Shown here: positions 1-64,000 of the stretch, piece by piece | Numbering within the stretch: the first letter of the stretch is position 1 | How the letters are laid out: each line of letters begins with the position of its first letter | Source: Streptomyces sp. NL15-2K | GTDB taxonomy: Bacteria; Actinomycetota; Actinomycetes; Streptomycetales; Streptomycetaceae | Length of the DNA: 64,000 nucleotides | NCBI RefSeq assembly: GCF_030551255.1 | Contig: NZ_CP130630.1 | Coordinates: forward strand, 10,539,001 to 10,603,000 | Direction: 5' to 3' | Made by a program: the position numbers and the translations under genes | Notes under the pieces: generated by a model | Databases searched by the model: none | What the model saw: the letters and a program-made list of their open reading frames with translations, nothing else | What the model was told of the DNA's origin: nothing

Positions 1-1
1 C

Positions 2-691
2 GAGCCGCTCGACCTGCACGTCCGGCCAGGCGAGATCGTCGGCCTGGCGGGACTCCTCGGCTCGGGCCGCTCCGAGATCCTGGAGACGATCTACGGCGCC
101 CGCAAGCCCACTGCCGGTCAAGTCCTCGTCGACGGGCGGGCGTTGCGGCCCGGCAGTGTGCGCGCCGCCGTCCGCGCCGGGCTCGGACTCGCCCCCGAGG
201 AACGCAAGGCCCAGGCGCTGCTGATGCTGGAGTCGGTCACCCGCAACGTCTCCGTCTCCTCCATGTCCCGCTTCTCCCGCGGCGGTTGGATCGACCGGGG
301 CGCCGAACACGGCGCGGCACGGGCCGCCACCCGGGAGCTGTCGCTGCGCCCCGACAACCCGTCCGTGCCGGTGCGCACCCTGTCCGGCGGCAACCAGCAG
401 AAGGCCGTCCTGGCGCGCTGGCTGCTGCGCGGCTGCCGGGTGCTGCTGCTCGACGAGCCGACCCGCGGGGTCGACGTCGGCGCCCGCGCCGAACTGTATG
501 CAGTCGTCCGTCGACTGGCTAATGAAGGCCTCGCAGTGCTGCTCGTCTCCAGCGAGGTCCCCGAGGTGCTCGGCCTCGCCGACCGCGTCCTGGTGCTCCG
601 CGAGGGCAGCGTCGTCCACACGGCGCCCGCCCACGACCTGGACGAACACCGCGTACTCGACCTCGTCATGGAAGGAAGCCCCGCGTCATGA
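2..691 (+). CDS. Sugar ABC transporter ATPase, C-terminal part (RbsA-like), cut by window start
   Basis: This is the second nucleotide-binding half of a duplicated RbsA/XylG-type ATPase that powers ribose-class sugar import at the cytoplasmic face. The reading frame is open from base 2, so the start and first ATPase domain lie outside the window. The visible part carries a Walker A-like segment (GLLGSGRSE), the signature TLSGGNQQK, the Walker B LLLDEPTRGVD and the switch histidine position replaced by Ser (LLVSSE). GGNQQK is typical of sugar importers of the CUT2 class. Its stop codon overlaps the ATG of the permease (ATGA), so the two are translationally coupled. Family and role are secure; the substrate cannot be read from this sequence, although the downstream genes suggest a sugar or cyclitol. 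Confidence 0.9.
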   Translation, partial: EPLDLHVRPGEIVGLAGLLGSGRSEILETIYGARKPTAGQVLVDGRALRPGSVRAAVRAGLGLAPEERKAQALLMLESVTRNVSVSSMSRFSRGGWIDRGAEHGAARAATRELSLRPDNPSVPVRTLSGGNQQKAVLARWLLRGCRVLLLDEPTRGVDVGARAELYAVVRRLANEGLAVLLVSSEVPEVLGLADRVLVLREGSVVHTAPAHDLDEHRVLDLVMEGSPAS

Positions 692-1707
692 CGCAGCCCG
701 TCTCCCCACCCAGGGACAGCGCCGACAAGGTGCCCCCGGTGGCCCAAGCTCCCGCCTGGCGCGCCCTCGTGTTCCGCGCCGACGTCCGCACCCTCTCCCT
801 CCTAGGCGTGCTCGCCGTACTGATCCTGATCGGCGGCATCACCAAGCCCGACGAGTTCCTCGACACGCGCAACCTCCAACTCGTGCTCACCCAGGCCTCG
901 GTGATCGGCGTCGTCACCGTCGGGATGACCTTCGTCATCACCTCCGGCGGCATCGACCTGTCCGTCGGCGCGATCGTCGCGCTGGCCTCGGTATGGGCGA
1001 CCACCGTCGCCACGCAGGAGTACGGCTTCGGCGGCATCCTCTTCACCTCGGTCCTCGTCGGACTCGGATGCGGCCTGGTCAACGGACTGCTCATCGCATA
1101 CGGCGGAATGGTCCCCTTCATCGCCACGCTCGCCATGCTGGCCTCCGCGCGCGGCCTGGCCCTGCAGATCACCGACGGCCGCACGCAGATCGTCACCGTC
1201 GACGGCATCCTCGACCTCGGCGAACGCGACGCGTACGTCCTCGGGATCCCGCCGCTGGTGATGGTGTTCGCGGTCGTGACGATCATCGGCTGGCTGCTGC
1301 TGAACCGCACCACCTTCGGGCGCCGCACGGTCGCCGTCGGCGGCAACGCGGAGGCGGCCCGGCTCGCCGGCATCGACGTACGCCGCCAGCGGCTGTACCT
1401 CTACCTGCTGTCCGGACTGTGCTGCGGCATCGCCGCCTTCCTGCTGATCATCCTGTCCGGATCCGGCCAGAACACCAACGGCAACCTCTACGAGCTCGAC
1501 GCCATCGCCGCCGCGATCATCGGCGGCACGCTGCTCAGCGGGGGTCGCGGCACCATCACCGGCTCCGTGCTCGGCGTCCTGATCTTCACCACGATCACCA
1601 ACATCTTCGCCCTGAACAACCTGCAGAGCGACGTCCAGCAGATCGCCAAGGGCGCGATCATCGTCGCCGCCGTGCTGGTCCAGCGCCGTACCGCGAGCAC
1701 GAACTGA
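688..1707 (+). CDS. Sugar ABC transporter permease (RbsC/CUT2 family)
   Basis: A 339-residue polytopic membrane protein forming the transmembrane channel of the CUT2 importer. About eight to ten hydrophobic helices follow a polar N-terminus of roughly 40 residues. The family segments 'SGGIDLSVGAIVAL' (near residue 88) and 'GRRTVAVGGNAEAARLAGID' (near residue 210) are the conserved RbsC-type features, the latter being the cytoplasmic coupling loop. The ATG overlaps the ATPase stop codon by 4 bp. The binding-protein gene starts 17 bp downstream behind a GAGGAAAGG ribosome site, giving the usual ATPase-permease-binding protein operon. Substrate specificity is unknown. Confidence 0.93.
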   Translation: MTQPVSPPRDSADKVPPVAQAPAWRALVFRADVRTLSLLGVLAVLILIGGITKPDEFLDTRNLQLVLTQASVIGVVTVGMTFVITSGGIDLSVGAIVALASVWATTVATQEYGFGGILFTSVLVGLGCGLVNGLLIAYGGMVPFIATLAMLASARGLALQITDGRTQIVTVDGILDLGERDAYVLGIPPLVMVFAVVTIIGWLLLNRTTFGRRTVAVGGNAEAARLAGIDVRRQRLYLYLLSGLCCGIAAFLLIILSGSGQNTNGNLYELDAIAAAIIGGTLLSGGRGTITGSVLGVLIFTTITNIFALNNLQSDVQQIAKGAIIVAAVLVQRRTASTN

Positions 1708-1724
1708 GGAAAGGGTTCACCGCC

Positions 1725-2786
1725 ATGCCAGAGCCGACGTCATTCACCAGCCGCTTCACCAGTCGCAGAGGACTGTTCCTCGGGACCGCCGCCGTCTCGG
1801 CCGGTGCCCTCCTCACAGGTTGCACCAGCAACGAGTCGAGCGACGACGAACCCGCAGCGAACGACCAGCCGGCCGCCGAGGACAAGCCCGGCAAGCAGGT
1901 CACCATCGGCTTCGCCGGCCCGCAGGCCGACCACGGCTGGCTCAACGCCATCAACGACAACGCCAAGAAGCGGGCCGAGAAATACTCCGACGTCACCCTG
2001 GAGATCACCGAGGGCTCGAACGACACCGCCCAGCAGATCGGACAGATCGAGACCCTCATCAACAAGAAGGTCGACGTCCTGGTCGTCCTGCCCGCCGACG
2101 GCAAGGCCCTGACCCAGGTGGGCCTGAAGGCGATGCGCGCGGACATCCCGGTCGTCAATCTCGACCGGATCTTCAACACCCCGCAGGCGTACCGCTGTTG
2201 GATCGGCGGCGACAACTACGGCATGGGCCTCAGCGCCGGCCACTACATCGGCGAGAAGCTCAAGGGCAAGGCGAACGCCCGGGTCATCGAACTGGCCGGC
2301 CTCGACAACCTGGAGCTGACCAAGCAGCGCACCCAGGGCTTCGACGACGCGCTGAAGAACTACCGCAATATCCGCAAGGTGGCCCGCCAGGCCGCCGACT
2401 TCACCGTCGAGTCCGGCCAGGCCAAGATGGCCCAACTCCTCCAGGCCCAGTCGGAGTTCGACGCCCTGTGGAACCACGACGACGACCAGGGCGTGGGCGC
2501 GCTGCGCGCCATCGAGCAGGCCGGCCGCGACGACTTCCTGATGGTCGGCGGCGCGGGCGCGCTGTCCGCCTTCCAGGCCATCAAGCAGGACAACGGCGTC
2601 CTGAAGGCGACCGTCCTCTACCCGCCGACCATGGCCGCCTCCGCGATCGACCTCGCACGCGCTCTCGGCCAGGCCAAGGGGGTCAGCGGCCTCGCCGAGT
2701 ACGAGATCCCGGCGTCGATCACGCTCTACTCGGCGGTCGTCGACAAGACCAACGTCGACCAGTACATGTCCACCGGCTTCAAGTGA
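1725..2786 (+). CDS. Periplasmic-binding-type sugar lipoprotein (RbsB family)
   Basis: A 353-residue extracellular substrate-binding protein of the ribose/galactose family. The N-terminus has a twin-arginine segment (SRRGLFLG) followed by a lipobox LLTGC, so it is probably exported folded by Tat and lipid-anchored at Cys33. An acidic, Ser-rich linker follows, then the type I periplasmic fold beginning at 'KQVTIGFAGPQADHGWLNAI'. The start is the ATG at 1725, preceded by GAGGAAAGG; longer upstream extensions overlap the permease and can be discarded. It is the third gene of the importer operon. Tat export and lipid anchoring are inferences from the motif. The ligand is unknown, but the neighbouring oxidoreductase and isomerase suggest a sugar, sugar acid or inositol-like compound. 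Confidence 0.92.
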   Translation: MPEPTSFTSRFTSRRGLFLGTAAVSAGALLTGCTSNESSDDEPAANDQPAAEDKPGKQVTIGFAGPQADHGWLNAINDNAKKRAEKYSDVTLEITEGSNDTAQQIGQIETLINKKVDVLVVLPADGKALTQVGLKAMRADIPVVNLDRIFNTPQAYRCWIGGDNYGMGLSAGHYIGEKLKGKANARVIELAGLDNLELTKQRTQGFDDALKNYRNIRKVARQAADFTVESGQAKMAQLLQAQSEFDALWNHDDDQGVGALRAIEQAGRDDFLMVGGAGALSAFQAIKQDNGVLKATVLYPPTMAASAIDLARALGQAKGVSGLAEYEIPASITLYSAVVDKTNVDQYMSTGFK

Positions 2787-2868
2787 GGCCTCCCTCCAAG
2801 GAGCCCGCCCCGTCCACGGGCCGGGCCGCACCCCCCACCGCGCCACGACGACGAGGAGGACACTCCGC

Positions 2869-4077
2869 ATGGCACAGCCGCAGCAGTCAGAAGGGCCCGG
2901 AGCCGAAAAGCCGCCGCTGCGCGTCGGCATGGTCGGCTACGCCTTCATGGGCGCCGCCCACTCCCAGGGCTGGCGCACCGCGGGCCGCGCCTTCGACCTG
3001 CCGCTCAGCCCGGTCCTGGCCGCCGTCTGCGGGCGGGACGCGGCCGCCGTGCGCGTGGCGGCCGACCGGCACGGCTGGGCGACGACCGAGACCGACTGGC
3101 GGGCCTTGATCGCGCGGGACGACATCGACCTCGTCGACATCTGTACCCCCGGCGACAGCCACGCCGAGATCGCCCTCGCCGCGCTCGCCGCCGGAAAGCA
3201 CGTCCTGTGCGAGAAACCCCTCGCGAACACCGTCGAGGAGGCCGAGGCCATGGTGACGGCCGCGCAAGCTGCGTTTGAGCGTGGCAAGGTGGCGATGGTC
3301 GGCTTCAACTACCGCCGGGTGCCCGCCACCGCGCTGGCCCGGCGGATGGTCGGCGAGGGCCGGCTCGGAGCCCTGAGGCATGTACGAGTGACGTACCTTC
3401 AGGATTGGCTGGTCGACCCGGAGTTCCCGCTGACATGGCGACTGCGCAGGGAACAGGCGGGCTCCGGTTCGCTCGGTGACCTGGGCGCGCACATCGTCGA
3501 CCTCGCCCAGTATCTGGTCGGCGAGCGGCTGGCCGGGGTCTCCGCGCTGACCGAGACCTTCGTACGGCAGCGCCCGCTGCCCGGTGGACCCGCCAGCGGC
3601 CTGTCGGCCGTGTCGACAGTCGGCAGCGGACAGGTCACCGTCGACGACGCGGCCCTGTTCACCGGCCGCTTCACCTCCGGCGCCCTCGCCTCCTTCGAGG
3701 CGACCCGCTACGCCACCGGCCGCAAGAACGCGCTGCGCATCGAACTCAACGGCGAGCGCGGCTCGTTGGCCTTCGACCTGGAGCGCCTCAACGAGCTCGC
3801 GTACCACGACGGTACGGAACCGGGGGCGCACGCCGGCTTCCGGCGCATCCTCGTCACCGAACCCGACCACCCCTACCTGGACGCCTGGTGGCCGCCGGGC
3901 CACGGCCTCGGCTACGAGCACACCTTCGTCCACCAGGCCCGCGACCTCGTCCACGCGATCGCCGAGGGCCGGCAACCCGAACCCTCCTTCGCCGACGGGC
4001 TGCAGGTGCAGCGCGTGCTGGCGGCGGTGGAGGAGAGCGCCGAGAAGAACTCCGTCTACACGCCCATCGCGGTCTGA
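2869..4077 (+). CDS. Gfo/Idh/MocA-family NAD(P)-dependent oxidoreductase
   Basis: A 402-residue cytoplasmic dehydrogenase of the glucose-fructose oxidoreductase / inositol dehydrogenase family. The N-terminal Rossmann fold opens with '[19 protein letters not shown]', a variant of the family GxGxxG nucleotide motif, and the diagnostic 'CEKPLANT' lies near residue 116; EKP carries the catalytic lysine. The C-terminal domain contains '[20 protein letters not shown]', whose DxxxH pair is usual for substrate binding. The ATG follows a GAGGAGGAC ribosome site. It sits 82 bp behind the importer and 14 bp before a TIM-barrel isomerase. This pairing is common in pathways that oxidise sugars to 3-keto sugars or degrade inositols, and that is the likely role; the exact substrate is not determined. 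Confidence 0.92.
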
Positions 4078-4091
4078 GGAGGCGCACAGAA

Positions 4092-5090
4092 ATGCCGCGC
4101 ACGTTCACGCTGTTCACCGGCCAGTGGGCGGACCTCCCGCTCGAAGAGGTCTGCCGTCTCGCCCGCGACTTCGGCTACGACGGACTCGAACTCGCCTGCT
4201 GGGGCGACCACTTCGAGATCGACAAGGCCCTGGCCGACCCGTCGTACCTCGACTCCCGCAGGGCACTGCTCGACAAGTACGGCCTGAAGTGCTGGGCCAT
4301 CTCCAACCACCTGGTGGGCCAGGCGGTCTGCGACGCCATCATCGACGAACGCCACCAGGCGATCCTGCCGGGCCGCATCTGGGGCGACGGCGACGCCGAG
4401 GGTGTGCGGCAGCGGGCCGCCGCCGAGATCGCCGACACCGCGCGTGCCGCTGCCGCCTTCGGCGTCGACACCGTCATCGGTTTCACCGGCTCCGCCATCT
4501 GGCACCTGGTCGCCATGTTCCCGCCCGCCCCCGAGTCGATGATCGACCGCGGTTACGAGGACTTCGCCGAGCGCTGGAACCCTATCCTCGACGTCTTCGA
4601 CGCCGAAGGGGTGCGGTTCGCGCACGAGGTCCACCCGAGCGAGATCGCATACGACTACTGGACGACCGTACGCACCTTGGATGCGGTCGACCGTCGACCG
4701 GCTTTCGGACTCAACTTCGACCCGAGCCACTTCGTGTGGCAGGACCTCGATCCTGTCGGCTTTCTGTGGGACTTCCGCGACCGGATCTACCACGTCGACT
4801 GCAAGGAGGCCCGCAAACGGCTCGACGGCCGCAACGGCCGCCTCGGCTCCCACCTGCCCTGGGGCGACCCGCGCCGCGGCTGGGACTTCGTCTCCGCGGG
4901 CCATGGGGACGTCCCCTGGGAGGACGTCTTCCGGATGCTGCGCTCCATCGACTACCAGGGGCCCATTTCCGTCGAGTGGGAGGACGCCGGCATGGACCGG
5001 CTCCAGGGCGCCCCCGAGGCCCTGTCCCGCCTCAAGGCATACGACTTCGAGCCGCCGTCGGCCTCCTTCGACGCGGCGTTCGGCAACTGA
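4092..5090 (+). CDS. Sugar phosphate isomerase/epimerase-like TIM-barrel protein
   Basis: A 332-residue xylose-isomerase-like TIM barrel (AP endonuclease family 2 fold). The N-terminal '[20 protein letters not shown]' and '[14 protein letters not shown]' are typical first-strand segments. Candidate metal ligands include Glu in '[10 protein letters not shown]', Asp/His in '[13 protein letters not shown]', His/Asp in 'IYHVDCKEA' and Glu near the C-terminus in 'GPISVEWED'. The ATG at 4092 is 14 bp after the oxidoreductase stop, preceded by GAGGAGG. With that gene it probably converts the oxidised sugar (keto-sugar isomerisation, epimerisation or elimination). An inosose dehydratase/isomerase or a 2-keto-inositol role is also possible. 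It is the first of three general barrel proteins plus EboE within about 14 kb. Confidence 0.88.
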
Positions 5091-5170
5091 TCTTCCTTCG
5101 CTCTCCGGGATGACGGCGCATCCCGGCGTACGCACCCGCACGTACAACCGGCCCCATTCTGGAGGCATCC

Positions 5171-7672
5171 GTGCACGGGACCGACCGCACCACCAGCACC
5201 GACAGAAACGAGACCCACAGACGACGCCCGTCGTTCCGTAAAGCGGTGGCGCTCTTCAGCGGCGTGCTGCTGGCAGGGGCGACACTCACTCTCACCGCAC
5301 CCCAGGCCGGCGCAGCCGTCGCCGACGAGGGGGTCGTCGCGGCCGAGGACTTCCAGCAGGTCACTCTCGCCAAGGGTGAGGCGGAGGTCGGCGAACCCAT
5401 GTCCCTGGCAGTCCTCCCGGACCGCTCGGTTCTGCACACCTCGCGCGACGGCGAACTCCGCCTCACCGACGCCGCGGGCAACACCAAACTCGCGGGCAAG
5501 CTCGACGTCTACTCCCACGACGAGGAAGGCCTCCAAGGCATCGGCGTCGACCCCGGCTTCATCACCAACCGCTTCATCTACCTCTACTACGCGCCCCCGT
5601 TGAACACCCCCGCGGGCGACGCACCCGAGACGGGCACCGCGGCCGACTTCGCGCCCTTCGACGGCGTCAACCGGCTCTCCCGGTTCGTCCTGAACACCGA
5701 CGGGACCCTCGACACGGCCAGCGAGAAGAAGATCCTCGACGTCCCCGCCTCCCGCGGCATCTGCTGCCATGTCGGCGGCGACATCGACTTCGACGCGGCG
5801 GGCAACCTCTACCTGTCGACGGGCGACGACAGCAACCCCTTCCAGTCGGACGGCTTCACGCCCATCGACGAGCGCGCGAACCGCAACCCGGCCTTCGACG
5901 CCCAGCGTTCGGCCGGCAACACCAACGACCTGCGCGGCAAGATCCTGCGCATCAAGGTGAAGGCCGACGGCTCGTACTCCGTCCCGGACGGCAACCTCTT
6001 CGCACCCGGCACGGACAAGACGCGGCCCGAGATCTATGCGATGGGCTTCCGCAACCCGTTCCGCTTCAGCGTCGACAAGGAGACTGGCATCCTCTATGTC
6101 GGCGACTACGGCCCCGATGCCGGCGCCGCCGACCCGGCCCGCGGTCCCGCCGGTCAGGTGGAGTTCGCGCGGTTGACCGGTCCGGGCAACTTCGGGTGGC
6201 CCTACTGCACGGGCGACAATGACCCGTACATTGCATACGATTTCGCGACGGGCGCATCCGGAGCGGCCTTCGACTGCAGCGCGCCGAAGAACACCTCGCC
6301 GAACAACACCGGGCTCACCGACCTGCCCCCGGCCCAGCCCGCCTGGATCCCGTACGACGGGGGCTCCCTGCCCGAGTTCGGCAGCGGCTCCGAGTCGCCG
6401 ATGGGTGGCCCGGTCTACCACTACGACGCCGCGCTCGACTCGCCGGTGAAGTTCCCCGAGGCGTACGACGGGGACTTCTTCGCAGGGGAGTTCGGCCGCC
6501 GCTGGATCAAGCGGATCGTCAGCGACGGCAGCGGCACCGTGCAGTCGATCAACGACGTGCCGTGGACCGGCACCCAGGTGATGGACATGGCCTTCGGCCC
6601 GGACGGCGCGCTGTACGTCCTCGACTACGGCACCGCCTGGTTCGGCGGCGACGAGCACTCGGGCCTGTACCGCATCGAGAACGCGACCGACGGCCACTCC
6701 CCGGTCGCGCAGGCCGCCGCCGACCGGACCTCGGGGCAGGCGCCGCTGAGGATACGTTTCTCCTCCGAGGGAACGACGGACCAGGACGGCGACGCCCTCA
6801 CGTACAGCTGGGACTTCGGTGACGGCGGCAAGTCGACGCAGCCGAACCCGACGTACAAGTACAAGAAGAACGGCACGTACACCGCGACGCTGACCGTGAA
6901 GGACCCGAGCGGCCGCACCGGCAACGCGAGTGTGCAGATCGTGGTGGGCAACACCGCGCCCAAGGTGACGCTCGAACTCCCCAGGGACGGGCAGCTGTTC
7001 AGCTTCGGTGACGCGATTCCGTTCAAGGTGCGGGTCGCCGACGTCGAGGACGGCAGGACCATCGACTGCGCGAAGGTCAAGGTCACCTTCATCCTGGGCC
7101 ACGACAGTCACGGCCACCCGGTGACCTCGGCGAACGGCTGCACCGGCACCATCCAGACCAGCGCCGACGGCGGCCACGACGACGACGCCAACATCTTCGG
7201 TGTCTTCGACGCCGAGTACACCGACGGCGGAGGCGGCGGCCAGGCCCCGCTCACCACCCACGACCAGAACGTAGTCCAGCCCAAGCACCGCCAGGCCGAG
7301 CACTTCGGCAACGGCTCCGGCGTCTCGATCATCACGAAGGACACCGCGCACGGCGGCGAGACCGCCGGCGACATCAACAACGGCGACTGGATCTCCTTCA
7401 CGCCGTACGTCCTCAGCAACGCCAAGAAGATCACAGCGCGCGTCTCCTCGGCCGGCGCGGGCGGCACGCTGGAGGTCCGTGCCGGGTCCTCGACGGGCAC
7501 CCTGCTCGGCAAGGCGACCGTGCCGGTGACCGGCGGCTGGGACACCTTCCAGGACGTCAGCGCCGACCTGTCGCGCGCCCCGCGCGGCACGACCACGCTC
7601 TATCTGGTCTTCAAGGGCAGCGGCTCGGGAGCCCTGTACGACGTCGACGACTTCACCTTCACCACGAGCTGA
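5171..7672 (+). CDS. Secreted PQQ-type glucose/sorbosone dehydrogenase with PKD and CBM6-like domains
   Basis: A secreted multidomain protein of 833 residues. A Sec-type signal peptide (about residues 20-50, ending APQAGAA) precedes a six-bladed beta-propeller of the soluble glucose/sorbosone dehydrogenase family (about 60-510; 'GLQGIGVDPGF', 'GFRNPFRFSVD', 'GPGNFGWPYC'). A PKD domain follows at about 517-600 (YSWDFGDGG), then a linker, and a CBM6-like carbohydrate-binding domain at about 705-833. The start is GTG behind GGAGG at 5161-5165. The propeller probably oxidises a sugar, or acts as a PQQ-dependent dehydrogenase, on polymeric or glycosidic material at the cell surface. Whether it actually holds PQQ cannot be read here. 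It is followed 15 bp later by the ThuA-DUF1080 gene, so the two likely act together. Confidence 0.9.
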   Translation: MHGTDRTTSTDRNETHRRRPSFRKAVALFSGVLLAGATLTLTAPQAGAAVADEGVVAAEDFQQVTLAKGEAEVGEPMSLAVLPDRSVLHTSRDGELRLTDAAGNTKLAGKLDVYSHDEEGLQGIGVDPGFITNRFIYLYYAPPLNTPAGDAPETGTAADFAPFDGVNRLSRFVLNTDGTLDTASEKKILDVPASRGICCHVGGDIDFDAAGNLYLSTGDDSNPFQSDGFTPIDERANRNPAFDAQRSAGNTNDLRGKILRIKVKADGSYSVPDGNLFAPGTDKTRPEIYAMGFRNPFRFSVDKETGILYVGDYGPDAGAADPARGPAGQVEFARLTGPGNFGWPYCTGDNDPYIAYDFATGASGAAFDCSAPKNTSPNNTGLTDLPPAQPAWIPYDGGSLPEFGSGSESPMGGPVYHYDAALDSPVKFPEAYDGDFFAGEFGRRWIKRIVSDGSGTVQSINDVPWTGTQVMDMAFGPDGALYVLDYGTAWFGGDEHSGLYRIENATDGHSPVAQAAADRTSGQAPLRIRFSSEGTTDQDGDALTYSWDFGDGGKSTQPNPTYKYKKNGTYTATLTVKDPSGRTGNASVQIVVGNTAPKVTLELPRDGQLFSFGDAIPFKVRVADVEDGRTIDCAKVKVTFILGHDSHGHPVTSANGCTGTIQTSADGGHDDDANIFGVFDAEYTDGGGGGQAPLTTHDQNVVQPKHRQAEHFGNGSGVSIITKDTAHGGETAGDINNGDWISFTPYVLSNAKKITARVSSAGAGGTLEVRAGSSTGTLLGKATVPVTGGWDTFQDVSADLSRAPRGTTTLYLVFKGSGSGALYDVDDFTFTTS

Positions 7673-7687
7673 GAGGAGGTGACGGCG

Positions 7688-9025
7688 ATGCGTTCAACCC
7701 GACGACTGGGTACCGCCGTTGTGGGCGCGGCCCTGTTGCTGGGCTGTGTCTCGGAACCCGCCGCCTCGCAACCCGCCGACGACCAACGGGTGCTGGTCTT
7801 CTCCAAGACGGCCGGCTTCCGGCACGACTCCATCCCCGAGGGCGTCGCGACGGTGAAGCAGCTCGGCGAGACGGACGGCTTCACGGTCGACGCGACGGAG
7901 GACGCCGGCGCGTTCACCGCACGCAACCTGCGGCGCTACGACGCGGTCGTGTTCCTGTCGACGACCGGCGACGTCCTCGACCCGGCCCAGCAGCGGGCCT
8001 TCGAGGACTACATCCACCGCGGCGGAGCCTACGTCGGCATCCACGCCGCCGCCGACACCGAGTACGACTGGGCGTTCTACGGCGGCCTGGCCGGCGCCTA
8101 CTTCCAGTCGCACCCGGCGATCCAGCCCGCGACGGTGCACGTCGAGGACCGCGCTCACCCAGCGACATCGGGCCTTTCGCGGACCTGGGAACGCACCGAC
8201 GAGTGGTACAACTACCGCTCGAACCCCCGGGAGCGGGCCCACGTCCTCGCCTCGCTCGACGAGTCGTCGTACACCGGCGGCACCATGCACGGCGACCACC
8301 CGATCGCCTGGTGCCAGACCTACCAGGGCGGCCGCGCCTTCTACACCGGCGGCGGTCACACGAAGGAGTCATTCGCGGAGCCCGCGTTCCGTCGACATCT
8401 GGCAGGCGGAATCCGGTATGCAATAGGCGATGTCCAGGCGGACTGTCGACCGGAGACGGGATACCGTCCACTCTTCGACGGCAGCTCGCCGGCGGGCTGG
8501 CAGCAGGCCGGCCCGGGCTCCTTCACCCTGGACGACGACGGCACGATCACGTCGTCGGGCGGGATGGGAATGCTCTGGTACGCCGACCGGGCCTTCGGGG
8601 CGTACTCCCTGAAGCTCGACTGGAAGATGGCCAGTGAGTCGGGCGACGACAACTCCGGTGTGTTCGTGGGATTCCCGCCCTCGGACGACCCGTGGTCGGC
8701 CGTGAACAACGGCTACGAGATCCAGATCGACGCCACCGACGTCCCCGAGAAGACCACCGGATCCGTCTACGGCTTCCAGTCCGCCGACCTGAGGAAGCGC
8801 GACCGTGCGCTGAATCCGCCGGGGGAGTGGAACACGTACGAGATCCGCGTGGAGGGCGAACGTCTGCGCGTCTGGCTCAACGGCGTGAAGATCAACGATT
8901 TCACCAACACCGATCCGGCCCGGAGCCTGCGGGACGGGCACGTCGGCATCCAGAACCACGGAGCCGGCGACCAGGTGTCCTTCCGTGACATCCGGATCAA
9001 GGAACTGCCCGTGCAGGGCGACTGA
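7688..9025 (+). CDS. ThuA-like domain / DUF1080 (3-keto-disaccharide hydrolase) lipoprotein
   Basis: A 445-residue fusion of two sugar-linked domains. A signal with lipobox LLLGC (Cys at about residue 20) predicts a surface lipoprotein. Residues about 35-250 form a ThuA-like, glutamine-amidotransferase-fold domain ('VLVFSKTAGFRHDSIPEG', 'FEDYIHRGGAYVGIHAAADTE'). Residues about 257-445 form a DUF1080 concanavalin-like domain ('GYRPLFDGSSPAGW', 'DNSGVFVGFP', 'WNTYEIRVEGE'), a family that includes 3-keto-disaccharide hydrolases. I chose ATG 7688 because GAGGAGGT (7673-7680) lies at proper spacing; the GTG at 7679 overlaps that ribosome site. Together with the propeller dehydrogenase and the Gfo/Idh enzyme it supports an oxidation-then-cleavage route for glycosides, with import by the upstream ABC system. 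The function is inferred from domain families. Confidence 0.88.
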   Translation: MRSTRRLGTAVVGAALLLGCVSEPAASQPADDQRVLVFSKTAGFRHDSIPEGVATVKQLGETDGFTVDATEDAGAFTARNLRRYDAVVFLSTTGDVLDPAQQRAFEDYIHRGGAYVGIHAAADTEYDWAFYGGLAGAYFQSHPAIQPATVHVEDRAHPATSGLSRTWERTDEWYNYRSNPRERAHVLASLDESSYTGGTMHGDHPIAWCQTYQGGRAFYTGGGHTKESFAEPAFRRHLAGGIRYAIGDVQADCRPETGYRPLFDGSSPAGWQQAGPGSFTLDDDGTITSSGGMGMLWYADRAFGAYSLKLDWKMASESGDDNSGVFVGFPPSDDPWSAVNNGYEIQIDATDVPEKTTGSVYGFQSADLRKRDRALNPPGEWNTYEIRVEGERLRVWLNGVKINDFTNTDPARSLRDGHVGIQNHGAGDQVSFRDIRIKELPVQGD

Positions 9026-9030
9026 GCGGC

Positions 9031-9062
9031 GGCGGGCGGGGGACGCCGGACTCCCGCCCGCC
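9031..9062 (+). terminator. GC-rich hairpin terminator after the ThuA-DUF1080 gene
   Basis: A perfect 10-bp inverted repeat (GGCGGGCGGG at 9031-9040, CCCGCCCGCC at 9053-9062) lies 6 bp after the stop codon. There is no U-tract, as is common in Streptomyces. It probably separates the sugar operon from the ebo-type operon. Confidence 0.65.
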
Positions 9063-9101
9063 GTCTTCGCCCGCAAGGGGGTGATCCCACCCCGCGGGCT
9101 C

Positions 9102-9142
9102 GCATACGAGGCGTGTGCGCATACGAGGTGTTCGTCGCATAC
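9102..9142 (+). promoter_or_regulatory. Phased direct repeats GCATACGAGG upstream of the ebo-type operon
   Basis: GCATACGAGG occurs at 9102-9111 and again at 9119-9128 (17-bp period). A third, shortened copy GCATAC lies at 9137-9142 (18 bp further). They end 26 bp before the operon's start codon. Regularly spaced direct repeats at this place suggest a binding site for an activator or repressor, or overlapping promoter elements. No cognate regulator is encoded next to them. Confidence 0.4.
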
Positions 9143-9168
9143 CCAGGCGTTCGACGAGGAGGCTGCCC

Positions 9169-10329
9169 ATGTCCGCGTCCGTTTCCCCACCGCGCGTCGG
9201 CGTCTGGCTGATCGGGGCACGGGGCTCCGTCGCCACCACGGTCGTCGTGGGATGCGCCGCCGTCACCGCGGGTCTGCAACCGCCGACGGGACTGATCACC
9301 GAGACAGCCGCATTCGCCGACAGCGGCTTACCGGCCCTGTCGTCCCTCGTCTTCGGCGGCCACGACACGGTCGACTGCCCCCTGCCCAAGCGCGCGGAGG
9401 CACTGGCGGCCGGAGGCGTCCTGCCGCACGGCCTTGCGACGGCGGTCGGCGCCGAACTGGCCGCCGCCGACCGGGAGGTCAGGCCCGGCGGCCCACTCGC
9501 CGGGGACACGCGGGACGCGGAGGAGCTCATCGTCGCCTTCGCCGACGACCTACGGGACTTCGTACGGCGGCACGGCCTCGCGCGGGCGGTCGTGGTGAAC
9601 GTCGCCTCCACGGAACCGACGCCCACCGGCATCGAGCTCCCCGCCAGCTCTCTGTACGCGGCGGCGGCCCTGCGCGCGGGCTGCCCGTACGTGAACTTCA
9701 CCCCGTCGACCGGCCTGCACCACCCCGCGCTGGCCCAAGCGGCCCAGTCGTCGGGGCTGCCGTACGCGGGCCGCGACGGCAAGACCGGGCAGACGCTGCT
9801 GCGTTCGGTGCTGGGCCCCATGTTCGCGCAGCGGGCGCTCGCGGTCCGGGCCTGGTCCGGCACCAACCTGCTCGGCGGCGGAGACGGTGCCGCCCTGGCC
9901 GATCCGGCCGCCGCGGCGGCGAAGAACGCGGGCAAGGAACGGGTCCTCGCCGACACCCTCGGCACGACACCCGAGGGCGAGGTCCACATCGACGACGTCC
10001 CCGCGCTCGGCGACTGGAAGACCGCCTGGGACCACATCGCCTTCGACGGCTTCCTCGGCGCCCGCATGATCCTGCAGACCATCTGGCAGGGCTGCGACTC
10101 GGCCCTGGCCGCACCCCTGGTCCTCGACCTGGCCCGCCTGGTCTCCCGCGCCCACGAGAGGGGCCTGTCCGGACCGCTGTCCGAGCTGGGGTTCTACTTC
10201 AAGGATCCCGTCGGGGAAGGACCCTCGGCTCTGGGGGAGCAGTACGCGGTACTGCTGGGGTTCGCCCGGCGATTGCGGAGCGGTGCGGTGGCGCCGCGGG
10301 CGGACGAACACCCGGGGGAGGGCCGGTGA
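9169..10329 (+). CDS. Inositol-1-phosphate-synthase-like sugar-phosphate cyclase, first gene of ebo-type operon
   Basis: A 386-residue homologue of myo-inositol-1-phosphate synthase, an NAD-dependent enzyme that cyclises glucose 6-phosphate. Visible family features: the N-terminal Rossmann segment 'GVWLIGARGSVATT' (near residue 10), 'VVNVASTEP', 'CPYVNFTPSTG', the active-site-loop match 'GRDGKTGQTLLRS', 'NLLGGGDG' and 'LGDWKTAWDHIAFDGFLG'. The start is ATG 9169 behind GAGGAGG. Residue Leu54 is encoded by TTA (9328-9330), the only TTA I noticed in an intact gene of this window, so translation may depend on the bldA tRNA. The stop overlaps the next gene's GTG. In other ebo clusters this place is held by EboD, a dehydroquinate-synthase-type cyclase; here an inositol-type cyclase may supply the cyclitol. 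Activity on glucose 6-phosphate is not proven. Confidence 0.85.
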   Translation: MSASVSPPRVGVWLIGARGSVATTVVVGCAAVTAGLQPPTGLITETAAFADSGLPALSSLVFGGHDTVDCPLPKRAEALAAGGVLPHGLATAVGAELAAADREVRPGGPLAGDTRDAEELIVAFADDLRDFVRRHGLARAVVVNVASTEPTPTGIELPASSLYAAAALRAGCPYVNFTPSTGLHHPALAQAAQSSGLPYAGRDGKTGQTLLRSVLGPMFAQRALAVRAWSGTNLLGGGDGAALADPAAAAAKNAGKERVLADTLGTTPEGEVHIDDVPALGDWKTAWDHIAFDGFLGARMILQTIWQGCDSALAAPLVLDLARLVSRAHERGLSGPLSELGFYFKDPVGEGPSALGEQYAVLLGFARRLRSGAVAPRADEHPGEGR

Positions 10330-11480
10330 ACGGCCGACGCGATGCCCCGAGCCCGAACGGCGTGGACGCGATGGCCGGTCCGGGCCTGAACGGCGTGAGC
10401 GCGAGCGGTGCGGGCCTGGTCGGAGTGGGGACGGTAGGCAGGGGACCGAGCCGCGCCGCCGGCGCGCAGGCGTGGACCGAACTGCTCCGCCTCCCAGCCC
10501 TGTTCACGGTCCCGGGAGACGCCCTCGCCGGTGCCGCGGCAGCCGCCGCGCGCCCCAACCCCCGCACCCTGCTCGCCATCTGTTCCTCCCTGTGCCTGTA
10601 CGAGGCAGGCATGGCCCTCAACGACTGGGCCGACCGGCACGAAGACGCAGCGGAACGCCCGCACCGTCCCCTGCCCTCCGGCCGCATCCGCCCCACGGCG
10701 GCCCTCGCGGCAGCCTGCGCGTTCACCGGCGCGGGCCTGTCCCTGGCCGCCCGCGCCGGCCGCCCAGCCCTGGCCGTCGCGACCCCTCTCGCCGCGACGG
10801 TCTGGGCATACGACCTCCTCCTGAAGCGCACCCCGGCAGGCCCGTTCGCGATGGCGGCGGCGCGCGGTCTGGACCTGCTCCTCGGCGCGGCAGCCACGAC
10901 GGGCGGCGCGACGCCAGCGGGTGATACGGGGACCACCGCGGGCTCTGCGCGCCGCGCCGGCGGCGTTCGCCGAGCCCTTCCGTCCGCCGCCCATCTCAGC
11001 GCACACACCCTCGCGGTCACGGCCGTGTCCCGCCGGGAGACCCGGGGCGGTTCACCCCTGGCCCCTCTGGCAGCGCTTGCCACGACCGGCGTACTGACCA
11101 GGCTCCTGACGCGCCCGCCCACCAGCCGGGTCACCACCGCGCCCCCGCCCGGGCGTCCCGGCCGACCGAACCGGCACGGCCGCCTCGACCTGCCCGACCG
11201 GGACTCAGCAAGCCCCCCTCGCCCAAGGCTGTCCCCGGCCGCCGCCCCGCGCACGGCTCTCGCCGCCGCCTACGCCGCAACCGCCGCCCGCCCCTACTTC
11301 CACGCCACGCTCAACCCCTCACCCCCGCTCACCCAACGAGCCGTCAGCGGCGGCATCCGCGCCATGATCCCGCTCCAGGCCGCACTCTCCGCCCGTTCCG
11401 GCGCGACCGCCACGGCGCTGCTCACCGCGGCGCTGGCCCCGATCGCGGGGAGATTCGCGAGGAAGGTGAGCATCACATGA
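10326..11480 (+). CDS. eboC: UbiA-family prenyltransferase (EboC-like)
   Basis: A 384-residue integral membrane prenyltransferase of the UbiA superfamily. It joins a polyprenyl diphosphate to a small acceptor. The first Asp-rich motif is clear (NDWADRHEDAAERPHRPLPSGR, near residue 100, here the Asp/Arg pattern NDxxDxxxDxxxRPxRPLxSG). The second is represented by 'YDLLLKR...RGLDLLLGA' near residue 165. The N-terminal 45 residues and a stretch around 195-310 are low-complexity, Pro/Arg/Gly-rich and unlike the core fold; hydrophobicity resumes toward the C-terminus. The GTG start overlaps the stop of the cyclase (GTGA), indicating coupling; an internal ATG at 10371 is an alternative. Position and motifs match EboC of ebo clusters. 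The natural inference is that the cyclase product is prenylated. Confidence 0.82.
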   Translation: MNGRRDAPSPNGVDAMAGPGLNGVSASGAGLVGVGTVGRGPSRAAGAQAWTELLRLPALFTVPGDALAGAAAAAARPNPRTLLAICSSLCLYEAGMALNDWADRHEDAAERPHRPLPSGRIRPTAALAAACAFTGAGLSLAARAGRPALAVATPLAATVWAYDLLLKRTPAGPFAMAAARGLDLLLGAAATTGGATPAGDTGTTAGSARRAGGVRRALPSAAHLSAHTLAVTAVSRRETRGGSPLAPLAALATTGVLTRLLTRPPTSRVTTAPPPGRPGRPNRHGRLDLPDRDSASPPRPRLSPAAAPRTALAAAYAATAARPYFHATLNPSPPLTQRAVSGGIRAMIPLQAALSARSGATATALLTAALAPIAGRFARKVSIT

Positions 11481-12469
11481 CCGCCGAAGCCCTCCCTTCC
11501 TCCGCAGGCACCCCGTTCCACTTCGGCTACGGCACCAACGGCCTCGCCGACCTCCGCCTCGACGACGCCCTCGTCCTCCTCGCCGATCTCGGTTACGACG
11601 GCGTCGGGCTGACCCTCGACCACATGCATCTCGACCCGCTCGCCCCGGACCTTCCCGCCCGTACCCGCCGTCTCGCGCACCGACTGGACGCGCTCGGCCT
11701 GACGGTCACCGTGGAGACGGGCGCCCGCTATGTGCTCGACCCGCGTCGCAAACACGGCCCCTCTCTGCTGGACCCCGACCCGGACGACCGCGCCCGACGC
11801 GTCGACCTGCTGATCCGCGCCGTACAGGTCGCCGCCGACCTCGGCGCCCACGCCGTCCACTGCTTCAGCGGCGTCACCCCGGCAGGCACCGACACGCACA
11901 CGGCGTGGAAACGGCTGGCCGAGGCCCTCGGGCCCGTCCTGGACGCCGCCACCAACGCCGGCATCCCCCTGGCCGTCGAACCCGAGCCCGGCCATCTCCT
12001 CGCCACCCTCGATGACTTCCACCACCTCCGTCGCGTTCTCGGGGACCCGCACCACCTCGGTCTGACCCTCGACATCGGCCACTGCCAGTGCCTCGAACCG
12101 CTCCCACCCCCCGACTGCGTACGCGCCGCCGCTCCTTGGCTGCGCCACGTCCAGATCGAGGACATGCGCCGCGGCACCCACGAACACCTCCCTCTCGGAG
12201 ACGGGAAGATCGACTTCCCGCCCGTCCTCGCCGCCCTGTCCGCCGTCGGCTACCAGGGCCTGACCGTCGTCGAACTGCCCCGCCACTCCCACGCGGGCCC
12301 CCACTTCGCCGAGCTCTCCCTTCCGTTCCTCCGCCGCGCGGCAGCCGTCGCGGCGGTTCGCAGGACCGCGACGCCGCCCAGCGCTCTCCGCCGGCCAGTC
12401 CCGCCGCGCACCCCGCACCTCGCACCCCCAGGCGAGCCCTCCGCCACCCCTGAAGGGAGCACACCATGA
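11477..12469 (+). CDS. Xylose-isomerase-like TIM-barrel protein in the ebo-type operon
   Basis: A 330-residue TIM-barrel protein of the sugar phosphate isomerase/epimerase group. It starts with 'FHFGYGTNGLADLRLDDAL' and keeps barrel metal-ligand candidates: Glu in 'VEPEPGHLLATLDD', Asp/His in 'LTLDIGHCQC', His in 'RHVQIEDMRRGTHEH' and a late Glu in 'LTVVELPRHSH'. The 'EPEPG' and 'DxxHC' segments are shared with the EboE protein later in the operon, so the two may be paralogues. The C-terminal 45 residues are Pro/Ala/Arg-rich and probably disordered. The ATG overlaps the UbiA stop and its own stop overlaps the eboA ATG. Its reaction is unknown; isomerising or epimerising a cyclitol or sugar precursor fits the setting. 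Confidence 0.82.
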   Translation: MTAEALPSSAGTPFHFGYGTNGLADLRLDDALVLLADLGYDGVGLTLDHMHLDPLAPDLPARTRRLAHRLDALGLTVTVETGARYVLDPRRKHGPSLLDPDPDDRARRVDLLIRAVQVAADLGAHAVHCFSGVTPAGTDTHTAWKRLAEALGPVLDAATNAGIPLAVEPEPGHLLATLDDFHHLRRVLGDPHHLGLTLDIGHCQCLEPLPPPDCVRAAAPWLRHVQIEDMRRGTHEHLPLGDGKIDFPPVLAALSAVGYQGLTVVELPRHSHAGPHFAELSLPFLRRAAAVAAVRRTATPPSALRRPVPPRTPHLAPPGEPSATPEGSTP

Positions 12470-13182
12470 CCCATCCCCATGCCGCCCCGGACACCCCCGC
12501 GTCGGACACCCCGGGCACCACCCTCGCCCGCACCCCGCTGGACGTCCTGCGCAGCCACGTCAACGCCCACCTCGGCGCAGCCGCCCGTGCCTGGCTCGAC
12601 CAGGCCCTCGACGAGGCCGCCGCCCATCCCGGCACGCACGGACCCATCTCCATATGGGAGCTGCGTCTCGCCGAGGCCGGACGCCGCTGCGGCCCCGAGC
12701 ACGCCGACGCCGTCCGTGTCCTCATCCTGAACGCGGCCAGAGCCGACCCGGACGCCCTCGCTCGCGTCTACGCCCAGGGCACCGCAGCCGAACGCCGGGC
12801 CGTCCTGCACGCCTTGCCCCACCTGGTGCCGGGCCCCGAGGCCGTCCCGCTTGTCGAGGACGCCCTGCGCACCAACGACACCCGACTCCTCGCCGCCGCC
12901 CTCGGCCCGTACGCCGCCCGGCACCTCGCCGCTCACCACTGGCGGCACGCCGTCCTGAAATGCCTCTTCACCGGCGTGGCCGTGGCCGAGGTGGCCGACC
13001 TGGAGCGGCGCGCCCGCGGCGACAGCGAACTCGCCCGCATGCTCGGCGACTACGCCGCCGAACGCACCGCCGCGGGCCGCCCCGTCCCCGAAGACCTCTC
13101 CCGCGTCCTGGCCCTGACCGACCCCATGTCCCCGCCGCCGGCCGAGCACGGCATCCGCGGCCCCGACGGCAAGGAGTCCTGA
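12466..13182 (+). CDS. eboA: EboA-like protein
   Basis: A 238-residue soluble, largely helical protein matching the EboA family by its central pattern: 'RAWLDQALDEAA', 'ARADPDALARVYAQGTAAERRAVLHAL', 'ALRTNDTRLLAAALGPYAARHL' and 'HWRHAVLKCLFTGVAVAEV'. EboA has no known catalytic activity; the HEAT-like alpha-helical character suggests a binding or scaffold role. In cyanobacteria the ebo genes are needed to move the scytonemin precursor to the periplasm, which is established only there. Here it sits between a TIM-barrel enzyme and the TatD-like EboB with 4-bp (ATGA) and TGATG junctions. Identification rests on the combination of sequence pattern and exact neighbourhood. Confidence 0.8.
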   Translation: MTHPHAAPDTPASDTPGTTLARTPLDVLRSHVNAHLGAAARAWLDQALDEAAAHPGTHGPISIWELRLAEAGRRCGPEHADAVRVLILNAARADPDALARVYAQGTAAERRAVLHALPHLVPGPEAVPLVEDALRTNDTRLLAAALGPYAARHLAAHHWRHAVLKCLFTGVAVAEVADLERRARGDSELARMLGDYAAERTAAGRPVPEDLSRVLALTDPMSPPPAEHGIRGPDGKES

Positions 13183-14072
13183 TGCGCATCTTCGACCCCC
13201 ACATCCACATGACGTCACGGACCACCGACGACTACGAGGCCATGCACGCCGCCGGCGTCCGCGCCGTCGTCGAGCCGTCCTTCTGGCTCGGCCAGCCCCG
13301 CACCTCACCCGACTCCTTCCTCGACTACTTCGACTCCCTGCTCGGCTGGGAACCCTTCCGCGCCGCGCAATACGGCATCGCCCACCACTGCACCATCGCC
13401 CTCAACCCCAAGGAGGCGGGCGACCCGCGCTGCGTCCCCGTCCTCGACGAACTGCCCCGGTATCTCGTCAAGGACCAGGTCGTGGCCGTCGGCGAGATCG
13501 GCTACGACTCGATGACCCCCGCCGAGGACACCGCCCTCGCCGCGCAGCTCCAGCTCGCCGCCGACCACGAGCTGCCCGCCCTCGTCCACACCCCGCACCG
13601 CGACAAGCTCGCCGGCCTGCGCCGCACCCTCGACGTGGTCCGGGAGTCCGCCCTCGCTCCGGAACGGGTCCTGGTCGACCACCTCAACGAGACCACCGTC
13701 AAGGAGGCCAAGGACAGCGGCTGCTGGCTGGGCTTCTCCGTCTATCCGGACACCAAGATGGACGAGGAGCGGATGATCGAGATCCTGCGCGCCTACGGAC
13801 CCGAACAGGTGCTGGTGAACTCCGCCGCCGACTGGGGCCGCAGCGATCCCCTCAAGACCCGCAAGGTCGGTGACCTGATGCTCGCCGAGGGCTTCACCGA
13901 GGACGACGTCGACCGGGTGCTGTGGCGCAACCCCGTCGCCTTCTACGGCCTGAGCGGCCGCCTAGCCCTCGACGTCGCGGCCACGCAGGCCACCCACGAA
14001 GGCAACTCCATCCTGCGCGGCGCCCCGAGAGACCCGGACGAGGCGGCCGGCGCCCTGTCCCCGGGGGCGTGA
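13182..14072 (+). CDS. eboB: TatD-like metal-dependent hydrolase (EboB-like)
   Basis: A 296-residue amidohydrolase-fold protein. The N-terminal metal motif is 'IFDPHIHMTSRT' (His7-x-His9), with 'VAVGEIGYDS' supplying the conserved Glu, 'LPALVHTPHRDK' a His, and 'VLVDHLNETT' and 'VLVNSAADWGRSD' the later His and Asp. TatD enzymes are nucleases or related hydrolases, whereas EboB proteins form a separate branch of unknown substrate. ATG 13182 shares its A with the TGA of eboA (TGATG). The much longer upstream reading frame has no support and overlaps eboA. The place in the operon, together with EboA and EboE, supports the assignment. Confidence 0.85.
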   Translation: MRIFDPHIHMTSRTTDDYEAMHAAGVRAVVEPSFWLGQPRTSPDSFLDYFDSLLGWEPFRAAQYGIAHHCTIALNPKEAGDPRCVPVLDELPRYLVKDQVVAVGEIGYDSMTPAEDTALAAQLQLAADHELPALVHTPHRDKLAGLRRTLDVVRESALAPERVLVDHLNETTVKEAKDSGCWLGFSVYPDTKMDEERMIEILRAYGPEQVLVNSAADWGRSDPLKTRKVGDLMLAEGFTEDDVDRVLWRNPVAFYGLSGRLALDVAATQATHEGNSILRGAPRDPDEAAGALSPGA

Positions 14073-14075
14073 CCG

Positions 14076-15284
14076 ATGCGCTTCCGCCACCCCGACGGCA
14101 CCACCGTCCATCTCGCCTACTGCACCAACGTCCACCCCGCCGAAACCCTCGACGGCGTCCTCGCCCAGCTCCGCGACCACTGCGAACCCGTCCGCCGCCG
14201 CCTCGGCCGCGACCGTCTCGGCATCGGCCTGTGGCTCGCCAGGGACGCGGCGCACGCCCTCGTCACGGACCCGTCCGCCCTGCGGGGCCTGCGCACCGAA
14301 CTCGACCGGCGCGGCCTCGAGGTCGTCACCCTCAACGGCTTCCCATATCAGGGCTTCGGCGCCGAAGTGGTCAAGTACCGCGTGTACAAGCCGGACTGGG
14401 CCGATCCCGAGCGCCTCGACCACACCACCGCCCTGGCCCGCGTCCTGGCCGGACTCCTGCCCGACGACGTCACCGAGGGCAGCATCTCCACCCTGCCGCT
14501 CGCCTGGCGCACCGACCTGCTCGTACCGCCCGGCTCCGCACCGGCGGACGGGACGCCGGCGGCGGAGCGCGCGGAGACGGCCCGTACCTGCCTCGCCGGC
14601 CTTGCCGAGCGTCTGGACGCACTGGCGGAGCTGACCGGCCGCTCCATCCGCGTCGGCCTGGAACCCGAACCCGGCTGCGTCGTCGAGACCACCGGCGACG
14701 CCATCGCCCCGCTGGCCGCGATCGGCCACGACCGGATCGGCATCTGTGTCGACACCTGCCATCTCGCCACCTCCTTCGAAGACCCGCACACCGTCCTGGA
14801 CGCGCTCGCCGGGGCCGGCATCCCCGTCGTCAAGTCCCAGCTCTCGGCCGCCCTGCACGCCGAACACCCCCATCTGCCCGAGGTCCGCGCCGCCCTCGCA
14901 GCCTTCGACGAACCCCGTTTCCTGCACCAGACCCGCACCGCGACGTCCGCCGGCCTGCGCGGAACCGACGACCTCGGCGAGGCCCTCGCGGGCGACACCC
15001 TTCCCGACGCGGCCCCGTGGCGTGCCCACTTCCACGTCCCGCTGCACGCGGCCCCCGCCGCGCCCCTCACCTCCACGCTCCCCGTGCTGAAGGCCGCCCT
15101 GACCCGGCTCGTCGGCGGCCCGCACCCGCTCACCCGCCACCTCGAGGTCGAGACCTACACCTGGCAGGCGCTCCCGCCCGAGCTCCGGCCCCGTGGCCGG
15201 GCCCAGCTCGCCGACGGCATCGCCGCCGAACTGGCGCTGGCCCGTGACCTGTTGACGGACCTCGGCCTGAAGGAGCTGCCATGA
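14076..15284 (+). CDS. eboE: EboE-like sugar isomerase/epimerase-family protein
   Basis: A 402-residue TIM-barrel protein of the EboE type ('metabolite traffic' protein). Distinctive segments are 'VHLAYCTNVHPAETLDGVLAQL' at the N-terminus, 'TLNGFPYQGF', 'VKYRVYKPDWADPERL' (near residue 105), 'VGLEPEPGCVVE', 'GICVDTCHLATSFED' and 'VVKSQLSAALH'. The Glu and Asp/His of these segments are the likely metal ligands of an isomerase-like barrel. The C-terminal 'RHLEVETYTWQALPPE' is also characteristic. It starts 3 bp after the eboB stop, and its stop overlaps the ATG of the phosphodiesterase gene. The substrate is unknown. Confidence 0.87.
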   Translation: MRFRHPDGTTVHLAYCTNVHPAETLDGVLAQLRDHCEPVRRRLGRDRLGIGLWLARDAAHALVTDPSALRGLRTELDRRGLEVVTLNGFPYQGFGAEVVKYRVYKPDWADPERLDHTTALARVLAGLLPDDVTEGSISTLPLAWRTDLLVPPGSAPADGTPAAERAETARTCLAGLAERLDALAELTGRSIRVGLEPEPGCVVETTGDAIAPLAAIGHDRIGICVDTCHLATSFEDPHTVLDALAGAGIPVVKSQLSAALHAEHPHLPEVRAALAAFDEPRFLHQTRTATSAGLRGTDDLGEALAGDTLPDAAPWRAHFHVPLHAAPAAPLTSTLPVLKAALTRLVGGPHPLTRHLEVETYTWQALPPELRPRGRAQLADGIAAELALARDLLTDLGLKELP

Positions 15285-16699
15285 GCACCCGCGTCACAGG
15301 CGTGAGCACCCACCGGACCGCCCCGGGCCCGACCCCGCTCCTCGTCCTCGACGTCGTCGGCCTCACCCCCCGTCTCCTCCACCACATGCCCCACCTCAAG
15401 GCCCTCGCGCAGTCCGGTTCCCGCGCGCCGCTCGGCACCGTCCTGCCCGCCGTCACCTGCGCCGCCCAGTCCACCTTCCTGACCGGCACCCACCCCTCGG
15501 AGCACGGCATCGTCGGCAACGGCTGGTACTTCCGCGAACTCGGCGACGTACTCCTGTGGCGCCAGCACAACGGCCTGGTCGCCGGAGACAAACTCTGGGA
15601 CGCCGCCCGCCGCGCGCACCCCGGCTACACAGTCGCCAATATCTGCTGGTGGTACGCCATGGGCGCCGACACCGACATCACTGTCACCCCCCGTCCGATC
15701 TACTACGCCGACGGCCGCAAAGAACCCGACTGCTACACGCGCCCCGCCGACCTGCACGACGAACTCACCGAGAAACTCGGCACCTTTCCCCTCTTCCACT
15801 TCTGGGGACCCGGAGCGGACCTGGTCTCCAGCCGCTGGATCATCGACGCGACCCGGCACATCACACGCACCCGGCACCCCGACCTGACGCTCTGCTACCT
15901 CCCTCACCTCGACTACGACCTGCAACGGCACGGCCCCGACGACCCGCGCTCCCTGAAGGCCGCCGCCGACCTGGACACGGCCCTGGCTCCGCTCCTGGAC
16001 GACGCCCGCGCCGAGGGCCGAACGGTCGTCGCCCTGTCCGAGTACGGCATCACCCGCGCGGAGCGCCCCGTCGACATCAACCGTGCCCTGCGCCGCGCCG
16101 GACTGCTGGAGGTGCACACGCAGGACGGCATGGAGTACCTCGACCCGATGGCCTCCCGTGCCTTCGCCGTCGCCGACCACCAGATCGCCCACGTCTACGT
16201 CCGCCGGCCGGAGGACCTCGACGCGACCCGGGCCGCCCTCGACGGCCTGCCCGGCATCGAGCAACTCCTCGACGACGAGGGCAAGAAGGCCCACCATCTC
16301 GACCATCCGCGCTCGGGCGAGCTCGTCGCCGTCGCGGAGCCGGACGCCTGGTTCACGTACTACTACTGGCTCGACGACAGCCGAGCGCCCGACTTCGCAC
16401 GGCTGGTCGAGATCCACCGCAAACCCGGCTACGACCCCGTCGAACTCTTCATGGACCCGCTCGACCCCTACGTCAAGGTCAAGGCGGCCACGGCGCTGGC
16501 GCGCAAGAAGCTCGGCATGCGCTACCGCATGGCGGTCGTGCCCCTGGATCCCTCACCTATTCGCGGCAGCCACGGCCGCCTTCCCGCGAGCGACGACGAC
16601 GGTCCGCTCCTCATCTGCTCCACCCCCCGCGCTGTCGGCGACCGCGTCGCGGCCACCGACGTGAAAGCACTCCTGCTCCAACTGGCCGGTCTTTCCTGA
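15281..16699 (+). CDS. eboF: Alkaline-phosphatase-superfamily phosphodiesterase/nucleotide pyrophosphatase-like protein (EboF-like)
   Basis: A 472-residue member of the alkaline phosphatase / type I phosphodiesterase superfamily. The nucleophile motif is 'LPAVTCAAQSTFLTGTHPSEHG', in which Thr67 is the likely phosphorylated residue, preceded by the metal-binding Asp in 'LLVLDVVGLTP'. 'YLPHLDYDLQRHG' (Asp, His) and 'VVALSEYGIT' replace the usual later metal motifs; the normal 'SDHG' reads 'SEYG' here. 'FAVADHQIAHVYV' follows. Altered later ligands are a feature seen in ebo phosphodiesterases. No signal peptide is evident. It is the last gene of the coupled operon (ATGA overlap with eboE). It may remove a phosphate or nucleotidyl group from the prenylated product. 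Confidence 0.85.
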   Translation: MSTRVTGVSTHRTAPGPTPLLVLDVVGLTPRLLHHMPHLKALAQSGSRAPLGTVLPAVTCAAQSTFLTGTHPSEHGIVGNGWYFRELGDVLLWRQHNGLVAGDKLWDAARRAHPGYTVANICWWYAMGADTDITVTPRPIYYADGRKEPDCYTRPADLHDELTEKLGTFPLFHFWGPGADLVSSRWIIDATRHITRTRHPDLTLCYLPHLDYDLQRHGPDDPRSLKAAADLDTALAPLLDDARAEGRTVVALSEYGITRAERPVDINRALRRAGLLEVHTQDGMEYLDPMASRAFAVADHQIAHVYVRRPEDLDATRAALDGLPGIEQLLDDEGKKAHHLDHPRSGELVAVAEPDAWFTYYYWLDDSRAPDFARLVEIHRKPGYDPVELFMDPLDPYVKVKAATALARKKLGMRYRMAVVPLDPSPIRGSHGRLPASDDDGPLLICSTPRAVGDRVAATDVKALLLQLAGLS

Positions 16700-16757
16700 C
16701 TGGTCACAAGTGAAGCACTCACCACTGACAACGCCCCGTGACCTGGAGGAGTTCCAG

Positions 16758-17819
16758 ATGAGCCGCACACCTCGCACGGCCCGAACGAGCAAGGCGCACG
16801 ACCCCGGACTGGCGCACCGCCTCAGCAGACGAGGGATGCTCGGCGTCGCCGCCGGCGCCACCGCCGCCGCGCTGCTCGGCGCCGCCGCGGCCCCCGCCAC
16901 GGCAGCTGCCGCCGCGGAAACCTCCGCCGCGGGCCGGGGCCGTCCCGTCCTGCCTCCCGGCCGGCTCGGCATCCAGCTCTACAGCCTGCGTGACAAGGTC
17001 TCCACGCTGGGCTTCGCCCCCGTCTTCGCCGAACTCGAGAAGTACGGCTACGACGAGGTCGAGTTCGCCGGATACACGCAAGGAGCGGCGGGCGCGATCA
17101 CCCTCGCCCAGCTCAAGCGGCTGGCCAGGAACCACGGCCTGAACCCGATCGGCAGCCACGTCGGCTACTACTCCAGCGACCCGAACGCCTACACCTTCGC
17201 CCAGAACCTCACGAAGGTCCTCGACGACGCCCAGGCCCTCGGCCTCAAGCACATCGGCACCGCCGCCGGCCCGTTCCGCTACGGCTCCACCGTCGACGCG
17301 TGGAAGCGCGCGGCCGAGGACTTCAACACCTACGGCGCGGCGGCCAGGGCACGCGGCATGAAGTTCTACCAGCACAACCACTCCGAGGAATTCTCCTTCG
17401 CCACCGACAACCCCAAAGTCCGTCTCTACGACGTGCTGCTCGCCGAGACCGACCCCGACCTCGTGTACCTGGAGATGGACATCTACTGGGCGTACTCGGG
17501 CCAGTTCCGCTTCTCCAAGCGGCCCGACGGCACGCCCGCACCCTTCGAACCCCTCGACTACGTCCTCAAGCAGCCCGACCGCTACCCGCTCTTCCACGTC
17601 AAGGACGGGGTGAGCGACCCGGCCAACCAGTACGGCTACCGCATGGTCGACGTCGGCGACGGCGACATCGACTACCAGAGGTTCATCTCGGCTGTGACCC
17701 GGCTGCGCGGCCAGCGGTTCGCCCACCACTGGCAGGCCGAGCACGACAATCCGACCGAGTCCTTCACGTTCGCCCGCCGGTCCAGTGAGCACCTGCACTC
17801 GCTGCGCGAGAAGTGCTGA
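16758..17819 (+). CDS. Tat-exported sugar isomerase/epimerase-like TIM-barrel protein
   Basis: A 353-residue protein with a twin-arginine signal (LSRRGMLGVAAG, around residue 30, then an Ala-rich hydrophobic stretch ending at ATAAAAAE). The mature TIM barrel begins 'GRLGIQLYSLRDKVSTLGF'. Likely metal ligands are in 'FYQHNHSEEF', 'LVYLEMDIYWAYSG', 'PLFHVKDG' and 'HHWQAEHDN'. I chose ATG 16758 because GGAGGA lies 7 bp upstream; the ATG at 16710 has no ribosome site. It is 58 bp after the ebo-type operon on the same strand. An exported isomerase-like barrel is unusual for the fold but is common in Streptomyces clusters of secreted sugar dehydrogenases and DUF1080 proteins. A terminator arm follows its stop codon by 12 bp. 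Confidence 0.88.
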   Translation: MSRTPRTARTSKAHDPGLAHRLSRRGMLGVAAGATAAALLGAAAAPATAAAAAETSAAGRGRPVLPPGRLGIQLYSLRDKVSTLGFAPVFAELEKYGYDEVEFAGYTQGAAGAITLAQLKRLARNHGLNPIGSHVGYYSSDPNAYTFAQNLTKVLDDAQALGLKHIGTAAGPFRYGSTVDAWKRAAEDFNTYGAAARARGMKFYQHNHSEEFSFATDNPKVRLYDVLLAETDPDLVYLEMDIYWAYSGQFRFSKRPDGTPAPFEPLDYVLKQPDRYPLFHVKDGVSDPANQYGYRMVDVGDGDIDYQRFISAVTRLRGQRFAHHWQAEHDNPTESFTFARRSSEHLHSLREKC

Positions 17820-17830
17820 CAGCCGTACAC

Positions 17831-17850
17831 ACGTGAGGAGGCCCTCCCCG
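17831..17850. terminator. Left arm of a bidirectional terminator split by the IS30 element
   Basis: These 20 bases (ACGTGAGGAGGCCCTCCCCG) are the exact reverse complement of 19189-19208. Without the IS they would form a 20-bp stem with loop GTT between two convergent genes, 12 bp past the stop on the left and 10 bp past the stop on the right. Confidence 0.8.
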
Positions 17851-17853
17851 GTT

Positions 17854-19185
17854 GGCAGATTCGAGGGGTCGTTGCAACACGCGGTGAGTTGATCAGGCCG
17901 CGAGCAGTTTATGCAGGCGCTCGGCTGGGGTTTCCCAGCCGAGCGTTTTGCGTGGGCGGCTGTTGAGTTCGGCGGCGACGGCGTCGAGGTGTTCGCGGGT
18001 GTGGACTGAGAGGTCGGTGCCCTTGGGGAAGTACTGGCGGAGCAGGCCGTTGGTGTTTTCGTTGGAGCCGCGCTGCCAGGGGCTGGCCGGGTCGCAGAAG
18101 TAGACCGGGACGTCGGTGGCGATGCTGAAGCCGCGGTGGCCGGCCATCTCGCTGCCTTGGTCCCAGGTCAGGGACTGCTTCAGGTGAGGCGGCAGGGTCT
18201 TGACGGTGTCGATCAGGGCGTTGCGCACGGCCGTGGCTCCGTGGCCGCTTGGCAGGTGGACGAGCATCAGGAAGCGGGTGCTGCGTTCCACGAGGGTGGC
18301 GATCGCGGAGCGGGAGTTGGTGCCGACGATCAGGTCGCCTTCCCAGTGCCCGGGGATGGCCCGGTCGGCGACGTCGGCGGGCCGCTCGCTGATCAGGACC
18401 ATGTCCTTGACGGCGCGGGAGTGCCTCTTGTGAGCCTGGCGGTGAGGGCGGCGGACGGCACGACCGGTTCGCAGCGCGCGGGTCAGCTCGCGGCGGAGTT
18501 CGCCGCGGCCCTGGACGTAGAGGGCCTGGTAGATGGTCTCGTGGGTCACGTGCATCTCCGGCCTGTCGGCAAAGCGTCTGCGCAGAGCGTGGCAGATCTG
18601 CTCAGGACTCCACCGCAGGGTCAGGCGGGCCTGGATGAAGTCGCGCAGCTCCGGGTTCCGGCCGATCTTCCCGGTCTTGGGGCGAGGCCGGCGGGCGTCG
18701 GACCGACGCTGGGCGGCATGGGGCCGGTAGGACCAGCGGCCGTCGGCCGAGACCGTGCGGTTGCGGCGGATCTCGCGGCCGATGGTCGAGGGGGCTGCGG
18801 CCCAGCTCGGCCGCGATCGCCCGGACACTGGCCTTCTCCCGCAGCCGGTCGGCAATGTGGATGCGGTCGGCCTCGCGCAGGTATCGGGAGAGTGCAGGAG
18901 GCGCGGTCTCCTCCACGACGGACGGCACCACCGAGTTGATCGGTGGTGCCGCTCTGAACCGCCCGGACGCATTGCGCCGGTTACGCCATCGCTTGCCGGT
19001 CCGCAGATTGATACCGACGGCCCGGGCAGCCTCGGCGTAGGTCATTCCTTGATCCACAAGCCGGAAGTATTCCTCCCGCTCACGGACCAGGGTCCTGGGC
19101 CCCTGAGCCACCATCCGGTTCTTCCGGATCTTGAAGGTCATTGCATCCCCGAGCTGGGGTGTTGCAACGACCACTAGAACCTAGG
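17854..19185 (-). mobile_element. IS30-family insertion sequence, about 1.33 kb
   Basis: Terminal inverted repeats: GGTCGTTGCAACAC at 17867-17880 is matched exactly by its reverse complement at 19159-19172, and similarity continues outward to both ends. The element is bordered by a 3-bp direct repeat GTT (17851-17853 and 19186-19188), the expected short target duplication. Inside lies one transposase, in two frames. The insertion is centred on the loop of a hairpin, in line with the palindrome preference known for some IS30-family members. Confidence 0.85.
17893..19141 (-). pseudogene. IS30-family transposase with a single-base frameshift
   Basis: Translation of the minus strand from ATG 19141 gives an N-terminal helix-turn-helix ('GMTYAEAARAVGINLRTGKRW') and reaches '...AIAAELGRSP', then must shift one base to continue as 'STIGREIRRNRT', whose frame runs to the stop at 17893. 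The second frame holds the integrase core: Asp in 'GHWEGDLIVG', Asp in 'LTWDQGSEMAGH' and Glu in 'SPWQRGSNENTNGLL', the IS30 DDE set. The shift point is the run of five G on the plus strand at 18790-18794 (CCCCC in the mRNA); four would restore one frame of about 416 codons. It may be a decayed gene, a sequencing error, or a +1 slip site on CCC-C. The catalytic residues are otherwise intact. Confidence 0.8.
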
Positions 19186-19188
19186 GTT

Positions 19189-19208
19189 CGGGGAGGGCCT
19201 CCTCACGT
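19189..19208. terminator. Right arm of the bidirectional terminator split by the IS30 element
   Basis: Exact 20-bp reverse complement of 17831-17850. It lies 10 bp beyond the stop codon of the minus-strand MFS gene. The two arms are now 1.34 kb apart, so the original hairpin can hardly form, although IS-internal sequence may still stop transcription. Confidence 0.8.
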
Positions 19209-19218
19209 ACGCGACGCG

Positions 19219-20619
19219 TCAGCCCGCTGTCCGCGGTCGAGGAGTACGCGCCGCGTCCCGCCCCGGCTGCCGCAGCAGCAGCGCGATCGCGGCCGCCATC
19301 AGGGACACGCCGCCGGCCAGCGCGTACGCGCCGTCGTAGCCCCAGGCCGCGACCACCATGGAGCCGAGGCCGCCGCCGAACAGCCCGCTGACCAGCTTGC
19401 CGCTGTAGACCAGGCCGTAGTTGGTGGCGTTGTAGTTCTCGCCGAAGTAGTCCGGCGTGAGCGCCGCGAACAGCGGGTAGAACGCGCCGCCGCCGAAGCC
19501 GGACAGGAAGGCGAAGAACAGGAACAGCCCCTCGCTCTTGATGTCCCCGGCCCAGATCACGCCGAACTGGGCGAGGCCCAGGACGACGATGACGAACACC
19601 AGGGTGGACCTGCGCCCCCACCTGTCGGACAGCCAGCCCACGACACCGCGGCCGATGCCGTTGATGACCGCCATGATCCCCATCGAGGACGCCGCCACCA
19701 GCGGTCCGAAGCCCACCTCCTTGGCGTAGTCGACCTGGAAGGAGATCCCGAAGATCGACACACCCGCGGTCATCACGACGGAGATCCACATCAAGGGCAG
19801 CATGCCGGTCCTGATGGCCTCCCTCGGCGTGTACTGCCGTACCGCAGGAGGGTTCTTGGCGAGGCCGGCGGCGTTCTTCCGGTTGCCGGAGTACGTGAGC
19901 GGGTCGATGTCGGCGGGCCACCAGTTCTTCGGCGGGTCCTTGAAGAAGAACGCACACCCGAACACCACGATCACGATGTAGCAGCCGATGAGGTCCAGCA
20001 CCCGGTGGTAGTTCGCGGAGTCGAAGCCGTAGTTGAAGATGAAGATGAACGGCAGCGACCCGTACGCGAACCCGCCGTTGACGAAGCCGGTCCTCGCGCC
20101 ACGCCGCTCGGGGAACCACTTGCCGACCATGTTGATGCAGGTCGCGTAGACCAGTCCGGCGCCGATGCCGCCGACGACGCCGAAGCCGAGGATCGCGAGC
20201 CGGACGTCGCTCAGGTGCGACAGGGCGAGGAACCCGACGACGCACATGAGGGAGCCGACGTACATGGCCGCCCGCGCGGTCAGGATGCCCCTCTCGCGCA
20301 GCCAGCCCGCCGGGAAGGCGATGCCGGCCTGGAAGAACACCCAGACGCTGAGGATCCAGAAGGTGTTGCGCTGCGTCCAGCCGTGGGCGTGGGACAGGGT
20401 GTCCTCCGCCGAGCCGTACGCGTATTCGAAGACGCTGATGGCCATCATGGCGATCCACGGCAGGTACACCATGAGCCCCCGGGAGTGACCGAGGATGTCC
20501 CGGTCGCTCTCGCCCACGCGGTAGACACGGCCGTGGGAGTCGGTCACTTCACGGTAGGGACGGTTCGCGGCGTCGGGAGGTGCAGATGAGCTGTTCGATG
20601 CGACGGGGTCAGCCGTCAT
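19219..20619 (-). CDS. MFS transporter, oxalate/formate antiporter (OFA/OxlT-like) family, downstream copy
   Basis: A 466-residue, 12-helix MFS protein. Its N-terminus carries the unusual cytoplasmic preface 'YREVTDSHGRVYRVGESDRDILGHSRG' before the first helix. Diagnostic pieces are 'WVFFQAGIAFPAGWLRERG', 'GIGAGLVYATCINMVGKWFPERRG', 'FKDPPKNWWPADIDPL' and 'SGFGGGAFYPLFAALTPDYFGE'. OFA members exchange oxalate with formate or related monocarboxylates. It begins 1 bp after the stop of a close paralogue and ends 10 bp before the terminator arm, so the two form an operon. Beside formyl-CoA transferase and a ThDP enzyme, oxalate or formate exchange is the likely function. The substrate-binding Arg and Lys known in OxlT were not mapped here. 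Confidence 0.87.
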   Translation of the reverse strand: MTADPVASNSSSAPPDAANRPYREVTDSHGRVYRVGESDRDILGHSRGLMVYLPWIAMMAISVFEYAYGSAEDTLSHAHGWTQRNTFWILSVWVFFQAGIAFPAGWLRERGILTARAAMYVGSLMCVVGFLALSHLSDVRLAILGFGVVGGIGAGLVYATCINMVGKWFPERRGARTGFVNGGFAYGSLPFIFIFNYGFDSANYHRVLDLIGCYIVIVVFGCAFFFKDPPKNWWPADIDPLTYSGNRKNAAGLAKNPPAVRQYTPREAIRTGMLPLMWISVVMTAGVSIFGISFQVDYAKEVGFGPLVAASSMGIMAVINGIGRGVVGWLSDRWGRRSTLVFVIVVLGLAQFGVIWAGDIKSEGLFLFFAFLSGFGGGAFYPLFAALTPDYFGENYNATNYGLVYSGKLVSGLFGGGLGSMVVAAWGYDGAYALAGGVSLMAAAIALLLRQPGRDAARTPRPRTAG

Positions 20620-20620
20620 G

Positions 20621-22012
20621 TCACGCCATCTCCTCGCCGAGCGGGTGCGGGTTGGGGACGATGCGCCGGGCCTTCGTCGGCCTGCCCGGTGCCTTGAGGA
20701 AGAGCGCCAGCACCGCGGAGGCCAGGCCTATGGAGCCCGCTATGACGAACGCGCCCTCGTAGTCCCACGCGTCGACCACGACCGCGCCCATCCCGGATCC
20801 CACGAGCCCCGAGATCAGCTTCGAGCTGTAGACCATGCCGTAGTTGGAGGCGTTGTTGTTCTCACCGAAGTAGTCCGCCGTCATGGCCGCGAACAGCGGG
20901 AAGATCGCGCCGCCGCCGAACCCGGAGACCATGGAGCAGAACAGGAAGAACGGCATGCTGCCCATCTGGCCGGACACCAGCACGCCGAACTGGGCGGTCC
21001 CCAGCACCAGACACACGATGATCAGTGTGTTGCGGCGGCCGAACTTGTCGGAGATCCAGCCGATCACGCCGCGTCCAGTGCCGTTGACGATCGCCTTCAG
21101 GGACATCGCCGTCGCCACGATGCCGCCCGCGAAGCCCATGTCCTTGCCGAACGGCACCTGGAAGGCGATGCCGAAGATGTTGATGCCCGCCGTGCACAGC
21201 AGACAGAACCACATCATCCACAGGACGGGTGTCCGCGCGGCCTCCTTGGGGGTGTACTGCTTGACCGCCGGCGGGTTCTTCTCGAGCGCCCGGCGGATCT
21301 TCGGGTCGTCGGTCTGCTTGAGCGGGTCGACGTGTGCGGGCCACCAGTTCTTCGGCGGGTCCTTGAAGAACCAGCCCGCGGCGGCGACGACGGCGCAGCA
21401 GATCACGCCCACCATCACCAGGACGACCTGGTAGTTGCTCAGGTCCATGTACGAGGTGAACAGGAACACGAAGGGCACCGAGCCGTAGGCGAAGCCGCCG
21501 TTGACCATGCCGGTCTTGCCGCCCTTGCGCTCCGGGTACCACTTGCCGACCATGTTCACGCAGGTCGCGTAGACGAGGCCGGCGCCGATGCCGCTGCACA
21601 TGCCGAAGCCGAGGTAGGCGACGAACACGTTCGGCGCGTACGCGAGGGAGAGATACCCGAGGATCGTGCCCAGTGCGCCGAGCATCATCGCGTACCGCGC
21701 GGGGAGCTTTCCGCTCTCCCGCAGCTGCCCGGCGGGGAAGGCGACGGCCGCCTGGAAGAACACCCAGACGCCCATCAGCCAGAAGATGTGCCCGTTGTCC
21801 CACAGATGCGCCTCGTGCAGAGTGTCCTCGGCGGAGGTGAACGCGTACTCCGAGGAGCTGATCCCCATCATGCCGATCCACGGGAAGAGCACCATGGTCC
21901 ATCGTGGCCGGCCCATGATGTCCCGGTCGGTCTCGCCGATCCGGTACAGGCGGCCGTTGTGGTCCGTCACCTCCCTGTAGGGAACGGACGTCGAGAAGTC
22001 GGTGGCTGTCAT
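20621..22012 (-). CDS. MFS transporter, oxalate/formate antiporter (OFA/OxlT-like) family, upstream copy
   Basis: A 463-residue MFS protein clearly paralogous to the following gene: 'YREVTDHNGRLYRIGETDRDIMG', 'WVFFQAAVAFPAGQLRESG', 'GIGAGLVYATCVNMVGKWYPERKG', 'FFKDPPKNWWPAHVDPL' and 'SGFGGGAIFPLFAAMTADYFGE' all align. The start is the ATG at 22012 with AAGGGG about 10 bp upstream; longer extensions upstream lack support. Tandem copies of an OFA transporter could divide labour (import versus exchange, or different acids). A hairpin terminator at 22088-22120 separates it from the acyl-CoA synthetase gene upstream, so the transporter pair probably has its own promoter in the short gap. Confidence 0.87.
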   Translation of the reverse strand: MTATDFSTSVPYREVTDHNGRLYRIGETDRDIMGRPRWTMVLFPWIGMMGISSSEYAFTSAEDTLHEAHLWDNGHIFWLMGVWVFFQAAVAFPAGQLRESGKLPARYAMMLGALGTILGYLSLAYAPNVFVAYLGFGMCSGIGAGLVYATCVNMVGKWYPERKGGKTGMVNGGFAYGSVPFVFLFTSYMDLSNYQVVLVMVGVICCAVVAAAGWFFKDPPKNWWPAHVDPLKQTDDPKIRRALEKNPPAVKQYTPKEAARTPVLWMMWFCLLCTAGINIFGIAFQVPFGKDMGFAGGIVATAMSLKAIVNGTGRGVIGWISDKFGRRNTLIIVCLVLGTAQFGVLVSGQMGSMPFFLFCSMVSGFGGGAIFPLFAAMTADYFGENNNASNYGMVYSSKLISGLVGSGMGAVVVDAWDYEGAFVIAGSIGLASAVLALFLKAPGRPTKARRIVPNPHPLGEEMA

Positions 22013-22087
22013 GTGTGTCGCACCCCTTGCGTCGAAAGTTCTGGCCAGCGCCCCCTGTCCAATGCCTTTCGTGTGCGCACGGGTCCC

Positions 22088-22120
22088 GGGGCCGGCCGAC
22101 GCGCACCGTCGGCCGGCCCC
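22088..22120 (-). terminator. 13-bp-stem terminator between acyl-CoA synthetase and OFA genes
   Basis: Perfect 13-bp inverted repeat (22088-22100 with 22108-22120) around a 7-nt loop, 13 bp past the stop codon of the acyl-CoA synthetase on the minus strand. Confidence 0.75.
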
Positions 22121-22133
22121 GTGTCCACTCACC

Positions 22134-24281
22134 TCATGAACCGCCCCCCAAGAGTCGTGCCGCCCGCGCCCAGCGGTACTTCGCGCCGAGCACGGCCACC
22201 GGCTTCTCGGTCGTGTACGGGTACGCCACGACCCCTCGCTCGTACAGGTACTGGCAGGCCTCCTCGACCTCCACGTCGCCCGCCAGCGACGCCACCACCG
22301 GCTTTGCGATCCCGCGCTCCCGGAACTCGGCCACCACGCGCGCGGTGAGCTCCGCGAAGACCATCGGAGGAGTGACGATGGTGTGCCAGTAGCCGAGGAC
22401 GAGAGCATGGATGCGCGGATCCTCCAGGCCGAGCCGGATCGTCGCCTCGTACGTCGACGGCGGCTCGCCGCCGGTGATGTCCACCGGGTTGCCCGCGGCC
22501 CCGAAGGGCGGGATGAACTCCCTGAAGGACGCGTCCAGGTCCGGCGGGATCTCCATCAGGGTGAGGCCGTTGTCGGTCACCGCGTCGGACAGCAGCACAC
22601 CGCTGCCGCCGGCCCCGGTGATGATCACGATGTTGTCGCCCTGCGGAGTGGGAAGCACCGGCAACGCGCGCGCGTACTCCAGCATCTCGTTCAGCCCGGG
22701 AGCCCGGATGACCCCGGCCTGCTTCAGGATGTCGTCGTAGACGGCGTCGTCCCCGGCGAGAGCACCGGTGTGCGAGCCGGCGGCCTTCGCACCCGCCGCC
22801 GTACGCCCCGCCTTCAGCACCACGACCGGCTTCTTCGGTACGGTCGCCCGCGCGGCCTGGACGAAGGCGCGCCCGTCCTTGAGGTCCTCCAGGTGCATAG
22901 CGATGCACTCGGTGTGCGGGTCCTCGCCGAACCAGGTCAGCAGGTCGTCCTCGTCCAGGTCCGACTTGTTGCCGAGGCCCACGATCGCCGACACGCCCGT
23001 CTTCGTGGTCCGCGCGAAGCCCAGGATGGCCATCCCGATGCCACCGGACTGCGAGGTCAGGGCGACCCCGCCCTTGACGTCGTACGGCGTGCAGAACGTG
23101 GCGCACAGGTCCTGCCACGTCGAGTAGTAGCCGTAGATGTTCGGCCCCAGCAGCCGGACGCCGTGCCGCTCCGCGATCGCCACGATCTCCGCCTGCAGCG
23201 CGTGTTCACCGGTCTCCGCGAACCCGGAGGGGATCAGGACGGCGTTCGGGATCCTCTTGCGTCCCACCTCCTGAAGGGCCGAGGCCACGAACTTGGCGGG
23301 GATCGCGAAGACCGCCACATCCACCTCACCGGGAACGTCGGTGACACTCTTGTACGCCTTGCGGCCCAGAATGTCATCGGCCTTGGGGTTCACCGGATGG
23401 ATCTCCCCGGAGAAGCCGCCGTCGATGAGGTTGCGCATCACCGAGTTGCCGATCTTGCCCTGCTCGTTGGAGGCGCCGATGACGGCAACCGAGCTCGGCT
23501 GCATCAGCCGGCGCATGGTCGTCAGGATTTCGTCGCGTGTATACCGCCGACGGGATTTCGGCTGCGACTCGGAGACGATCACCCGGATATCGGCGGCGAC
23601 CGCGCCCTCCGCAGTGGCGATCACCGGATTCAGATCGACCTCGGCGATCTCCGGGAAGTCCGCGACCAGTTGGGACACCCGGCGGATCTGCTCCGCGATC
23701 GCCCACCGGTCCACGGCCGGCGCGCCGCGCACCCCGTGCAGGATCTGAGCCGACCGGATCGAGTCGAGCATGGACAGCGCCTCGTCCGCGTCGACCGGCG
23801 CCAGCCGGAAGGTGACGTCCTTGAGGACCTCGACGAGCACCCCGCCGAGCCCGAAGGCCACGACCTTCCCGAACGTCGGGTCGGAGACCGCGCCGACGAT
23901 GACCTCCTGCCCCTGGGGCAGCAGCTCCTGCACCTGTACACCCTCGATACGGGCTTGCGGGCTGTACGCGCGCGCGTTGTCGATGATCTTGTGGAACGCC
24001 GCCCTTACGTCGGTGGCGCCCTCGACTCCGACGATCACCCCGCCGGCGTCGGTCTTGTGCAGGATGTCGGGCGAGACGATCTTCATCACGACCGGGCCAC
24101 CGAAGCGCGCCGCGTACGCCACGGCCTCCTCGACGTCGGTCGCCAGCTCCTCCCCGGGTACGGCGATCCCGTACGCGTCGGCGATCACCTTGCCCTCGGG
24201 AGCGGTCAGCGCCGTGCGTCCCTCGGCCCGCACGGAGTCGAGGAGCGAGCGCACCCTCAGGAGGCGGTCTTCGGCCATCAC
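22134..24281 (-). CDS. ADP-forming (NDP-forming) acyl-CoA synthetase, single-chain
   Basis: A 715-residue fused acyl-CoA synthetase of the acetate-CoA ligase (ADP-forming) superfamily, which makes an acyl-CoA from acid, CoA and ATP, or the reverse. Residues 1-230 are an ATP-grasp domain ('GGPVVMKIVSPDILHKTDAGG', 'VQVQELLPQGQEVIVG', 'AEVDLNPVIA'). From about 265 come the CoA-binding domain ('SVAVIGASNEQGKIGNSVMRNL') and the two ligase domains ('LLGPNIYGYYS', 'TSQSGGIGMAILG'). The phosphorylated His is in 'AAGSHTGALAGDD'. The ATP-grasp half is at the N-terminus. 'GPNIYG' replaces the common GPNC. The start is GTG 24281, 1 bp after the frc stop; ATG 24278 is an alternative. In this operon it may activate oxalate, formate or a product acid. 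Confidence 0.9.
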   Translation of the reverse strand: MMAEDRLLRVRSLLDSVRAEGRTALTAPEGKVIADAYGIAVPGEELATDVEEAVAYAARFGGPVVMKIVSPDILHKTDAGGVIVGVEGATDVRAAFHKIIDNARAYSPQARIEGVQVQELLPQGQEVIVGAVSDPTFGKVVAFGLGGVLVEVLKDVTFRLAPVDADEALSMLDSIRSAQILHGVRGAPAVDRWAIAEQIRRVSQLVADFPEIAEVDLNPVIATAEGAVAADIRVIVSESQPKSRRRYTRDEILTTMRRLMQPSSVAVIGASNEQGKIGNSVMRNLIDGGFSGEIHPVNPKADDILGRKAYKSVTDVPGEVDVAVFAIPAKFVASALQEVGRKRIPNAVLIPSGFAETGEHALQAEIVAIAERHGVRLLGPNIYGYYSTWQDLCATFCTPYDVKGGVALTSQSGGIGMAILGFARTTKTGVSAIVGLGNKSDLDEDDLLTWFGEDPHTECIAMHLEDLKDGRAFVQAARATVPKKPVVVLKAGRTAAGAKAAGSHTGALAGDDAVYDDILKQAGVIRAPGLNEMLEYARALPVLPTPQGDNIVIITGAGGSGVLLSDAVTDNGLTLMEIPPDLDASFREFIPPFGAAGNPVDITGGEPPSTYEATIRLGLEDPRIHALVLGYWHTIVTPPMVFAELTARVVAEFRERGIAKPVVASLAGDVEVEEACQYLYERGVVAYPYTTEKPVAVLGAKYRWARAARLLGGGS

Positions 24282-24282
24282 G

Positions 24283-25524
24283 TCAGATCACTCCGTTCGA
24301 CTTGAGCAGGCGCAGTTCCTCGTCGCCGAGGCCGAGTTCGCCGATGTAGACCTCTTCGTTGTGCTCGCCGAGCAACGGTGAACTGTTCACCTCGACGGGG
24401 GAGTCGGAGAGCTTCAGCGGGCTGCCCACGGTCACGAACTCGCCCCGCTCGGGGTGCGGCACCGTGACGACCATCTCGTTGGCGACCAGCGAGGAGTCCT
24501 CGATGATCTCCTTGGTGGACAGGATCGGCCCGCACGGGATGTTGTGGGCGTTGAGCTTCTCCAGCACGTCCCACTTCGGGAGCGTCGAGGACCACTCCTC
24601 GATCAGCTGGAACATCTTGCCCAGCTTGGGCAGCCGGGCCTCCGGCGTCGCCCACTCGGGGTCGTCGGCCAGTTCCGGCCGGCCGATGAGCTCGCTGAGC
24701 GGCTGCCAGCCGACGGGCTGCACGATGACGTACACATAGTCGTTGGGACCGCCAGGCGCGCACTTGACCGCCCAGCCGGGCTGCCCGCCGCCGGATGCGT
24801 TTCCGGACCGGGGAACCTCGTCGCCGAAGTCGTCGTTCGGATATTCAGCGAGCGGGCCGTGTGCCAGGCGCTGCTGGTCGCGCAGCTTCACCCGGCAGAG
24901 GTTGAGCACAGCGTGCTGCATGGCCACATTGACCCGCTGACCGCGCCCGGTGTTCTCCCGCTGGTACAGCGCCGCGAGAATCCCCGCCACGGCGTGGACA
25001 CCCGTGCCCGAGTCCCCGATCTGGGCCCCCGTCGCCAGCGGCGGCCCGTCCTCGAAACCGGTGGTCGACATCGACCCGCCCATGGCCTGCGCCACGACCT
25101 CGTACGCCTTGAAGTTGGTGTACGGACCGTCGCCGAACCCCTTGATGGAGGCATAGACGGTCCGCGGATTGATCTCCTGGATGCGGTCCCAGGTGAAGCC
25201 CATACGGTCGACCGCGCCCGGTCCGAAGTTCTCGACCATGACGTCCGAGCGTCGGATCAGCTCGGTGAGGATCTCCTTGCCGCGCTCGGTCTTGGTGTTG
25301 AGCGTGATGCTCCGCTTGTTGCAGTTGAGCATCGTGAAGTAGAGGGAGTCGACGTCCGGGAGGTCGCGCAACTGCTTGCGCGTGATGTCACCGGTCGGCG
25401 CCTCCAGCTTGACGACGTCCGCGCCGAGCCAGGCGAGGAGCTGGGTCGCGGAGGGCCCGGACTGGACGTGGGTCATGTCCAGGACGCGGATGCCTTCGAG
25501 TGCCTTGGTGGTCACCGGGCTCAC
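24283..25524 (-). CDS. frc: Formyl-CoA:oxalate CoA-transferase-like class III CoA transferase
   Basis: A 413-residue family III CoA-transferase. It exchanges CoA between formyl-CoA (or succinyl-CoA) and oxalate through a bound aspartyl-CoA thioester. The catalytic Asp is Asp171 in '[11 protein letters not shown]', matching Asp169 of characterised Frc proteins. The glycine-rich gate reads SGGGQ (about 244-248), close to the GGGGQ of Frc. '[28 protein letters not shown]' and '[16 protein letters not shown]' are further family segments. The GTG start lies 1 bp after the stop of the ThDP enzyme; its own stop is 1 bp before the synthetase start. This is the strongest evidence that the operon handles oxalate. 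A related dicarboxylate is possible, since class III transferases vary in acceptor. Confidence 0.9.
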
Positions 25525-25525
25525 C

Positions 25526-27208
25526 TCACTTGTACATGGTCTGGTTCATGGTTCCGGGGGCGTACGCGTCCGGGTCGACCCAGACGTTGATCAGCGACGG
25601 CTTGCCCGACTCGCGGGCGCGCCGGAGCGCGGGGCCGATGTCGGCGGGGTCGCGGACCTCCTCGCCGTAACCGCCGAGCATCTGGGCGAACTTGTCGTAG
25701 TGGACGTCGCCGAGGGTGTTGCCGACGCGCTCGCGTTCCTCGCCGTACTTGGCCTTCTGGCCGTAACGGATCTGGTTCATGGAGGAGTTGTTGCCGACGA
25801 TGCCGACGAAGGGGAGGTCGTAGCGGACGAGGGTCTCGAAGTCCCAGCCGGTGAGGGAGAAGGCGCCGTCGCCGAAGAGGGCCACCACTTCCTTGTCGGG
25901 CCGAGCCTGCTTGGCCGCGAGCACGAAGGGGACGCCGACGCCGAGCGTGCCCAGCGGGCCCGGGTCCATCCAGTGCCCGGGTGACTTGGGCTGCACGACC
26001 TGCCCGGAGAAGGTGACGATGTCGCCGCCGTCACCGATGTAGATGGAGTCCTCGGTGAGGAAGTCGTTGATCTCGCTGACCAGCCGGTACGGGTGGATCG
26101 GCGAGGCGTTGGACTTCAGGCTCGGCAGCCGCTTCTCGATCGCCGTCTGCTCCGCGGCGCGCAGCTCGTCGAGCCACTCCTTGCGCTTCGACGCACCCCC
26201 GTTGACGCGACCGGAGGCCGCCTCGGTCACCGACTTCAGCACCAGCCCGGCATCGCCCACGATCCCGAGGTCGATGTCGCGGTTCTTGCCGACGGTCCGG
26301 TAGTCGAGGTCGATCTGCACGACGGTCGCGTCCGGCGACAGTCGCTTGCCGTAGCCCATGCGGAAGTCGAAAGGCGTGCCGACGATCACGATGACGTCGG
26401 CGTTCGAGAAGGCGTACCGGCGCGACAGCTGGAAGTGGTGCGGGTCGCCGGGCGGCAGAGTGCCCCGTCCCGCGCCGTTCATGTACGCCGGGATGTTGAG
26501 GGTCCGTACGAGCTCGACGGCCTCCTCGGTGCCGCGCGTCGTCCACACCTGACTGCCCAGCAGAATCGCCGGCTTCTCGGCGTGCACGAGCAGGTCGGCG
26601 AGCTTCTCGATCGCCTCGGGGTCGCCGGCCGAGCGGGTGGAGGCGCGGTAGGCGCCGGGCTTCGGTACGCGCGCCTTCCCCACCGGCACCTTGGCGTCGA
26701 GGACGTCGCGCGGGATCTCCAGGAAGGAGGGGCCGGGCGCGCCGTGGTAGCACTCGCGGAACGCCATCGACACCATGTCCGCCGCCCGGGCCGTGTCCGG
26801 CACGGCCGCCGCGAACTTGGTGATCGGCGTCATCATGTCGACGTGCGGCAGGTCCTGGAGGGACCCCATCTTGTGCTGGGTGAGGGCGCCTTGCCCGCCG
26901 ATCAGCAGCATCGGGGACTCCGCACGGAAGGCGTTGGCGACACCGGTGACGGCGTCGGTCGTACCGGGACCGGCGGTGACGACCGCGCAGCCGGGCTTGC
27001 CGGTGATGCGCGCGTAACCGTCGGCGGCATGGGCGGCGACCTGTTCGTGCCGGACGTCGACGACTTCTATGCCCTCGTCGACGCAGCCGTCGTAGATGTC
27101 GATGATGTGGCCGCCGCACAGCGTGTAGATGCGGTCGACCCCCTCGGCCTTCAGCGCTTTGGCAACGAGATGACCACCGGAAATGACGTCCTGGGTGTCG
27201 TCGGGCAT
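25526..27208 (-). CDS. ThDP-dependent enzyme, probable oxalyl-CoA decarboxylase (acetolactate synthase-like)
   Basis: A 560-residue thiamine-diphosphate enzyme with the three-domain POX fold. The catalytic Glu lies in '[22 protein letters not shown]' (about residue 50), and the ThDP-Mg motif is '[34 protein letters not shown]' (GDG...NN, about 430-465). The middle domain has '[12 protein letters not shown]'. I chose ATG 27208 with GAAGGGA upstream; the longer frame passes through the operator region. Alone, the sequence could also be an acetolactate-synthase-like enzyme or a 2-hydroxyacyl-CoA lyase. Next to frc and OFA transporters, oxalyl-CoA decarboxylase is the best reading. It is the first gene of the minus-strand operon and faces sucC across a palindrome. 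Confidence 0.78.
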
Positions 27209-27259
27209 GGCGAAGTCCTGTCCCTTCGTAGGGGGTGGGAACGCTCTCGCGGTACATTG

Positions 27260-27283
27260 CATACAGTCGACGAATACTGTATG
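27260..27283. promoter_or_regulatory. Perfect inverted repeat in the divergent oxc-like/sucC promoter region
   Basis: CATACAGT (27260-27267) and ACTGTATG (27276-27283) form a perfect 8-bp inverted repeat with an 8-bp spacer. It is centred about 63 bp from the oxc-like start and 82 bp from the sucC start. It is the only strong palindrome in this 144-bp gap and looks like an operator for a dimeric regulator (GntR-like is possible). No regulator gene is adjacent. Confidence 0.6.
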
Positions 27284-27352
27284 AACCTTGTTATCCCGCA
27301 TCCGGTGGGTGGTGTCCAGGGGGTGTGCGGCACTTTTGAGTCAGGAGCCGAA

Positions 27353-28483
27353 ATGGACCTGTACGAACACCAGGCAAGGGAACTCTTCGAAGAACACGGC
27401 ATCTTGGTGCCGAGGGCCGACGTGACGGACTCACCCAAGAGGGCGCGGGAGATCGCCCGGTCCCTGGGTGGGCGGGTGGTCGTGAAGGCCCAGGTGAAGA
27501 CCGGTGGGCGAGGGAAGGCCGGCGGCGTGAAACTCGCGGCCGATCCGGCCGCCGCGGAACTGACGGCACGCCAGATCCTCGGTATGGACATCAAGGGTCA
27601 CAGGGTCGGCGCGGTGATGCTCGCCCAACCCGTGGACATCGAGGCGGAGTTCTACGTCTCCTACGTCCTCGACCGTGCGGCGGGCCGTTTCCTCGCCATC
27701 GCCTCGGCGGAGGGCGGTATGGAGATCGAGGAGGTCGCCGCCAGTCGACCGGATTCCGTCGCCCGTATGCACATCGACCCGGCCGAGGGCGTCACCTCGG
27801 TGAAGGCCGCGCAGATCGCCGAGGCCGCCGGACTCCCGCCGCAGACCGTGGACGTCCTCGTCCGGCTGTGGGAGGTGCTGGTCCGCGAGGACGCCGTCCT
27901 CGTCGAGGTGAACCCGCTCGTCCGCACCAGGCAGGGGCGGATCCTCGCCCTCGACGGCAAGGTCACCCTCGACGACAACGCCCGCTTCCGGCAGGCCCGT
28001 TGGGGAGCCGAGGGTGCCGCGCACGACGACCCCCTGGAGGCGACGGCCGCCGCCAAGGGCCTCAACTACGTCAAGCTCGACGGCGAGGTGGGCATCATCG
28101 GCAACGGTGCCGGCCTCGTCATGTCGACCCTCGACGTGGTCGCCGGCTGCGGAGCCCGCCCCGCCAACTTCCTCGACATCGGCGGCGGGGCGTCGGCCCG
28201 GATCATGGCCGACGGGCTGTCGGTCATCCTCTCCGACCCAGCGGTGATGTCCGTCTTCGTCAACGTCTTCGGCGGGATCACCGCCTGCGACGCGGTGGCC
28301 GACGGCATCGTGCGGGCCCTGGACACGATCCAGTTGACCCGGCCGCTCGTCGTGCGCCTCGACGGCAACAACGCCGCCCGGGGCCGCGCGATCCTCGACG
28401 AGCGCGCCCATCCGCTGGTCCAGCAGGCCCCCACCATGGACGGCGCCGCCCGCCGTGCCGCCCAACTCGCCACCGCAGCCTGA
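27353..28483 (+). CDS. sucC: Succinyl-CoA synthetase beta-subunit paralogue
   Basis: A 376-residue ATP-grasp subunit. N-terminal '[17 protein letters not shown]', the phosphate-binding '[19 protein letters not shown]', '[11 protein letters not shown]' (Mg-nucleotide ligands) and '[11 protein letters not shown] ... [13 protein letters not shown]' are standard for SucC. The start is the ATG at 27353 behind CAGGAG; a much longer upstream frame runs antisense to the divergent gene. sucD follows 10 bp downstream. Central-metabolism sucCD is normally a housekeeping pair elsewhere; this copy, divergent from frc and the ThDP gene, is probably a specialised paralogue. It may supply succinyl-CoA as a CoA donor for oxalate activation, or conserve thioester energy. 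That role is inferred. Confidence 0.93.
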
Positions 28484-28493
28484 GGAGACGGAC

Positions 28494-29372
28494 ATGGCGA
28501 TCTATCTCACCAAGGAAAGCAAGGTCCTCGTCCAGGGCATGACCGGTGGCGAGGGCATGAAGCACACCCGGCGCATGCTCGCGGCCGGCACCAACGTCGT
28601 CGGTGGCGTCAACCCGCGCAAGGCCGGCCGCACCGTCGACTTCGACGACCGGGCCGTACCCGTCTTCGGGTCGGTCGCCGACGGTATACGGTCGACCGGC
28701 GCCGATGTCACCGTCGTCTTCGTACCGCCCGCCTTCGCCAAGGCGGCCGTCATCGAGGCCGCCGACGCGGGCATCGGCCTCGCGGTCGTCATCACGGAGG
28801 GCATCCCGGTCCACGACTCCGTCGCCTTCACCACGTACGCGAAGCAGAGAGGCACCCGGATCATCGGTCCCAACTGCCCGGGCCTGATCACCCCCGGACA
28901 GTCCAACGCGGGCATCATCCCGGCCGACATCACCAAACCGGGCCGCATCGGCCTGGTGTCCAAGTCCGGCACGCTCACCTACCAACTCATGTACGAACTC
29001 CGCGACATCGGCTTCTCGACCTGCGTCGGCATCGGCGGCGACCCGGTCGTCGGCACCACCCACATCGACTGCCTCGCCGCCTTCCAGGACGACCCCGACA
29101 CCGGACTCATCGTCCTGATCGGGGAGATCGGCGGCGACGCGGAGGAACGCGCGGCCGCGTACATCCGCGCGCACGTCACCAAGCCCGTCGTCGGCTACAT
29201 CGCCGGTTTCACCGCGCCCGAAGGCAAGACCATGGGACACGCGGGCGCGATCGTCTCCGGTTCGTCCGGCACGGCACAGGCGAAGAAGGCGGCGCTGGAG
29301 GCGGTCGGAGTGCGGGTGGGGAGCACGCCGACGGAAACCGCGCAGCTGGTCCTGACGAAGCTGGGGGCGTGA
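28494..29372 (+). CDS. sucD: Succinyl-CoA synthetase alpha-subunit paralogue
   Basis: A 292-residue CoA-binding subunit. It has '[20 protein letters not shown]' (CoA-binding Rossmann domain), '[16 protein letters not shown]' and the phosphohistidine His249 in '[20 protein letters not shown]'. These are the complete SucD signatures, so an active alpha/beta enzyme is expected with the sucC product. The start is ATG 28494, preceded by GAGGAGA. No close downstream partner exists: the next gene starts 113 bp later. Confidence 0.94.
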
Positions 29373-29485
29373 CGTCACTCATAGTTGACGCGAGGTCACT
29401 TTCAGGAGTCGAGGTGCCTCGCTAGCGTCACTTCACCGCCATGCACGACCCGCCCCCGACTGTGCACCGAGAGCGGAGAACCCCG

Positions 29486-31027
29486 ATGGCAACCACCCTC
29501 ACCCTCAAATCAGGCACCTCGTGGACCGACGCCTGGCAGCGCTGCCTCGCCGTCGCCCCCGAGGCCTTCCAGGACGATCGTGTCCTCAACCTCTGGGACT
29601 GCGCCTGGCGGGCCGACGGCCGGGCACTGCCCGCCACCAGTCCCGTCGACGGCAGCCCGATCGCGGGCCCGCCGCGGCTGGACCAGGCCACCGCCCATCA
29701 GGCCGTACGCGCCTCGCTCGACCAGCACCGCGCCTGGCGGCACATCCCCCTCGACGAGCGCCGCGCCCGCGTCGCCGCAACCCTCGACGCCCTCACCGCG
29801 CACCGCGAACTGCTGGCGCTGCTTCTCGTCTGGGAGATCGGCAAGCCCTGGCGGCTCGCGCAGGCGGACGTCGACCGGGCCATCGACGGCGTGCGCTGGT
29901 ACGTCGACGGCATCGAGCCCATGGCCGACGGCCGGGCCCCGCTGGACGGCCCGGTGTCCAACATCGCGAGCTGGAACTACCCGATGAGCGTGCTCGTTCA
30001 CGCATTGCTGGTACAGGCATTGGCAGGCAACGCGGTCATCGCCAAGACCCCGACCGACGGCGGTGTCGCCTGTCTGACGCTGGCCTCGGCGCTCGCCGCC
30101 CGCGAGGGGGTTCCCGTCACCCTCGTCAGCGGCAGCGGAGGAGAGCTGTCCCAGGCGCTGGTGCGGGCGCCCGAGATCGGCTGTGTCTCCTTCGTCGGCG
30201 GCCGCGACACCGGCGCCGCGGTGGCCACGGCCGTCGCCGACCTCGGCAAGCGTCACATACTCGAACAGGAAGGACTCAACACCTGGGGCCTGTGGAACTA
30301 CACGGACTGGGACGCGTTCACGGCGGTCGTCCCCAAGCTCTTCGACTACGGCAAGCAGCGCTGCACGGCGTACCCGCGCTTCGTCGTCCAGCGGCAGCTG
30401 TTCGACGAGTTCCTGGCGGCGTACCTCCCGGCGGTCCGCACGCTCAGGGTCGGCCACCCGCTCGCCGTCGAGCAGCCCGACGCGCCCTGCCCGGAGCTGG
30501 ACTTCGGGCCGGTGATCAACGCGGCCAAAGCCAAGGAGCTGCGCGACCAGGTGGCCGAGGCCGTCGACCGCGGCGCCGTACCGCTGCATCGCGGCAAGCC
30601 GGCCGACGCCCGATTCCTGCCCGGCCAGGACACCTCGGCGTACGTCCAGCCGGTCACGTTGCTCAACCCGCCCCCGTCCTCCCCCCTGCACCACGCGGAA
30701 CCCTTCGGCCCGGTCGACACCATCGTCCTGGTCGACACGGAGGCGGAGCTGCTGGCCGCGATGAACGCGTCCAACGGCGCGCTGGTGGCCACGCTGTCGA
30801 CGGACGACCGGGCGACCTTCGACCGGCTCGCCCCGCAGATCCGGGCGTTCAAGGTCGGGCACGGCAAGCCGCGCTCCCGGGGCGACCGCGACGAGCTGTT
30901 CGGCGGATTCGGCGCGTCCTGGCGCGGGGCGTTCGTGGGCGGAGAGCTGCTGGTGCGCGCCGTGACACAGGGTCCGGCGGGGGAGAGGCTGCCCGGGAAC
31001 TTCCCGGACCACCACCTCATGCCGTGA
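29486..31027 (+). CDS. NAD(P)-dependent aldehyde dehydrogenase superfamily protein
   Basis: A 513-residue aldehyde dehydrogenase. The key residues are present: oxyanion Asn164 (ASWNYPMSV), general-base Glu260 (HILEQEGLNTWG) and nucleophile Cys293 (DYGKQRCTAYPRFVV). 'CVSFVGGRDTGAAV' corresponds to the nucleotide-binding G-S-T loop and 'HAEPFGPVDTIV' to the EPFGPV motif. The sequence departs from ordinary members: 'LEQEGLN' instead of LELGGKN, and 'GKQRC' instead of GQxC, so the substrate may be unusual. I chose ATG 29486 because GCGGAG lies about 10 bp upstream; the ATG at 29441 has weaker support. It is not tightly linked to sucD. Formaldehyde, glyoxylate or glycolaldehyde oxidation are possible but unproven. 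Confidence 0.85.
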   Translation: MATTLTLKSGTSWTDAWQRCLAVAPEAFQDDRVLNLWDCAWRADGRALPATSPVDGSPIAGPPRLDQATAHQAVRASLDQHRAWRHIPLDERRARVAATLDALTAHRELLALLLVWEIGKPWRLAQADVDRAIDGVRWYVDGIEPMADGRAPLDGPVSNIASWNYPMSVLVHALLVQALAGNAVIAKTPTDGGVACLTLASALAAREGVPVTLVSGSGGELSQALVRAPEIGCVSFVGGRDTGAAVATAVADLGKRHILEQEGLNTWGLWNYTDWDAFTAVVPKLFDYGKQRCTAYPRFVVQRQLFDEFLAAYLPAVRTLRVGHPLAVEQPDAPCPELDFGPVINAAKAKELRDQVAEAVDRGAVPLHRGKPADARFLPGQDTSAYVQPVTLLNPPPSSPLHHAEPFGPVDTIVLVDTEAELLAAMNASNGALVATLSTDDRATFDRLAPQIRAFKVGHGKPRSRGDRDELFGGFGASWRGAFVGGELLVRAVTQGPAGERLPGNFPDHHLMP

Positions 31028-31032
31028 CGGGT

Positions 31033-31087
31033 CGGCGTCGCCGGCGATGCCGCCCCCGGGAGCGGGTGGCGCGTGCCGGCGACGCCG
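31033..31087 (+). terminator. Inverted repeat after the aldehyde dehydrogenase
   Basis: Perfect 13-bp arms CGGCGTCGCCGGC (31033-31045) and GCCGGCGACGCCG (31075-31087) with a 29-nt GC-rich loop begin 5 bp after the stop codon. This is a likely intrinsic or stem-only terminator, although the loop is long. Confidence 0.5.
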
Positions 31088-31230
31088 AGACCAGCACGGT
31101 CGTCATGGTCGCCACTGACTCCGGAGTCGGCGTTCGCGCGACGGATACGCAGGTGAAAGGCACCCCGAAACCTTGGTATTGTTGTCCCTGTCGCCCCGGG
31201 GTACACCCCTGGCAAGGCGGCAGACACCTG

Positions 31231-31315
31231 GTCCGGGTGGCGGAATGGCAGACGCGCTAGCTTGAGGTGCTAGTGCCCTTTATCGGGCGTGGGGGTTCAA
31301 GTCCCCCCTCGGACA
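31231..31315 (+). tRNA. tRNA-Leu(GAG)
   Basis: A type II tRNA. The 7-bp acceptor stem pairs GTCCGGG (31231-31237) with CTCGGAC (31308-31314), including one G-T, with discriminator A. The anticodon stem CTAGC/GCTAG (31257-31261 and 31269-31273) encloses the loop TTGAGGT with anticodon GAG at 31264-31266, reading CUC/CUU. A long variable arm (around TGCCCTTTATCGGGCG) and the T arm GGGGG-TTCAAGT-CCCCC complete it. CCA is not encoded. A terminator follows 22 bp later, so it is a single-gene unit. Confidence 0.95.
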
Positions 31316-31336
31316 CATACCCATACTGTGCACCCA

Positions 31337-31379
31337 CCACTGGTGCCGACCGTGCTTCGGTCGGCACCAGTGGCGTTTT
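31337..31379 (+). terminator. Strong intrinsic terminator after tRNA-Leu
   Basis: Perfect 16-bp stem (31337-31352 with 31358-31373), 5-nt loop TGCTT, then CGTTTT. One of the few hairpins in the window followed by a T-run. Confidence 0.9.
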
Positions 31380-31404
31380 CGTGCTCACATGCACCTCGAA
31401 TAAA

Positions 31405-31460
31405 GAAACGCTTGCGTTTCGCTTAGGGTCTCCGTAGTCTCGGTACGAAACTGTTTCGTA
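31405..31460 (+). promoter_or_regulatory. Promoter with two palindromic operators upstream of the DMT transporter
   Basis: GAAACGC-TT-GCGTTTC (31405-31420) overlaps a candidate -35 TTGCGT (31412-31417). A 17-bp spacer leads to a candidate -10 TAGTCT (31435-31440). TACGAAAC-T-GTTTCGTA (31444-31460), a perfect 8-bp palindrome, covers the expected transcription start. The layout is that of a repressed promoter, of the sort bound by TetR-type dimers. No regulator gene lies next to it. Confidence 0.55.
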
Positions 31461-31478
31461 TCGATGGGAGTCCGGGGC

Positions 31479-31592
31479 ATGCCCAGCCGCCGCAGCAGCC
31501 AGCCGGAAACGATCGCCGCGCTGTGTGCGGCCGCCGGAGCCGTCGCCGTCATCGCCGCCCGCGTGGTCCCGACCACCGTGCGGGCCTCGTGA
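31479..31592 (+). CDS. Short ORF (37 aa) coupled to the DMT transporter gene
   Basis: ATG at 31479 opens a 37-codon frame (beginning MPSRRSSQPE, ending VVPTTVRAS) whose TGA overlaps the ATG of the transporter (TGATG). GGAG sits 6-9 bp upstream. The peptide has a basic start and an Ala/Val-rich middle (CAAAGAVAVIAARVV) that might form one short helix. It matches nothing I recognise. It may be a coupling or leader peptide for the next gene. Coding status is plausible but unproven. Confidence 0.4.
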   Translation: MPSRRSSQPETIAALCAAAGAVAVIAARVVPTTVRAS

Positions 31593-32611
31593 TGGCGGCC
31601 TCTGCGGTGCTCCTGGCCGTCGTACTCTCGCTGGTCTCGGCGATCTGCTACGCCACGGCCGCCGTGGTCCAGGAACGGACCGCCGCGGACACCGCGAGCG
31701 TGCGCGGCGCGCTGACCCGCGGCTCGTGGTGGTGGTCCGTGGTCCTCAACGGCACCGGTGCGTTGCTGCACGTGGTGGCCCTGCGGTACGGGCCGCTGAC
31801 CCTGGTGCAGCCGCTCGGCGCGCTCAGTCTCGTGGTGGCGGTGCCCCTGGGCTCGCTGGTCGCCCGTCGCCGGACCTCGGGCGGCCAATGGCGCGGTATG
31901 GCCCTCACCCTCGCCGGGCTGACCGCACTGCTGACCGTCACCGCCTCGGGCCACGCGCCGGACGACACCTTGCACACCACCGAGGTCCTCCTGGTCGCGC
32001 TCGCCGCCGCCACCGTCATCGCGGTGCTCGTGCGCTTCACCCCGGGTCGCTCCGCCTTGGCCGGCCTCTCGTTCGCGGCGGCCTCCGGCATCGCCTCCGG
32101 GATCGGCTCCACGCTGGCGCAGAAGCTCGCGGTCGGGCCGGAGCTCTCCTGGAGCGTGGCGCTGGTGGCGGCTCTGACCGTCGCGTTCGCCGTGGCCGGG
32201 TTGCTGCTCTCCCAGAAGGCGTACCGCGGCGGTCTCGGCGGGCCGCTCGCCCTGCTCACCCTCCTCAACCCCGTTACCGCGTCCGCCATCGGCATCGTCC
32301 TGCTCGGCGAAGGCTTCCGGTTCGGAGCGACGGGCACCGTGGTCGCGCTCGCCGGTGCCGCGGCGGCCGTGCACGGCGTGATCCTGCTCAGCCGTCCCCA
32401 GACCCGCCGTGAGCGTCCTGGTCATCGTGACCGCCGGCACGGCGTCCACGACCGGCCGCGCGTGCCGTTCCCGGCAGCGCGGGGTGCCGTGCCGGGCCTG
32501 CGACCCAGCCGGCTCTTGCGGTCCGGGCCGCCATCCACCGGGCCGCTGCGCCCGGTCACCGCTGACATCACCGGCCCCGGCCGGGCCATCCGAGAGAGAG
32601 CACCAATATGA
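31592..32611 (+). CDS. DMT-superfamily (EamA/DUF803-like) membrane transporter
   Basis: A 339-residue membrane protein with about nine hydrophobic helices in the first 270 residues ('AVLLAVVLSLVSAICYATAAVVQERTA', 'LRYGPLTLVQPLGALSLVVAVPLGSL', 'LAQKLAVGPELSWSVALVAAL', 'LLNPVTASAIGIVLLGEGF'). 'GPLTLVQPLGALSLV' and 'NPVTASAIGIVLLGE' are typical of drug/metabolite transporters. The last 60-70 residues are Arg/Pro-rich and polar, probably cytoplasmic or a read-on tail. ATG 31592 shares a base with the preceding short ORF's stop. Its promoter region carries two palindromes, suggesting ligand-controlled expression. The substrate is unknown. Confidence 0.82.
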   Translation: MAASAVLLAVVLSLVSAICYATAAVVQERTAADTASVRGALTRGSWWWSVVLNGTGALLHVVALRYGPLTLVQPLGALSLVVAVPLGSLVARRRTSGGQWRGMALTLAGLTALLTVTASGHAPDDTLHTTEVLLVALAAATVIAVLVRFTPGRSALAGLSFAAASGIASGIGSTLAQKLAVGPELSWSVALVAALTVAFAVAGLLLSQKAYRGGLGGPLALLTLLNPVTASAIGIVLLGEGFRFGATGTVVALAGAAAAVHGVILLSRPQTRRERPGHRDRRHGVHDRPRVPFPAARGAVPGLRPSRLLRSGPPSTGPLRPVTADITGPGRAIRERAPI

Positions 32612-33285
32612 CGACTCTTCAACTGCCCCCTCGCACCGCTGTCCGCGCGGCGGGACTGGTGGACGTACCCGCCGTGGTACGCCTGTTCGCCCCGCCTCCG
32701 GCCTCGCTGCGGCCGTCGGTCCCGGGTCCGGACAGGGCCGCCGTGGACAGGGCCGCCATGGACTGGACCGACGTGGACTGGGAGCAGACACAGCGCGCCA
32801 TGCGGCTGATGCTGGCCCACCACGCTCTCGAAGAGGGACACGTGTGGGTGGCCGAGCGTGCGGACGGCGCGCTCCTCGCGGCCGGTGTCTGGCTGCCGCC
32901 CGGCACCGGGAGCGAGCCTCCCGACACGGGTGTCAGCAGTCTCCTCGCCCGTGAACTCGGCATCTGCCCGCCGGAACACCCGGCCCTGTCGACGGCACTG
33001 AAAGCGGCCGGGCCCGACGAGCCGCACTGGACTGTGGTCACCGTCTGCGCGCCGGACGCCACGGAGGCCCGGGACCGTACCGTGGTCGCCGAGCTGCTGG
33101 CCCCCGGGTTGCGCGCCGTCGACGACGAGGACGCCACCGTCGTCGCGATCACGGTCTCCGCCCGCCATGCGGACCAGCTGCGGCCCCTCGGGTTCCGTCG
33201 GCCGCGCGAAGTGCACGTCGCTCCGGGCGCGAGCGTTTGGCTGGCGGCCCGGCATCCGACAAGCCATCCGCGGCAGTCCCGCTAG
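32608..33285 (+). CDS. GNAT-like acetyltransferase-fold protein
   Basis: A 225-residue soluble protein whose layout resembles GNAT proteins: 'TAVRAAGLVDVPAVVRLFAPP' at the start, 'HVWVAERADGALLAAGVWLPPG' as the central strands, and 'SARHADQLRPLGFRRPREV' at the end, like the usual terminal GF motif. The acetyl-CoA pyrophosphate loop (Q/RxxGxG/A) is not recognisable, so catalytic activity is uncertain. The ATG overlaps the transporter stop (ATGA), with GAGAGAG upstream, so the two are co-translated. Function unknown. Confidence 0.6.
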   Translation: MTTLQLPPRTAVRAAGLVDVPAVVRLFAPPPASLRPSVPGPDRAAVDRAAMDWTDVDWEQTQRAMRLMLAHHALEEGHVWVAERADGALLAAGVWLPPGTGSEPPDTGVSSLLARELGICPPEHPALSTALKAAGPDEPHWTVVTVCAPDATEARDRTVVAELLAPGLRAVDDEDATVVAITVSARHADQLRPLGFRRPREVHVAPGASVWLAARHPTSHPRQSR

Positions 33286-33339
33286 AGATTTTCGAGGTCG
33301 AGGACTCCCTTGCCTTCAGGCGGTCGTCCCCTCAGGCGG

Positions 33340-33818
33340 TCAGCAGGGGCCGAGTTGTCCGGCGAAGAGGACGAACAGACGGTACTCGTCGCGGTTGTGG
33401 CCGACGATCAGCTCCACGTCCCGCCCGCGCCGCCCGCCAGCGCCTCCCAGGGCGACGTGGGCAGCACCTCGCCGTCGATGACAGGGGAGAAGAGACTGAG
33501 CGTGTGCGCCAACGAGCCCCAGCGGCCCTCGTACTGCCGCGTCTTCGGCTCCAGCGCCTGCCCGGCCGCCGCCAGTTGTCGCGGATCCACGCCGGACAGC
33601 TCCCTGACCGTAGGACGCAGGCCCGCCTCGGCGGCGAGGACGGCTCCGACGTCCCGGGCCAGGGCGGCGGAGAAGAACGTGCCCGGCACGCTCTGGCCGA
33701 CGGCCATCCGGAACAGTAAGGCGGTCTTCTGCGCCGCGATCATGCCCGCCTTCGGCGTCAAGTCCGGCCGCGTCGACAACACCCCCATCGAGGCCGGCCC
33801 CGACGCCCTCACCTGCAC
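33340..33818 (-). pseudogene. Carboxylesterase (type B) fragment, frameshifted
   Basis: Minus-strand translation from about 33818 gives '...AVGQSVPGTFFSAALARDVGAVLAAEAG', 'LFSPVIDGEVLPTSPWEAL', then after a single-base shift near 33420-33430 'DVELIVGHNRDEYRLFVLFAGQLG'. 'PVIDGEVLPxxP' and 'LIVGHNRDEYRLF' are the classic late segments of type B carboxylesterases. The catalytic Ser region and both ends are missing, so about 150 of the usual 500 residues remain. It is flanked by two plus-strand genes and is a decaying relic. The plus-strand frame across it is a shadow. Confidence 0.75.
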
Positions 33819-34011
33819 AACTCCCGTAGGGACGTTGAGGCCATCGGCAACGTCGGCGCCGTCGGCCGCTCCGGCGACCTCGGCGCTCTTCCCTACGCCG
33901 TTCGAGTGGTCGCGCCCCGGAGACGGGCGTACGGTCGAACGGTGGACCGCAGTGGACGGAACCGTTCACTGCCCCCTCGCGAGGGTTCGACCCCCGAGAG
34001 TGCGATCTGCC

Positions 34012-35562
34012 ATGACGAGCCCGCAGCCGACGCCCCCAGCACAGACCACCGCCAGGGAACCCGGCGATGGCGGGAGCCCCATGGCCCTGCTGGTCATCGC
34101 GTCGTGCCAGCTGATGGTGGTGCTGGACATCACCATCGTGAACATCGCGTTGCCGCACATCCAGCGCTCCCTGGACTTCTCCACGGCCGGCCTGTCCTGG
34201 GTGGTCAACGCCTACACCCTCACCTTCGGCGGTCTGCTGCTGCTCGGCGGCCGGACCGGCGACATCCTCGGCAGGCGGCGCGTCTTCATCTTCGGGGTCC
34301 TGCTCTTCGTGCTCGCCTCCCTGCTCGGCGGGCTCGCCCAGAACGCCGGCCAACTCCTCGCCGCCCGCGCGCTCCAGGGCGTCGGCGGTGCCATCGCGTC
34401 ACCGACCGCCCTCGCCCTGATCAGTACGACCTTCCGCGAAGGGCCCGCGCGCAACCGGGCCTTCGGGGTCTTCGCCGCGGTCTCGGCGGGCGGCGGCGCG
34501 ATCGGACTGCTCGCGGGCGGGATGCTCGTCGAATGGCTGAACTGGCGATGGGTGCTCTTCGTCAACGTCCCGATCGGGTTGCTCATCGCCCTCGCCACGC
34601 CCCGCTGGATCAAGGAGTCCGAACGCCATCCCGGCCACTTCGACATCGCCGGTGCGCTCACCTCCACCGTGGGGATGGTGCTGCTGGTGTACGGATTCAT
34701 CAGGGCAGCTCAAGACGGCTGGCGGGACGGGCTCACGCTGGCCTCGTTCGCCGCGGCTGTCGTCGTCCTCGCGACCTTCATCCTGATCGAGCGGCGTTCC
34801 AGGCAGCCGATCACGCCGCTGCACATGTTCGCCGACCGTAACCGTTCGGGCACGTACGGCATCATGCTGTGCCTGGCCGCCGCGATCTTCGGCATGTTCT
34901 TCTTCCTCACGCTCTTCACGCAGAACGTGCTGGACTTCAGCCCTCTGCGGACCGGGCTCGCCTTCCTACCGGTCAGCGTGGTCATCGCGATCGGCGCCGG
35001 GCTGGCATCGCGGTTCCTGCCCGTATACGGCCCCAAGCCCTTCATGGTGGTGGGCGCGATCCTGGCAGCGTCGGGCCTGGCCTGGCTGACCCTCACCGAC
35101 GTCCACTCCACCTACGCGGGCAGCGTCCTCGGGCCGCTCCTCGTGTTCAGCCTGGGCATGGGCATGGAGTTCGTCTCGCTGACCCTGATGGCGCTCTCCA
35201 ACGTCTCCATCCGGGAGACCGGCGCCGCCTCCGGGCTCCTCAACGCCACCCAGCAGGTCGGCGGCTCGCTCGGCCTGTCCATCCTGGTCACGATGTTCGG
35301 TACGGCCAGCAGGAACGAGGCGGAGGAGCAGATCCCGCGCTTCCTGGCGCAGGCGACCCCGGCCGAGCGGCTGCGCTTCGAACGCACCGGTGATCTTCCG
35401 CCGCCCTGGGCCGATGAGGTCCTCACCGCCGGCGTGTCGGCCGCTTTCATCGCGGCGGCGATCTTCGCCGTGGTCGCCGCGCTGATCGCCTTCCTGGTCA
35501 TCGAGGTCCGCCCGTCCGACGTGGAACGCCTCAAGGGCGGGGTGGGCCCGGGGCCGGGCTGA
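34012..35562 (+). CDS. MFS drug efflux transporter, DHA2 (14-TM) family
   Basis: A 516-residue 14-helix exporter of the EmrB/QacA class, using the proton gradient to expel drugs. Motif D1 is 'MVVLDITIVNIALPHIQRSL', motif A 'GGRTGDILGRRRVFI', motif B 'AARALQGVGGAIASP' and motif C-like 'AVSAGGGAIGLLAGGML'. 'LLNATQQVGGSLGLSILVTMFG' marks the C-terminal half. I placed the start at ATG 34012 because the protein preface MTSPQPTPPAQ is typical and the longer frame upstream runs antisense over an esterase relic; the local ribosome site is weak. No regulator is adjacent. The substrate is unknown. Confidence 0.9.
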   Translation: MTSPQPTPPAQTTAREPGDGGSPMALLVIASCQLMVVLDITIVNIALPHIQRSLDFSTAGLSWVVNAYTLTFGGLLLLGGRTGDILGRRRVFIFGVLLFVLASLLGGLAQNAGQLLAARALQGVGGAIASPTALALISTTFREGPARNRAFGVFAAVSAGGGAIGLLAGGMLVEWLNWRWVLFVNVPIGLLIALATPRWIKESERHPGHFDIAGALTSTVGMVLLVYGFIRAAQDGWRDGLTLASFAAAVVVLATFILIERRSRQPITPLHMFADRNRSGTYGIMLCLAAAIFGMFFFLTLFTQNVLDFSPLRTGLAFLPVSVVIAIGAGLASRFLPVYGPKPFMVVGAILAASGLAWLTLTDVHSTYAGSVLGPLLVFSLGMGMEFVSLTLMALSNVSIRETGAASGLLNATQQVGGSLGLSILVTMFGTASRNEAEEQIPRFLAQATPAERLRFERTGDLPPPWADEVLTAGVSAAFIAAAIFAVVAALIAFLVIEVRPSDVERLKGGVGPGPG

Positions 35563-35716
35563 GACAGGGTCCCCCCGGCGAAGGCGCGGGGGGACGAAAA
35601 TCCCGTGCCCCGATCCTCCTCGGTTCCTTACACTCACCATGCAGCACATGCCGCCCATGCCAGCAACAGGGCCCGCGTGTGCCATGACGTGACAGGCGAG
35701 TGAGGGGAGACGGGCC

Positions 35717-35833
35717 GTGCGCGAGTGCACCGCTGTCGTCGTTCCCCGGCCGCAGTACGACGTGATCCTCGTGTCCTCGTCCCTCCGGTGCCCGCTGCGC
35801 GGCCGGTACCGGATGCCCGCGACGAACGACTGA
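35717..35833 (+). CDS. Possible 38-aa leader ORF upstream of the EF-G paralogue
   Basis: GTG 35717 with GAGGGGAG at 35702-35709 opens a 38-codon frame ([10 protein letters not shown] ... MPATND) ending 148 bp before the EF-G-like start. A TACACT -10-like hexamer lies at 35629-35634. The 419-bp gap 35563-35981 otherwise holds no gene. Ribosome-protection and translation-factor genes are often preceded by attenuating leader peptides, which makes this worth noting. No homologue is recognised, and the coding status is uncertain. Confidence 0.35.
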
Positions 35834-35981
35834 CGACCGCTCATCCCGACCGTTCAGCCCGACGGCTCACCCCGTGGCGCCCCGGCTTGCCTGCCGGCCT
35901 GCCGCTTGGCCTGCCGTGACATCCGTTTCGTCCGGGAATCGCGCTGCCCTGTCACAACACCGTCCGAAAGGCCAATGGGCC

Positions 35982-38057
35982 GTGCGCACTCACCTCAACC
36001 CCCTCGCCGTCGTCCGCAACCTGGGCATCCTCGCCCACGTCGACGCCGGCAAGACCACCGTCACCGAGCGGATCCTGTATGCCACCGGGACCACGCACAA
36101 GCGCGGCGAGGTCCACGACGGCACGACCGTCACCGACTTCGATCCGCAGGAGCGCGATCGCGGGATCACGATCTTCGCCGCGGCGGTGAGCTGCGCCTGG
36201 GACGGCCACCGGATCAACCTGATCGACACCCCCGGGCACGTGGACTTCGCCGACGAGGTGGAGCGCTCGCTGCGCGTGCTCGACGGCGCGGTCGCGGTGT
36301 TCGACGCTGTCGCCGGCGTGGAGCCGCAGAGCGAGTCGGTGTGGCGGCAGGCCGACCGGCACGGCGTGCCGAGGATCGCGTTCGTCAACAAACTGGACCG
36401 GGCCGGCGCCGACCTCGACACTGCGGTGGCGTCGATCCGGGAGCGGCTGCACCCGGCCCCGCTGGTCGTCCAGTTGCCCATCGGCAGCGAGGATGCCTTC
36501 ACCGGCGTCGTCGATCTCGTCCGGCTGCGGGCGCTGACCTGGGCCGACGGCAGCGGGGCGGTCGAGGAGGGCCCGGTGCCGGACGCCCTGCGCGAGGAGG
36601 CGCTGCGGCGACGTCGGCTGCTGGAGGAGGCCGTGGCCGAGCTCCACCCGGGAGCGTTGGAGGAATTCTGTATGCAGACGACGCGCGACATGCCGTCGCT
36701 CGACGCGCCGTCGCTCAGTACGCAGACGCTCGTCGGCGCCCTGCGCGACCTGACCCGCAGCGGCGACGGCGTGGTCGTCCTGTGCGGTTCGGCCTACCGC
36801 AACCGTGGCATCGAGCCGCTGCTCGACGCCGTCGTCGCGTATCTGCCGTCGCCGCTGGACGTGCCCGCCGTACGCGGCACGCACGACGGAGCGCGGCAGG
36901 AGCGCGCCGCCGACCCGCGGGCGCCGTTCGCGGCTTTGGCGTTCAAGGTGAACGCGACCCCGACGGGACGGCTGACGTACCTGCGGGTGTATTCGGGAAC
37001 CATCGAGAAGGGAGACGCGGTGCGGGACACGAGTGCGGGGCGCACCGAGCGCATCGGACGGATCCTGCGGGTCCAGGCCGACCGGCACGCCCGGCTGGAG
37101 ACGGCGGTCGCCGGGGACATCGTCGCCGTGGTCGGGCTGAAGTCCGCCCGCGCCGGCTCGACCCTGTGCGCACCGGACGCTCCGCTCGTCCTCGAACCGC
37201 CGAGCGTGGCCGAACCGGTGGTCTCCGTCGCGGTCGAGGCGCGCCGGTCCACCGACACCGACCGGCTGGCCTCGGCGCTCGCCCGGCTGGCGGAGGAGGA
37301 CCCGTCGCTGGTGGTCCGGACCGACCTCGAGACCGGCCAGACGGTGCTGTCCGGCATGGGCGAGCTGCATCTTGAGGTCGCGGTGGAGAAGGTACGGCGC
37401 GGCCACGGGCTGGACGTGGGCGTCGGCCGCCCTCGGGTGGCCTACCGCGAGACGGTCGTCCGCGGCGTGTCCGGACTGGTTTTCCGGCACGTCAAACAGG
37501 ACGGCGGGGCGGGCCAGTTCGCCCATGTCGTGCTCGACGTGGAGCCGTGTGAGGACGGAGGCTTCGCGTTCGGCTCGACCGTCGTCGGCGGGCGCGTGCC
37601 GCAGGAGTACGTCCGGGCGGTCGAGGCCGGCTGCCGGGACGCCCTGGGCGAGGGGCCGCTCGGCGGGCATCCGGTGACCGGGCTGCGCGTCACCCTCACC
37701 GACGGGGCGACGCACGTGAAGGACTCCTCGGAGGCGGCCTTCCGCACGGCGGGCCGGTTCGCGCTCCGGGAAGCCCTGCGTGCCTGCGGGATGGCCGTAC
37801 TGGAACCGGTCGTCGAGGTCACGGTCACCGTGCCGGAGGACGCCGTCGGCGCGGTGCTCGGCGACCTGGCCGCGCGCCGCGGCCGGGTCTCGAGTTCGAC
37901 GGCACGGGCGGGTTCGGCGGTCGTCACCGCCGCCGTGCCGCTGGCCGAACTCTTCGGCTACGCGACCCGGTTGCGCAGCCGCACCCAGGGCCGCGGCACC
38001 TTCACGACCCGGCCGGCCGGCTACGCCCCGGCGCCGGTCGCGACGCCGACGCGGTAA
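35982..38057 (+). CDS. Elongation factor G paralogue (EF-G2-like / ribosome-protection-like GTPase)
   Basis: A 691-residue translational GTPase. G1 '[14 protein letters not shown]', G2 'RGITI', G3 '[11 protein letters not shown]' and G4 'NKLDRAGAD' are intact, with G5 in 'CGSAYRNRG'. Domains II-V follow ('[25 protein letters not shown]', '[18 protein letters not shown]'-type segment, '[19 protein letters not shown]', '[24 protein letters not shown]'). The length fits EF-G or tetracycline-type ribosome-protection proteins. Differences from housekeeping FusA (no adjacent rpsL/rpsG/tuf, 'QTGHVD'-region substitutions) mark it as a secondary copy. Start GTG 35982, with GAAAGG about 12 bp upstream. 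It may act in stress, ribosome rescue or antibiotic protection (for example fusidic acid or tetracycline). Function beyond GTPase is inferred. Confidence 0.87.
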
Positions 38058-38106
38058 CAGGCGAGGCGGCCCCTCCCATACGCGGGCGGGGCCGCCGTCG
38101 GCCTCG

Positions 38107-38339
38107 GAGCCTGTGTCACATCCCCGGTCGGGCGCGCGGCGTCTGGCACGCACTCCCCCACTCTCGGCTCCGCTCGAGCGGGGGGACCCCCATGCCGCGT
38201 TGCCGAATCGCCCACGTGGCTCCTCCCCCACGCTCGAACAACCTCGCGCGGGGGACCCCCATCGAGGGCGCTCCGGCGCCTTGCGATCGCACGCACCAGA
38301 CGCCGCGCGCTGATCCGACCGGGGATGTGACACAGGCTC
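38107..38339. repeat. 233-bp non-coding element with 25-bp perfect terminal inverted repeats (MITE-like)
   Basis: The first 25 bases (38107-38131, GAGCCTGTGTCACATCCCCG...) are repeated inverted and without mismatch at 38315-38339. A further 15-bp pair (GCGCGCGGCGTCTGG, 38132-38146, with 38296-38310) extends the arms. The inside has two related blocks of the form TCCCCCAC-CTCG...GCGGGGGACCCCCAT (about 38155-38192 and 38222-38262) that themselves fold. No ORF is present. It fills most of the 359-bp gap between the EF-G paralogue and a hydrolase gene. A miniature transposon or an intergenic repeat family is likely; no convincing target duplication was found. Confidence 0.7.
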
Positions 38340-38416
38340 TCAGATCCCGGGCCCACTGATCACCCGGCGCCGCAATCCGGTTGCCCGACACAGCGCCCGC
38401 TGACAGGCTCGCGCGC

Positions 38417-39295
38417 ATGCCCGCCTTCTCCGCGCCCGACGGAACCCGCCTCGCCCACCACGTGACCGGGGACGGTCCGCCCCTGATCTGCCTGCCCGGC
38501 GGCCCCATGCAGGACTCCGTCTACCTGGGCGACCTGGGCGGCCTGACCGCCCACCGCAGCCTGATCAGACTGGACCTGCGAGGAACGGGCCACTCGGCGA
38601 CGCCCGCCGACCCCGCGTCGTACCGCTGCGACCGCCAGGTCGACGACGTCGAGGCGCTGCGGAAGGAACTGGGCCTGGACCGGATGGACGTCCTGGCCCA
38701 CTCGGCCGGAGCGAATCTGGCCGCCCTGTACACCGCCCGCCACCCCGACCGCGTTGGGCGGCTCGCCCTGATCACCCCGAGCGTCTACGCGGTCGGCGTC
38801 GAGATCACTCCCGAGGACCGTCTGCGCACCGCACGCCTGCGCCGGGACGAACCGTGGTTCGCCCCGGCGTACGAGGCCCTGGAGACGATCACCGCCGGCC
38901 ACCCGGCCCCCGACGCCTGGCAGGCGATCGCCCCGTTCTCCTTCGGCCGCTGGGACGAGCGGGCCCGGTCCGTCAAGGCCGCCGAGGGCAAGCAGCGCAA
39001 CGACGAGGCCGCGGCCCGCTACGCCTCCGACGGCGCCTTCACCCCCGAGTCCACGCGCCTGGCCCTGGCCGTCTTTCCGGGACCGGTGCTCGTACTGGCC
39101 GGCGAGGTGGATGTGCCGGGACCTCCCCGGGCGCTGGGGGAGTACGCCGGACTGTTCCCGGACGCGGAGCTGGTCGTCCAGCCCGGAGCCGGCCACTTTC
39201 CCTGGCTCGACGACGCCGACCGGTTCACCGCGACCGTGGCGGACTTCCTGGACCGGGTCGGCGACCCTGGCGGCCTCCCCGTCAGCAGTCCCTGA
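38417..39295 (+). CDS. Alpha/beta hydrolase (proline iminopeptidase-like)
   Basis: A 292-residue alpha/beta-fold hydrolase. Nucleophile Ser96 is in 'DVLAHSAGANLAALY', the His is 260 in 'QPGAGHFPWLDD', and the acidic residue is probably Asp/Glu of 'VLVLAGEVDVPG'. The oxyanion region 'ICLPGGPMQDS' replaces HGGPG. 'LIRLDLRGTGHSATP' is the family strand-4 loop. The start ATG 38417 fits the domain; an upstream TTG at 38381 lies in the same frame. The 3' end overlaps the convergent minus-strand gene by 14 bp. Substrate unknown (esters, lactones or N-terminal Pro peptides are options). Confidence 0.87.
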   Translation: MPAFSAPDGTRLAHHVTGDGPPLICLPGGPMQDSVYLGDLGGLTAHRSLIRLDLRGTGHSATPADPASYRCDRQVDDVEALRKELGLDRMDVLAHSAGANLAALYTARHPDRVGRLALITPSVYAVGVEITPEDRLRTARLRRDEPWFAPAYEALETITAGHPAPDAWQAIAPFSFGRWDERARSVKAAEGKQRNDEAAARYASDGAFTPESTRLALAVFPGPVLVLAGEVDVPGPPRALGEYAGLFPDAELVVQPGAGHFPWLDDADRFTATVADFLDRVGDPGGLPVSSP

Positions 39296-39674
39296 ACTCC
39301 GGCGACTGGTTCAGCACCTGCGACCGCACGGACGTGAACCGGGCGTACGTCTCGCCGCCCCGCGAGTCCGGCCGGAACGCCGCCACCCGGTGGCAGTTCT
39401 GGAAGGCGAGGCTCACGCCGAAGTGGCGCTCCAGGCTGCCGCGGATGGCGTCGCTGGCCAGGGCGCGCAGCAGCTGGCCGCGCTCCTTCTCGGACGGGGG
39501 AGGGGTCTGGTTGTCGGTGAACTCGGCCTGACCGCCCTGGAGTTCGGCGGCAAGGGAGGCGATCAGGTCGTAGGCGTACGGCAGGGAGGTGCGGACGGTG
39601 TCCACGAAGTCCTCCTCGCGGATGTCACCGTGCTCGGCCTCGGCGAGGAGCGTCGGGGAGACGTCGAGAGACAT
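39282..39674 (-). CDS. Uncharacterised actinobacterial protein linked to a CooC-like ATPase
   Basis: A 130-residue soluble protein: an acidic N-terminal half ('LLAEAEHGDIREEDFVDTVRTSLPYAYDLIASLAAELQ') and a C-terminal half 'SDAIRGSLERHFGVSLAFQNCHRVAAFRP' ending EFRDC. Two Cys and two His near the C-terminus might bind a metal. I do not recognise the family. It lies 82 bp downstream of the CooC-like ATPase on the same strand and is likely its partner. Its 3' end overlaps the convergent hydrolase gene by 14 bp. Confidence 0.7.
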   Translation of the reverse strand: MSLDVSPTLLAEAEHGDIREEDFVDTVRTSLPYAYDLIASLAAELQGGQAEFTDNQTPPPSEKERGQLLRALASDAIRGSLERHFGVSLAFQNCHRVAAFRPDSRGGETYARFTSVRSQVLNQSPEFRDC

Positions 39675-39756
39675 GTGAGGGATTCCTGTTCCGTTGGCGA
39701 AGTCGTGTGCGAAGTAATTGGCGAAGTGGGGGGCGATGTGGGGCGAGGGGGGGCGA

Positions 39757-40713
39757 TCAGGCCAGTGCCGCCGGTCCCGGTACGAAGTCCGGGTCCACCT
39801 GCGCGGCCAGGTCCAGGCCGGTCGCCTGGTCCGCCCAGGCGCGGGCGTTGCGCAGATGGAACTCGACGGCGTGCCGCTGGAGGGCCGGCCAGTCCTTGGG
39901 GCGGGAGTCGACGGCCTCACGCAGGACGTCGAGGGCGTGCAGGTTGTGGGCTTCGAGGGTGTCCAACCCCTCCTGGGCGCGGCCCTGTTCGGCCGAGCGC
40001 ACCCAGGGGGAGTGCACCAGGTGGGTCAGGAGGTCGTCGCCCACATGTTCCTTGAGGAAGAGCAGGTCGTCCTCGCCGGTCACCTTGTTGCCGACGACGG
40101 CGATCCGGATCCCGAACTCCCGGGCGTGGTCGCGGTACTGGCGGTACACGGAGACGCCCTTGCGGGTGGGTTCCGCCACCAGGAAGGTGAGGTCGAAGCG
40201 GGTGAACAGGCCGGAGGCGAACGCGTCGGCGCCCGCCGTCATGTCGACCACGACATACTCGCCGGGACCGTCGACCAGGTGGTTGAGGTAGAGCTCCACG
40301 CCGCCGAGCTTGGAGTGGTAGCAGGCCACCCCGAGGTCGCTCTCGTCGAACTCGCCCGTCACCATCAGCGGTACGTCGCCCACGCGCCGTACGTGCCGCG
40401 CGTGCAGTTCGTCGTCGCCGAGCGGACACAGCAGACGGGAGCCGCGTCCGGGCGGGGTGGTCTTGATCATCGCCTCGCGGGAGGCGATGCGCGGGTTGGA
40501 GCCGCGCAGGAAGTCCTTGATCTCGCCGAGGTGCGCGCCCAGCGGGGGTGCTCCCAGGGGATCCCCGTCGTGGCCCAGGGCCTCGGCCAGGTGCTGGTTG
40601 ATGTCGCCGTCGATGGCGAGAACCGGCGCGCCGGAGCCTGCCAGATGCCGGGTGAAAAGCGCCGACAGGGTGGTCTTGCCGCTGCCGCCCTTGCCGACGA
40701 ATGCGATCCGCAC
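39757..40713 (-). CDS. CooC/MinD-like P-loop ATPase
   Basis: A 318-residue SIMIBI-class ATPase with the deviant Walker A 'FVGKGGSGKTTLSALFTRHL' (residues 5-24, signature Lys8) and 'VLAIDGDINQHLAEALG'. 'YVVVDMTAGADAFASGLFTRFDLTFLVAEPTRKG' is the switch/Walker B region seen in CooC, and 'VVGNKVTGEDD' the base-recognition NK. CooC proteins insert nickel into CO dehydrogenase using a Cys-x-Cys dimer site; that pair is absent here (single Cys in 'LLCPLGDDE' and 'VACYHSK'), and no CO dehydrogenase is nearby, so a different cofactor or partner is expected. Start GTG 40713. It leads a two-gene operon, and a Zur-like box lies 33 bp upstream of the start. Confidence 0.85.
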   Translation of the reverse strand: MRIAFVGKGGSGKTTLSALFTRHLAGSGAPVLAIDGDINQHLAEALGHDGDPLGAPPLGAHLGEIKDFLRGSNPRIASREAMIKTTPPGRGSRLLCPLGDDELHARHVRRVGDVPLMVTGEFDESDLGVACYHSKLGGVELYLNHLVDGPGEYVVVDMTAGADAFASGLFTRFDLTFLVAEPTRKGVSVYRQYRDHAREFGIRIAVVGNKVTGEDDLLFLKEHVGDDLLTHLVHSPWVRSAEQGRAQEGLDTLEAHNLHALDVLREAVDSRPKDWPALQRHAVEFHLRNARAWADQATGLDLAAQVDPDFVPGPAALA

Positions 40714-40745
40714 TAGCGCTCCATCTCTCTAACGTTCCAGATTCT

Positions 40746-40760
40746 TGAAAATGGATGTCA
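40746..40760 (-). promoter_or_regulatory. Zur-like box upstream of the CooC-like ATPase
   Basis: TGAAAATGGATGTCA matches 12 of 15 positions of the Streptomyces Zur consensus as I recall it (TGAAAATGATTTTCA). The left half-site is perfect and the right half is weak. It lies 33-47 bp before the ATPase start, in the divergent gap facing the GNAT-ABC-MFS operon. Candidate only. Confidence 0.3.
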
Positions 40761-40796
40761 TATCGGTAGGTTTTAGGGGGCTGATCGGCGGGTGTC

Positions 40797-40857
40797 AAAT
40801 CGCCGACGGATGTAAATCGCCTGACGGCCCCTCGTTGTGATCAAGCTCCGGCTTGAT
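40797..40857 (+). promoter_or_regulatory. Direct repeat and hairpin before the GNAT-ABC-MFS operon
   Basis: AAATCGCC occurs at 40797-40804 and 40814-40821 (17-bp spacing). It is followed by the 7-bp hairpin ATCAAGC-tccg-GCTTGAT at 40840-40857, just before the GTG at 40873. This is a possible operator or activator site. Confidence 0.35.
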
Positions 40858-40872
40858 GCATATGATGCGCAA

Positions 40873-41409
40873 GTGCGTGACTACAGCATTAGGGCAGCGA
40901 GCCCGGACGACCTCGACGGTGCGCGAGCCGTGATGCTCGACACCGTCTACCGCGACCTCGGCACCGGCTACGTGCCCCACTGGCACGGCGACATCCTCGA
41001 TCCGGCCGCCGCCTATCTCACCCCGGCCCGTCACACCCTCCTCGTCGCCCTCGCCCCGCAGGACGGAGCCGTCGTGGCCACGGCCGCGCTCGACTCCCGG
41101 GGCCCGGCCCACCCGCCGAACCCGCGCCGGGTCGCCGACCGTTACCCCTCCGGCGAGACCGCGCAACTGCGCCGGGTGTACGTCCGTCCCGAGCACCGCA
41201 GGCGCGGCCTCGCCCGGCGCCTGGTCGACGAACTGCTCGCCTTCGCGGCCGCGGACGGCGGCTACCGCGCCGTCTACCTGCACACCGACCCGGCCGTCCC
41301 CGGCGCCGAGCCCTTCTGGCGGTCACTCGGGAAGGTCGTGCACGACGAGCGCGAGGATCCCGGCGGCGGCAACGGAGTCATCCACTTCGAGATACCGATG
41401 GGGCGATAG
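40873..41409 (+). CDS. GNAT-family N-acetyltransferase
   Basis: A 178-residue acetyltransferase. The acetyl-CoA loop is clear: 'AQLRRVYVRPEHRRRGLARRLVDELLAFA' (R-x-x-G-L/A). The early 'YSIRAASPDDLDGARAVM' and the late 'YRAVYLHTDPAVPGAEPFWRSLGKVV' complete the fold. I chose GTG 40873 because the domain starts directly after it; GTG 40837 is an in-frame alternative that would include the hairpin. Neither has a good ribosome site, so the message may be leaderless. It is the first gene of a tightly spaced operon with a peptide/nickel/opine-type binding protein, a fused permease and an MFS exporter. It might modify the transported ligand or protect against it. Confidence 0.85.
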   Translation: MRDYSIRAASPDDLDGARAVMLDTVYRDLGTGYVPHWHGDILDPAAAYLTPARHTLLVALAPQDGAVVATAALDSRGPAHPPNPRRVADRYPSGETAQLRRVYVRPEHRRRGLARRLVDELLAFAAADGGYRAVYLHTDPAVPGAEPFWRSLGKVVHDEREDPGGGNGVIHFEIPMGR

Positions 41410-41412
41410 GCC

Positions 41413-42903
41413 ATGCGCCGACTCCGCCTGCTCCTCGCCCTCCTGCTCGCCCCCGTCCTCACCGCCTGCTTCGCCTCCTCCGACGGAACCACCTCTTCCG
41501 ATGACGCCGAGGACGGCTCCCGGCTGCGGGTCGACCTCGCCTTCCTGCCCGTCGAGAACCTCTCGCCGTACGGCTCGGACGGCACCATCCTCAGCCGCCT
41601 CGGCGTCACCGAGGGCCTGACCGCCCTCGACGCCAACGGCGCCGCCGCCCCCGCGCTGGCCGAGTCATGGCGTCGCGAGAGCGACCGCACCTGGGTGTTC
41701 ACCCTGCGCGAGGCCACCTTCCAGGACGGCACCGACGTCACTCCGGCCGCGGTGGTCAACGCCCTCACCTACGCCGCCGCGGCCAAGCCCGCGCCCGCGG
41801 CCCTGACCGGCGTCACCCTCACCCCGAAGGCCGACGGCGGCCGGGCCGTGCGGATCACCACCAAGACCCCCGACCCGATCCTGCCGCTGCGCCTGTCCAG
41901 CCCCAACCTCGCAGTCCTCGCCGCGAAGGCCTACGGCAAGACCGGCCGGGTCGATCCGGTCGGCACCGCCACCGGCCCCTTCGAACTCACCGAGGTCACC
42001 GGCAGCAGCGCCGCCTCCCTCGACCGCTACGGCGACTACTGGGGCGGCCGCGCACAGGCCTCCGGGGTCGACGTGAAGTTCATCGCCGACGGCACCGCAC
42101 GCACGAACGCCCTGCGCACCGAACAGGCCGACCTCGTCGAGGCGATCCCCGTCGCCCAGGCCGCCACCCTCGACCAGGCAACCCGCAAGGCGACGGCCAC
42201 CACCCGCACCACCAGCCTGCTGCTCAACACCGAATCGGGACCCTTCAAGGACGCGAAGCTGCGCGCCGCCGCGCGCGCGGCCGTCGACACGTCCATGCTG
42301 GCCAAGGACGTGTACGAGGGATACGCGGACGCGGGCGTCGGCATCTACGGGCCGGCCGTGTCCTGGGCCGAGGGCAAGCGGAGCAAGCCGGTCGGCCGCG
42401 CGCGGGCCGACGCCCCCGACGGCACCTCGATCACCTTGGCCACGTACGACAACCGGCCCGAACTCCCCGAAGTCGCCCAGGTGTTGAAGCAGCAGCTGGA
42501 GAAGGCCGGATTCAAGGTCACGCTGGAGGTGCGGGAGTACTCGAGGCTGGAGAGCGACGCACTCGCCGGGAAGTTCGATGCGGTCGTCCTCGCTCGCAAC
42601 GCCCTGGTCGACACCGGCGACCCCGTCTCCGTCCTCGCCGGCGACTTCACCTGCGACGGCGACTTCAACCTGGCGCAGCTGTGCGACACGGACGTCGACC
42701 GGGCCGTGGCCAAGGCCGAGGCCAGCGCCGACACCGCCGAGCGGCAGAACGCGGCCATGGCCGCCGAGGCGCGGATCCTCGGCACCGACGCCGTCGTCCC
42801 GCTGGTCCACCAGCGCGTCATCACCGGTGTCGCCCCCTCGGTACGCGGCGCGCTCCTCGATCCGTACGAGCGCACCCTCGTCGGCCTCGGCACCAGGCGC
42901 TGA
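41413..42903 (+). CDS. Family 5 (peptide/nickel/opine-type) ABC substrate-binding lipoprotein
   Basis: A 496-residue extracellular binding protein. The signal peptide ends in a lipobox (APVLTAC, Cys19). The mature domain has the family 5 hallmarks: 'LAFLPVENLSPYGSDGTILSRLGVTEGLTALDANGAAAPALAESWRRE'-type opening (read in pieces), 'TWVFTLREATFQDGTDVTPAAVVNALTYA' and 'LEKAGFKVTLEVREYSRLESDALAGKFDAV'. Such proteins bind oligopeptides, nickel chelates or opine metallophores. It begins 4 bp after the GNAT stop and is followed 3 bp later by the permease gene. The ligand is unknown. Confidence 0.9.
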   Translation: MRRLRLLLALLLAPVLTACFASSDGTTSSDDAEDGSRLRVDLAFLPVENLSPYGSDGTILSRLGVTEGLTALDANGAAAPALAESWRRESDRTWVFTLREATFQDGTDVTPAAVVNALTYAAAAKPAPAALTGVTLTPKADGGRAVRITTKTPDPILPLRLSSPNLAVLAAKAYGKTGRVDPVGTATGPFELTEVTGSSAASLDRYGDYWGGRAQASGVDVKFIADGTARTNALRTEQADLVEAIPVAQAATLDQATRKATATTRTTSLLLNTESGPFKDAKLRAAARAAVDTSMLAKDVYEGYADAGVGIYGPAVSWAEGKRSKPVGRARADAPDGTSITLATYDNRPELPEVAQVLKQQLEKAGFKVTLEVREYSRLESDALAGKFDAVVLARNALVDTGDPVSVLAGDFTCDGDFNLAQLCDTDVDRAVAKAEASADTAERQNAAMAAEARILGTDAVVPLVHQRVITGVAPSVRGALLDPYERTLVGLGTRR

Positions 42904-42906
42904 CGC

Positions 42907-44703
42907 ATGCGGCAGCAAGCAGTCACGCTGCTGTGGCGTGCGGGGATCGCGGTCGCCCTGGTGTGCGTCATCGGTGTGCTGCCCTGGCTGTCGCACACCG
43001 ATCCGGCGCTCACCGTGCTCAAGGCACGCTCGGCGGACCGCGATCCCACGCCGGAAGTGCTGGCGGACATCCGCGCCCAACTCGGCCTCGACGACGGTCC
43101 CTTCCACTTGCTCGGCCAGTGGCTGGGCGGGCTGTGGCGCGGGGACGCGGGGCGGTCGTGGCTCTCCGGCGACGAGGTCACGCCCGCCGTGCTCCAGGCC
43201 CTCGGCGCGTCCCTGCTGCTGATGGCGGTGGCCCTGGTGGTAGCCGCCGTGACCGCCGCTCTGATCTGCGCCCGCACACTCTGGCTCGGCGCGCACCGGC
43301 GGCTGGACGGGCGGCGCGCGGGAGGCAGCGGCTCGGCGGTACTCGCCGCCCTGCCCGAGTTCCTCACCGCGTCCGTACTCGCCACGGTCGTCGGCGTCCA
43401 GCTCGGCTGGCTGCCCGCCCTCGGCTGGTACGGGCCCCAGTGGACGGTCCTGCCCGCGCTCGCCCTCGGCCTGCCCGCCGGGGCCGTCATCGGCCGACTG
43501 CTCGACGACCTGCTGCCCGGCGCGTTCGCCGAGCCCTGGGCCCTGGCCGCCACCGCGCGCGGACTGCCCGGGCGGACCATAGCCCGCCAGGCGCTGCGCC
43601 GCTGCGTGCCCGGACTGCTGCCCAACACCGGCCTGTTCGTGGTCGGTCTGACCGGCGGGGCGGTGGCGGTCGAGCAGATCTTCGACATCCCCGGCCTCGG
43701 CCGCACCACCCTCCAGGCCGCCCTCGCCCAGGACCTGCCCGTCCTCCAGGCCGGCACGCTCCTCCTCGTCCTGCTCGCCGCGGTCGCCGCCGGACTCGCC
43801 CGCCTCGGGACCCGCTTGCTCATAGGCCCCGCCCTGCGCGACGGCGCCCTGCCGTCCCTGCACCGGCCGACGCCACCTGCCCGCGGGATCCTGCCTTTTG
43901 TATACGGTGGCCTGCTGATCGTCGTCATCGCGCTCGGCCTGCCCCGCGACCCGCTCGCCCTCGACACCGGCGAACGTCTCCGATCACCCTCCTGGGCGCA
44001 CCCGTTCGGCACCGACGCGCTCGGCCGCGACATCCTCGCCCGCGTCGCCCACGGTGCCCTCGACACCCTGCTGCTCGCCCTCGCCATCGGCGCCGCCACG
44101 CTGCTCACCGGCGTCCTGCTCGGGCTGCTGCCACGGCTGTCCGGGCCACTCGTCGACACCGTCACCGCGATGCCACCCGTCCTCGCCGCACTCCTCGTCA
44201 CCGCCGTCGCGGGCAGCGGCCCCGCCACCCCCGCGCTCGCCGTCGGCGCCGTCGCCTGGGCGCCGCTCGCCGCCCATACCTCCGCGCTGCTGCGCCAGGA
44301 ACGCGCCGCCCTCCACATCACCGCCACCCGGGGCCTGGGCGCGGACCGCCGGTACCTCCTGCGCCACGAACTGCTGCCCGCCGTCCTGCCGCCGGTCACC
44401 CGCCACGCCCTGCTCCGCCTGCCCGGCACCGCCCTCGCGCTCGCGTCCCTCGCCTTCCTCGGCCTGGGCACCCAGCCGCCCTCCCCGGAGTGGGGCCTGC
44501 TCCTCGCCGAGAACCAGCCCTACGCCGAACGCGCCCCCTGGGCGGTCCTCGCCCCCGCAGTCGTCCTCGCCCTGCTCGGAGCGCTGGCGGTGAGCGCGGC
44601 GGGCGGAGTGCGCCTGCGCCGCCGGCGGACTGAACCTCCTACCGCCCTGCTGGTGGACGCCGAACAACCGTCATCCACAAGAGAGTTGGTGGAAACCCGA
44701 TGA
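42907..44703 (+). CDS. Fused DppB-DppC-type ABC permease
   Basis: A 598-residue protein joining both peptide/nickel-type permease subunits in one chain. Residues about 1-305 are DppB-like, with coupling loop 'ALAATARGLPGRTIARQALRRCVPGLLPNTGLFV'-type segment and 'IFDIPGLGRTTLQAAL'. Residues about 320-598 are DppC-like, with the signature 'HPFGTDALGRDILARVAHGA' and a second coupling loop at 'ITATRGLGADRRYLLRHELL'. The usual arrangement has two genes plus two ATPase genes. No ATPase is encoded here, so the importer would need one from elsewhere. The stop overlaps the MFS start (ATGA). Confidence 0.9.
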   Translation: MRQQAVTLLWRAGIAVALVCVIGVLPWLSHTDPALTVLKARSADRDPTPEVLADIRAQLGLDDGPFHLLGQWLGGLWRGDAGRSWLSGDEVTPAVLQALGASLLLMAVALVVAAVTAALICARTLWLGAHRRLDGRRAGGSGSAVLAALPEFLTASVLATVVGVQLGWLPALGWYGPQWTVLPALALGLPAGAVIGRLLDDLLPGAFAEPWALAATARGLPGRTIARQALRRCVPGLLPNTGLFVVGLTGGAVAVEQIFDIPGLGRTTLQAALAQDLPVLQAGTLLLVLLAAVAAGLARLGTRLLIGPALRDGALPSLHRPTPPARGILPFVYGGLLIVVIALGLPRDPLALDTGERLRSPSWAHPFGTDALGRDILARVAHGALDTLLLALAIGAATLLTGVLLGLLPRLSGPLVDTVTAMPPVLAALLVTAVAGSGPATPALAVGAVAWAPLAAHTSALLRQERAALHITATRGLGADRRYLLRHELLPAVLPPVTRHALLRLPGTALALASLAFLGLGTQPPSPEWGLLLAENQPYAERAPWAVLAPAVVLALLGALAVSAAGGVRLRRRRTEPPTALLVDAEQPSSTRELVETR

Positions 44704-45962
44704 CCTCGCCGTCGATCGGCCTGAGACGCAAGCCACCCGGGACCGGGGCACCCGGGCGCCCCCGCCTCTCGCCCCTGCTGCGTCTGCTGATCCTCACCCA
44801 ACTCGCCTTCAACATCGGCTTCTTCGCCGTGCTGCCCTTCCTCTCCGAACACCTCGGACAGGCCATGGGCATGGCGGGCTGGCTGGTCGGCCTGGTGCTG
44901 GGCCTGCGGACCTTCAGCCAGCAGGGGCTGTTCGTGGTGGGCGGGGCGCTGGCCGACCGGTACGGCATACGGCCCGTGGTACTCGCCGGATGCCTGCTGC
45001 GGATCACCGGATTCGTCTGGCTCGGACACGCCGAGCAGACCTGGGCGGTCATCGGTGCCGTCCTGCTGATCGGGTTCGCCGCGGCGTTGTTCTCGCCCGC
45101 CGTGGAGTCCGAGGTGGCACGGCAGGCGGTGGTCTGGGAGGAGACGGGCGGCGGTTCCCGTACGCGTGTCCTGGCGCTGTTCACCGTCGCGGGGCAAGCG
45201 GGGGCGTTCGTCGGGCCGCTGCTGGGCGCGCTGCTGCTGTCGGTGGACTTCCGCACGGTCTGCCTGGCCGGAGCCGGCATCTTCGTCCTCGTCCTCGCCG
45301 GGCACGCGTGGCTGCTGCCGCAGCGCATCCCCGGGCGGGAGCCGGTCCAAGTCCGGGGCGGCATGGGGCCGTTGCTGCGCAACCGCCGCTTCCTGGCGCT
45401 GTGCTGCGCGTACGGCGCCTACCTCCTCGCCTACAACCAGCTCTACCTCGCCCTCCCCGCCGAAGTGGAGCGCGCGGCCGGCTCACAGGCCCCGCTGGCC
45501 TGGCTGTTCGCCCTCTCCTCGCTGCTGGTGGTGACCGCCCAGCTTCCCGTCACCCGTTGGGCGGGGACGCGGTTCACCCTGCGTCGGTCCATGGTCGCCG
45601 GGCTGCTGCTCATCGCCGTCGGCTTCGCCGTTGTGGCCGTGGCCCGCCCGGCCGACTGGACCGGCACGGCGGGCCTGCTGCCCGTGGCCGCCTTCGTCGT
45701 CCTGCTCACCGTCGGCCAGATGCTCGTCGCCCCCGTCGCCCGCGCCTGGGTCCCCGACCTGGCCGAAGAGGGCCGGCTCGGCCTCTACACGGGTGCCCTG
45801 TCCTCGGTGTCCGGCCTGATCGTCCTGCTCGGCAGCTCGGCCACCGGCATGCTCCTGGACAGCGGACTGCCGTCGGCGGTCCCGTGGCTGGTGCTGGCCG
45901 CCGTACCGGCCGCGGCGATCGGGCTGCTGCCGCGCCGGGACGCTGAAAGGCCGCGCGGGTAG
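44700..45962 (+). CDS. MFS transporter coupled to an ABC importer (metallophore-exporter-like)
   Basis: A 420-residue 12-helix MFS protein. The first helix is 'LILTQLAFNIGFFAVLPFLSEHLG', motif A reads 'GGALADRYGIRPVVLAGCLLRITGFVW', and 'FTVAGQAGAFVGPLLGALLL' resembles the drug-antiporter motif C. The 4-bp overlap with the ABC permease and the presence of a family 5 binding protein repeat the pattern of staphylopine-type systems, where an MFS protein exports the metallophore and an ABC importer retrieves it. No metallophore synthase is encoded in this window, so the parallel is only architectural. General drug efflux is the alternative. Confidence 0.85.
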   Translation: MTSPSIGLRRKPPGTGAPGRPRLSPLLRLLILTQLAFNIGFFAVLPFLSEHLGQAMGMAGWLVGLVLGLRTFSQQGLFVVGGALADRYGIRPVVLAGCLLRITGFVWLGHAEQTWAVIGAVLLIGFAAALFSPAVESEVARQAVVWEETGGGSRTRVLALFTVAGQAGAFVGPLLGALLLSVDFRTVCLAGAGIFVLVLAGHAWLLPQRIPGREPVQVRGGMGPLLRNRRFLALCCAYGAYLLAYNQLYLALPAEVERAAGSQAPLAWLFALSSLLVVTAQLPVTRWAGTRFTLRRSMVAGLLLIAVGFAVVAVARPADWTGTAGLLPVAAFVVLLTVGQMLVAPVARAWVPDLAEEGRLGLYTGALSSVSGLIVLLGSSATGMLLDSGLPSAVPWLVLAAVPAAAIGLLPRRDAERPRG

Positions 45963-45992
45963 GGCTGGATACGGGCGACTAGGGTCCGTCGC

Positions 45993-46439
45993 ATGGATTT
46001 CGCATACATCCAGGTGAAGACCGTCCGGGAAGCGGACCAAGAACTCGTCGACGCCTTCGGCCGGATGCTGCCGCAGCTGTCCTCGACCGCCAGGCCCCTC
46101 GACCTCGAGGCACTCAACCGCATCCTGGCCTGCGAGGCGAACACGTTGCTCCTCGCCCGGGCCGGCGGCCTCGCGGTCGGCACGCTGACCCTGGTGATGT
46201 TCCCTGTGCCGTCCGGACTGCGGGCCCGTATCGAGGACGTCGTCGTGGACGGGGCGGCGCGGGGGCGAGGCGTGGCTGGGCTGTTGATCCGGGAGGCGCT
46301 GCGGCTGGCCGGGGAGGCCGGGGCGCGGACCGTCGATCTCACCTCGCGGCCGGACCGGGAGGCGGCGAATCGGGTGTATGAGCGGCTGGGGTTCCGGGCC
46401 AGGGCGTCGACGGTATACCGGGTGGCTCTGGAGGACTGA
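45993..46439 (+). CDS. GNAT-family N-acetyltransferase, small
   Basis: A 148-residue acetyltransferase with a clear acetyl-CoA loop: 'IEDVVVDGAARGRGVAGLLIREALRLA' (R-G-x-G-V-A). 'TVDLTSRPDREAANRVYERLGFRARASTVYRV' is the typical C-terminal GNAT signature. It begins 31 bp after the MFS gene and may be the last gene of that operon. The substrate is unknown. A tandem-repeat gap and a convergent gene follow. Confidence 0.9.
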   Translation: MDFAYIQVKTVREADQELVDAFGRMLPQLSSTARPLDLEALNRILACEANTLLLARAGGLAVGTLTLVMFPVPSGLRARIEDVVVDGAARGRGVAGLLIREALRLAGEAGARTVDLTSRPDREAANRVYERLGFRARASTVYRVALED

Positions 46440-46620
46440 CGACCGTTTACCGCATACCGTGGGCGCGTTACGGCCTACCGTAGGCGAGTCGGCGACGGCG
46501 TACCGCATACCGTAGGCCGGTCGGCGACGGTATACCGCACACGGCACACCGCTCACCGCACACGGCACACCGCATGCGAGACGGCGACGGTATACCGGCC
46601 ACCGTCGACCGTCTGACGCC
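46440..46620. repeat. Degenerate short tandem repeats between convergent genes
   Basis: A block built from variants of TCGGCGACGG-TATACCGCA-ACCG-TAGGC (about 32 bp, three copies) and GCACACGGCACACCGC. No ORF or terminator was recognised. It separates the GNAT gene from the convergent CDP-alcohol phosphotransferase. Confidence 0.55.
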
Positions 46621-46623
46621 CTC

Positions 46624-47439
46624 TCAGGACGCCACCGGCTCCCGACACTCGGACACCAGCTCGAGCACGTCAGCCACCTCAGCAACCTCAGACATCTCTG
46701 AAGCGTCAGCTGCCTCAGCCTTCTGCGACCGCCACGTCCGCCACAGCCACAGGATGTCCCGCCCGAACGACCAGACCAGCAGGCCCAGCGCCGTTGCGAC
46801 GACCGCGAACGTCGCCACGTACGGGAGGAGGTTGGACGCGGCCAGGAGCAGCAGGATGCCCTGGAGCGCGGCCACCGTCTTGCGGGCCGTGCTGGGCGGC
46901 AGGGGCGCGTTGAGCCAGGGCAGGGCGCGGGCCGCTGCGACGAAGCCGTAGCGCATGGCGCCGATCAGCAGGACCCACGGGCCCAGCGACATCGAGACGT
47001 ACACGCTGAGCACCAGGATGAGGAACGCGTCGACCTCCATGTCGAAGCGGGCGCCCAGCGGGGTGGAGGTGCCGGTGGCGCGGGCGACCTTGCCGTCGAC
47101 CCCGTCGAGGATCAGGGCCACCGCCGTCAGCCCAACGAAGAGCGTCACCGGCGGTGAGCTCTCGAAGGAGTCCGCGACCAGCGCCGTCACAGCGCCGACC
47201 AGGGTCGCCCGGCCGAGGGTGACCCGGTTGGCGGGGCCGAAGGAGCGCGGCCGCGTGCGATGCAGGGCACGCGAGAGCACCGCCCAGGTCGCGATGGCGA
47301 AGGCGAGGCCGGTCAACCAGCCCGCCGGGCCCATGCCGATCGCCGTGCCGAGCAGGGCCAGCAGCAGGATCTGCAGGCCCGCTCCCACCGCGGTCTCCTG
47401 CTGGACCAGCCTCGCGTCGTAAGTGTTGTTCAGGGCCAC
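46624..47439 (-). CDS. CDP-alcohol phosphatidyltransferase family protein
   Basis: A 271-residue membrane enzyme that transfers a phosphoalcohol from a CDP-alcohol. The complete motif is present: Asp115-Gly116-x2-Ala119-Arg120-x8-Gly129-x3-Asp133-x3-Asp137 (in 'LDGVDGKVARAT ... GARFDMEVD'). About five to six hydrophobic helices surround it. The C-terminal tail (about 245-271) is Glu/Ala/Ser-rich and polar. Start GTG 47439 with GGAGGA upstream. It is transcribed divergently from the MDR dehydrogenase across 107 bp, sharing the gap with the following cluster. In Streptomyces such proteins make phosphatidyl-inositol-type or other lipids; here it could give a lipid or phosphodiester handle to the cluster's product. 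That role is inferred. Confidence 0.9.
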   Translation of the reverse strand: MALNNTYDARLVQQETAVGAGLQILLLALLGTAIGMGPAGWLTGLAFAIATWAVLSRALHRTRPRSFGPANRVTLGRATLVGAVTALVADSFESSPPVTLFVGLTAVALILDGVDGKVARATGTSTPLGARFDMEVDAFLILVLSVYVSMSLGPWVLLIGAMRYGFVAAARALPWLNAPLPPSTARKTVAALQGILLLLAASNLLPYVATFAVVATALGLLVWSFGRDILWLWRTWRSQKAEAADASEMSEVAEVADVLELVSECREPVAS

Positions 47440-47546
47440 CGCACATTCCTCCGGGCCAGGTGACAGAGTCGATCAACGCCGCGTACTGTGCGCGGCCTGT
47501 GCACCTCGGTACGTGAACAGGTTCCCGATCGTTCAGGAGGACGCCG

Positions 47547-48530
47547 ATGAAGCGCACCGCACGTGCGTTCTGGCTCAGCTCCCCGGGGCAGGGCGAGATA
47601 CGCGACGTGACCCTGCCGGATCCCGCCGAGGACGAGGTCGTCGTCCGCTCGCTGTACTCCGGAGTCAGCCGCGGCACGGAGACCCTCGTCTTCCGCGGCG
47701 GGGTGCCGGAGAGTCAGTACGCGGCCATGCGGGCGCCGTTCCAGGAGGGCGACTTCCCGGGACCGGTGAAGTACGGCTATCTCAACGTCGGGTCGGTGGA
47801 GGAGGGACCGGAGGACCTCGTCGGCCGGACCGTCTTCTGCCTCTACCCGCACCAGAGCCGATACGTCGTTCCGGCGAGCGCCGTGACGCCGGTACCGGAG
47901 TCCGTGCCCGCCGAGCGCGCGATGCTGGCCGGCACCCTGGAGACCGCCGTGAACGCCCTGTGGGACGCCGCGCCGCTGGTCGGCGACCGGATCGCGGTGG
48001 TCGGCGGCGGCATGGTCGGCAGCTCGGTGGCCGCGCTGCTCGCCCGCTTCCCGGGCGTGCGCGTGCAGTTGGTGGACGCCGACCCCGCCCGGGCCAAGAC
48101 CGCCGAGGCACTCGGCGTCGACTTCGCGTCGCCCGGCGACGCCCTCGGCGACTGCGACCTCGTCGTCCACGCCAGCGCCACCGAACAGGGCCTCGCCCGC
48201 TCTCTCGAACTCCTCACCGCCGAGGGCACCGTCCTTGAGCTCAGCTGGTACGGCGACCGGCGGATCAGTCTGCCGCTCGGCGAGGCCTTCCACTCCCGGC
48301 GCCTGGTCCTGCGCAGCAGCCAGGTCGGCTCCGTCTCCCCGGCCCGCCGCTCCAGCCGTACCTACGCCGACCGGCTCGCCCTCGCGCTCGACCTGCTCGG
48401 CGATCCGGCCCTCGACGCCCTCGTCACCGGCGAGTGCGCCTTCGAGGAGCTGCCGGACGTGCTGCCGCGGCTGGCTTCCGGCGAGATCCCCGCGCTGTGC
48501 CACCGGGTCCGCTACGACGGCCGCGCCTGA
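47547..48530 (+). CDS. MDR-family (zinc-type alcohol dehydrogenase-like) oxidoreductase
   Basis: A 327-residue medium-chain dehydrogenase-like protein. The N-terminal catalytic-fold part has 'VRSLYSGVSRGTETLVFRGGVPESQY' and 'VKYGYLNVGSVEEGPEDLVGRTVFCLYPHQSRYVVPASAV'. The Rossmann part has 'DRIAVVGGGMVGSSVAALLARF' (GxGxxG) followed by 'VQLVDADPAR'. The usual Cys and His zinc ligands are not evident ('YSGVSRGTE' lacks the Cys), so it is probably zinc-independent. ATG 47547 with CAGGAGGA upstream. It is followed by the IS110 element and then the PTPS-like gene on the same strand, so it was probably once contiguous with that operon. Likely NAD(P)H-dependent reduction or oxidation of a cluster intermediate. 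Confidence 0.85.
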   Translation: MKRTARAFWLSSPGQGEIRDVTLPDPAEDEVVVRSLYSGVSRGTETLVFRGGVPESQYAAMRAPFQEGDFPGPVKYGYLNVGSVEEGPEDLVGRTVFCLYPHQSRYVVPASAVTPVPESVPAERAMLAGTLETAVNALWDAAPLVGDRIAVVGGGMVGSSVAALLARFPGVRVQLVDADPARAKTAEALGVDFASPGDALGDCDLVVHASATEQGLARSLELLTAEGTVLELSWYGDRRISLPLGEAFHSRRLVLRSSQVGSVSPARRSSRTYADRLALALDLLGDPALDALVTGECAFEELPDVLPRLASGEIPALCHRVRYDGRA

Positions 48531-48617
48531 CACACCGGTTCACCTCCGGTTCCATTTCCGTGCCGTCTGCTCAGGGCAAGAGCGCCTAATGGGAGCTGTC
48601 GGGTCGTAGAGACTCGG

Positions 48618-48773
48618 TGCTGTAGCCGCCAGTGGGTGAGCACTCACGCCGCCGGAAGTATCCGACTTCTGAGGTCAGACCGTGCCCCTGCTGGTCGGCC
48701 GGGAGGCCAGACCGTTGATGGGGTGGCGTGCCCGCCGGGCAGTGGGGCGTGAGCACTGGATCCATTAGGCCGC
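48618..48773 (+). ncRNA. Possible IS110 bridge-RNA region
   Basis: The non-coding left end before the transposase contains several hairpins: GTGAG-cac-CTCAC-like (about 48640-48653), GGTCGGCC-ggga-GGCCAGACC (about 48696-48714) and TGCCCGCCGGGCA (about 48730-48742). In IS110 elements this region is known to encode the guide ('bridge') RNA. Structure and boundaries here are inferred from position and simple pairing only. Confidence 0.25.
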
Positions 48774-50054
48774 GTGCCGCGCCTTCCGCGGGCTGCACGG
48801 AGCGAAGTACCGGACTGGGAGGGTGAGTTGCTGCTGATCGGCGATGACTGGGCCGAAGACCACCATGATGTCGAGGTCCAGGACGAGGCGGGCCGGAAAC
48901 TGGCCGTGGCGAGGCTGTCCGAGGGCGTGGAGGGGATCGCGAAGCTGCACGAGCTCGTTGCGAAGCACGGCGGCGAGGACCTTGATCCGGCCGGGGTGGT
49001 GATCGGGATCGAGACCGACCGTGGTTCGTGGGTGCAGGCGCTGATCGCCTCCGGCTACCGGGTCTATGCCATCAACCCCCGGCAGGCCGCCCGGTTCAAG
49101 GAGCGGTACGGCTCCTCCGGTGCCAAGAGCGACAAGGGCGACGCGCACGCGCTGGCCGACATGGTCCGCATCGACCGGGACCAGCTGCGTCCGGTGGCCG
49201 GGGACAGCGAGCAGGCCCAGGCCGTCAAGGTCGTCGCCCGCGCCCACCAGACCTTGATCTGGGAACGCACCCGCACGTTCCAGCGGCTGCGCAGCACGCT
49301 GCGCGAGTACTTCCCCGCCGCCCTGCACGCCTACGCGGATCTCACGCTGACCAGCACGGACGCGCTAGAACTGCTGATCAAGGCCCCCACCCCGCAGGCC
49401 GGGGCAAAGCTGACCCGCACCCAGATCACCGCCGTCCTGGCCCGCGCCCGCCGGCACAACCGGGACGCGAAGGCAGCCACGATCATCACCGCGCTGCGCG
49501 AGAAGCAACTCGGCCTGCCCGAGCCGGTCACCGCCGCCTACGCGGCCACCGCCACCGCCCACGCGAAGCTGCTGATCGCGCTGAACGAGCAGATAACCGA
49601 CCTGGAAGGGCAGGTGAAGGCCCATTTTCTGAAGCACCCGGACGCTGAGATCTACCTCTCGATGCCCGGCATCGCGGAGATCACCGGCGCCCGGGTGCTC
49701 GCCGAGTTCGGGGACGACCCCACCCGCTACGCGTCCGCGAAGGCCCGCAAGAACTACGCCGGCACCAGCCCGATCACCCGGGCTTCCGGCAAGAGCCACA
49801 CCGTCCAGGCCCGCTACGTCCGCAACAACCGCCTCGCCGACGCGCTGCAGACCCAGGCGTTCTCCGCCCTGCGGGCATCACCCGGCGCCCGTCGCTACTA
49901 CGACAAGCAACGCGCCCGCGAAGCCGGCTACAACCCCGCCCTGCGGCAGCTCGGCAACCGCCTCGTCGGCATCCTCCACGGATGCCTCAAGACCCGAACC
50001 CTCTACGACGAAGCGACCGCCTGGTCACACCACGCCCACACCCCTGCCACTTGA
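48774..50054 (+). CDS. IS110-family transposase (DEDD recombinase)
   Basis: A 426-codon frame. The N-terminal RuvC-like domain has the first Asp in 'LLIGDDWAEDHHDVEVQDEAG', Glu in 'VVIGIETDRGSWVQALI', and Asp residues in 'AKSDKGDAHALADMVRIDRDQL', the DEDD set. The C-terminal transposase_20 domain has 'YLSMPGIAEITGARVLAEFGDDP' and 'NYAGTSPITRASGKSH', with the conserved Ser. Two starts are possible: GTG 48774 (no ribosome site) or TTG 48828 just behind GGGAGGGTGAG. The latter gives 408 residues and the normal 'LLIGDDW' beginning. The gene appears intact, so the element may be mobile. Confidence 0.9.
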   Translation: MPRLPRAARSEVPDWEGELLLIGDDWAEDHHDVEVQDEAGRKLAVARLSEGVEGIAKLHELVAKHGGEDLDPAGVVIGIETDRGSWVQALIASGYRVYAINPRQAARFKERYGSSGAKSDKGDAHALADMVRIDRDQLRPVAGDSEQAQAVKVVARAHQTLIWERTRTFQRLRSTLREYFPAALHAYADLTLTSTDALELLIKAPTPQAGAKLTRTQITAVLARARRHNRDAKAATIITALREKQLGLPEPVTAAYAATATAHAKLLIALNEQITDLEGQVKAHFLKHPDAEIYLSMPGIAEITGARVLAEFGDDPTRYASAKARKNYAGTSPITRASGKSHTVQARYVRNNRLADALQTQAFSALRASPGARRYYDKQRAREAGYNPALRQLGNRLVGILHGCLKTRTLYDEATAWSHHAHTPAT

Positions 50055-50094
50055 CCCCCAACGACATGGGGTGTCTGACCTGAGAAAAGAGTGA

Positions 50095-51796
<1,702 letters not shown>

Positions 51797-51800
<4 letters not shown>

Positions 51801-52885
51801 GGAAGATGGCGATGACACAGCACGCGGGCAGGATTCCGGCCCAGCCCGGGCCGCGGGAAGCCGCCGAGTCGACGGAGACCTTGGCGTCCCGTACCGAGTC
51901 GACGCAAACCGTCGTGGCGGGCGCCGAGTCGGCCGCAGCCTGGATGGCCGGTGCCGAGCCGGTGGAAACCGAAACCGTCATCCCCGGCGCCGGCCCCATC
52001 CTCCGCGCCGGCGAGCGGCCCACCGTACGACTGCGGGACGCGGGCCCCGACGACCCGCCGCGCTACGCCCCGGAGTGGCTGGAGCTGCGGGAGGGCGCCG
52101 ACGCGGCCGCGCGGGCGCCGGAGCTGCTCGATCCGCTGCGGATCCGGCTCGCCAATCTGCCGGGACGGGCCGACGGGGTGGTCGTGCACGACCTGGGCTG
52201 CGGCACGGGTTCGATGGGCCGCTGGCTGGCCTCCCGCCTGGACGGCCCCCAGCACTGGATCCTGCACGACCGCGATCCCTACCTGCTCCACTTCGCCGCT
52301 GTCGCCTCCCCGCGCTCGTCCGCCGACGGCAGCCGGGTCACGGTGGAGACCCGGCGCGGTGACGTCGCCCGGCTCACCCCCGACGCCCTGGCCGGCGCCT
52401 CGCTGGTGACGGCCTCCGCGCTGCTCGATGTCCTCACCCGCGAGGAGATCCACGCTCTCGCCGCCGCCTGCACCGGCGCCGGCTGCCCGGCCCTGCTGAC
52501 GCTCTCCGTGGCCGGCCGCGTGGAACTGACCCCGTCCGACCCGCTGGACGAGGAGATCGCCGAGGCGTTCAACGAGCATCAGCGCCGGGACGGACTGCTG
52601 GGCCCGGACGCCGTCAACGTGGCGTGCGAGGCCTTCTCCGAACGCGGTGCGACCGTACGGCTGCACCCGAGCCCCTGGCGGCTCGGCCCCGCCGAGTCCG
52701 TGCTGACGGCACAGTGGCTGCGCGGCTGGGTCGGCGCGGCCGTCGAACAGCGCCCCGAGTTGAAGGCCCGCGCGGAACGGTATCTGCGGGAGCGACTCGA
52801 AGCCTGCGCGGCGGGGGAGCTGAGGGTCGTGGTCCACCACAGCGACCTGCTCGCGCTGTCCCGGCCCACGGGCGGGGCGTCATGA
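51797..52885 (+). CDS. Class I SAM-dependent methyltransferase with repetitive N-terminus
   Basis: A 362-residue methyltransferase. The SAM motif I is 'GVVVHDLGCGTGSMGRWLASRL' (about residue 130), followed by 'HWILHDRDPYLL' (motif II acidic residue) and 'ASLVTASALLDVLTREEI' (motif IV-V region). The first 65-70 residues are unrelated to the fold and contain four decapeptide units starting with Glu (ESTETLASRT, ESTQTVVAGA and so on). ATG overlaps the glycosyltransferase stop, and its own stop overlaps the next ATG, so GT, MT and membrane protein are coupled. The methyl acceptor is unknown. Confidence 0.88.
51866..51985 (+). repeat. Four 30-bp in-frame repeats in the methyltransferase gene
   Basis: Units begin GAGTCGACGGAGACC at 51866, then at 51896, 51926 and 51956, with growing divergence. 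They encode 10-residue repeats with Glu at position 1 and Ala/Thr/Gly-rich tails. Repeat number could vary between strains. Confidence 0.65.
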
Positions 52886-54219
52886 GCGTGGAGACGGTGC
52901 GGGCGTGGGTCGTGCGGCCCGACGCGGACCAGCGGGTGAGCCGCGTGCGGTCCGCCGTGCCGCTCGTCCCGCACGGACAGAAGAAGGTGGCCCGCACCGA
53001 CGCGGCCGTCTCCGAGGCCCGGATCGGCGTGATCGTGTCCGAGGCCCGTACGGACGCCGCCCCGGAGGCATCCCGGGTCCGCGCCGTTCTGCGCACGCTC
53101 CTGGCGCGCGTCAACTCCCGCGCCGTACGTACCCACTTCGGCACCGTCGCCGGCGTCGCCATCCTCGCCGTACTGCTGTGGCGCATGGGCACCGGCGTCT
53201 TCGTGGACGGGCTGCGGCGGATCGACGGACCTACGCTGCTGGTGGCGCTCGGCGTCGGCCTGGTCACCACCGTGTTCAGCGCCTGGCGCTGGCAGTTGGT
53301 GGCCCGGGGCCTGAAGATCCGGCTGCCGCTCGGCCCGGCCGTGGCCGACTACTACCGCGCGCTGTTCCTGAACGCGGCCCTGCCCGGCGGTGTCCTCGGC
53401 GACGTCCACCGGGCGGTACGGCACGGGCAGAGCGCCGGCGACCTCGGCCGAGGTGTCCGCTCGGTCGTCCTCGAACGGGCCGCGGGACAGGCCGTGCTGG
53501 CCGTCGTCGGCGTGGCGGTGCTGCTGACCATGCCGTCGCCCGTGCTGGCCGACACCCGGCAGCTCGCCCCGCTGGTCGGTCTCGCCGCGCTGGGTGCGCT
53601 CGCGGTCGTCGCGGCCCTGCGGATGAACCGGACGCCCTCCCGCCGGGGACGGGCCCTGCGCGCGAGTCTCGGCGAGGCCCGCGAGGGCCTGCTGTCCCGC
53701 CGGAACTGGCCGGGCGTCGCCCTCTCCTCGGCCGTCGTCCTCTCAGGCCACCTCGCGATGTTCGTCGTAGCCGCCCGGGTCGCCGGATCCGCCGCCTCCG
53801 CCGCCGTCCTGCTGCCGCTCGCGGTCCTCGCGCTGCTCGCCATGAGCCTGCCGCTGAACGTCGGCGGCTGGGGACCCCGCGAGGGCGTCACCGCCTGGGC
53901 GTTCGGCGCCGCCGGCCTGGGCGCGAGCAGCGGACTGGCGGTCGCCGTGGTGTACGGCGTGCTCAGCTTCGTGGCGAGTCTGCCGGGGGCCGTCGTCCTG
54001 GTCGCCCGCTGGTACACGGGCCTGCGCGGCGCCGGCGCCGGGGCCCGGGCCGTCGTGACGGACCCGGAACCCCGCTTGGCACCGGACGGTCACTGCTCGG
54101 GCGTCGAAGTGAGCAGCGAGAAATACGACTCGAAGGAATCGGCGAGGCTCGCCAGCAGTTCCTTCCCCTTTTCCGCGGATCCCAGGGAAGGACGGCCAAT
54201 GACGCCCGAATCGGTATAG
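52882..54219 (+). CDS. Lysylphosphatidylglycerol synthase TM-region-like (UPF0104) membrane protein
   Basis: A 445-residue protein with about 75 cytoplasmic residues and then eight or so helices of the flippase-like LPG synthase transmembrane family ('VAGVAILAVLLWRMGTG', 'LVTTVFSAWRWQLVARGL', 'YRALFLNAALPGGVLGDVHRAVRHG', 'SVVLERAAGQAVLAVVGVAVLL', 'MSLPLNVGGWGPREGVTAWAFGAAGL'). The 'PGGVLGD' and 'ER' elements are conserved in this family, whose members often move lipids or lipid-linked products. ATG overlaps the methyltransferase stop. Its last 43 codons lie antisense to the creatininase gene. It may flip or anchor the cluster's product; this is an inference. Confidence 0.87.
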   Translation: MSVETVRAWVVRPDADQRVSRVRSAVPLVPHGQKKVARTDAAVSEARIGVIVSEARTDAAPEASRVRAVLRTLLARVNSRAVRTHFGTVAGVAILAVLLWRMGTGVFVDGLRRIDGPTLLVALGVGLVTTVFSAWRWQLVARGLKIRLPLGPAVADYYRALFLNAALPGGVLGDVHRAVRHGQSAGDLGRGVRSVVLERAAGQAVLAVVGVAVLLTMPSPVLADTRQLAPLVGLAALGALAVVAALRMNRTPSRRGRALRASLGEAREGLLSRRNWPGVALSSAVVLSGHLAMFVVAARVAGSAASAAVLLPLAVLALLAMSLPLNVGGWGPREGVTAWAFGAAGLGASSGLAVAVVYGVLSFVASLPGAVVLVARWYTGLRGAGAGARAVVTDPEPRLAPDGHCSGVEVSSEKYDSKESARLASSSFPFSADPREGRPMTPESV

Positions 54220-54851
54220 GCGGACATTCCGGCGGTGAGTAGATGACGGCGGTCGTCCGCGACGAAATCGGCGGACTCATAACCGGGTCGGACCAATTCG
54301 GGATGGGCGTGCAGAAGGATGGAGGTCTCGATTTCCCCCGCGTGCATGTCGGTCAGTAGCGAGGTCGCGACACCGGCCCGCTCCCGCGCCGCCTCCCAGT
54401 CCTCCGGGGCCGGGAAGAGCGCCATCCGCTCACCACGCGCGGAGGACTCCTGGACGACATTGCCCAGGACGTAGTTCCCGCCGTGCCCGTTGACCACGAC
54501 CAGGGCCTCGACGCCCGACCGGCGCAGCGACGCCGCTATGTCCCGTACCACCGCGTGAAGGGTCACGGAGGAGATGCTGACGGTTCCCGGCCAGTCCGCG
54601 TGCTCGTGCGAGCAGGCGATGGTCACCGGAGGAAGGAGGTGCACGGGGTACGCGGCGGCGATCTCCCGTGCGACGGCGCAGGCGACGAGCGTGTCGGTCG
54701 CCAGCGGGAGGTACGGGCCGTGCTGCTCGAAGCTGCCGACCGGAAGAACGGCCACCTGCGTTGAGACGCCCGCCGCGCGCGTCCGTACGTCTTCCGTAGT
54801 GTCCGCCGGCACCAGACCGTATGCCGCCGACCGTATTCCCGAACCACTCAT
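54090..54851 (-). CDS. Creatininase-family amidohydrolase, probable FAPy deformylase (ArfB-like)
   Basis: A 253-residue creatininase-fold hydrolase. Metal ligands are visible: Glu42 and His44 ([12 protein letters not shown]), Asp53 (LATDT), His123 ([10 protein letters not shown]) and Glu173 ([10 protein letters not shown]). Creatinine itself is an unlikely substrate. Archaeal FAPy deformylases (ArfB), which remove the formyl group from the GTP-derived formamidopyrimidine, belong to this family. The gene stands head to head, 39 bp apart, with a cyclohydrolase paralogue predicted to stop at exactly that compound. The 3' end overlaps the membrane protein gene by 130 bp on the opposite strand. 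The deformylase role is inferred from context and family; mycofactocin-type or other amidases are alternatives. Confidence 0.85.
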
Positions 54852-54890
54852 CTTTCCACGGCCTTTCGTCTCTGCTTAGGAACCAGATCA

Positions 54891-55549
54891 TGACAGATAA
54901 AATTGGCGTGCTCGGCAAGAAGTCGCCACAGCGCACCGGCGTGGAGCGCGTGGTGAATGCCCCGCTGCCCACCGTGTACGGGAATTTCCAGGCGGTCGGC
55001 TACCTCGACCACGATCGCGGTGACGAGCAAGTCGCCCTGGTCTACGGTGACATCGCCACGGACGGCGTCCTGACCCGGCTGCATTCCGAGTGCCTGACCG
55101 GCGACGCCTTCGGATCCCAGCACTGCGAGTGCGGCGACCAGCTCGACTCCGCACTGCGCGCCGTGGTCGCCGAAGGCAGCGGTGTCGTCGTCTACCTCAG
55201 AGGGCACGAGGGGCGGGGCATCGGCCTGCTCGCCAAGCTGCGGGCGATGGCCCTGCAGGCGGAGGGTCTGGACACGGTCGAGGCGAACCTGGCGCTCGGC
55301 CTGCCGGTGGACGCCCGCGACTACGGCGTCGCCGCGGGGATCCTGCGTGACCTGGGCGTGAACTCCGTACGCCTGATGTCCAACAACCCGCGCAAGCGCG
55401 AGGCGTTGCTGCGGCACGGCATCCAGGTCGCCGAGCAGGTGCCGCTGCTGATACAGCCGTGCGAGAGCAACATCACCTATCTGCGCACGAAGCGGGAGCG
55501 GTTGGACCACCACCTGCCCCATCTGGACGCGGTGGCACACCTGTCCTGA
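54891..55549 (+). CDS. GTP cyclohydrolase II paralogue with Tyr-to-Met change (FAPy-forming type)
   Basis: A 219-residue GTP cyclohydrolase II homologue. Zinc ligands Cys68, Cys79 and Cys81 ('[18 protein letters not shown]') are intact, as are '[15 protein letters not shown]' and '[17 protein letters not shown]'. Residue 120 is Met ('KLRAMALQ') where E. coli RibA has Tyr105. By established work on Streptomyces coelicolor paralogues, Met at this place gives the formamidopyrimidine nucleotide instead of the fully deformylated riboflavin precursor. The length and numbering (Met120) match that paralogue (SCO6655, from memory). No other riboflavin genes are nearby, so it is not a housekeeping RibA. 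ATG 54891 is divergent from the creatininase gene. Confidence 0.92.
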
Positions 55550-55677
55550 TGGCCGGTCGTCGCCGTCCCGGAGGGCGGATCGGTCTCCTCGTGGCCGGGC
55601 CGGGCTGCGAGGAGACGGCGCGGTCGTCCGCGGCCTGTGCCCGGGCCGCGTACCCTTCGTGGACGTCAGCCCCTTGA
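55549..55677 (+). CDS. Short ORF (42 aa) coupled to the cyclohydrolase stop
   Basis: ATG 55549 shares its A with the cyclohydrolase TGA (TGATG), opening 42 codons ([10 protein letters not shown] ... YPSWTSAP). No family was recognised, and composition is not distinctive. It fills most of the gap to the saccharopine-type gene. It may be a coupling peptide or chance. Confidence 0.25.
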   Translation: MAGRRRPGGRIGLLVAGPGCEETARSSAACARAAYPSWTSAP

Positions 55678-55726
55678 GCGCCGGCCGGTTCGCGGCCGAC
55701 GCCCCGCGCCCGGAGGCCAACCTGGT

Positions 55727-56788
55727 ATGACCGAGCTTCATTTGTGGCTGCGCCATGAGGCCCGTACCACCGAGCGGCGCACCCCGATCGTGCCGTCCGA
55801 CGCCCGGCGGCTCGTCGACAGCGGAGTGACACTCACCGTCGAGGAGTCCCCGCAGCGGATCTTCCCGATCGAGGAGTACGAGGCGGCCGGCTGCCGGGTA
55901 GCTCCGGCGGGCTCCTGGGTGTCGGCGCCGGCCGACGCCGTCGTCCTCGGACTGAAGGAACTCCCCGACGAGCCGGCCCAGTTGCAACACCGGCACATCT
56001 TCTTCGGGCACGCCTTCAAGCGGCAGCCGGGAGCGGCCGAGCTGCTCGGGCGGTTCGCCGCCGGGGGAGGGGCGCTGTTCGACCTCGAGTACCTCGTGGA
56101 CGATTCCGGGCGCAGGCTCGCCGCTTTCGGTTTCTGGGCGGGGTATCTGGGCGCCGCTCTGGCCGTGCTCCAGCACCGGGGCAGGCTCGTCGCGCCGCTG
56201 ACGCCCACGGTTCAGGAGGAGCTGGACGAGCTTCTCCGACCGGCCGCCGGGGACGAGGAGTTCACGGCGCTGGTGATCGGCGCCCTGGGCCGCAGCGGCC
56301 GGGGTGCGCGCCTGGCCTTCCACACCGCCGGCCTCGAGCCGACGTGCTGGGACCTCGCCGAGACCCGCGACCTGGACCGTCGGGCCCTGCTGGACCACGA
56401 CGTGATGGTGAACGCGGTGCTCGCCATCACCCCGGTCCCGCCCTTCCTCCGGGAGGAGGACCTCGACGACCCGGCCGGCCGGCTGCGCACCCTGTGCGAC
56501 GTCACCTGCGACGTCGGCTCGCCCCTGAACGTGCTGCCCGTCTACGACCGCACCACCGACTGGGACGAGCCGGCGAGGCGCCTGCGCAAGGAGCCCCCGC
56601 TGGACCTCATCGCCATCGACAACCTGCCGTCCCTGCTGCCCCTGGAGTCCAGCACCGGTTTCTCGGTATCGCTGCTGCCCCAGCTGCTGGAGTTCGGTGT
56701 CGGCGGGCCGTGGGGGCGCTGTCTCGACCGGTTCCATCGGGCCTGCCGTGAACTCGGCATCGTGGAAGGGGAGTCCCGCCATGACTGA
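55727..56788 (+). CDS. Saccharopine dehydrogenase (lysine-forming, LYS1-like) family protein
   Basis: A 353-residue protein of the alanine/saccharopine dehydrogenase family. N-terminal 'LWLRHEARTTERRTPIVPSDARRLVDSGVTLTVEESPQRIFPIEEYEAAGC' (read in pieces: RxExxxxExRxP, VEESxxRxFP) is typical of LYS1-type saccharopine dehydrogenases. 'GHAFKRQPGAAELLGRFAAGGG', 'LFDLEYLVDD' and 'LVIGALGRSGRGA' (nucleotide-binding) follow. The enzyme normally interconverts saccharopine with lysine and 2-oxoglutarate. Start ATG 55727. It overlaps the next gene by 8 bp, giving an operon that holds both halves of a saccharopine pathway. Direction (lysine breakdown or a lysine-type biosynthesis) is unknown. Confidence 0.88.
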   Translation: MTELHLWLRHEARTTERRTPIVPSDARRLVDSGVTLTVEESPQRIFPIEEYEAAGCRVAPAGSWVSAPADAVVLGLKELPDEPAQLQHRHIFFGHAFKRQPGAAELLGRFAAGGGALFDLEYLVDDSGRRLAAFGFWAGYLGAALAVLQHRGRLVAPLTPTVQEELDELLRPAAGDEEFTALVIGALGRSGRGARLAFHTAGLEPTCWDLAETRDLDRRALLDHDVMVNAVLAITPVPPFLREEDLDDPAGRLRTLCDVTCDVGSPLNVLPVYDRTTDWDEPARRLRKEPPLDLIAIDNLPSLLPLESSTGFSVSLLPQLLEFGVGGPWGRCLDRFHRACRELGIVEGESRHD

Positions 56789-57935
56789 CCTGGTTCCCGC
56801 GAGTGGCACCGTGCACTGGATCGGCGCCGGACTGTCCACCGGCAGCGGTCTGGCCCGGCTGTGCGAGACGGCCGGGCGGGTACGGCTGTGGCACCGCACC
56901 GAGGAACGCGCCGCCGAGGCCCTCGACCGGCTGGACCTGGCCGGACGCGCCGAGCCCCGCGCGTACACGCTCGACGCGCTGACGGCCGAACTGGCGCCCG
57001 GGGACGTGGTCGTGTCGATGCTGCCCGCCCCGGAGCACGCCGCGATCCTCGCCGCCTGCCTGCGGAAGAAGGCGCACTTCGCCTGCTCCAGCTATGTGTC
57101 GGACGCGGTATTGGAGCAGGTGCCCGTGGCCGTGAAGGCCGGCATCGTCGTCCTCACCGAGGCCGGCCTCGACCCGGGCATCGACCACCTCTTCGCCCAC
57201 AGCCTCGTCGCCCGCGCCCGGGAGGCGATCGGCGACGGTACGGCGGCCTCGTACGGCCTCACCTCCTACTGCGGCGGCGTCCCCGCCGTACCCAACGCCT
57301 TCAGGTACCGCTTCAGCTGGGCACCCGCCGGAGTCCTGAACGCCCTGCGCTCGCCCGCCCGTTACCTCGAGGACGGCCGCGAGACCACCGCCGACCGGCC
57401 CTGGGAGGCGACCCGGCGGCACGTCGTCGAAGGCGAGGTCTTCGAGGTCTACCCCAACCGCGACAGCGTGCCCTTCGTCGCGCAGTACGGCCTGCCGCCC
57501 GCCTGGGGGGCGCGGACCTTCGTGCGCGGCACCCTGCGTCTGGAGGGCTGGCTGCGGGCCTGGGAGGACGTCTTCGCGGAGCTGCGCACCGGCGACGACG
57601 CCCGGATCGCCGCGCTGGCGGAGGAACTGGCGGCGAAGTACCCCACCACGGACGCCGACCGCGACCGGGTCGTCCTCGCCGTGTCGCTGGACGTGCGCGA
57701 CGGGGCGGGGAAGGAGTGGTCGGGCGGCTACCTCCTGGACCTGGTGGGCGACGAGGAGGAGAGCGCGATGGCCCGCTGTGTCTCCCGCACGCTCGCACTC
57801 GGCGTCCGGCACGTCCTGGAGGGCTCGCTGCCGCCGGGCCTGAACCGCGCCGCCGAGACCGCGGCCCGGTCCGAGGAGTGGCTCGGCGAACTCGCCCGCG
57901 AGAGAGTCCACTTCACGCTCCGGGTCGATCAGTAG
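56781..57935 (+). CDS. Saccharopine reductase/dehydrogenase (LYS9-like) family protein
   Basis: A 384-residue saccharopine-reductase-type dehydrogenase. The Rossmann start is 'TVHWIGAGLSTGSGLARLCE' (GxGxxxG), then 'LAPGDVVVSMLPAPEHAAILAACLRKKAHFACSSYVSD', and 'VLTEAGLDPGIDHLFAHSL', which is the family's signature ('GLDPGIDH'). 'SYCGGVPAVPNAFRYRFSWAPAGVL' is equally typical (CGGxPAP). These signatures are those of the glutamate-semialdehyde-side saccharopine enzyme. ATG 56781 with GGGGAG upstream, overlapping the LYS1-like gene. The pair could convert lysine to aminoadipate semialdehyde or run the reverse condensation. The 3' end overlaps the convergent membrane protein by 7 bp. Confidence 0.92.
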   Translation: MTDLVPASGTVHWIGAGLSTGSGLARLCETAGRVRLWHRTEERAAEALDRLDLAGRAEPRAYTLDALTAELAPGDVVVSMLPAPEHAAILAACLRKKAHFACSSYVSDAVLEQVPVAVKAGIVVLTEAGLDPGIDHLFAHSLVARAREAIGDGTAASYGLTSYCGGVPAVPNAFRYRFSWAPAGVLNALRSPARYLEDGRETTADRPWEATRRHVVEGEVFEVYPNRDSVPFVAQYGLPPAWGARTFVRGTLRLEGWLRAWEDVFAELRTGDDARIAALAEELAAKYPTTDADRDRVVLAVSLDVRDGAGKEWSGGYLLDLVGDEEESAMARCVSRTLALGVRHVLEGSLPPGLNRAAETAARSEEWLGELARERVHFTLRVDQ

Positions 57936-58948
57936 GCCGGCCGGACTCCGGGGCGGCGGTCCAGTTGCGCCGAGATCACCCACAGCAGGCACAGGTCGAA
58001 GACCAGCTCGGTGACCGACGCGAACTGGTTGATCGTGAACTTGAATATCTGCCCGAACAGGATGTCCGTGAGGAGCGCGGCCCGCAGCAGCCGGAACGCC
58101 GCCGTCCGGTCGGCGCGCAGGCGCATCAAGCCGGCGACCCCGAGGACGGTCGAGGCCATCGCGCTCACCAGCACGCCGATCAGGGCGCCCCGCTGCGGCT
58201 CGCCCGCCAGTTCACCGCCGAGGGCTCCGGCGGTCAGCCAGCCGGTGAACAGCATCGCCTCGGTCAGCACGCAGAGCACGGTGAGCGTGAGCACCAGCCA
58301 GTGGCCCGCCGCCCGCCGCAGCACCTCTTTGGCCCGGGCCGCCTTGGGGCGCCACCGCGCCGAGATGCCCGGGCGGCGCTCCGGCACGGTGGCCAGCAGC
58401 CGTACCAGCGCCGCGTCCACCTCGCGATGGGAGCCCTCCACCAGGTCCATCGCCGACTGCCGCTGTCCGGCGGTGAGCCCCGAGGCGATGCCCGTGAGCG
58501 CGAGGTCGGCGGCGTGGGCGGTGCGCTGCTCCGCGGTGAGCTCGGTGCGGCGGCGCAGCAGCTGGGTGAGCAGCAGGAGCAGGGCGAAGGTTCCGTAGAT
58601 GATTCCCGCGGCCGGCCGGTAGAAGTAGCCCGGCTCGTCGGTGACCTGCTTGCCGACCTCGTCGATGAAGAGCCCGAAACCCACCCCGCTCACGCCCGCG
58701 CAGACGAGGCGTGCCGGGCGCCCGAGGAAGCCGAGCGCGAGCAGGGTCGCGGCCATCATCAGCAGGCCTCCCCACAGCATGTGGGCGATGTGCAGCTGAC
58801 TGCCGTCGCCCCCGCCGAGCTTGGGGTACCCCGCCAGCGCCAGGAAGGCGCGGGTGACGAGGACGGCGGCGATGCCGGACAGCGCGAACAGCCTGAGGTG
58901 GGCGGCCGCCCCGGTGGCCCTGACGAGTCGTCCCCTGCTCAGCATCAT
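57929..58948 (-). CDS. Polytopic membrane protein of unknown function
   Basis: A 339-residue membrane protein. Helices include 'LFALSGIAAVLVTRAFLALAG', 'HMLWGGLLMMAATLLALGFLG', 'GIIYGTFALLLLLTQLL', a central soluble stretch of about 90 residues (150-225) with many Arg/Glu, then 'WLVLTLTVLCVLTEAMLFTGWL', 'ALIGVLVSAMASTVLGVAGLM' and a final helix near 'FDLCLLWVISAQL'. 'FGLFIDEVGKQVTDEPGYFYRPAAG' is a conspicuous extracellular or cytoplasmic motif that I associate with uncharacterised actinobacterial membrane proteins. The start is ATG 58948 with GGGGGAC upstream. Function not recognised. Confidence 0.75.
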   Translation of the reverse strand: MMLSRGRLVRATGAAAHLRLFALSGIAAVLVTRAFLALAGYPKLGGGDGSQLHIAHMLWGGLLMMAATLLALGFLGRPARLVCAGVSGVGFGLFIDEVGKQVTDEPGYFYRPAAGIIYGTFALLLLLTQLLRRRTELTAEQRTAHAADLALTGIASGLTAGQRQSAMDLVEGSHREVDAALVRLLATVPERRPGISARWRPKAARAKEVLRRAAGHWLVLTLTVLCVLTEAMLFTGWLTAGALGGELAGEPQRGALIGVLVSAMASTVLGVAGLMRLRADRTAAFRLLRAALLTDILFGQIFKFTINQFASVTELVFDLCLLWVISAQLDRRPGVRPAY

Positions 58949-59101
58949 GTCCCCCCTGTGCCCCCGTCCGGCGGACGGCCGCACTCCGAGCAGCCGTCCG
59001 CGCGCTCGCCTTCCAGGCTGGCACGACCGGGGCCCGTGACTGATCGGGGATTTCCCTGAGATGTCCCCGAGCGATCCCGGAGGTCCGGACAAGAGATGGC
59101 C

Positions 59102-59161
59102 GACGGCCTGACAGACGGCCTGACAGACGGCCTGACAGACGGCCTGACAGACGGCCTGGCC
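59102..59161. repeat. 12-bp tandem repeat, five copies
   Basis: GACGGCCTGACA is repeated exactly four times (59102-59149), then once as GACGGCCTGGCC (59150-59161). It lies in the non-coding gap upstream of the membrane protein and downstream of the serine hydrolase. Repeat number is likely to vary between strains. Confidence 0.85.
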
Positions 59162-59192
59162 GACCCCTTGGCCGACGAACAGTGTCGACGGC

Positions 59193-60422
59193 CTAGCCGG
59201 CGACCGCCTCGTGCACCAGCCGCTTGAGGTCCGGGAAGATCGTGTGCGAACTCTTGGGCCGTACCTGCGTCATGAACTGCACGGTCAGGTCGCGGCTCGG
59301 GTCGACCCAGAACGTCGTCGTCGCCACGCCGCTCCAGCCGTACGTGCCCAGGCCCGAGGGCGCCTGGGTGCGGGCCGGGTCGATCACCACCGAGACGCCG
59401 AGGCCGAAGCCGACGCCCTCGTTGCCCGGCTCGTCGTGCGCGGGCTTGCTGCCGAAAGCGCGCAGGTCGGCGCCGCCGGGGAGGTGGTTGGACGTCATCA
59501 GGTCCACCGTCTCCGGGGCGAGAAGCCGGGTGCCGTCGAGCTCGCCGCGGCGGCGTAGCAGCTCCATGAAGCGGTGGATGTCGTGGGCGGAGGCCACCAT
59601 CCCACCGCTGCCCGACAGGAAGCGGGGCCGGCCGCGCAGCGGGAGACCGGGGATCGGCTCGATGCCGCCGCCGTCGGCGTCGCCGTACAACTCGGCGAGT
59701 CGGCCCGCCTGTTCGTCGGTGACGCGGAACCCGGCGTCGGTCATCCCGAGAGGGCCGAAGATCCGCTCGGCGCAGAAGGTGTCGAGGGGCTGCCCGGACA
59801 CCACCTCGATCACCCGGCCGAGCACGTTGGAGGCGACCGAGTAGTTCCACTGTGTGCCCGGCTCGAACTGCAGCGGCAGGCTGGCGTACACGTCGACCGT
59901 GTGCGCCAGGTCCGATCCCGGCACCACCGACGACTCCAGGTTCGCCTCGCGGTAGAGGGCGTCCACGGGGTGGGTGTGGTAGAAGGCGAAGGTCAGGCCC
60001 GCGGTGTGGGTCATCAGGTGCCGTACGAGTATCGGTCCGGTGGCCGGGCGGGTCACGATGTCGGCGCCGGAGCCGCTGACGTACACCCGCGGCTCGGCGA
60101 AGGCCGGGAGGTGGCGGTCGACCGGGTCGTCCAGCGACAGCCGGCCCTCCTCCAACAGCATCAGCGCGGCGACGGCGGTGACCGGCTTGGTCATGGAGTA
60201 GATCCGCCACAGCGTGTCGGTCTCGACGGGGAGCCCGGCGGCGATGTCACGGCGGCCGTGCGTAGTGAGGTGGGCGACGCGTCCGCCGCGGGAGACGGCC
60301 ACGAGGAAGCCGGGCAGGCGGCCTTCGTCGACGTAGTGGGCGAAGTGCTGGTCGAGGCGGTCCAGTGCCTTCGAATCCAGCCCGACCGCACCCGGGTCCA
60401 CCTCTTGCCGCAGTTGTGCCAT
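59193..60422 (-). CDS. Serine hydrolase (beta-lactamase / class C-like, EstB-type esterase family)
   Basis: A 409-residue penicillin-binding-fold serine hydrolase. The catalytic S-x-x-K is Ser76-Met-Thr-Lys79 ('YSMTKPVTAVAALMLLEEG'), and the Tyr motif is Tyr194 ('WNYSVASNVLG', Y-S-V instead of Y-x-N as in EstB-like esterases). 'PLGMTDAGFRV' and 'SGSGGMVASAHDIHRFMELL' are further family segments. No signal peptide is visible (MAQLRQEVD), so it is probably cytoplasmic. Esterase or peptide hydrolase activity is more likely than beta-lactam resistance. Start ATG 60422 with GAGGAG upstream. Confidence 0.88.
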   Translation of the reverse strand: MAQLRQEVDPGAVGLDSKALDRLDQHFAHYVDEGRLPGFLVAVSRGGRVAHLTTHGRRDIAAGLPVETDTLWRIYSMTKPVTAVAALMLLEEGRLSLDDPVDRHLPAFAEPRVYVSGSGADIVTRPATGPILVRHLMTHTAGLTFAFYHTHPVDALYREANLESSVVPGSDLAHTVDVYASLPLQFEPGTQWNYSVASNVLGRVIEVVSGQPLDTFCAERIFGPLGMTDAGFRVTDEQAGRLAELYGDADGGGIEPIPGLPLRGRPRFLSGSGGMVASAHDIHRFMELLRRRGELDGTRLLAPETVDLMTSNHLPGGADLRAFGSKPAHDEPGNEGVGFGLGVSVVIDPARTQAPSGLGTYGWSGVATTTFWVDPSRDLTVQFMTQVRPKSSHTIFPDLKRLVHEAVAG

Positions 60423-60486
60423 CGTTCTCCTCCGTCGCGTTCGTCGAGGTGCGGTCCGACATACCCCGCCGGAACGGCCTCAGACA

Positions 60487-60952
60487 TCATCGTCGCGCAA
60501 GGGCAGCAGGAACAGATGAGCGGTCCCCCGTATCGAATTGATCGTCGATCGCTCCGGCATCACGCTCCGGCGGCGCCCCGCAGGCCATGGCATCGACCGG
60601 GGCCACCGCGGCGAGGACCGTGAGCGGCAGCCCTGCGGCAGCCCCCGGCCGCCGGCGGGCCCCATGAGCACGGGTCGCCGAGGGCACGCCGACCGTCGGG
60701 CCGACGTCCGTCGTGGTCTGCTGCCATCCGCCCGGCAGGCCGGCCGCCTCGACACCCTGTGCGGTACGACGACGGGGGCACTCCCGCCATCACCGTGCCC
60801 ACCCCGGCCCCCACCAGCGCGAATCCGGCGCAGAACGCCAGCGTGCCCGATGCCCGGGCGAGCACCAGGATCCCGAGGCCGAGTCCGAGGACGGCCATGG
60901 CCCACCCGCCGATGGTGGAATACACCGCTCGGCGCCCGAGTTGATCGAGCAT
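60487..60952 (-). pseudogene. MFS transporter remnant (C-terminal part, frameshifted)
   Basis: The minus strand from 60952 reads 'LDQLGRRAVYSTIGGWAMAVLGLGLGILVLARASG' and 'AFCAGFALVGAGVGTVMAG', hydrophobic segments with the MFS C-terminal look. After frame changes a second frame gives 'GGWQQTTTDVGPTVGVPSA', which resembles the DHA2 'LQQTxxxxGxAxGVA' motif. No full transporter remains. It is an eroded piece, next to an intact PPOX gene on the other strand. Confidence 0.5.
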
Positions 60953-61388
60953 GACTCAGGACGCGCTGCTCCGACTGCTCTCCGAAGGCCACGGCGGGGT
61001 GCTCGTCACCCTCAAGCGCGACGGCCGGCCCCAACTGTCGAACGTGAGCCACGGCTATGACCCGGACCAGCGGATCATCCGGGTCTCCCTCACCGACGAC
61101 CGCGCCAAGACCCGCAATCTGCGCCGGGATCCGCGCGCGTCGTACCACGTGACCAGCCCCGACCGGCGGGCCTACACCGTAGTCGAGGGCACAGCCGACC
61201 TCTCGCCCGTCGCGCGGGATCCGCATGACGAGACGGTGGAGGAGCTCATCCGTCTCTACCGCGACGTCGTGGGCGAGCACCCGGACTGGGACGACTACCG
61301 GGCCGCGATGGTCCGCGACCGCCGGCTGGTGCTGCGGTTGAAGGTGGAACGGGCGTACGGGATCCCCGCGGGGGCCAATAGCGGATGA
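60951..61388 (+). CDS. PPOX-class F420-dependent oxidoreductase-like protein
   Basis: A 145-residue split-barrel flavin/F420-binding protein: 'ALLRLLSEGHGGVLVTLKRDGRPQLSNVSHGYD', 'IRVSLTDDRAKTRNLRRDPRASYHVT', 'AYTVVEGTADLSPVARDPHDE' and 'MVRDRRLVLRLKVERAYG'. 'GRPQLSNV' and 'AKTRNLRRDPR' are the phosphate-binding elements of the F420-dependent branch of the PPOX family. It probably reduces small oxidised substrates with F420H2. ATG 60951; the ribosome site is weak. It stands alone beside an MFS remnant. Confidence 0.9.
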   Translation: MTQDALLRLLSEGHGGVLVTLKRDGRPQLSNVSHGYDPDQRIIRVSLTDDRAKTRNLRRDPRASYHVTSPDRRAYTVVEGTADLSPVARDPHDETVEELIRLYRDVVGEHPDWDDYRAAMVRDRRLVLRLKVERAYGIPAGANSG

Positions 61389-61590
61389 GGTCCTCCTGCC
61401 TGTTGGCGCCGACGGTGCTCTGGTGACGCCGCCGACCACTCCGCGCCCGCCATCGCCGCGTTCCACCGGGAGCGGCATCAGGTCGTAGGGCTCGGGACGC
61501 AGGGCGGATGACCGATGGTCCCGGCGCTCGTGGGCTGCCTACGCTGCCGAGCAGATCACCGCCGGCGAGGACGCCATGAGGAGGGGCACC

Positions 61591-62001
61591 ATGCCCGTCA
61601 ACGGTCGCAGCCACATCCGTATCGCCCGCCCGTCCAGCGACCTGGCCGCGGCCGAGCGCTTCTGGGGCGAGGGGCTCGGGCTGAGCGTCGTATGGCGGGC
61701 CGAGGGCGGGTCCGGACCCGGCGAGCACGATCTGCTGATGCTGGGTTGGCCGGACGCGGACTGGCATCTGGAGCTGGTCCACGAGGCAGCGCAGCCCGTC
61801 GAGCCCCGGCCCACCGAGGAGGACCTCCTGGTGATCTACGTCGACGGCCCGGTGCCGGACGACCTGGTCGCCCGGCTGGAGGCGCACGGCGGCAAGCGGG
61901 TGGCGTCGCCCAACCCCTACTGGAACCGGTGGGGCGTCACGATCGAGGACCCGGACGGGTACCGGCTGGTGCTCTGCGAGCGGGCGTGGTCCAACGCGTG
62001 A
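61591..62001 (+). CDS. VOC (glyoxalase/bleomycin-resistance) family protein
   Basis: A 136-residue vicinal-oxygen-chelate protein with two beta-alpha-beta-beta-beta modules: 'HIRIARPSSDLAAAERFWGEGLGLSVVWR' then 'HLELVHEAAQ', and 'VIYVDGPVPDDLVARLEAHGGKRV' then 'WGVTIEDPDGYRLVLCERAW'. Candidate metal ligands are His in 'SHIRIARP', Glu in 'WHLELVHE' and Glu in 'LVLCERAW'. ATG 61591 is preferred because GAGGAGGG (61578-61585) precedes it; ATG 61576 lies in the same frame. Substrate unknown. Confidence 0.9.
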   Translation: MPVNGRSHIRIARPSSDLAAAERFWGEGLGLSVVWRAEGGSGPGEHDLLMLGWPDADWHLELVHEAAQPVEPRPTEEDLLVIYVDGPVPDDLVARLEAHGGKRVASPNPYWNRWGVTIEDPDGYRLVLCERAWSNA

Positions 62002-62102
62002 CGGTACGGCGGCGGCCGGAGCGGGACGGTACGGCGGTCCAGGTGCGACGGCGCGGCGGCGGTTCAGGCGGTACGGCGAGACGGCACGGCCCTCGCGTCC
62101 AT

Positions 62103-62140
62103 GACGGCTGCGAGGGACCGTGACGGCTGCCAGGGACCGT
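62103..62140. repeat. 19-bp tandem duplication
   Basis: GACGGCTGCGAGGGACCGT (62103-62121) is followed directly by the same sequence with one change, G to C (62122-62140). It lies in a gap (62002-62162) of degenerate GACGGTACGGCGG repeats with no gene. Confidence 0.7.
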
Positions 62141-62162
62141 GAGGTGAGCAGGCGCGGCGGGG

Positions 62163-63502
62163 TCAGGCCGTCACCCTCTCCGGCTGCCGCGCCGGGTGGG
62201 GCGGGCGCTCGCCGAGTTCCTCCGTCGGGACCCTGTGGGTCTCGCGGGCGGAGAGGACCGCGATCACCGGCGGTACGCACAGGGCCGCGGTGAACAGGGC
62301 CACCGCCATCCAGCGTCGCCGTCCGGACCCGCGATCTGCGCGGCGAAGGTGACCGCGAAACCCGCCACGGCGAAGCCGATCTGGGTGCCGATCGCCATGC
62401 CCGACAGCCGGACCCGGGTGGCGAACATCTCGCCGTAGAAGGACGGCCACACGCCGTTCGCGGCGCTGTAGACGACACCGAAGGCGACGATGCCCAGGAG
62501 CAGGGTCAGCGGGTAGGAGCCCGTCGAGATCGCCCACAGGTAGACGAACATCGCCACCGCGCTGCCCGCCGCGCCGATCAGATACACCGGGCGCCGGCCG
62601 ATGCGGTCCGACAGCGTGGCCCACAGCGGGATCGCGACGAGTGCGACGAGGTTGGCGAGCGCGCCCACCCACAGCATGGACGAGCGGGACACCCCGACCG
62701 AGTCGCTGGTCGCGTACGCCAGCGCCCAGACCGTGAAGATCGTGCTGACCGAGGCGATGAGCGCGCCCGCGATCACCCGCAGTACGTCCCGCCAGTGCTC
62801 GCGCATCAGGATCGCCAGCGGCAGCCTGGCGACGCCCTCGTCGGAGGCCTGCTGGGCGAAGGCCGGGGTCTCGTCGAGAGTGCGGCGGATGACGTAGCCG
62901 ACGACGGCGACCGCGACGCTCAGCCAGAACGGCACCCGCCAGCCCCAGGACATCAACTGGTCCTCGGGCAGCGCGGCGACGGGGATGAAGACCAGCGTGG
63001 CGAGCAGCTGGCCGCCCTGGGTGCCGCTGAGCGTGAAACTGGTGAAGAAGCCCCGCCGGTGCGCCGGCGCGTGTTCCAGCGTCATGGAGTTGGCGCTGGC
63101 CTGCTCACCGGCCGCCGAGATGCCCTGCAGCACCCGGCACAGGACGAGCAGGACCGGGGCGAGGGTGCCGACCTGGGCACGGGTGGGCAGACAGCCGATG
63201 AGGAACGTCGACAGGCCCATCAGGATCAGCGTGAAGACCATGATCTTCTTGCGGCCGACCTTGTCGCCGAAGTGCCCGAGGAAGAGCGCACCGACGGGAC
63301 GGGCCGTGTACGCGACGCCGAACGTGGCCAGCGACAGCAGGGTCGCGGTGGCCGGATCGGACTCGTCGAAGAAGACCTCGGGAAAGATCAGCGCGGCGGC
63401 GCTGCCGTAGATGAAGAAGTCGTAGTACTCCAGGGCGCTGCCGATCCAGGCCGCCGTGGCGGCTTTTTTCGGCTGGCCGGGCGGTGCGGCGGGGACGGAC
63501 AC
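62163..63502 (-). pseudogene. MHS-type MFS transporter with a late frameshift
   Basis: From ATG 63502 the protein is a standard metabolite:H+ symporter ('AATAAWIGSALEYYDFFIYGSAAALIFPEVFF', 'TFGVAYTARPVGALFLGHFGDKVGRKKIMV', 'RVLQGISAAGEQASANSMTLEHAP', 'LSDRIGRRPVYLIGAA'). The frame then leaves the family at 'AGPDGDAGWRWP' and stops at 62264. The other frame continues 'WMAVALFTAALCVPPVIAVLSARETHRVP' to 62163, restoring the last helix and tail. One base added or lost near 62315-62325 explains this. It could be a real mutation or a sequencing slip. Only about 60-70 residues are affected. The divergent gap to a TetR-type gene holds a palindrome. Confidence 0.75.
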
Positions 63503-63575
63503 GGCGTGCTCCTTCGGGGGAACCCCACCCTAGGTGGAGTGAGCGGAGGGGAGAGGGCCGGATCGCGGCTAATTA

Positions 63576-63586
63576 ACCCACTGGGT
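63576..63586. promoter_or_regulatory. Palindrome in the gap between the MHS transporter and TetR-type genes
   Basis: ACCCACTGGGT is a perfect 11-bp palindrome with AT-rich flanks (TAATTA left, AGTTAGTA right), 74 bp upstream of the transporter start. This is a plausible operator for the adjacent TetR-family regulator. Confidence 0.45.
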
Positions 63587-63676
63587 AGTTAGTAGCGGTG
63601 GGGTGGGATGTTGCGCCGACGTTTCCCGGGTGTCAAGAGGTCGCGCCGAGGGATCTTCCGGTACGGGGGCGGGGTC

Positions 63677-64000
63677 TCAGTAGGCCGCGCGGTCCGCCGT
63701 CAGGTAGGCGATCACCATGTCGCCGAGCATCGCGCGGTAGTGCTCGCGCTGCGCGGGATCCACCAGGTCACGGCCGAACAGGGCGCCGAAGGTGTGCCGG
63801 TTGGCGACCCGGAAGAAGCAGAACGAACTGATCATCGCGTGCAGGTCGACCGCATCGACGTCGGCCGTGAACAGCCCCGACTTCCGCCCCGACTCCAGGA
63901 TCCGGCGGATCACGTCGAGGGCGGGCGAGCCGATCTTCCCGAGCTTCGCCGAGGCCGCGATGTGCTCCGCCCCGTGGATGTTCTCGATGCTCACCAGACG
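63677..64000 (-). CDS. TetR-family regulator, C-terminal part, cut by window end
   Basis: The minus-strand frame is open to base 64000 (…RLVSIENIHG), so the N-terminal DNA-binding domain lies outside. The visible 107 residues are a ligand-binding domain: 'ALDVIRRILESGRKSGLFTADVDAVDLHAMISSFCFFRVANRHTFGALFG' (in pieces) and 'HYRAMLGDMVIAYLTADRA', typical of TetR_C domains with 'L-x-x-x-I-x-S-F-C-F-F-R-V-A-N'. It is on the same strand as the MHS transporter 175 bp downstream and probably controls it. The GTG at 63994 is internal. Confidence 0.85.
   Translation of the reverse strand, partial: RLVSIENIHGAEHIAASAKLGKIGSPALDVIRRILESGRKSGLFTADVDAVDLHAMISSFCFFRVANRHTFGALFGRDLVDPAQREHYRAMLGDMVIAYLTADRAAY

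Follow-up and report, generated by a model that had tools for sequence, protein, structure and literature searches.

A conserved actinobacterial gene block that seems to pair a FAPy-releasing GTP cyclohydrolase II with a creatininase-family hydrolase outside riboflavin synthesis

Introduction

Why would a bacterium keep a GTP cyclohydrolase II (GCHII) that is likely to stop short of finishing its reaction? Tyr105 of the E. coli enzyme is needed for the late deformylation step, and SCO6655 of Streptomyces coelicolor, which we take to carry Met at this position under the number 120, as does the protein discussed here, reportedly releases the formamide FAPy and gains the later step as a Met120Tyr variant; the work of Spoonamore et al. 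2006 is said to have assigned neither a creatininase nor a product to it. To our knowledge, this FAPy-forming cyclohydrolase of Streptomyces has been without an assigned physiological role since its description.

The window analysed here, a 64,000-nucleotide stretch of DNA from Streptomyces sp. NL15-2K, holds a cyclohydrolase of the same family as SCO6655 and, judged by locus tags, in the same neighbourhood (SCO6650 being the orthologue of its PTPS-like neighbour and SCO6654, going by the inferred order of the tags, probably the creatininase gene). A sequence-only reading of this DNA had proposed that the cyclohydrolase and an adjacent creatininase-family hydrolase act in succession outside riboflavin synthesis. 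Here, we weigh that proposal by comparing loci, and the explanation that we consider likely from such comparison is a split FAPy route feeding a glycosylated, methylated and probably lipid-linked compound outside riboflavin synthesis.

The gene block and its conservation

Every gene named in the sequence-only reading was recovered at 46624-55549 of the window, by reading frame and profile evidence, with the creatininase and GCHII genes lying head-to-head and their start codons 38 bp apart. That reading had overlooked the BchC-like dehydrogenase gene, a core member of the block, as well as the IS110 element, and had not remarked that the PTPS-like protein has lost one of its zinc His residues and no longer has Cys at the catalytic position. 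The features are as follows.

46624-47439, minus strand: CDP-alcohol phosphotransferase (PF01066, 51.6 bits)
47547-48530, plus strand: MDR-type dehydrogenase, BchC-like (best NCBIfam model BchC, 53.7 bits, cut-off 291.25)
about 48588-50074, plus strand: IS110-type insertion (transposase 48774-50054)
50075-50193, plus strand: conserved 5' leader of the PTPS operon (alignment and predicted stem)
50194-50592, plus strand: PTPS-like T-fold protein (TTG start; PF01242, 83.1 bits)
50589-51800, plus strand: GT4 glycosyltransferase (profile match)
about 51797-52885, plus strand: methyltransferase (Methyltransf_25, 26.7 bits, cut-off 27)
52882-54219, plus strand: LPG_synthase_TM or flippase-like membrane protein (profile match)
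54090-54851, minus strand: creatininase-family hydrolase, proposed FAPy deformylase (PF02633, 216.6 bits; metal ligands intact)
54890-55549, plus strand: GCHII paralogue, proposed to stop at FAPy (PF00925; zinc motif CECG; Met aligned with E. coli Tyr105)

This gene set and its conservation are directly observed. The eight genes keep the same order and orientation in 85 of the 93 Streptomyces loci fetched, the remaining 8 being cut by contig ends, and a comparative locus survey places the block in many families of the class, confirming the co-occurrence across actinobacteria that had been named as a check. Among 182 loci, contig-cut ones included and reading frames taken from stop to stop, profile matches were found for the dehydrogenase in 169, the PTPS-like protein in 174, the glycosyltransferase in 173, the flippase-like protein in 172, the CDP-alcohol transferase in 159 and the methyltransferase in 156; some of these loci are one genome fetched twice (L035/L056, L036/L107). 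The full set is not present in every distant locus, L160 and L183 having the dehydrogenase, PTPS and glycosyltransferase genes only, and at 15 distant loci the CDP-alcohol phosphotransferase shares a single reading frame with a sulfatase-superfamily domain. In 21 genomes of the same genus, PTPS occurs in exactly the 14 that have the close, non-Tyr type of cyclohydrolase.

These patterns bear on whether the GCHII/creatininase pair is a spare riboflavin supply whose neighbours are unrelated to it. GCHII is a riboflavin enzyme and the genome carries four PF00925 loci, but one of the four (L001) falls with the RibBA type, the eight genes stay together across loci, and PTPS is missing from all seven same-genus genomes without a non-Tyr cyclohydrolase. 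Moreover, no block protein has a RibB, RibH or RibE match across its own length among the NCBIfam and Pfam models, the sole overlap being with the GCHII half of fused RibBA models. We therefore regard a spare riboflavin supply as very improbable.

The IS110 element lies between the dehydrogenase and PTPS genes in this strain only, being present in none of the 182 other loci, and sits directly upstream of the conserved leader. By parting the dehydrogenase gene from the PTPS operon it could have left the block silent or impaired in this strain, a possibility that we hold to be real but on the doubtful side, since the insertion lies between genes, breaks no reading frame and does not touch the leader, and the PTPS operon may be transcribed from a promoter of its own. 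The leader itself, in an alignment of the window sequence with 47 Streptomyces leaders from a thinned set of 66 (L046, L047 and L158, which diverge, were set aside), has a predicted stem that covers the TTG start codon of the PTPS gene; an Rfam search with it gave no match at E<=1.

The cyclohydrolase

The window GCHII scores 220.6 bits against PF00925 (cut-off 23.3) and 225.7 bits against TIGR00505 (cut-off 205.85). As had been read from the sequence, all three zinc Cys are in place (C91, C102 and C104, kept in 152 of 153 GCHII rows, with one gap), and in the alignment E. coli Tyr105 is matched by Met, the residue of the SCO6655 type and not the Tyr of RibA. It is Met143 when counted from the first ATG (54821) and Met120 from the internal ATG (54890), the latter probably being the real start because the overlap with the creatininase start then disappears. 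CDCG and Tyr are found in 17 of 17 further GCHII loci of the same family, most of them of the RibBA type.

On the gene tree, which took in every sixth of the named loci and excluded L005-L018, duplicate rows and sequences shorter than 120 residues, the non-Tyr cyclohydrolases form one group (60 rows, support 98/79). The substitution therefore probably arose once, and the rows are not independent of one another.

The creatininase-family hydrolase

All five metal ligands of the hydrolase are intact (E42, H44, D53, H123 and E173), in agreement with the sequence-only reading, and each is found in 125 or 126 of 126 rows, the rest being gaps. Against the NCBIfam equivalog models the protein scores 38.8 bits with ArfB (NF033501, cut-off 180) and 136.2 bits with MftE (TIGR03964, cut-off 172), the latter being its best-scoring NCBIfam model, for which the L164 protein reaches 145.8 bits. 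With a score far below the ArfB cut-off and a higher one for MftE, the sequence alone therefore names no substrate; a mycofactocin role was dropped, the MftE cut-off not being reached.

Enzymes of the creatininase family act on several different amides, and together with the MftE scores this gives some room for a scheme in which the product is built from still-formylated FAPy and the creatininase comes in afterwards on a different amide, for example in ring closure or opening or in an MftE-like peptide step. We think this unlikely, as the window protein stays under the MftE cut-off and all 27 clusters with a Tyr-type cyclohydrolase have the same core genes with no creatininase in the fetched region, which is easiest to understand if both routes lead to one compound.

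For deformylation of FAPy (AFRPP) itself there is a precedent within the family, namely BrbF of Sinorhizobium meliloti, which was shown by experiment to convert AFRPP to DARoPP (PMC9478397). BrbF, of S. meliloti and Brucella, is a riboflavin formamidase, whereas the window creatininase belongs to a non-riboflavin cluster and stands beside a matching cyclohydrolase; the AFRPP-making enzyme of BrbF bacteria is described by the authors of that paper as yet to be discovered.

Coupling of the creatininase with loss of Tyr105

The presence of the creatininase and the loss of Tyr105 are coupled. In all 125 loci with a creatininase and a readable cyclohydrolase the zinc motif is CECG and the Tyr is replaced by Met, Leu, Gln or, as in L192, His. 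The 27 loci whose cyclohydrolase is readable but whose fetched region has no creatininase all keep Tyr (as in L169) and CDCG. At least two Streptomyces genomes are counted twice in these figures; the residue counts exclude L245 and L246, which repeat L186 and L187 as longer fetches. CECG versus CDCG is a second site that switches together with the Tyr105 position. In 14 of 32 loci the two genes stay together even on opposite sides of the PTPS gene, 4-9 kb apart. A genome-wide search at E<=1e-30 detected no creatininase in 23 of 23 genomes with neither a creatininase nor a readable cyclohydrolase in the fetched cluster region and recovered 4 of 4 positive controls; among the 23, the G874 cluster has a short, 52-bit cyclohydrolase remnant and the G924 contig ends early.

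As the cyclohydrolase tree has one non-Tyr group, treating all rows as independent was dropped and an independent-pairs test was chosen. The tree of the dehydrogenase, PTPS and glycosyltransferase proteins has 107 rows; from the named Streptomyces loci, 80 in number, only every eighth was eligible, and from the 13 loci L035-L047 only 11. Creatininase presence and the non-Tyr state agree in every one of the 98 rows scored; L161, L186, L187, L222, L231, L235, L236, L243 and L244 are contig-cut and were left unscored for presence or absence. Each trait requires seven changes on this tree, a count that leans on weakly supported branches. On well-supported branches five of five independent pairs are concordant (p 0.0625, so that the tree-corrected sign test falls just above 0.05), with seven pairs on all branches.

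The two-enzyme proposal of the sequence-only reading thus gains strong comparative support from the 125 and 27 loci, from shared gain and loss on the core-gene tree and from the BrbF precedent (PMC9478397). The coupling makes it most likely that the cyclohydrolase stops at the formamide and that the creatininase deformylates it.

Sister clusters and the ArfC-like reductase

An ArfC-like reductase (RibD_C) accompanies 26 of the 27 Tyr-type cyclohydrolases and in L177, L182 and L230 is in one frame with the cyclohydrolase; when one Tyr-type reductase was scanned singly, its best model was the archaeal 2,5-diamino-6-ribosylaminopyrimidinone phosphate reductase (128.1 bits, cut-off 186.45). The reductase occurs alongside the creatininase in L046, L047, L158 and L234 and is absent from the window's own block.

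The genome has a homologue of it elsewhere. A second locus in G000 (C1:5470869-5473327), in which a RibD-like protein with a deaminase-like C-terminal part (read from the sequence; weak TadA match) lies beside a Tyr GCHII, was considered as the source of the pathway's missing reductase and dropped. Across 28 Streptomyces genomes such a locus was found in 13 of 16 that have the cluster, the other three having an in-cluster reductase, and in 3 of 12 that do not, one of these (G349) with weaker split matches only. Within family f17 the reductase family occurs in 24 of 24 cluster-positive and in 17 of 20 cluster-negative genomes; its presence is therefore no evidence for linkage.

The PTPS-like protein

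The PTPS-like protein is a full-length orthologue of SCO6650 (E 3.5e-81), whose structure (PDB 3D7J) was solved and deposited as uncharacterized and which is here given a pathway context. Its PF01242 membership and weak QueD match (36.9 bits, cut-off 89.25) could be taken to indicate a tetrahydropterin or 7-deazaguanine route of the BH4 or queuosine type. Yet 168 of 169 readable rows have HGA in place of the zinc motif HGH, and Ala where QueD has its Cys; the motif corresponds to no PTPS-I, II or III pattern given in PMC5041015, and no block protein matches a GTP cyclohydrolase I model. With the motif lost, the BH4 or queuosine route was dropped as the least probable of the readings considered here, and the pterin-type product offered as one option by the sequence-only reading is left weakly supported.

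A proposed pathway

We infer both catalytic steps in this strain, the intermediate shared between clusters and all downstream steps. Briefly, a dedicated branch would begin at GTP, where the Tyr-less cyclohydrolase would open the imidazole ring, remove pyrophosphate and release the formamide FAPy, from which the creatininase-family metallohydrolase would strip the formyl group to give 2,5-diamino-6-ribosylamino-4(3H)-pyrimidinone 5'-phosphate (DARoPP). Related clusters may obtain DARoPP in one step through a Tyr-bearing cyclohydrolase, or from housekeeping RibA, and the ArfC-like reductase of most Tyr-type clusters would convert the ribosyl to a ribityl group. The shared core, namely the BchC-like dehydrogenase, the zinc-less T-fold protein, the GT4 enzyme, usually the methyltransferase, the flippase-like protein and the CDP-alcohol transferase, would then build the glycosylated, methylated and probably lipid-linked compound outside riboflavin synthesis. 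The presence of a CDP-alcohol transferase, a flippase-like protein, a glycosyltransferase and a methyltransferase suggests a glycoside attached to a lipid.

More speculatively, and with better odds of being wrong than right in its particulars, the product may represent a class of actinobacterial cofactor or lipid, nucleoside-like and anchored in the membrane, that has so far escaped notice. Condensation of DARoPP, along with its ribityl form, would fall to the zinc-less T-fold protein together with the BchC-like dehydrogenase, and glycosylation and methylation would follow; the CDP-alcohol transferase, using a sugar phosphate, would join the compound to a phospholipid and the flippase-like protein would move it across the membrane. 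It would be made in the aerial hyphae and spores of Streptomyces, with its supply module swapped in at least three ways (the split FAPy route, the one-step route and housekeeping RibA).

Relation to known systems and concluding remarks

The archaeal enzymes ArfA (GTP cyclohydrolase III), ArfB and ArfC follow the same logic of FAPy release, deformylation and ribosyl reduction. The block differs in that its first step would fall to a GCHII descendant and not to GTP cyclohydrolase III, its creatininase scores below the ArfB cut-off, and the reductase scores below the archaeal cut-off and is absent from the window's block.

The sequence-only reading called the product undescribed, which stands in part: both SCO6655, reportedly, and the PTPS homologue SCO6650 have already been studied, while among the matches listed in the open-access literature, the scope of the search, we recognised none that describes the pathway or what it makes. 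The finding is thus partly new, FAPy formation by SCO6655 reportedly being known before and the new evidence being comparative. What the comparison adds is class-wide spread, a partner enzyme coupled to the cyclohydrolase, a second candidate switch residue in the change to CECG, natural His, Leu and Gln variants, and sister clusters that seemingly manage with one enzyme.

A gene set of Streptomyces and many other actinobacteria thus seems to feed a probably membrane-linked, sugar-bearing compound and not vitamin B2. Should that compound prove to be lipid-linked, several actinobacterial families would share a membrane molecule of a new kind.

A conserved eight-gene block

The sequence-only reading had described a block of cyclohydrolase, hydrolase and tailoring genes at 46624-55549 of the window, within a genome of 12.4 Mb whose nearest named relatives among those scanned are Streptomyces, and the named genes are indeed found there, in a conserved order.

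Gene order in the block (window 46624-55549)
First, - strand: CDP-alcohol phosphotransferase
Second, + strand: BchC-like dehydrogenase
Between the dehydrogenase and PTPS-like genes: IS110 element
After IS110, + strand: PTPS-like gene, TTG start
After the PTPS-like gene, + strand: GT4 glycosyltransferase
After the glycosyltransferase, + strand: methyltransferase
After the methyltransferase, + strand: flippase-like membrane protein
After the flippase-like gene, - strand: creatininase
Last, to 55549, + strand: GTP cyclohydrolase II (GCHII)

Overlaps of 4 bp join the four neighbours PTPS, GT4, methyltransferase and flippase-like, while the creatininase and cyclohydrolase genes lie head-to-head. 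Downstream of the block (55727-57935) is a pair encoding an alanine dehydrogenase/PNT-N protein and a saccharopine dehydrogenase, which also lies near the block in many, not all, of the fetched Streptomyces loci.

The expectation that the eight genes would be neighbours in related genomes was confirmed, all eight having the same order and orientation in 85 of 93 Streptomyces loci (13 from same-genus genomes and 80 from a named collection, with at least two genomes in both), the other eight being interrupted by a contig end. The close type of cyclohydrolase is present in 14 of 21 same-genus genomes searched, and the PTPS orthologue in exactly those 14. At E<=1e-15, the PTPS orthologue is present in 43/296 genomes, namely 16/28 of the same genus and 27/268 others of the class; it is found in 31/120 genomes of family f17, 34/121 of the order of genome G190 and only 10/396 in a phylum-wide draw. 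Neighbourhoods were fetched for 89 loci, two of these being second fetches.

Leader and expression

In this strain only, among the loci examined (present in 0/93 Streptomyces loci), an IS110-type element (48588-50074) separates the dehydrogenase gene from the PTPS leader; relatives such as locus L048 have an empty site. Antisense inside its transposase gene (49661-49742, - strand) is a below-threshold match to Rfam Ms_AS-4 (44.4 bits, gathering score 50).

The leader upstream of PTPS (50075-50193) is conserved across 48 aligned Streptomyces sequences, and its CUGAAC pairs with GUUCAG at the UUG start codon in an eight-pair stem, of which the five inner pairs are invariant and pair 142-267 is A-U in 39 sequences and G-U in 9. 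The window z-score of the leader is -2.74, and the leader has no Rfam match at E<=1. It might serve to control translation; the stem shows too few changes for a covariation test, and part of it is coding.

If the S. coelicolor tags run sequentially from SCO6650 (PTPS) to SCO6655 (cyclohydrolase), SCO6652 would be the methyltransferase. In PMC3610822, SCO6652 is up in aerial and sporulating mycelium, with log2 MII/MI values of 0.8, 4.3 and 4.1 at 24, 48 and 72 h. PMC2853524 lists SCO6655 (-0.61) and SCO2687 (-0.52) as having expression anticorrelated with predicted flux.

Creatininase accompanies the non-Tyr cyclohydrolase

Where E. coli has Tyr105, the aligned residue in the cyclohydrolases of the cluster is Met in 105 rows, His in 16, Leu in 3, Gln in 1, Tyr in 27 and a gap in 1. 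A creatininase is present at the loci of 125/125 non-Tyr rows and absent from those of 27/27 Tyr rows; at one further locus (L236) the creatininase is at a contig end with no cyclohydrolase in view. The residue between two zinc Cys follows the same division, being Glu in 125/125 non-Tyr and Asp in 27/27 Tyr rows, and 17/17 further GCHII loci from the same family combine CDCG with Tyr. Outside the 93 Streptomyces loci, the two genes lie on opposite sides of PTPS in 14/32 two-gene loci, so their joint retention is not just close linkage.

A creatininase of the cluster type was absent genome-wide from 23/23 searched genomes in which neither gene was readable in the cluster region (positive controls 4/4 detected). 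In all 23, a GCHII located elsewhere in the genome is a possible source, its type judged by score and frame length, with the residue read only in L251-L254, where it is Tyr. The strain itself has a fourth GCHII paralogue of Tyr type (C1:973955-974410), with no RibD_C match within the 18 kb fetched.

In a cyclohydrolase tree of 118 rows, the non-Tyr set forms one group (support 98/79) beside the RibBA type, 24/27 Tyr-type cluster enzymes fall in another, monofunctional clade, and the remaining L177, L182 and L230 sit on long branches near the RibBA side. These separate positions imply that cyclohydrolases of at least two lineages work with a single downstream gene set. A core tree was built from the dehydrogenase, PTPS and glycosyltransferase, with 107 rows, of which 98 were scored. 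In every scored row the creatininase agrees with the non-Tyr cyclohydrolase, with seven changes each; a conservative independent-pairs count gives 5/5 (p 0.0625).

A proposed pathway

In the proposed route, the cyclohydrolase without Tyr would convert GTP to the formamidopyrimidine FAPy, the creatininase would release formate to give 2,5-diamino-6-ribosylamino-4(3H)-pyrimidinone 5'-phosphate (DARoPP), and the core genes would tailor DARoPP. Earlier work on SCO6655 reportedly supports the FAPy step. The deformylase step is supported by the co-variation of creatininase with non-Tyr cyclohydrolase and by the precedent of BrbF, the riboflavin formamidase of S. meliloti and Brucella, described in PMC9478397 as a creatininase-family deformylase shown by experiment. 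Its authors report there that BrbF lacks sequence similarity to ArfB, and closeness to ArfB is thus not needed for such a role.

Tyr-type loci carry a RibD_C reductase in 26 of 27 cases (PF01872 in the one scanned), and in three it shares one reading frame with GCHII beside the PTPS-like gene.

GCHII-RibD_C single frames
L177, 12499-14562, - strand
L182, 11317-12837, - strand
L230, 9966-11480, - strand

For the stand-alone reductase of L169, the best NCBIfam model (128.1 bits, cut-off 186.45) is the archaeal 2,5-diamino-6-(ribosylamino)-4(3H)-pyrimidinone 5'-phosphate reductase, an enzyme whose substrate is the compound that the first two steps should yield. A reductase is also present at four loci of the creatininase type (L046, L047, L158, L234), that of the first three being of a more distant type, with the generic RibD C-terminal domain the best model for L046; the window's block contains no reductase of the RibD_C kind. 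Elsewhere in the strain's genome (C1:5470869-5473327), a RibD-like protein with a reductase and a C-terminal deaminase-like part adjoins a Tyr GCHII paralogue; this type occurs in 13/16 cluster-positive versus 3/12 cluster-negative Streptomyces, one negative having weaker split matches only.

The PTPS-like T-fold protein keeps each of two zinc histidines in 169/169 readable rows, but in 168/169 it has HGA for HGH and, where QueD has its Cys, Ala. These residues make a PTPS or QueD function unlikely; the protein could bind a pterin-like ring.

A large LtaS-like protein of the sulfatase superfamily is encoded in the neighbourhood of 37 loci, in 15 of them sharing a single reading frame with the CDP-alcohol phosphotransferase; among the 93 Streptomyces loci it occurs in L046 and L047 only. 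Pfam model PF00884 was reached in 2/6 of the proteins scanned, the others being assigned via a profile built from locus L217. Together with the flippase-like protein, this suggests that the product may be lipid-linked.

That the two enzymes act in sequence, as the sequence-only reading had proposed, is well supported, short of proof, by their co-variation and by BrbF. The pair would amount to an Arf-like splitting of the GCHII reaction outside riboflavin synthesis.
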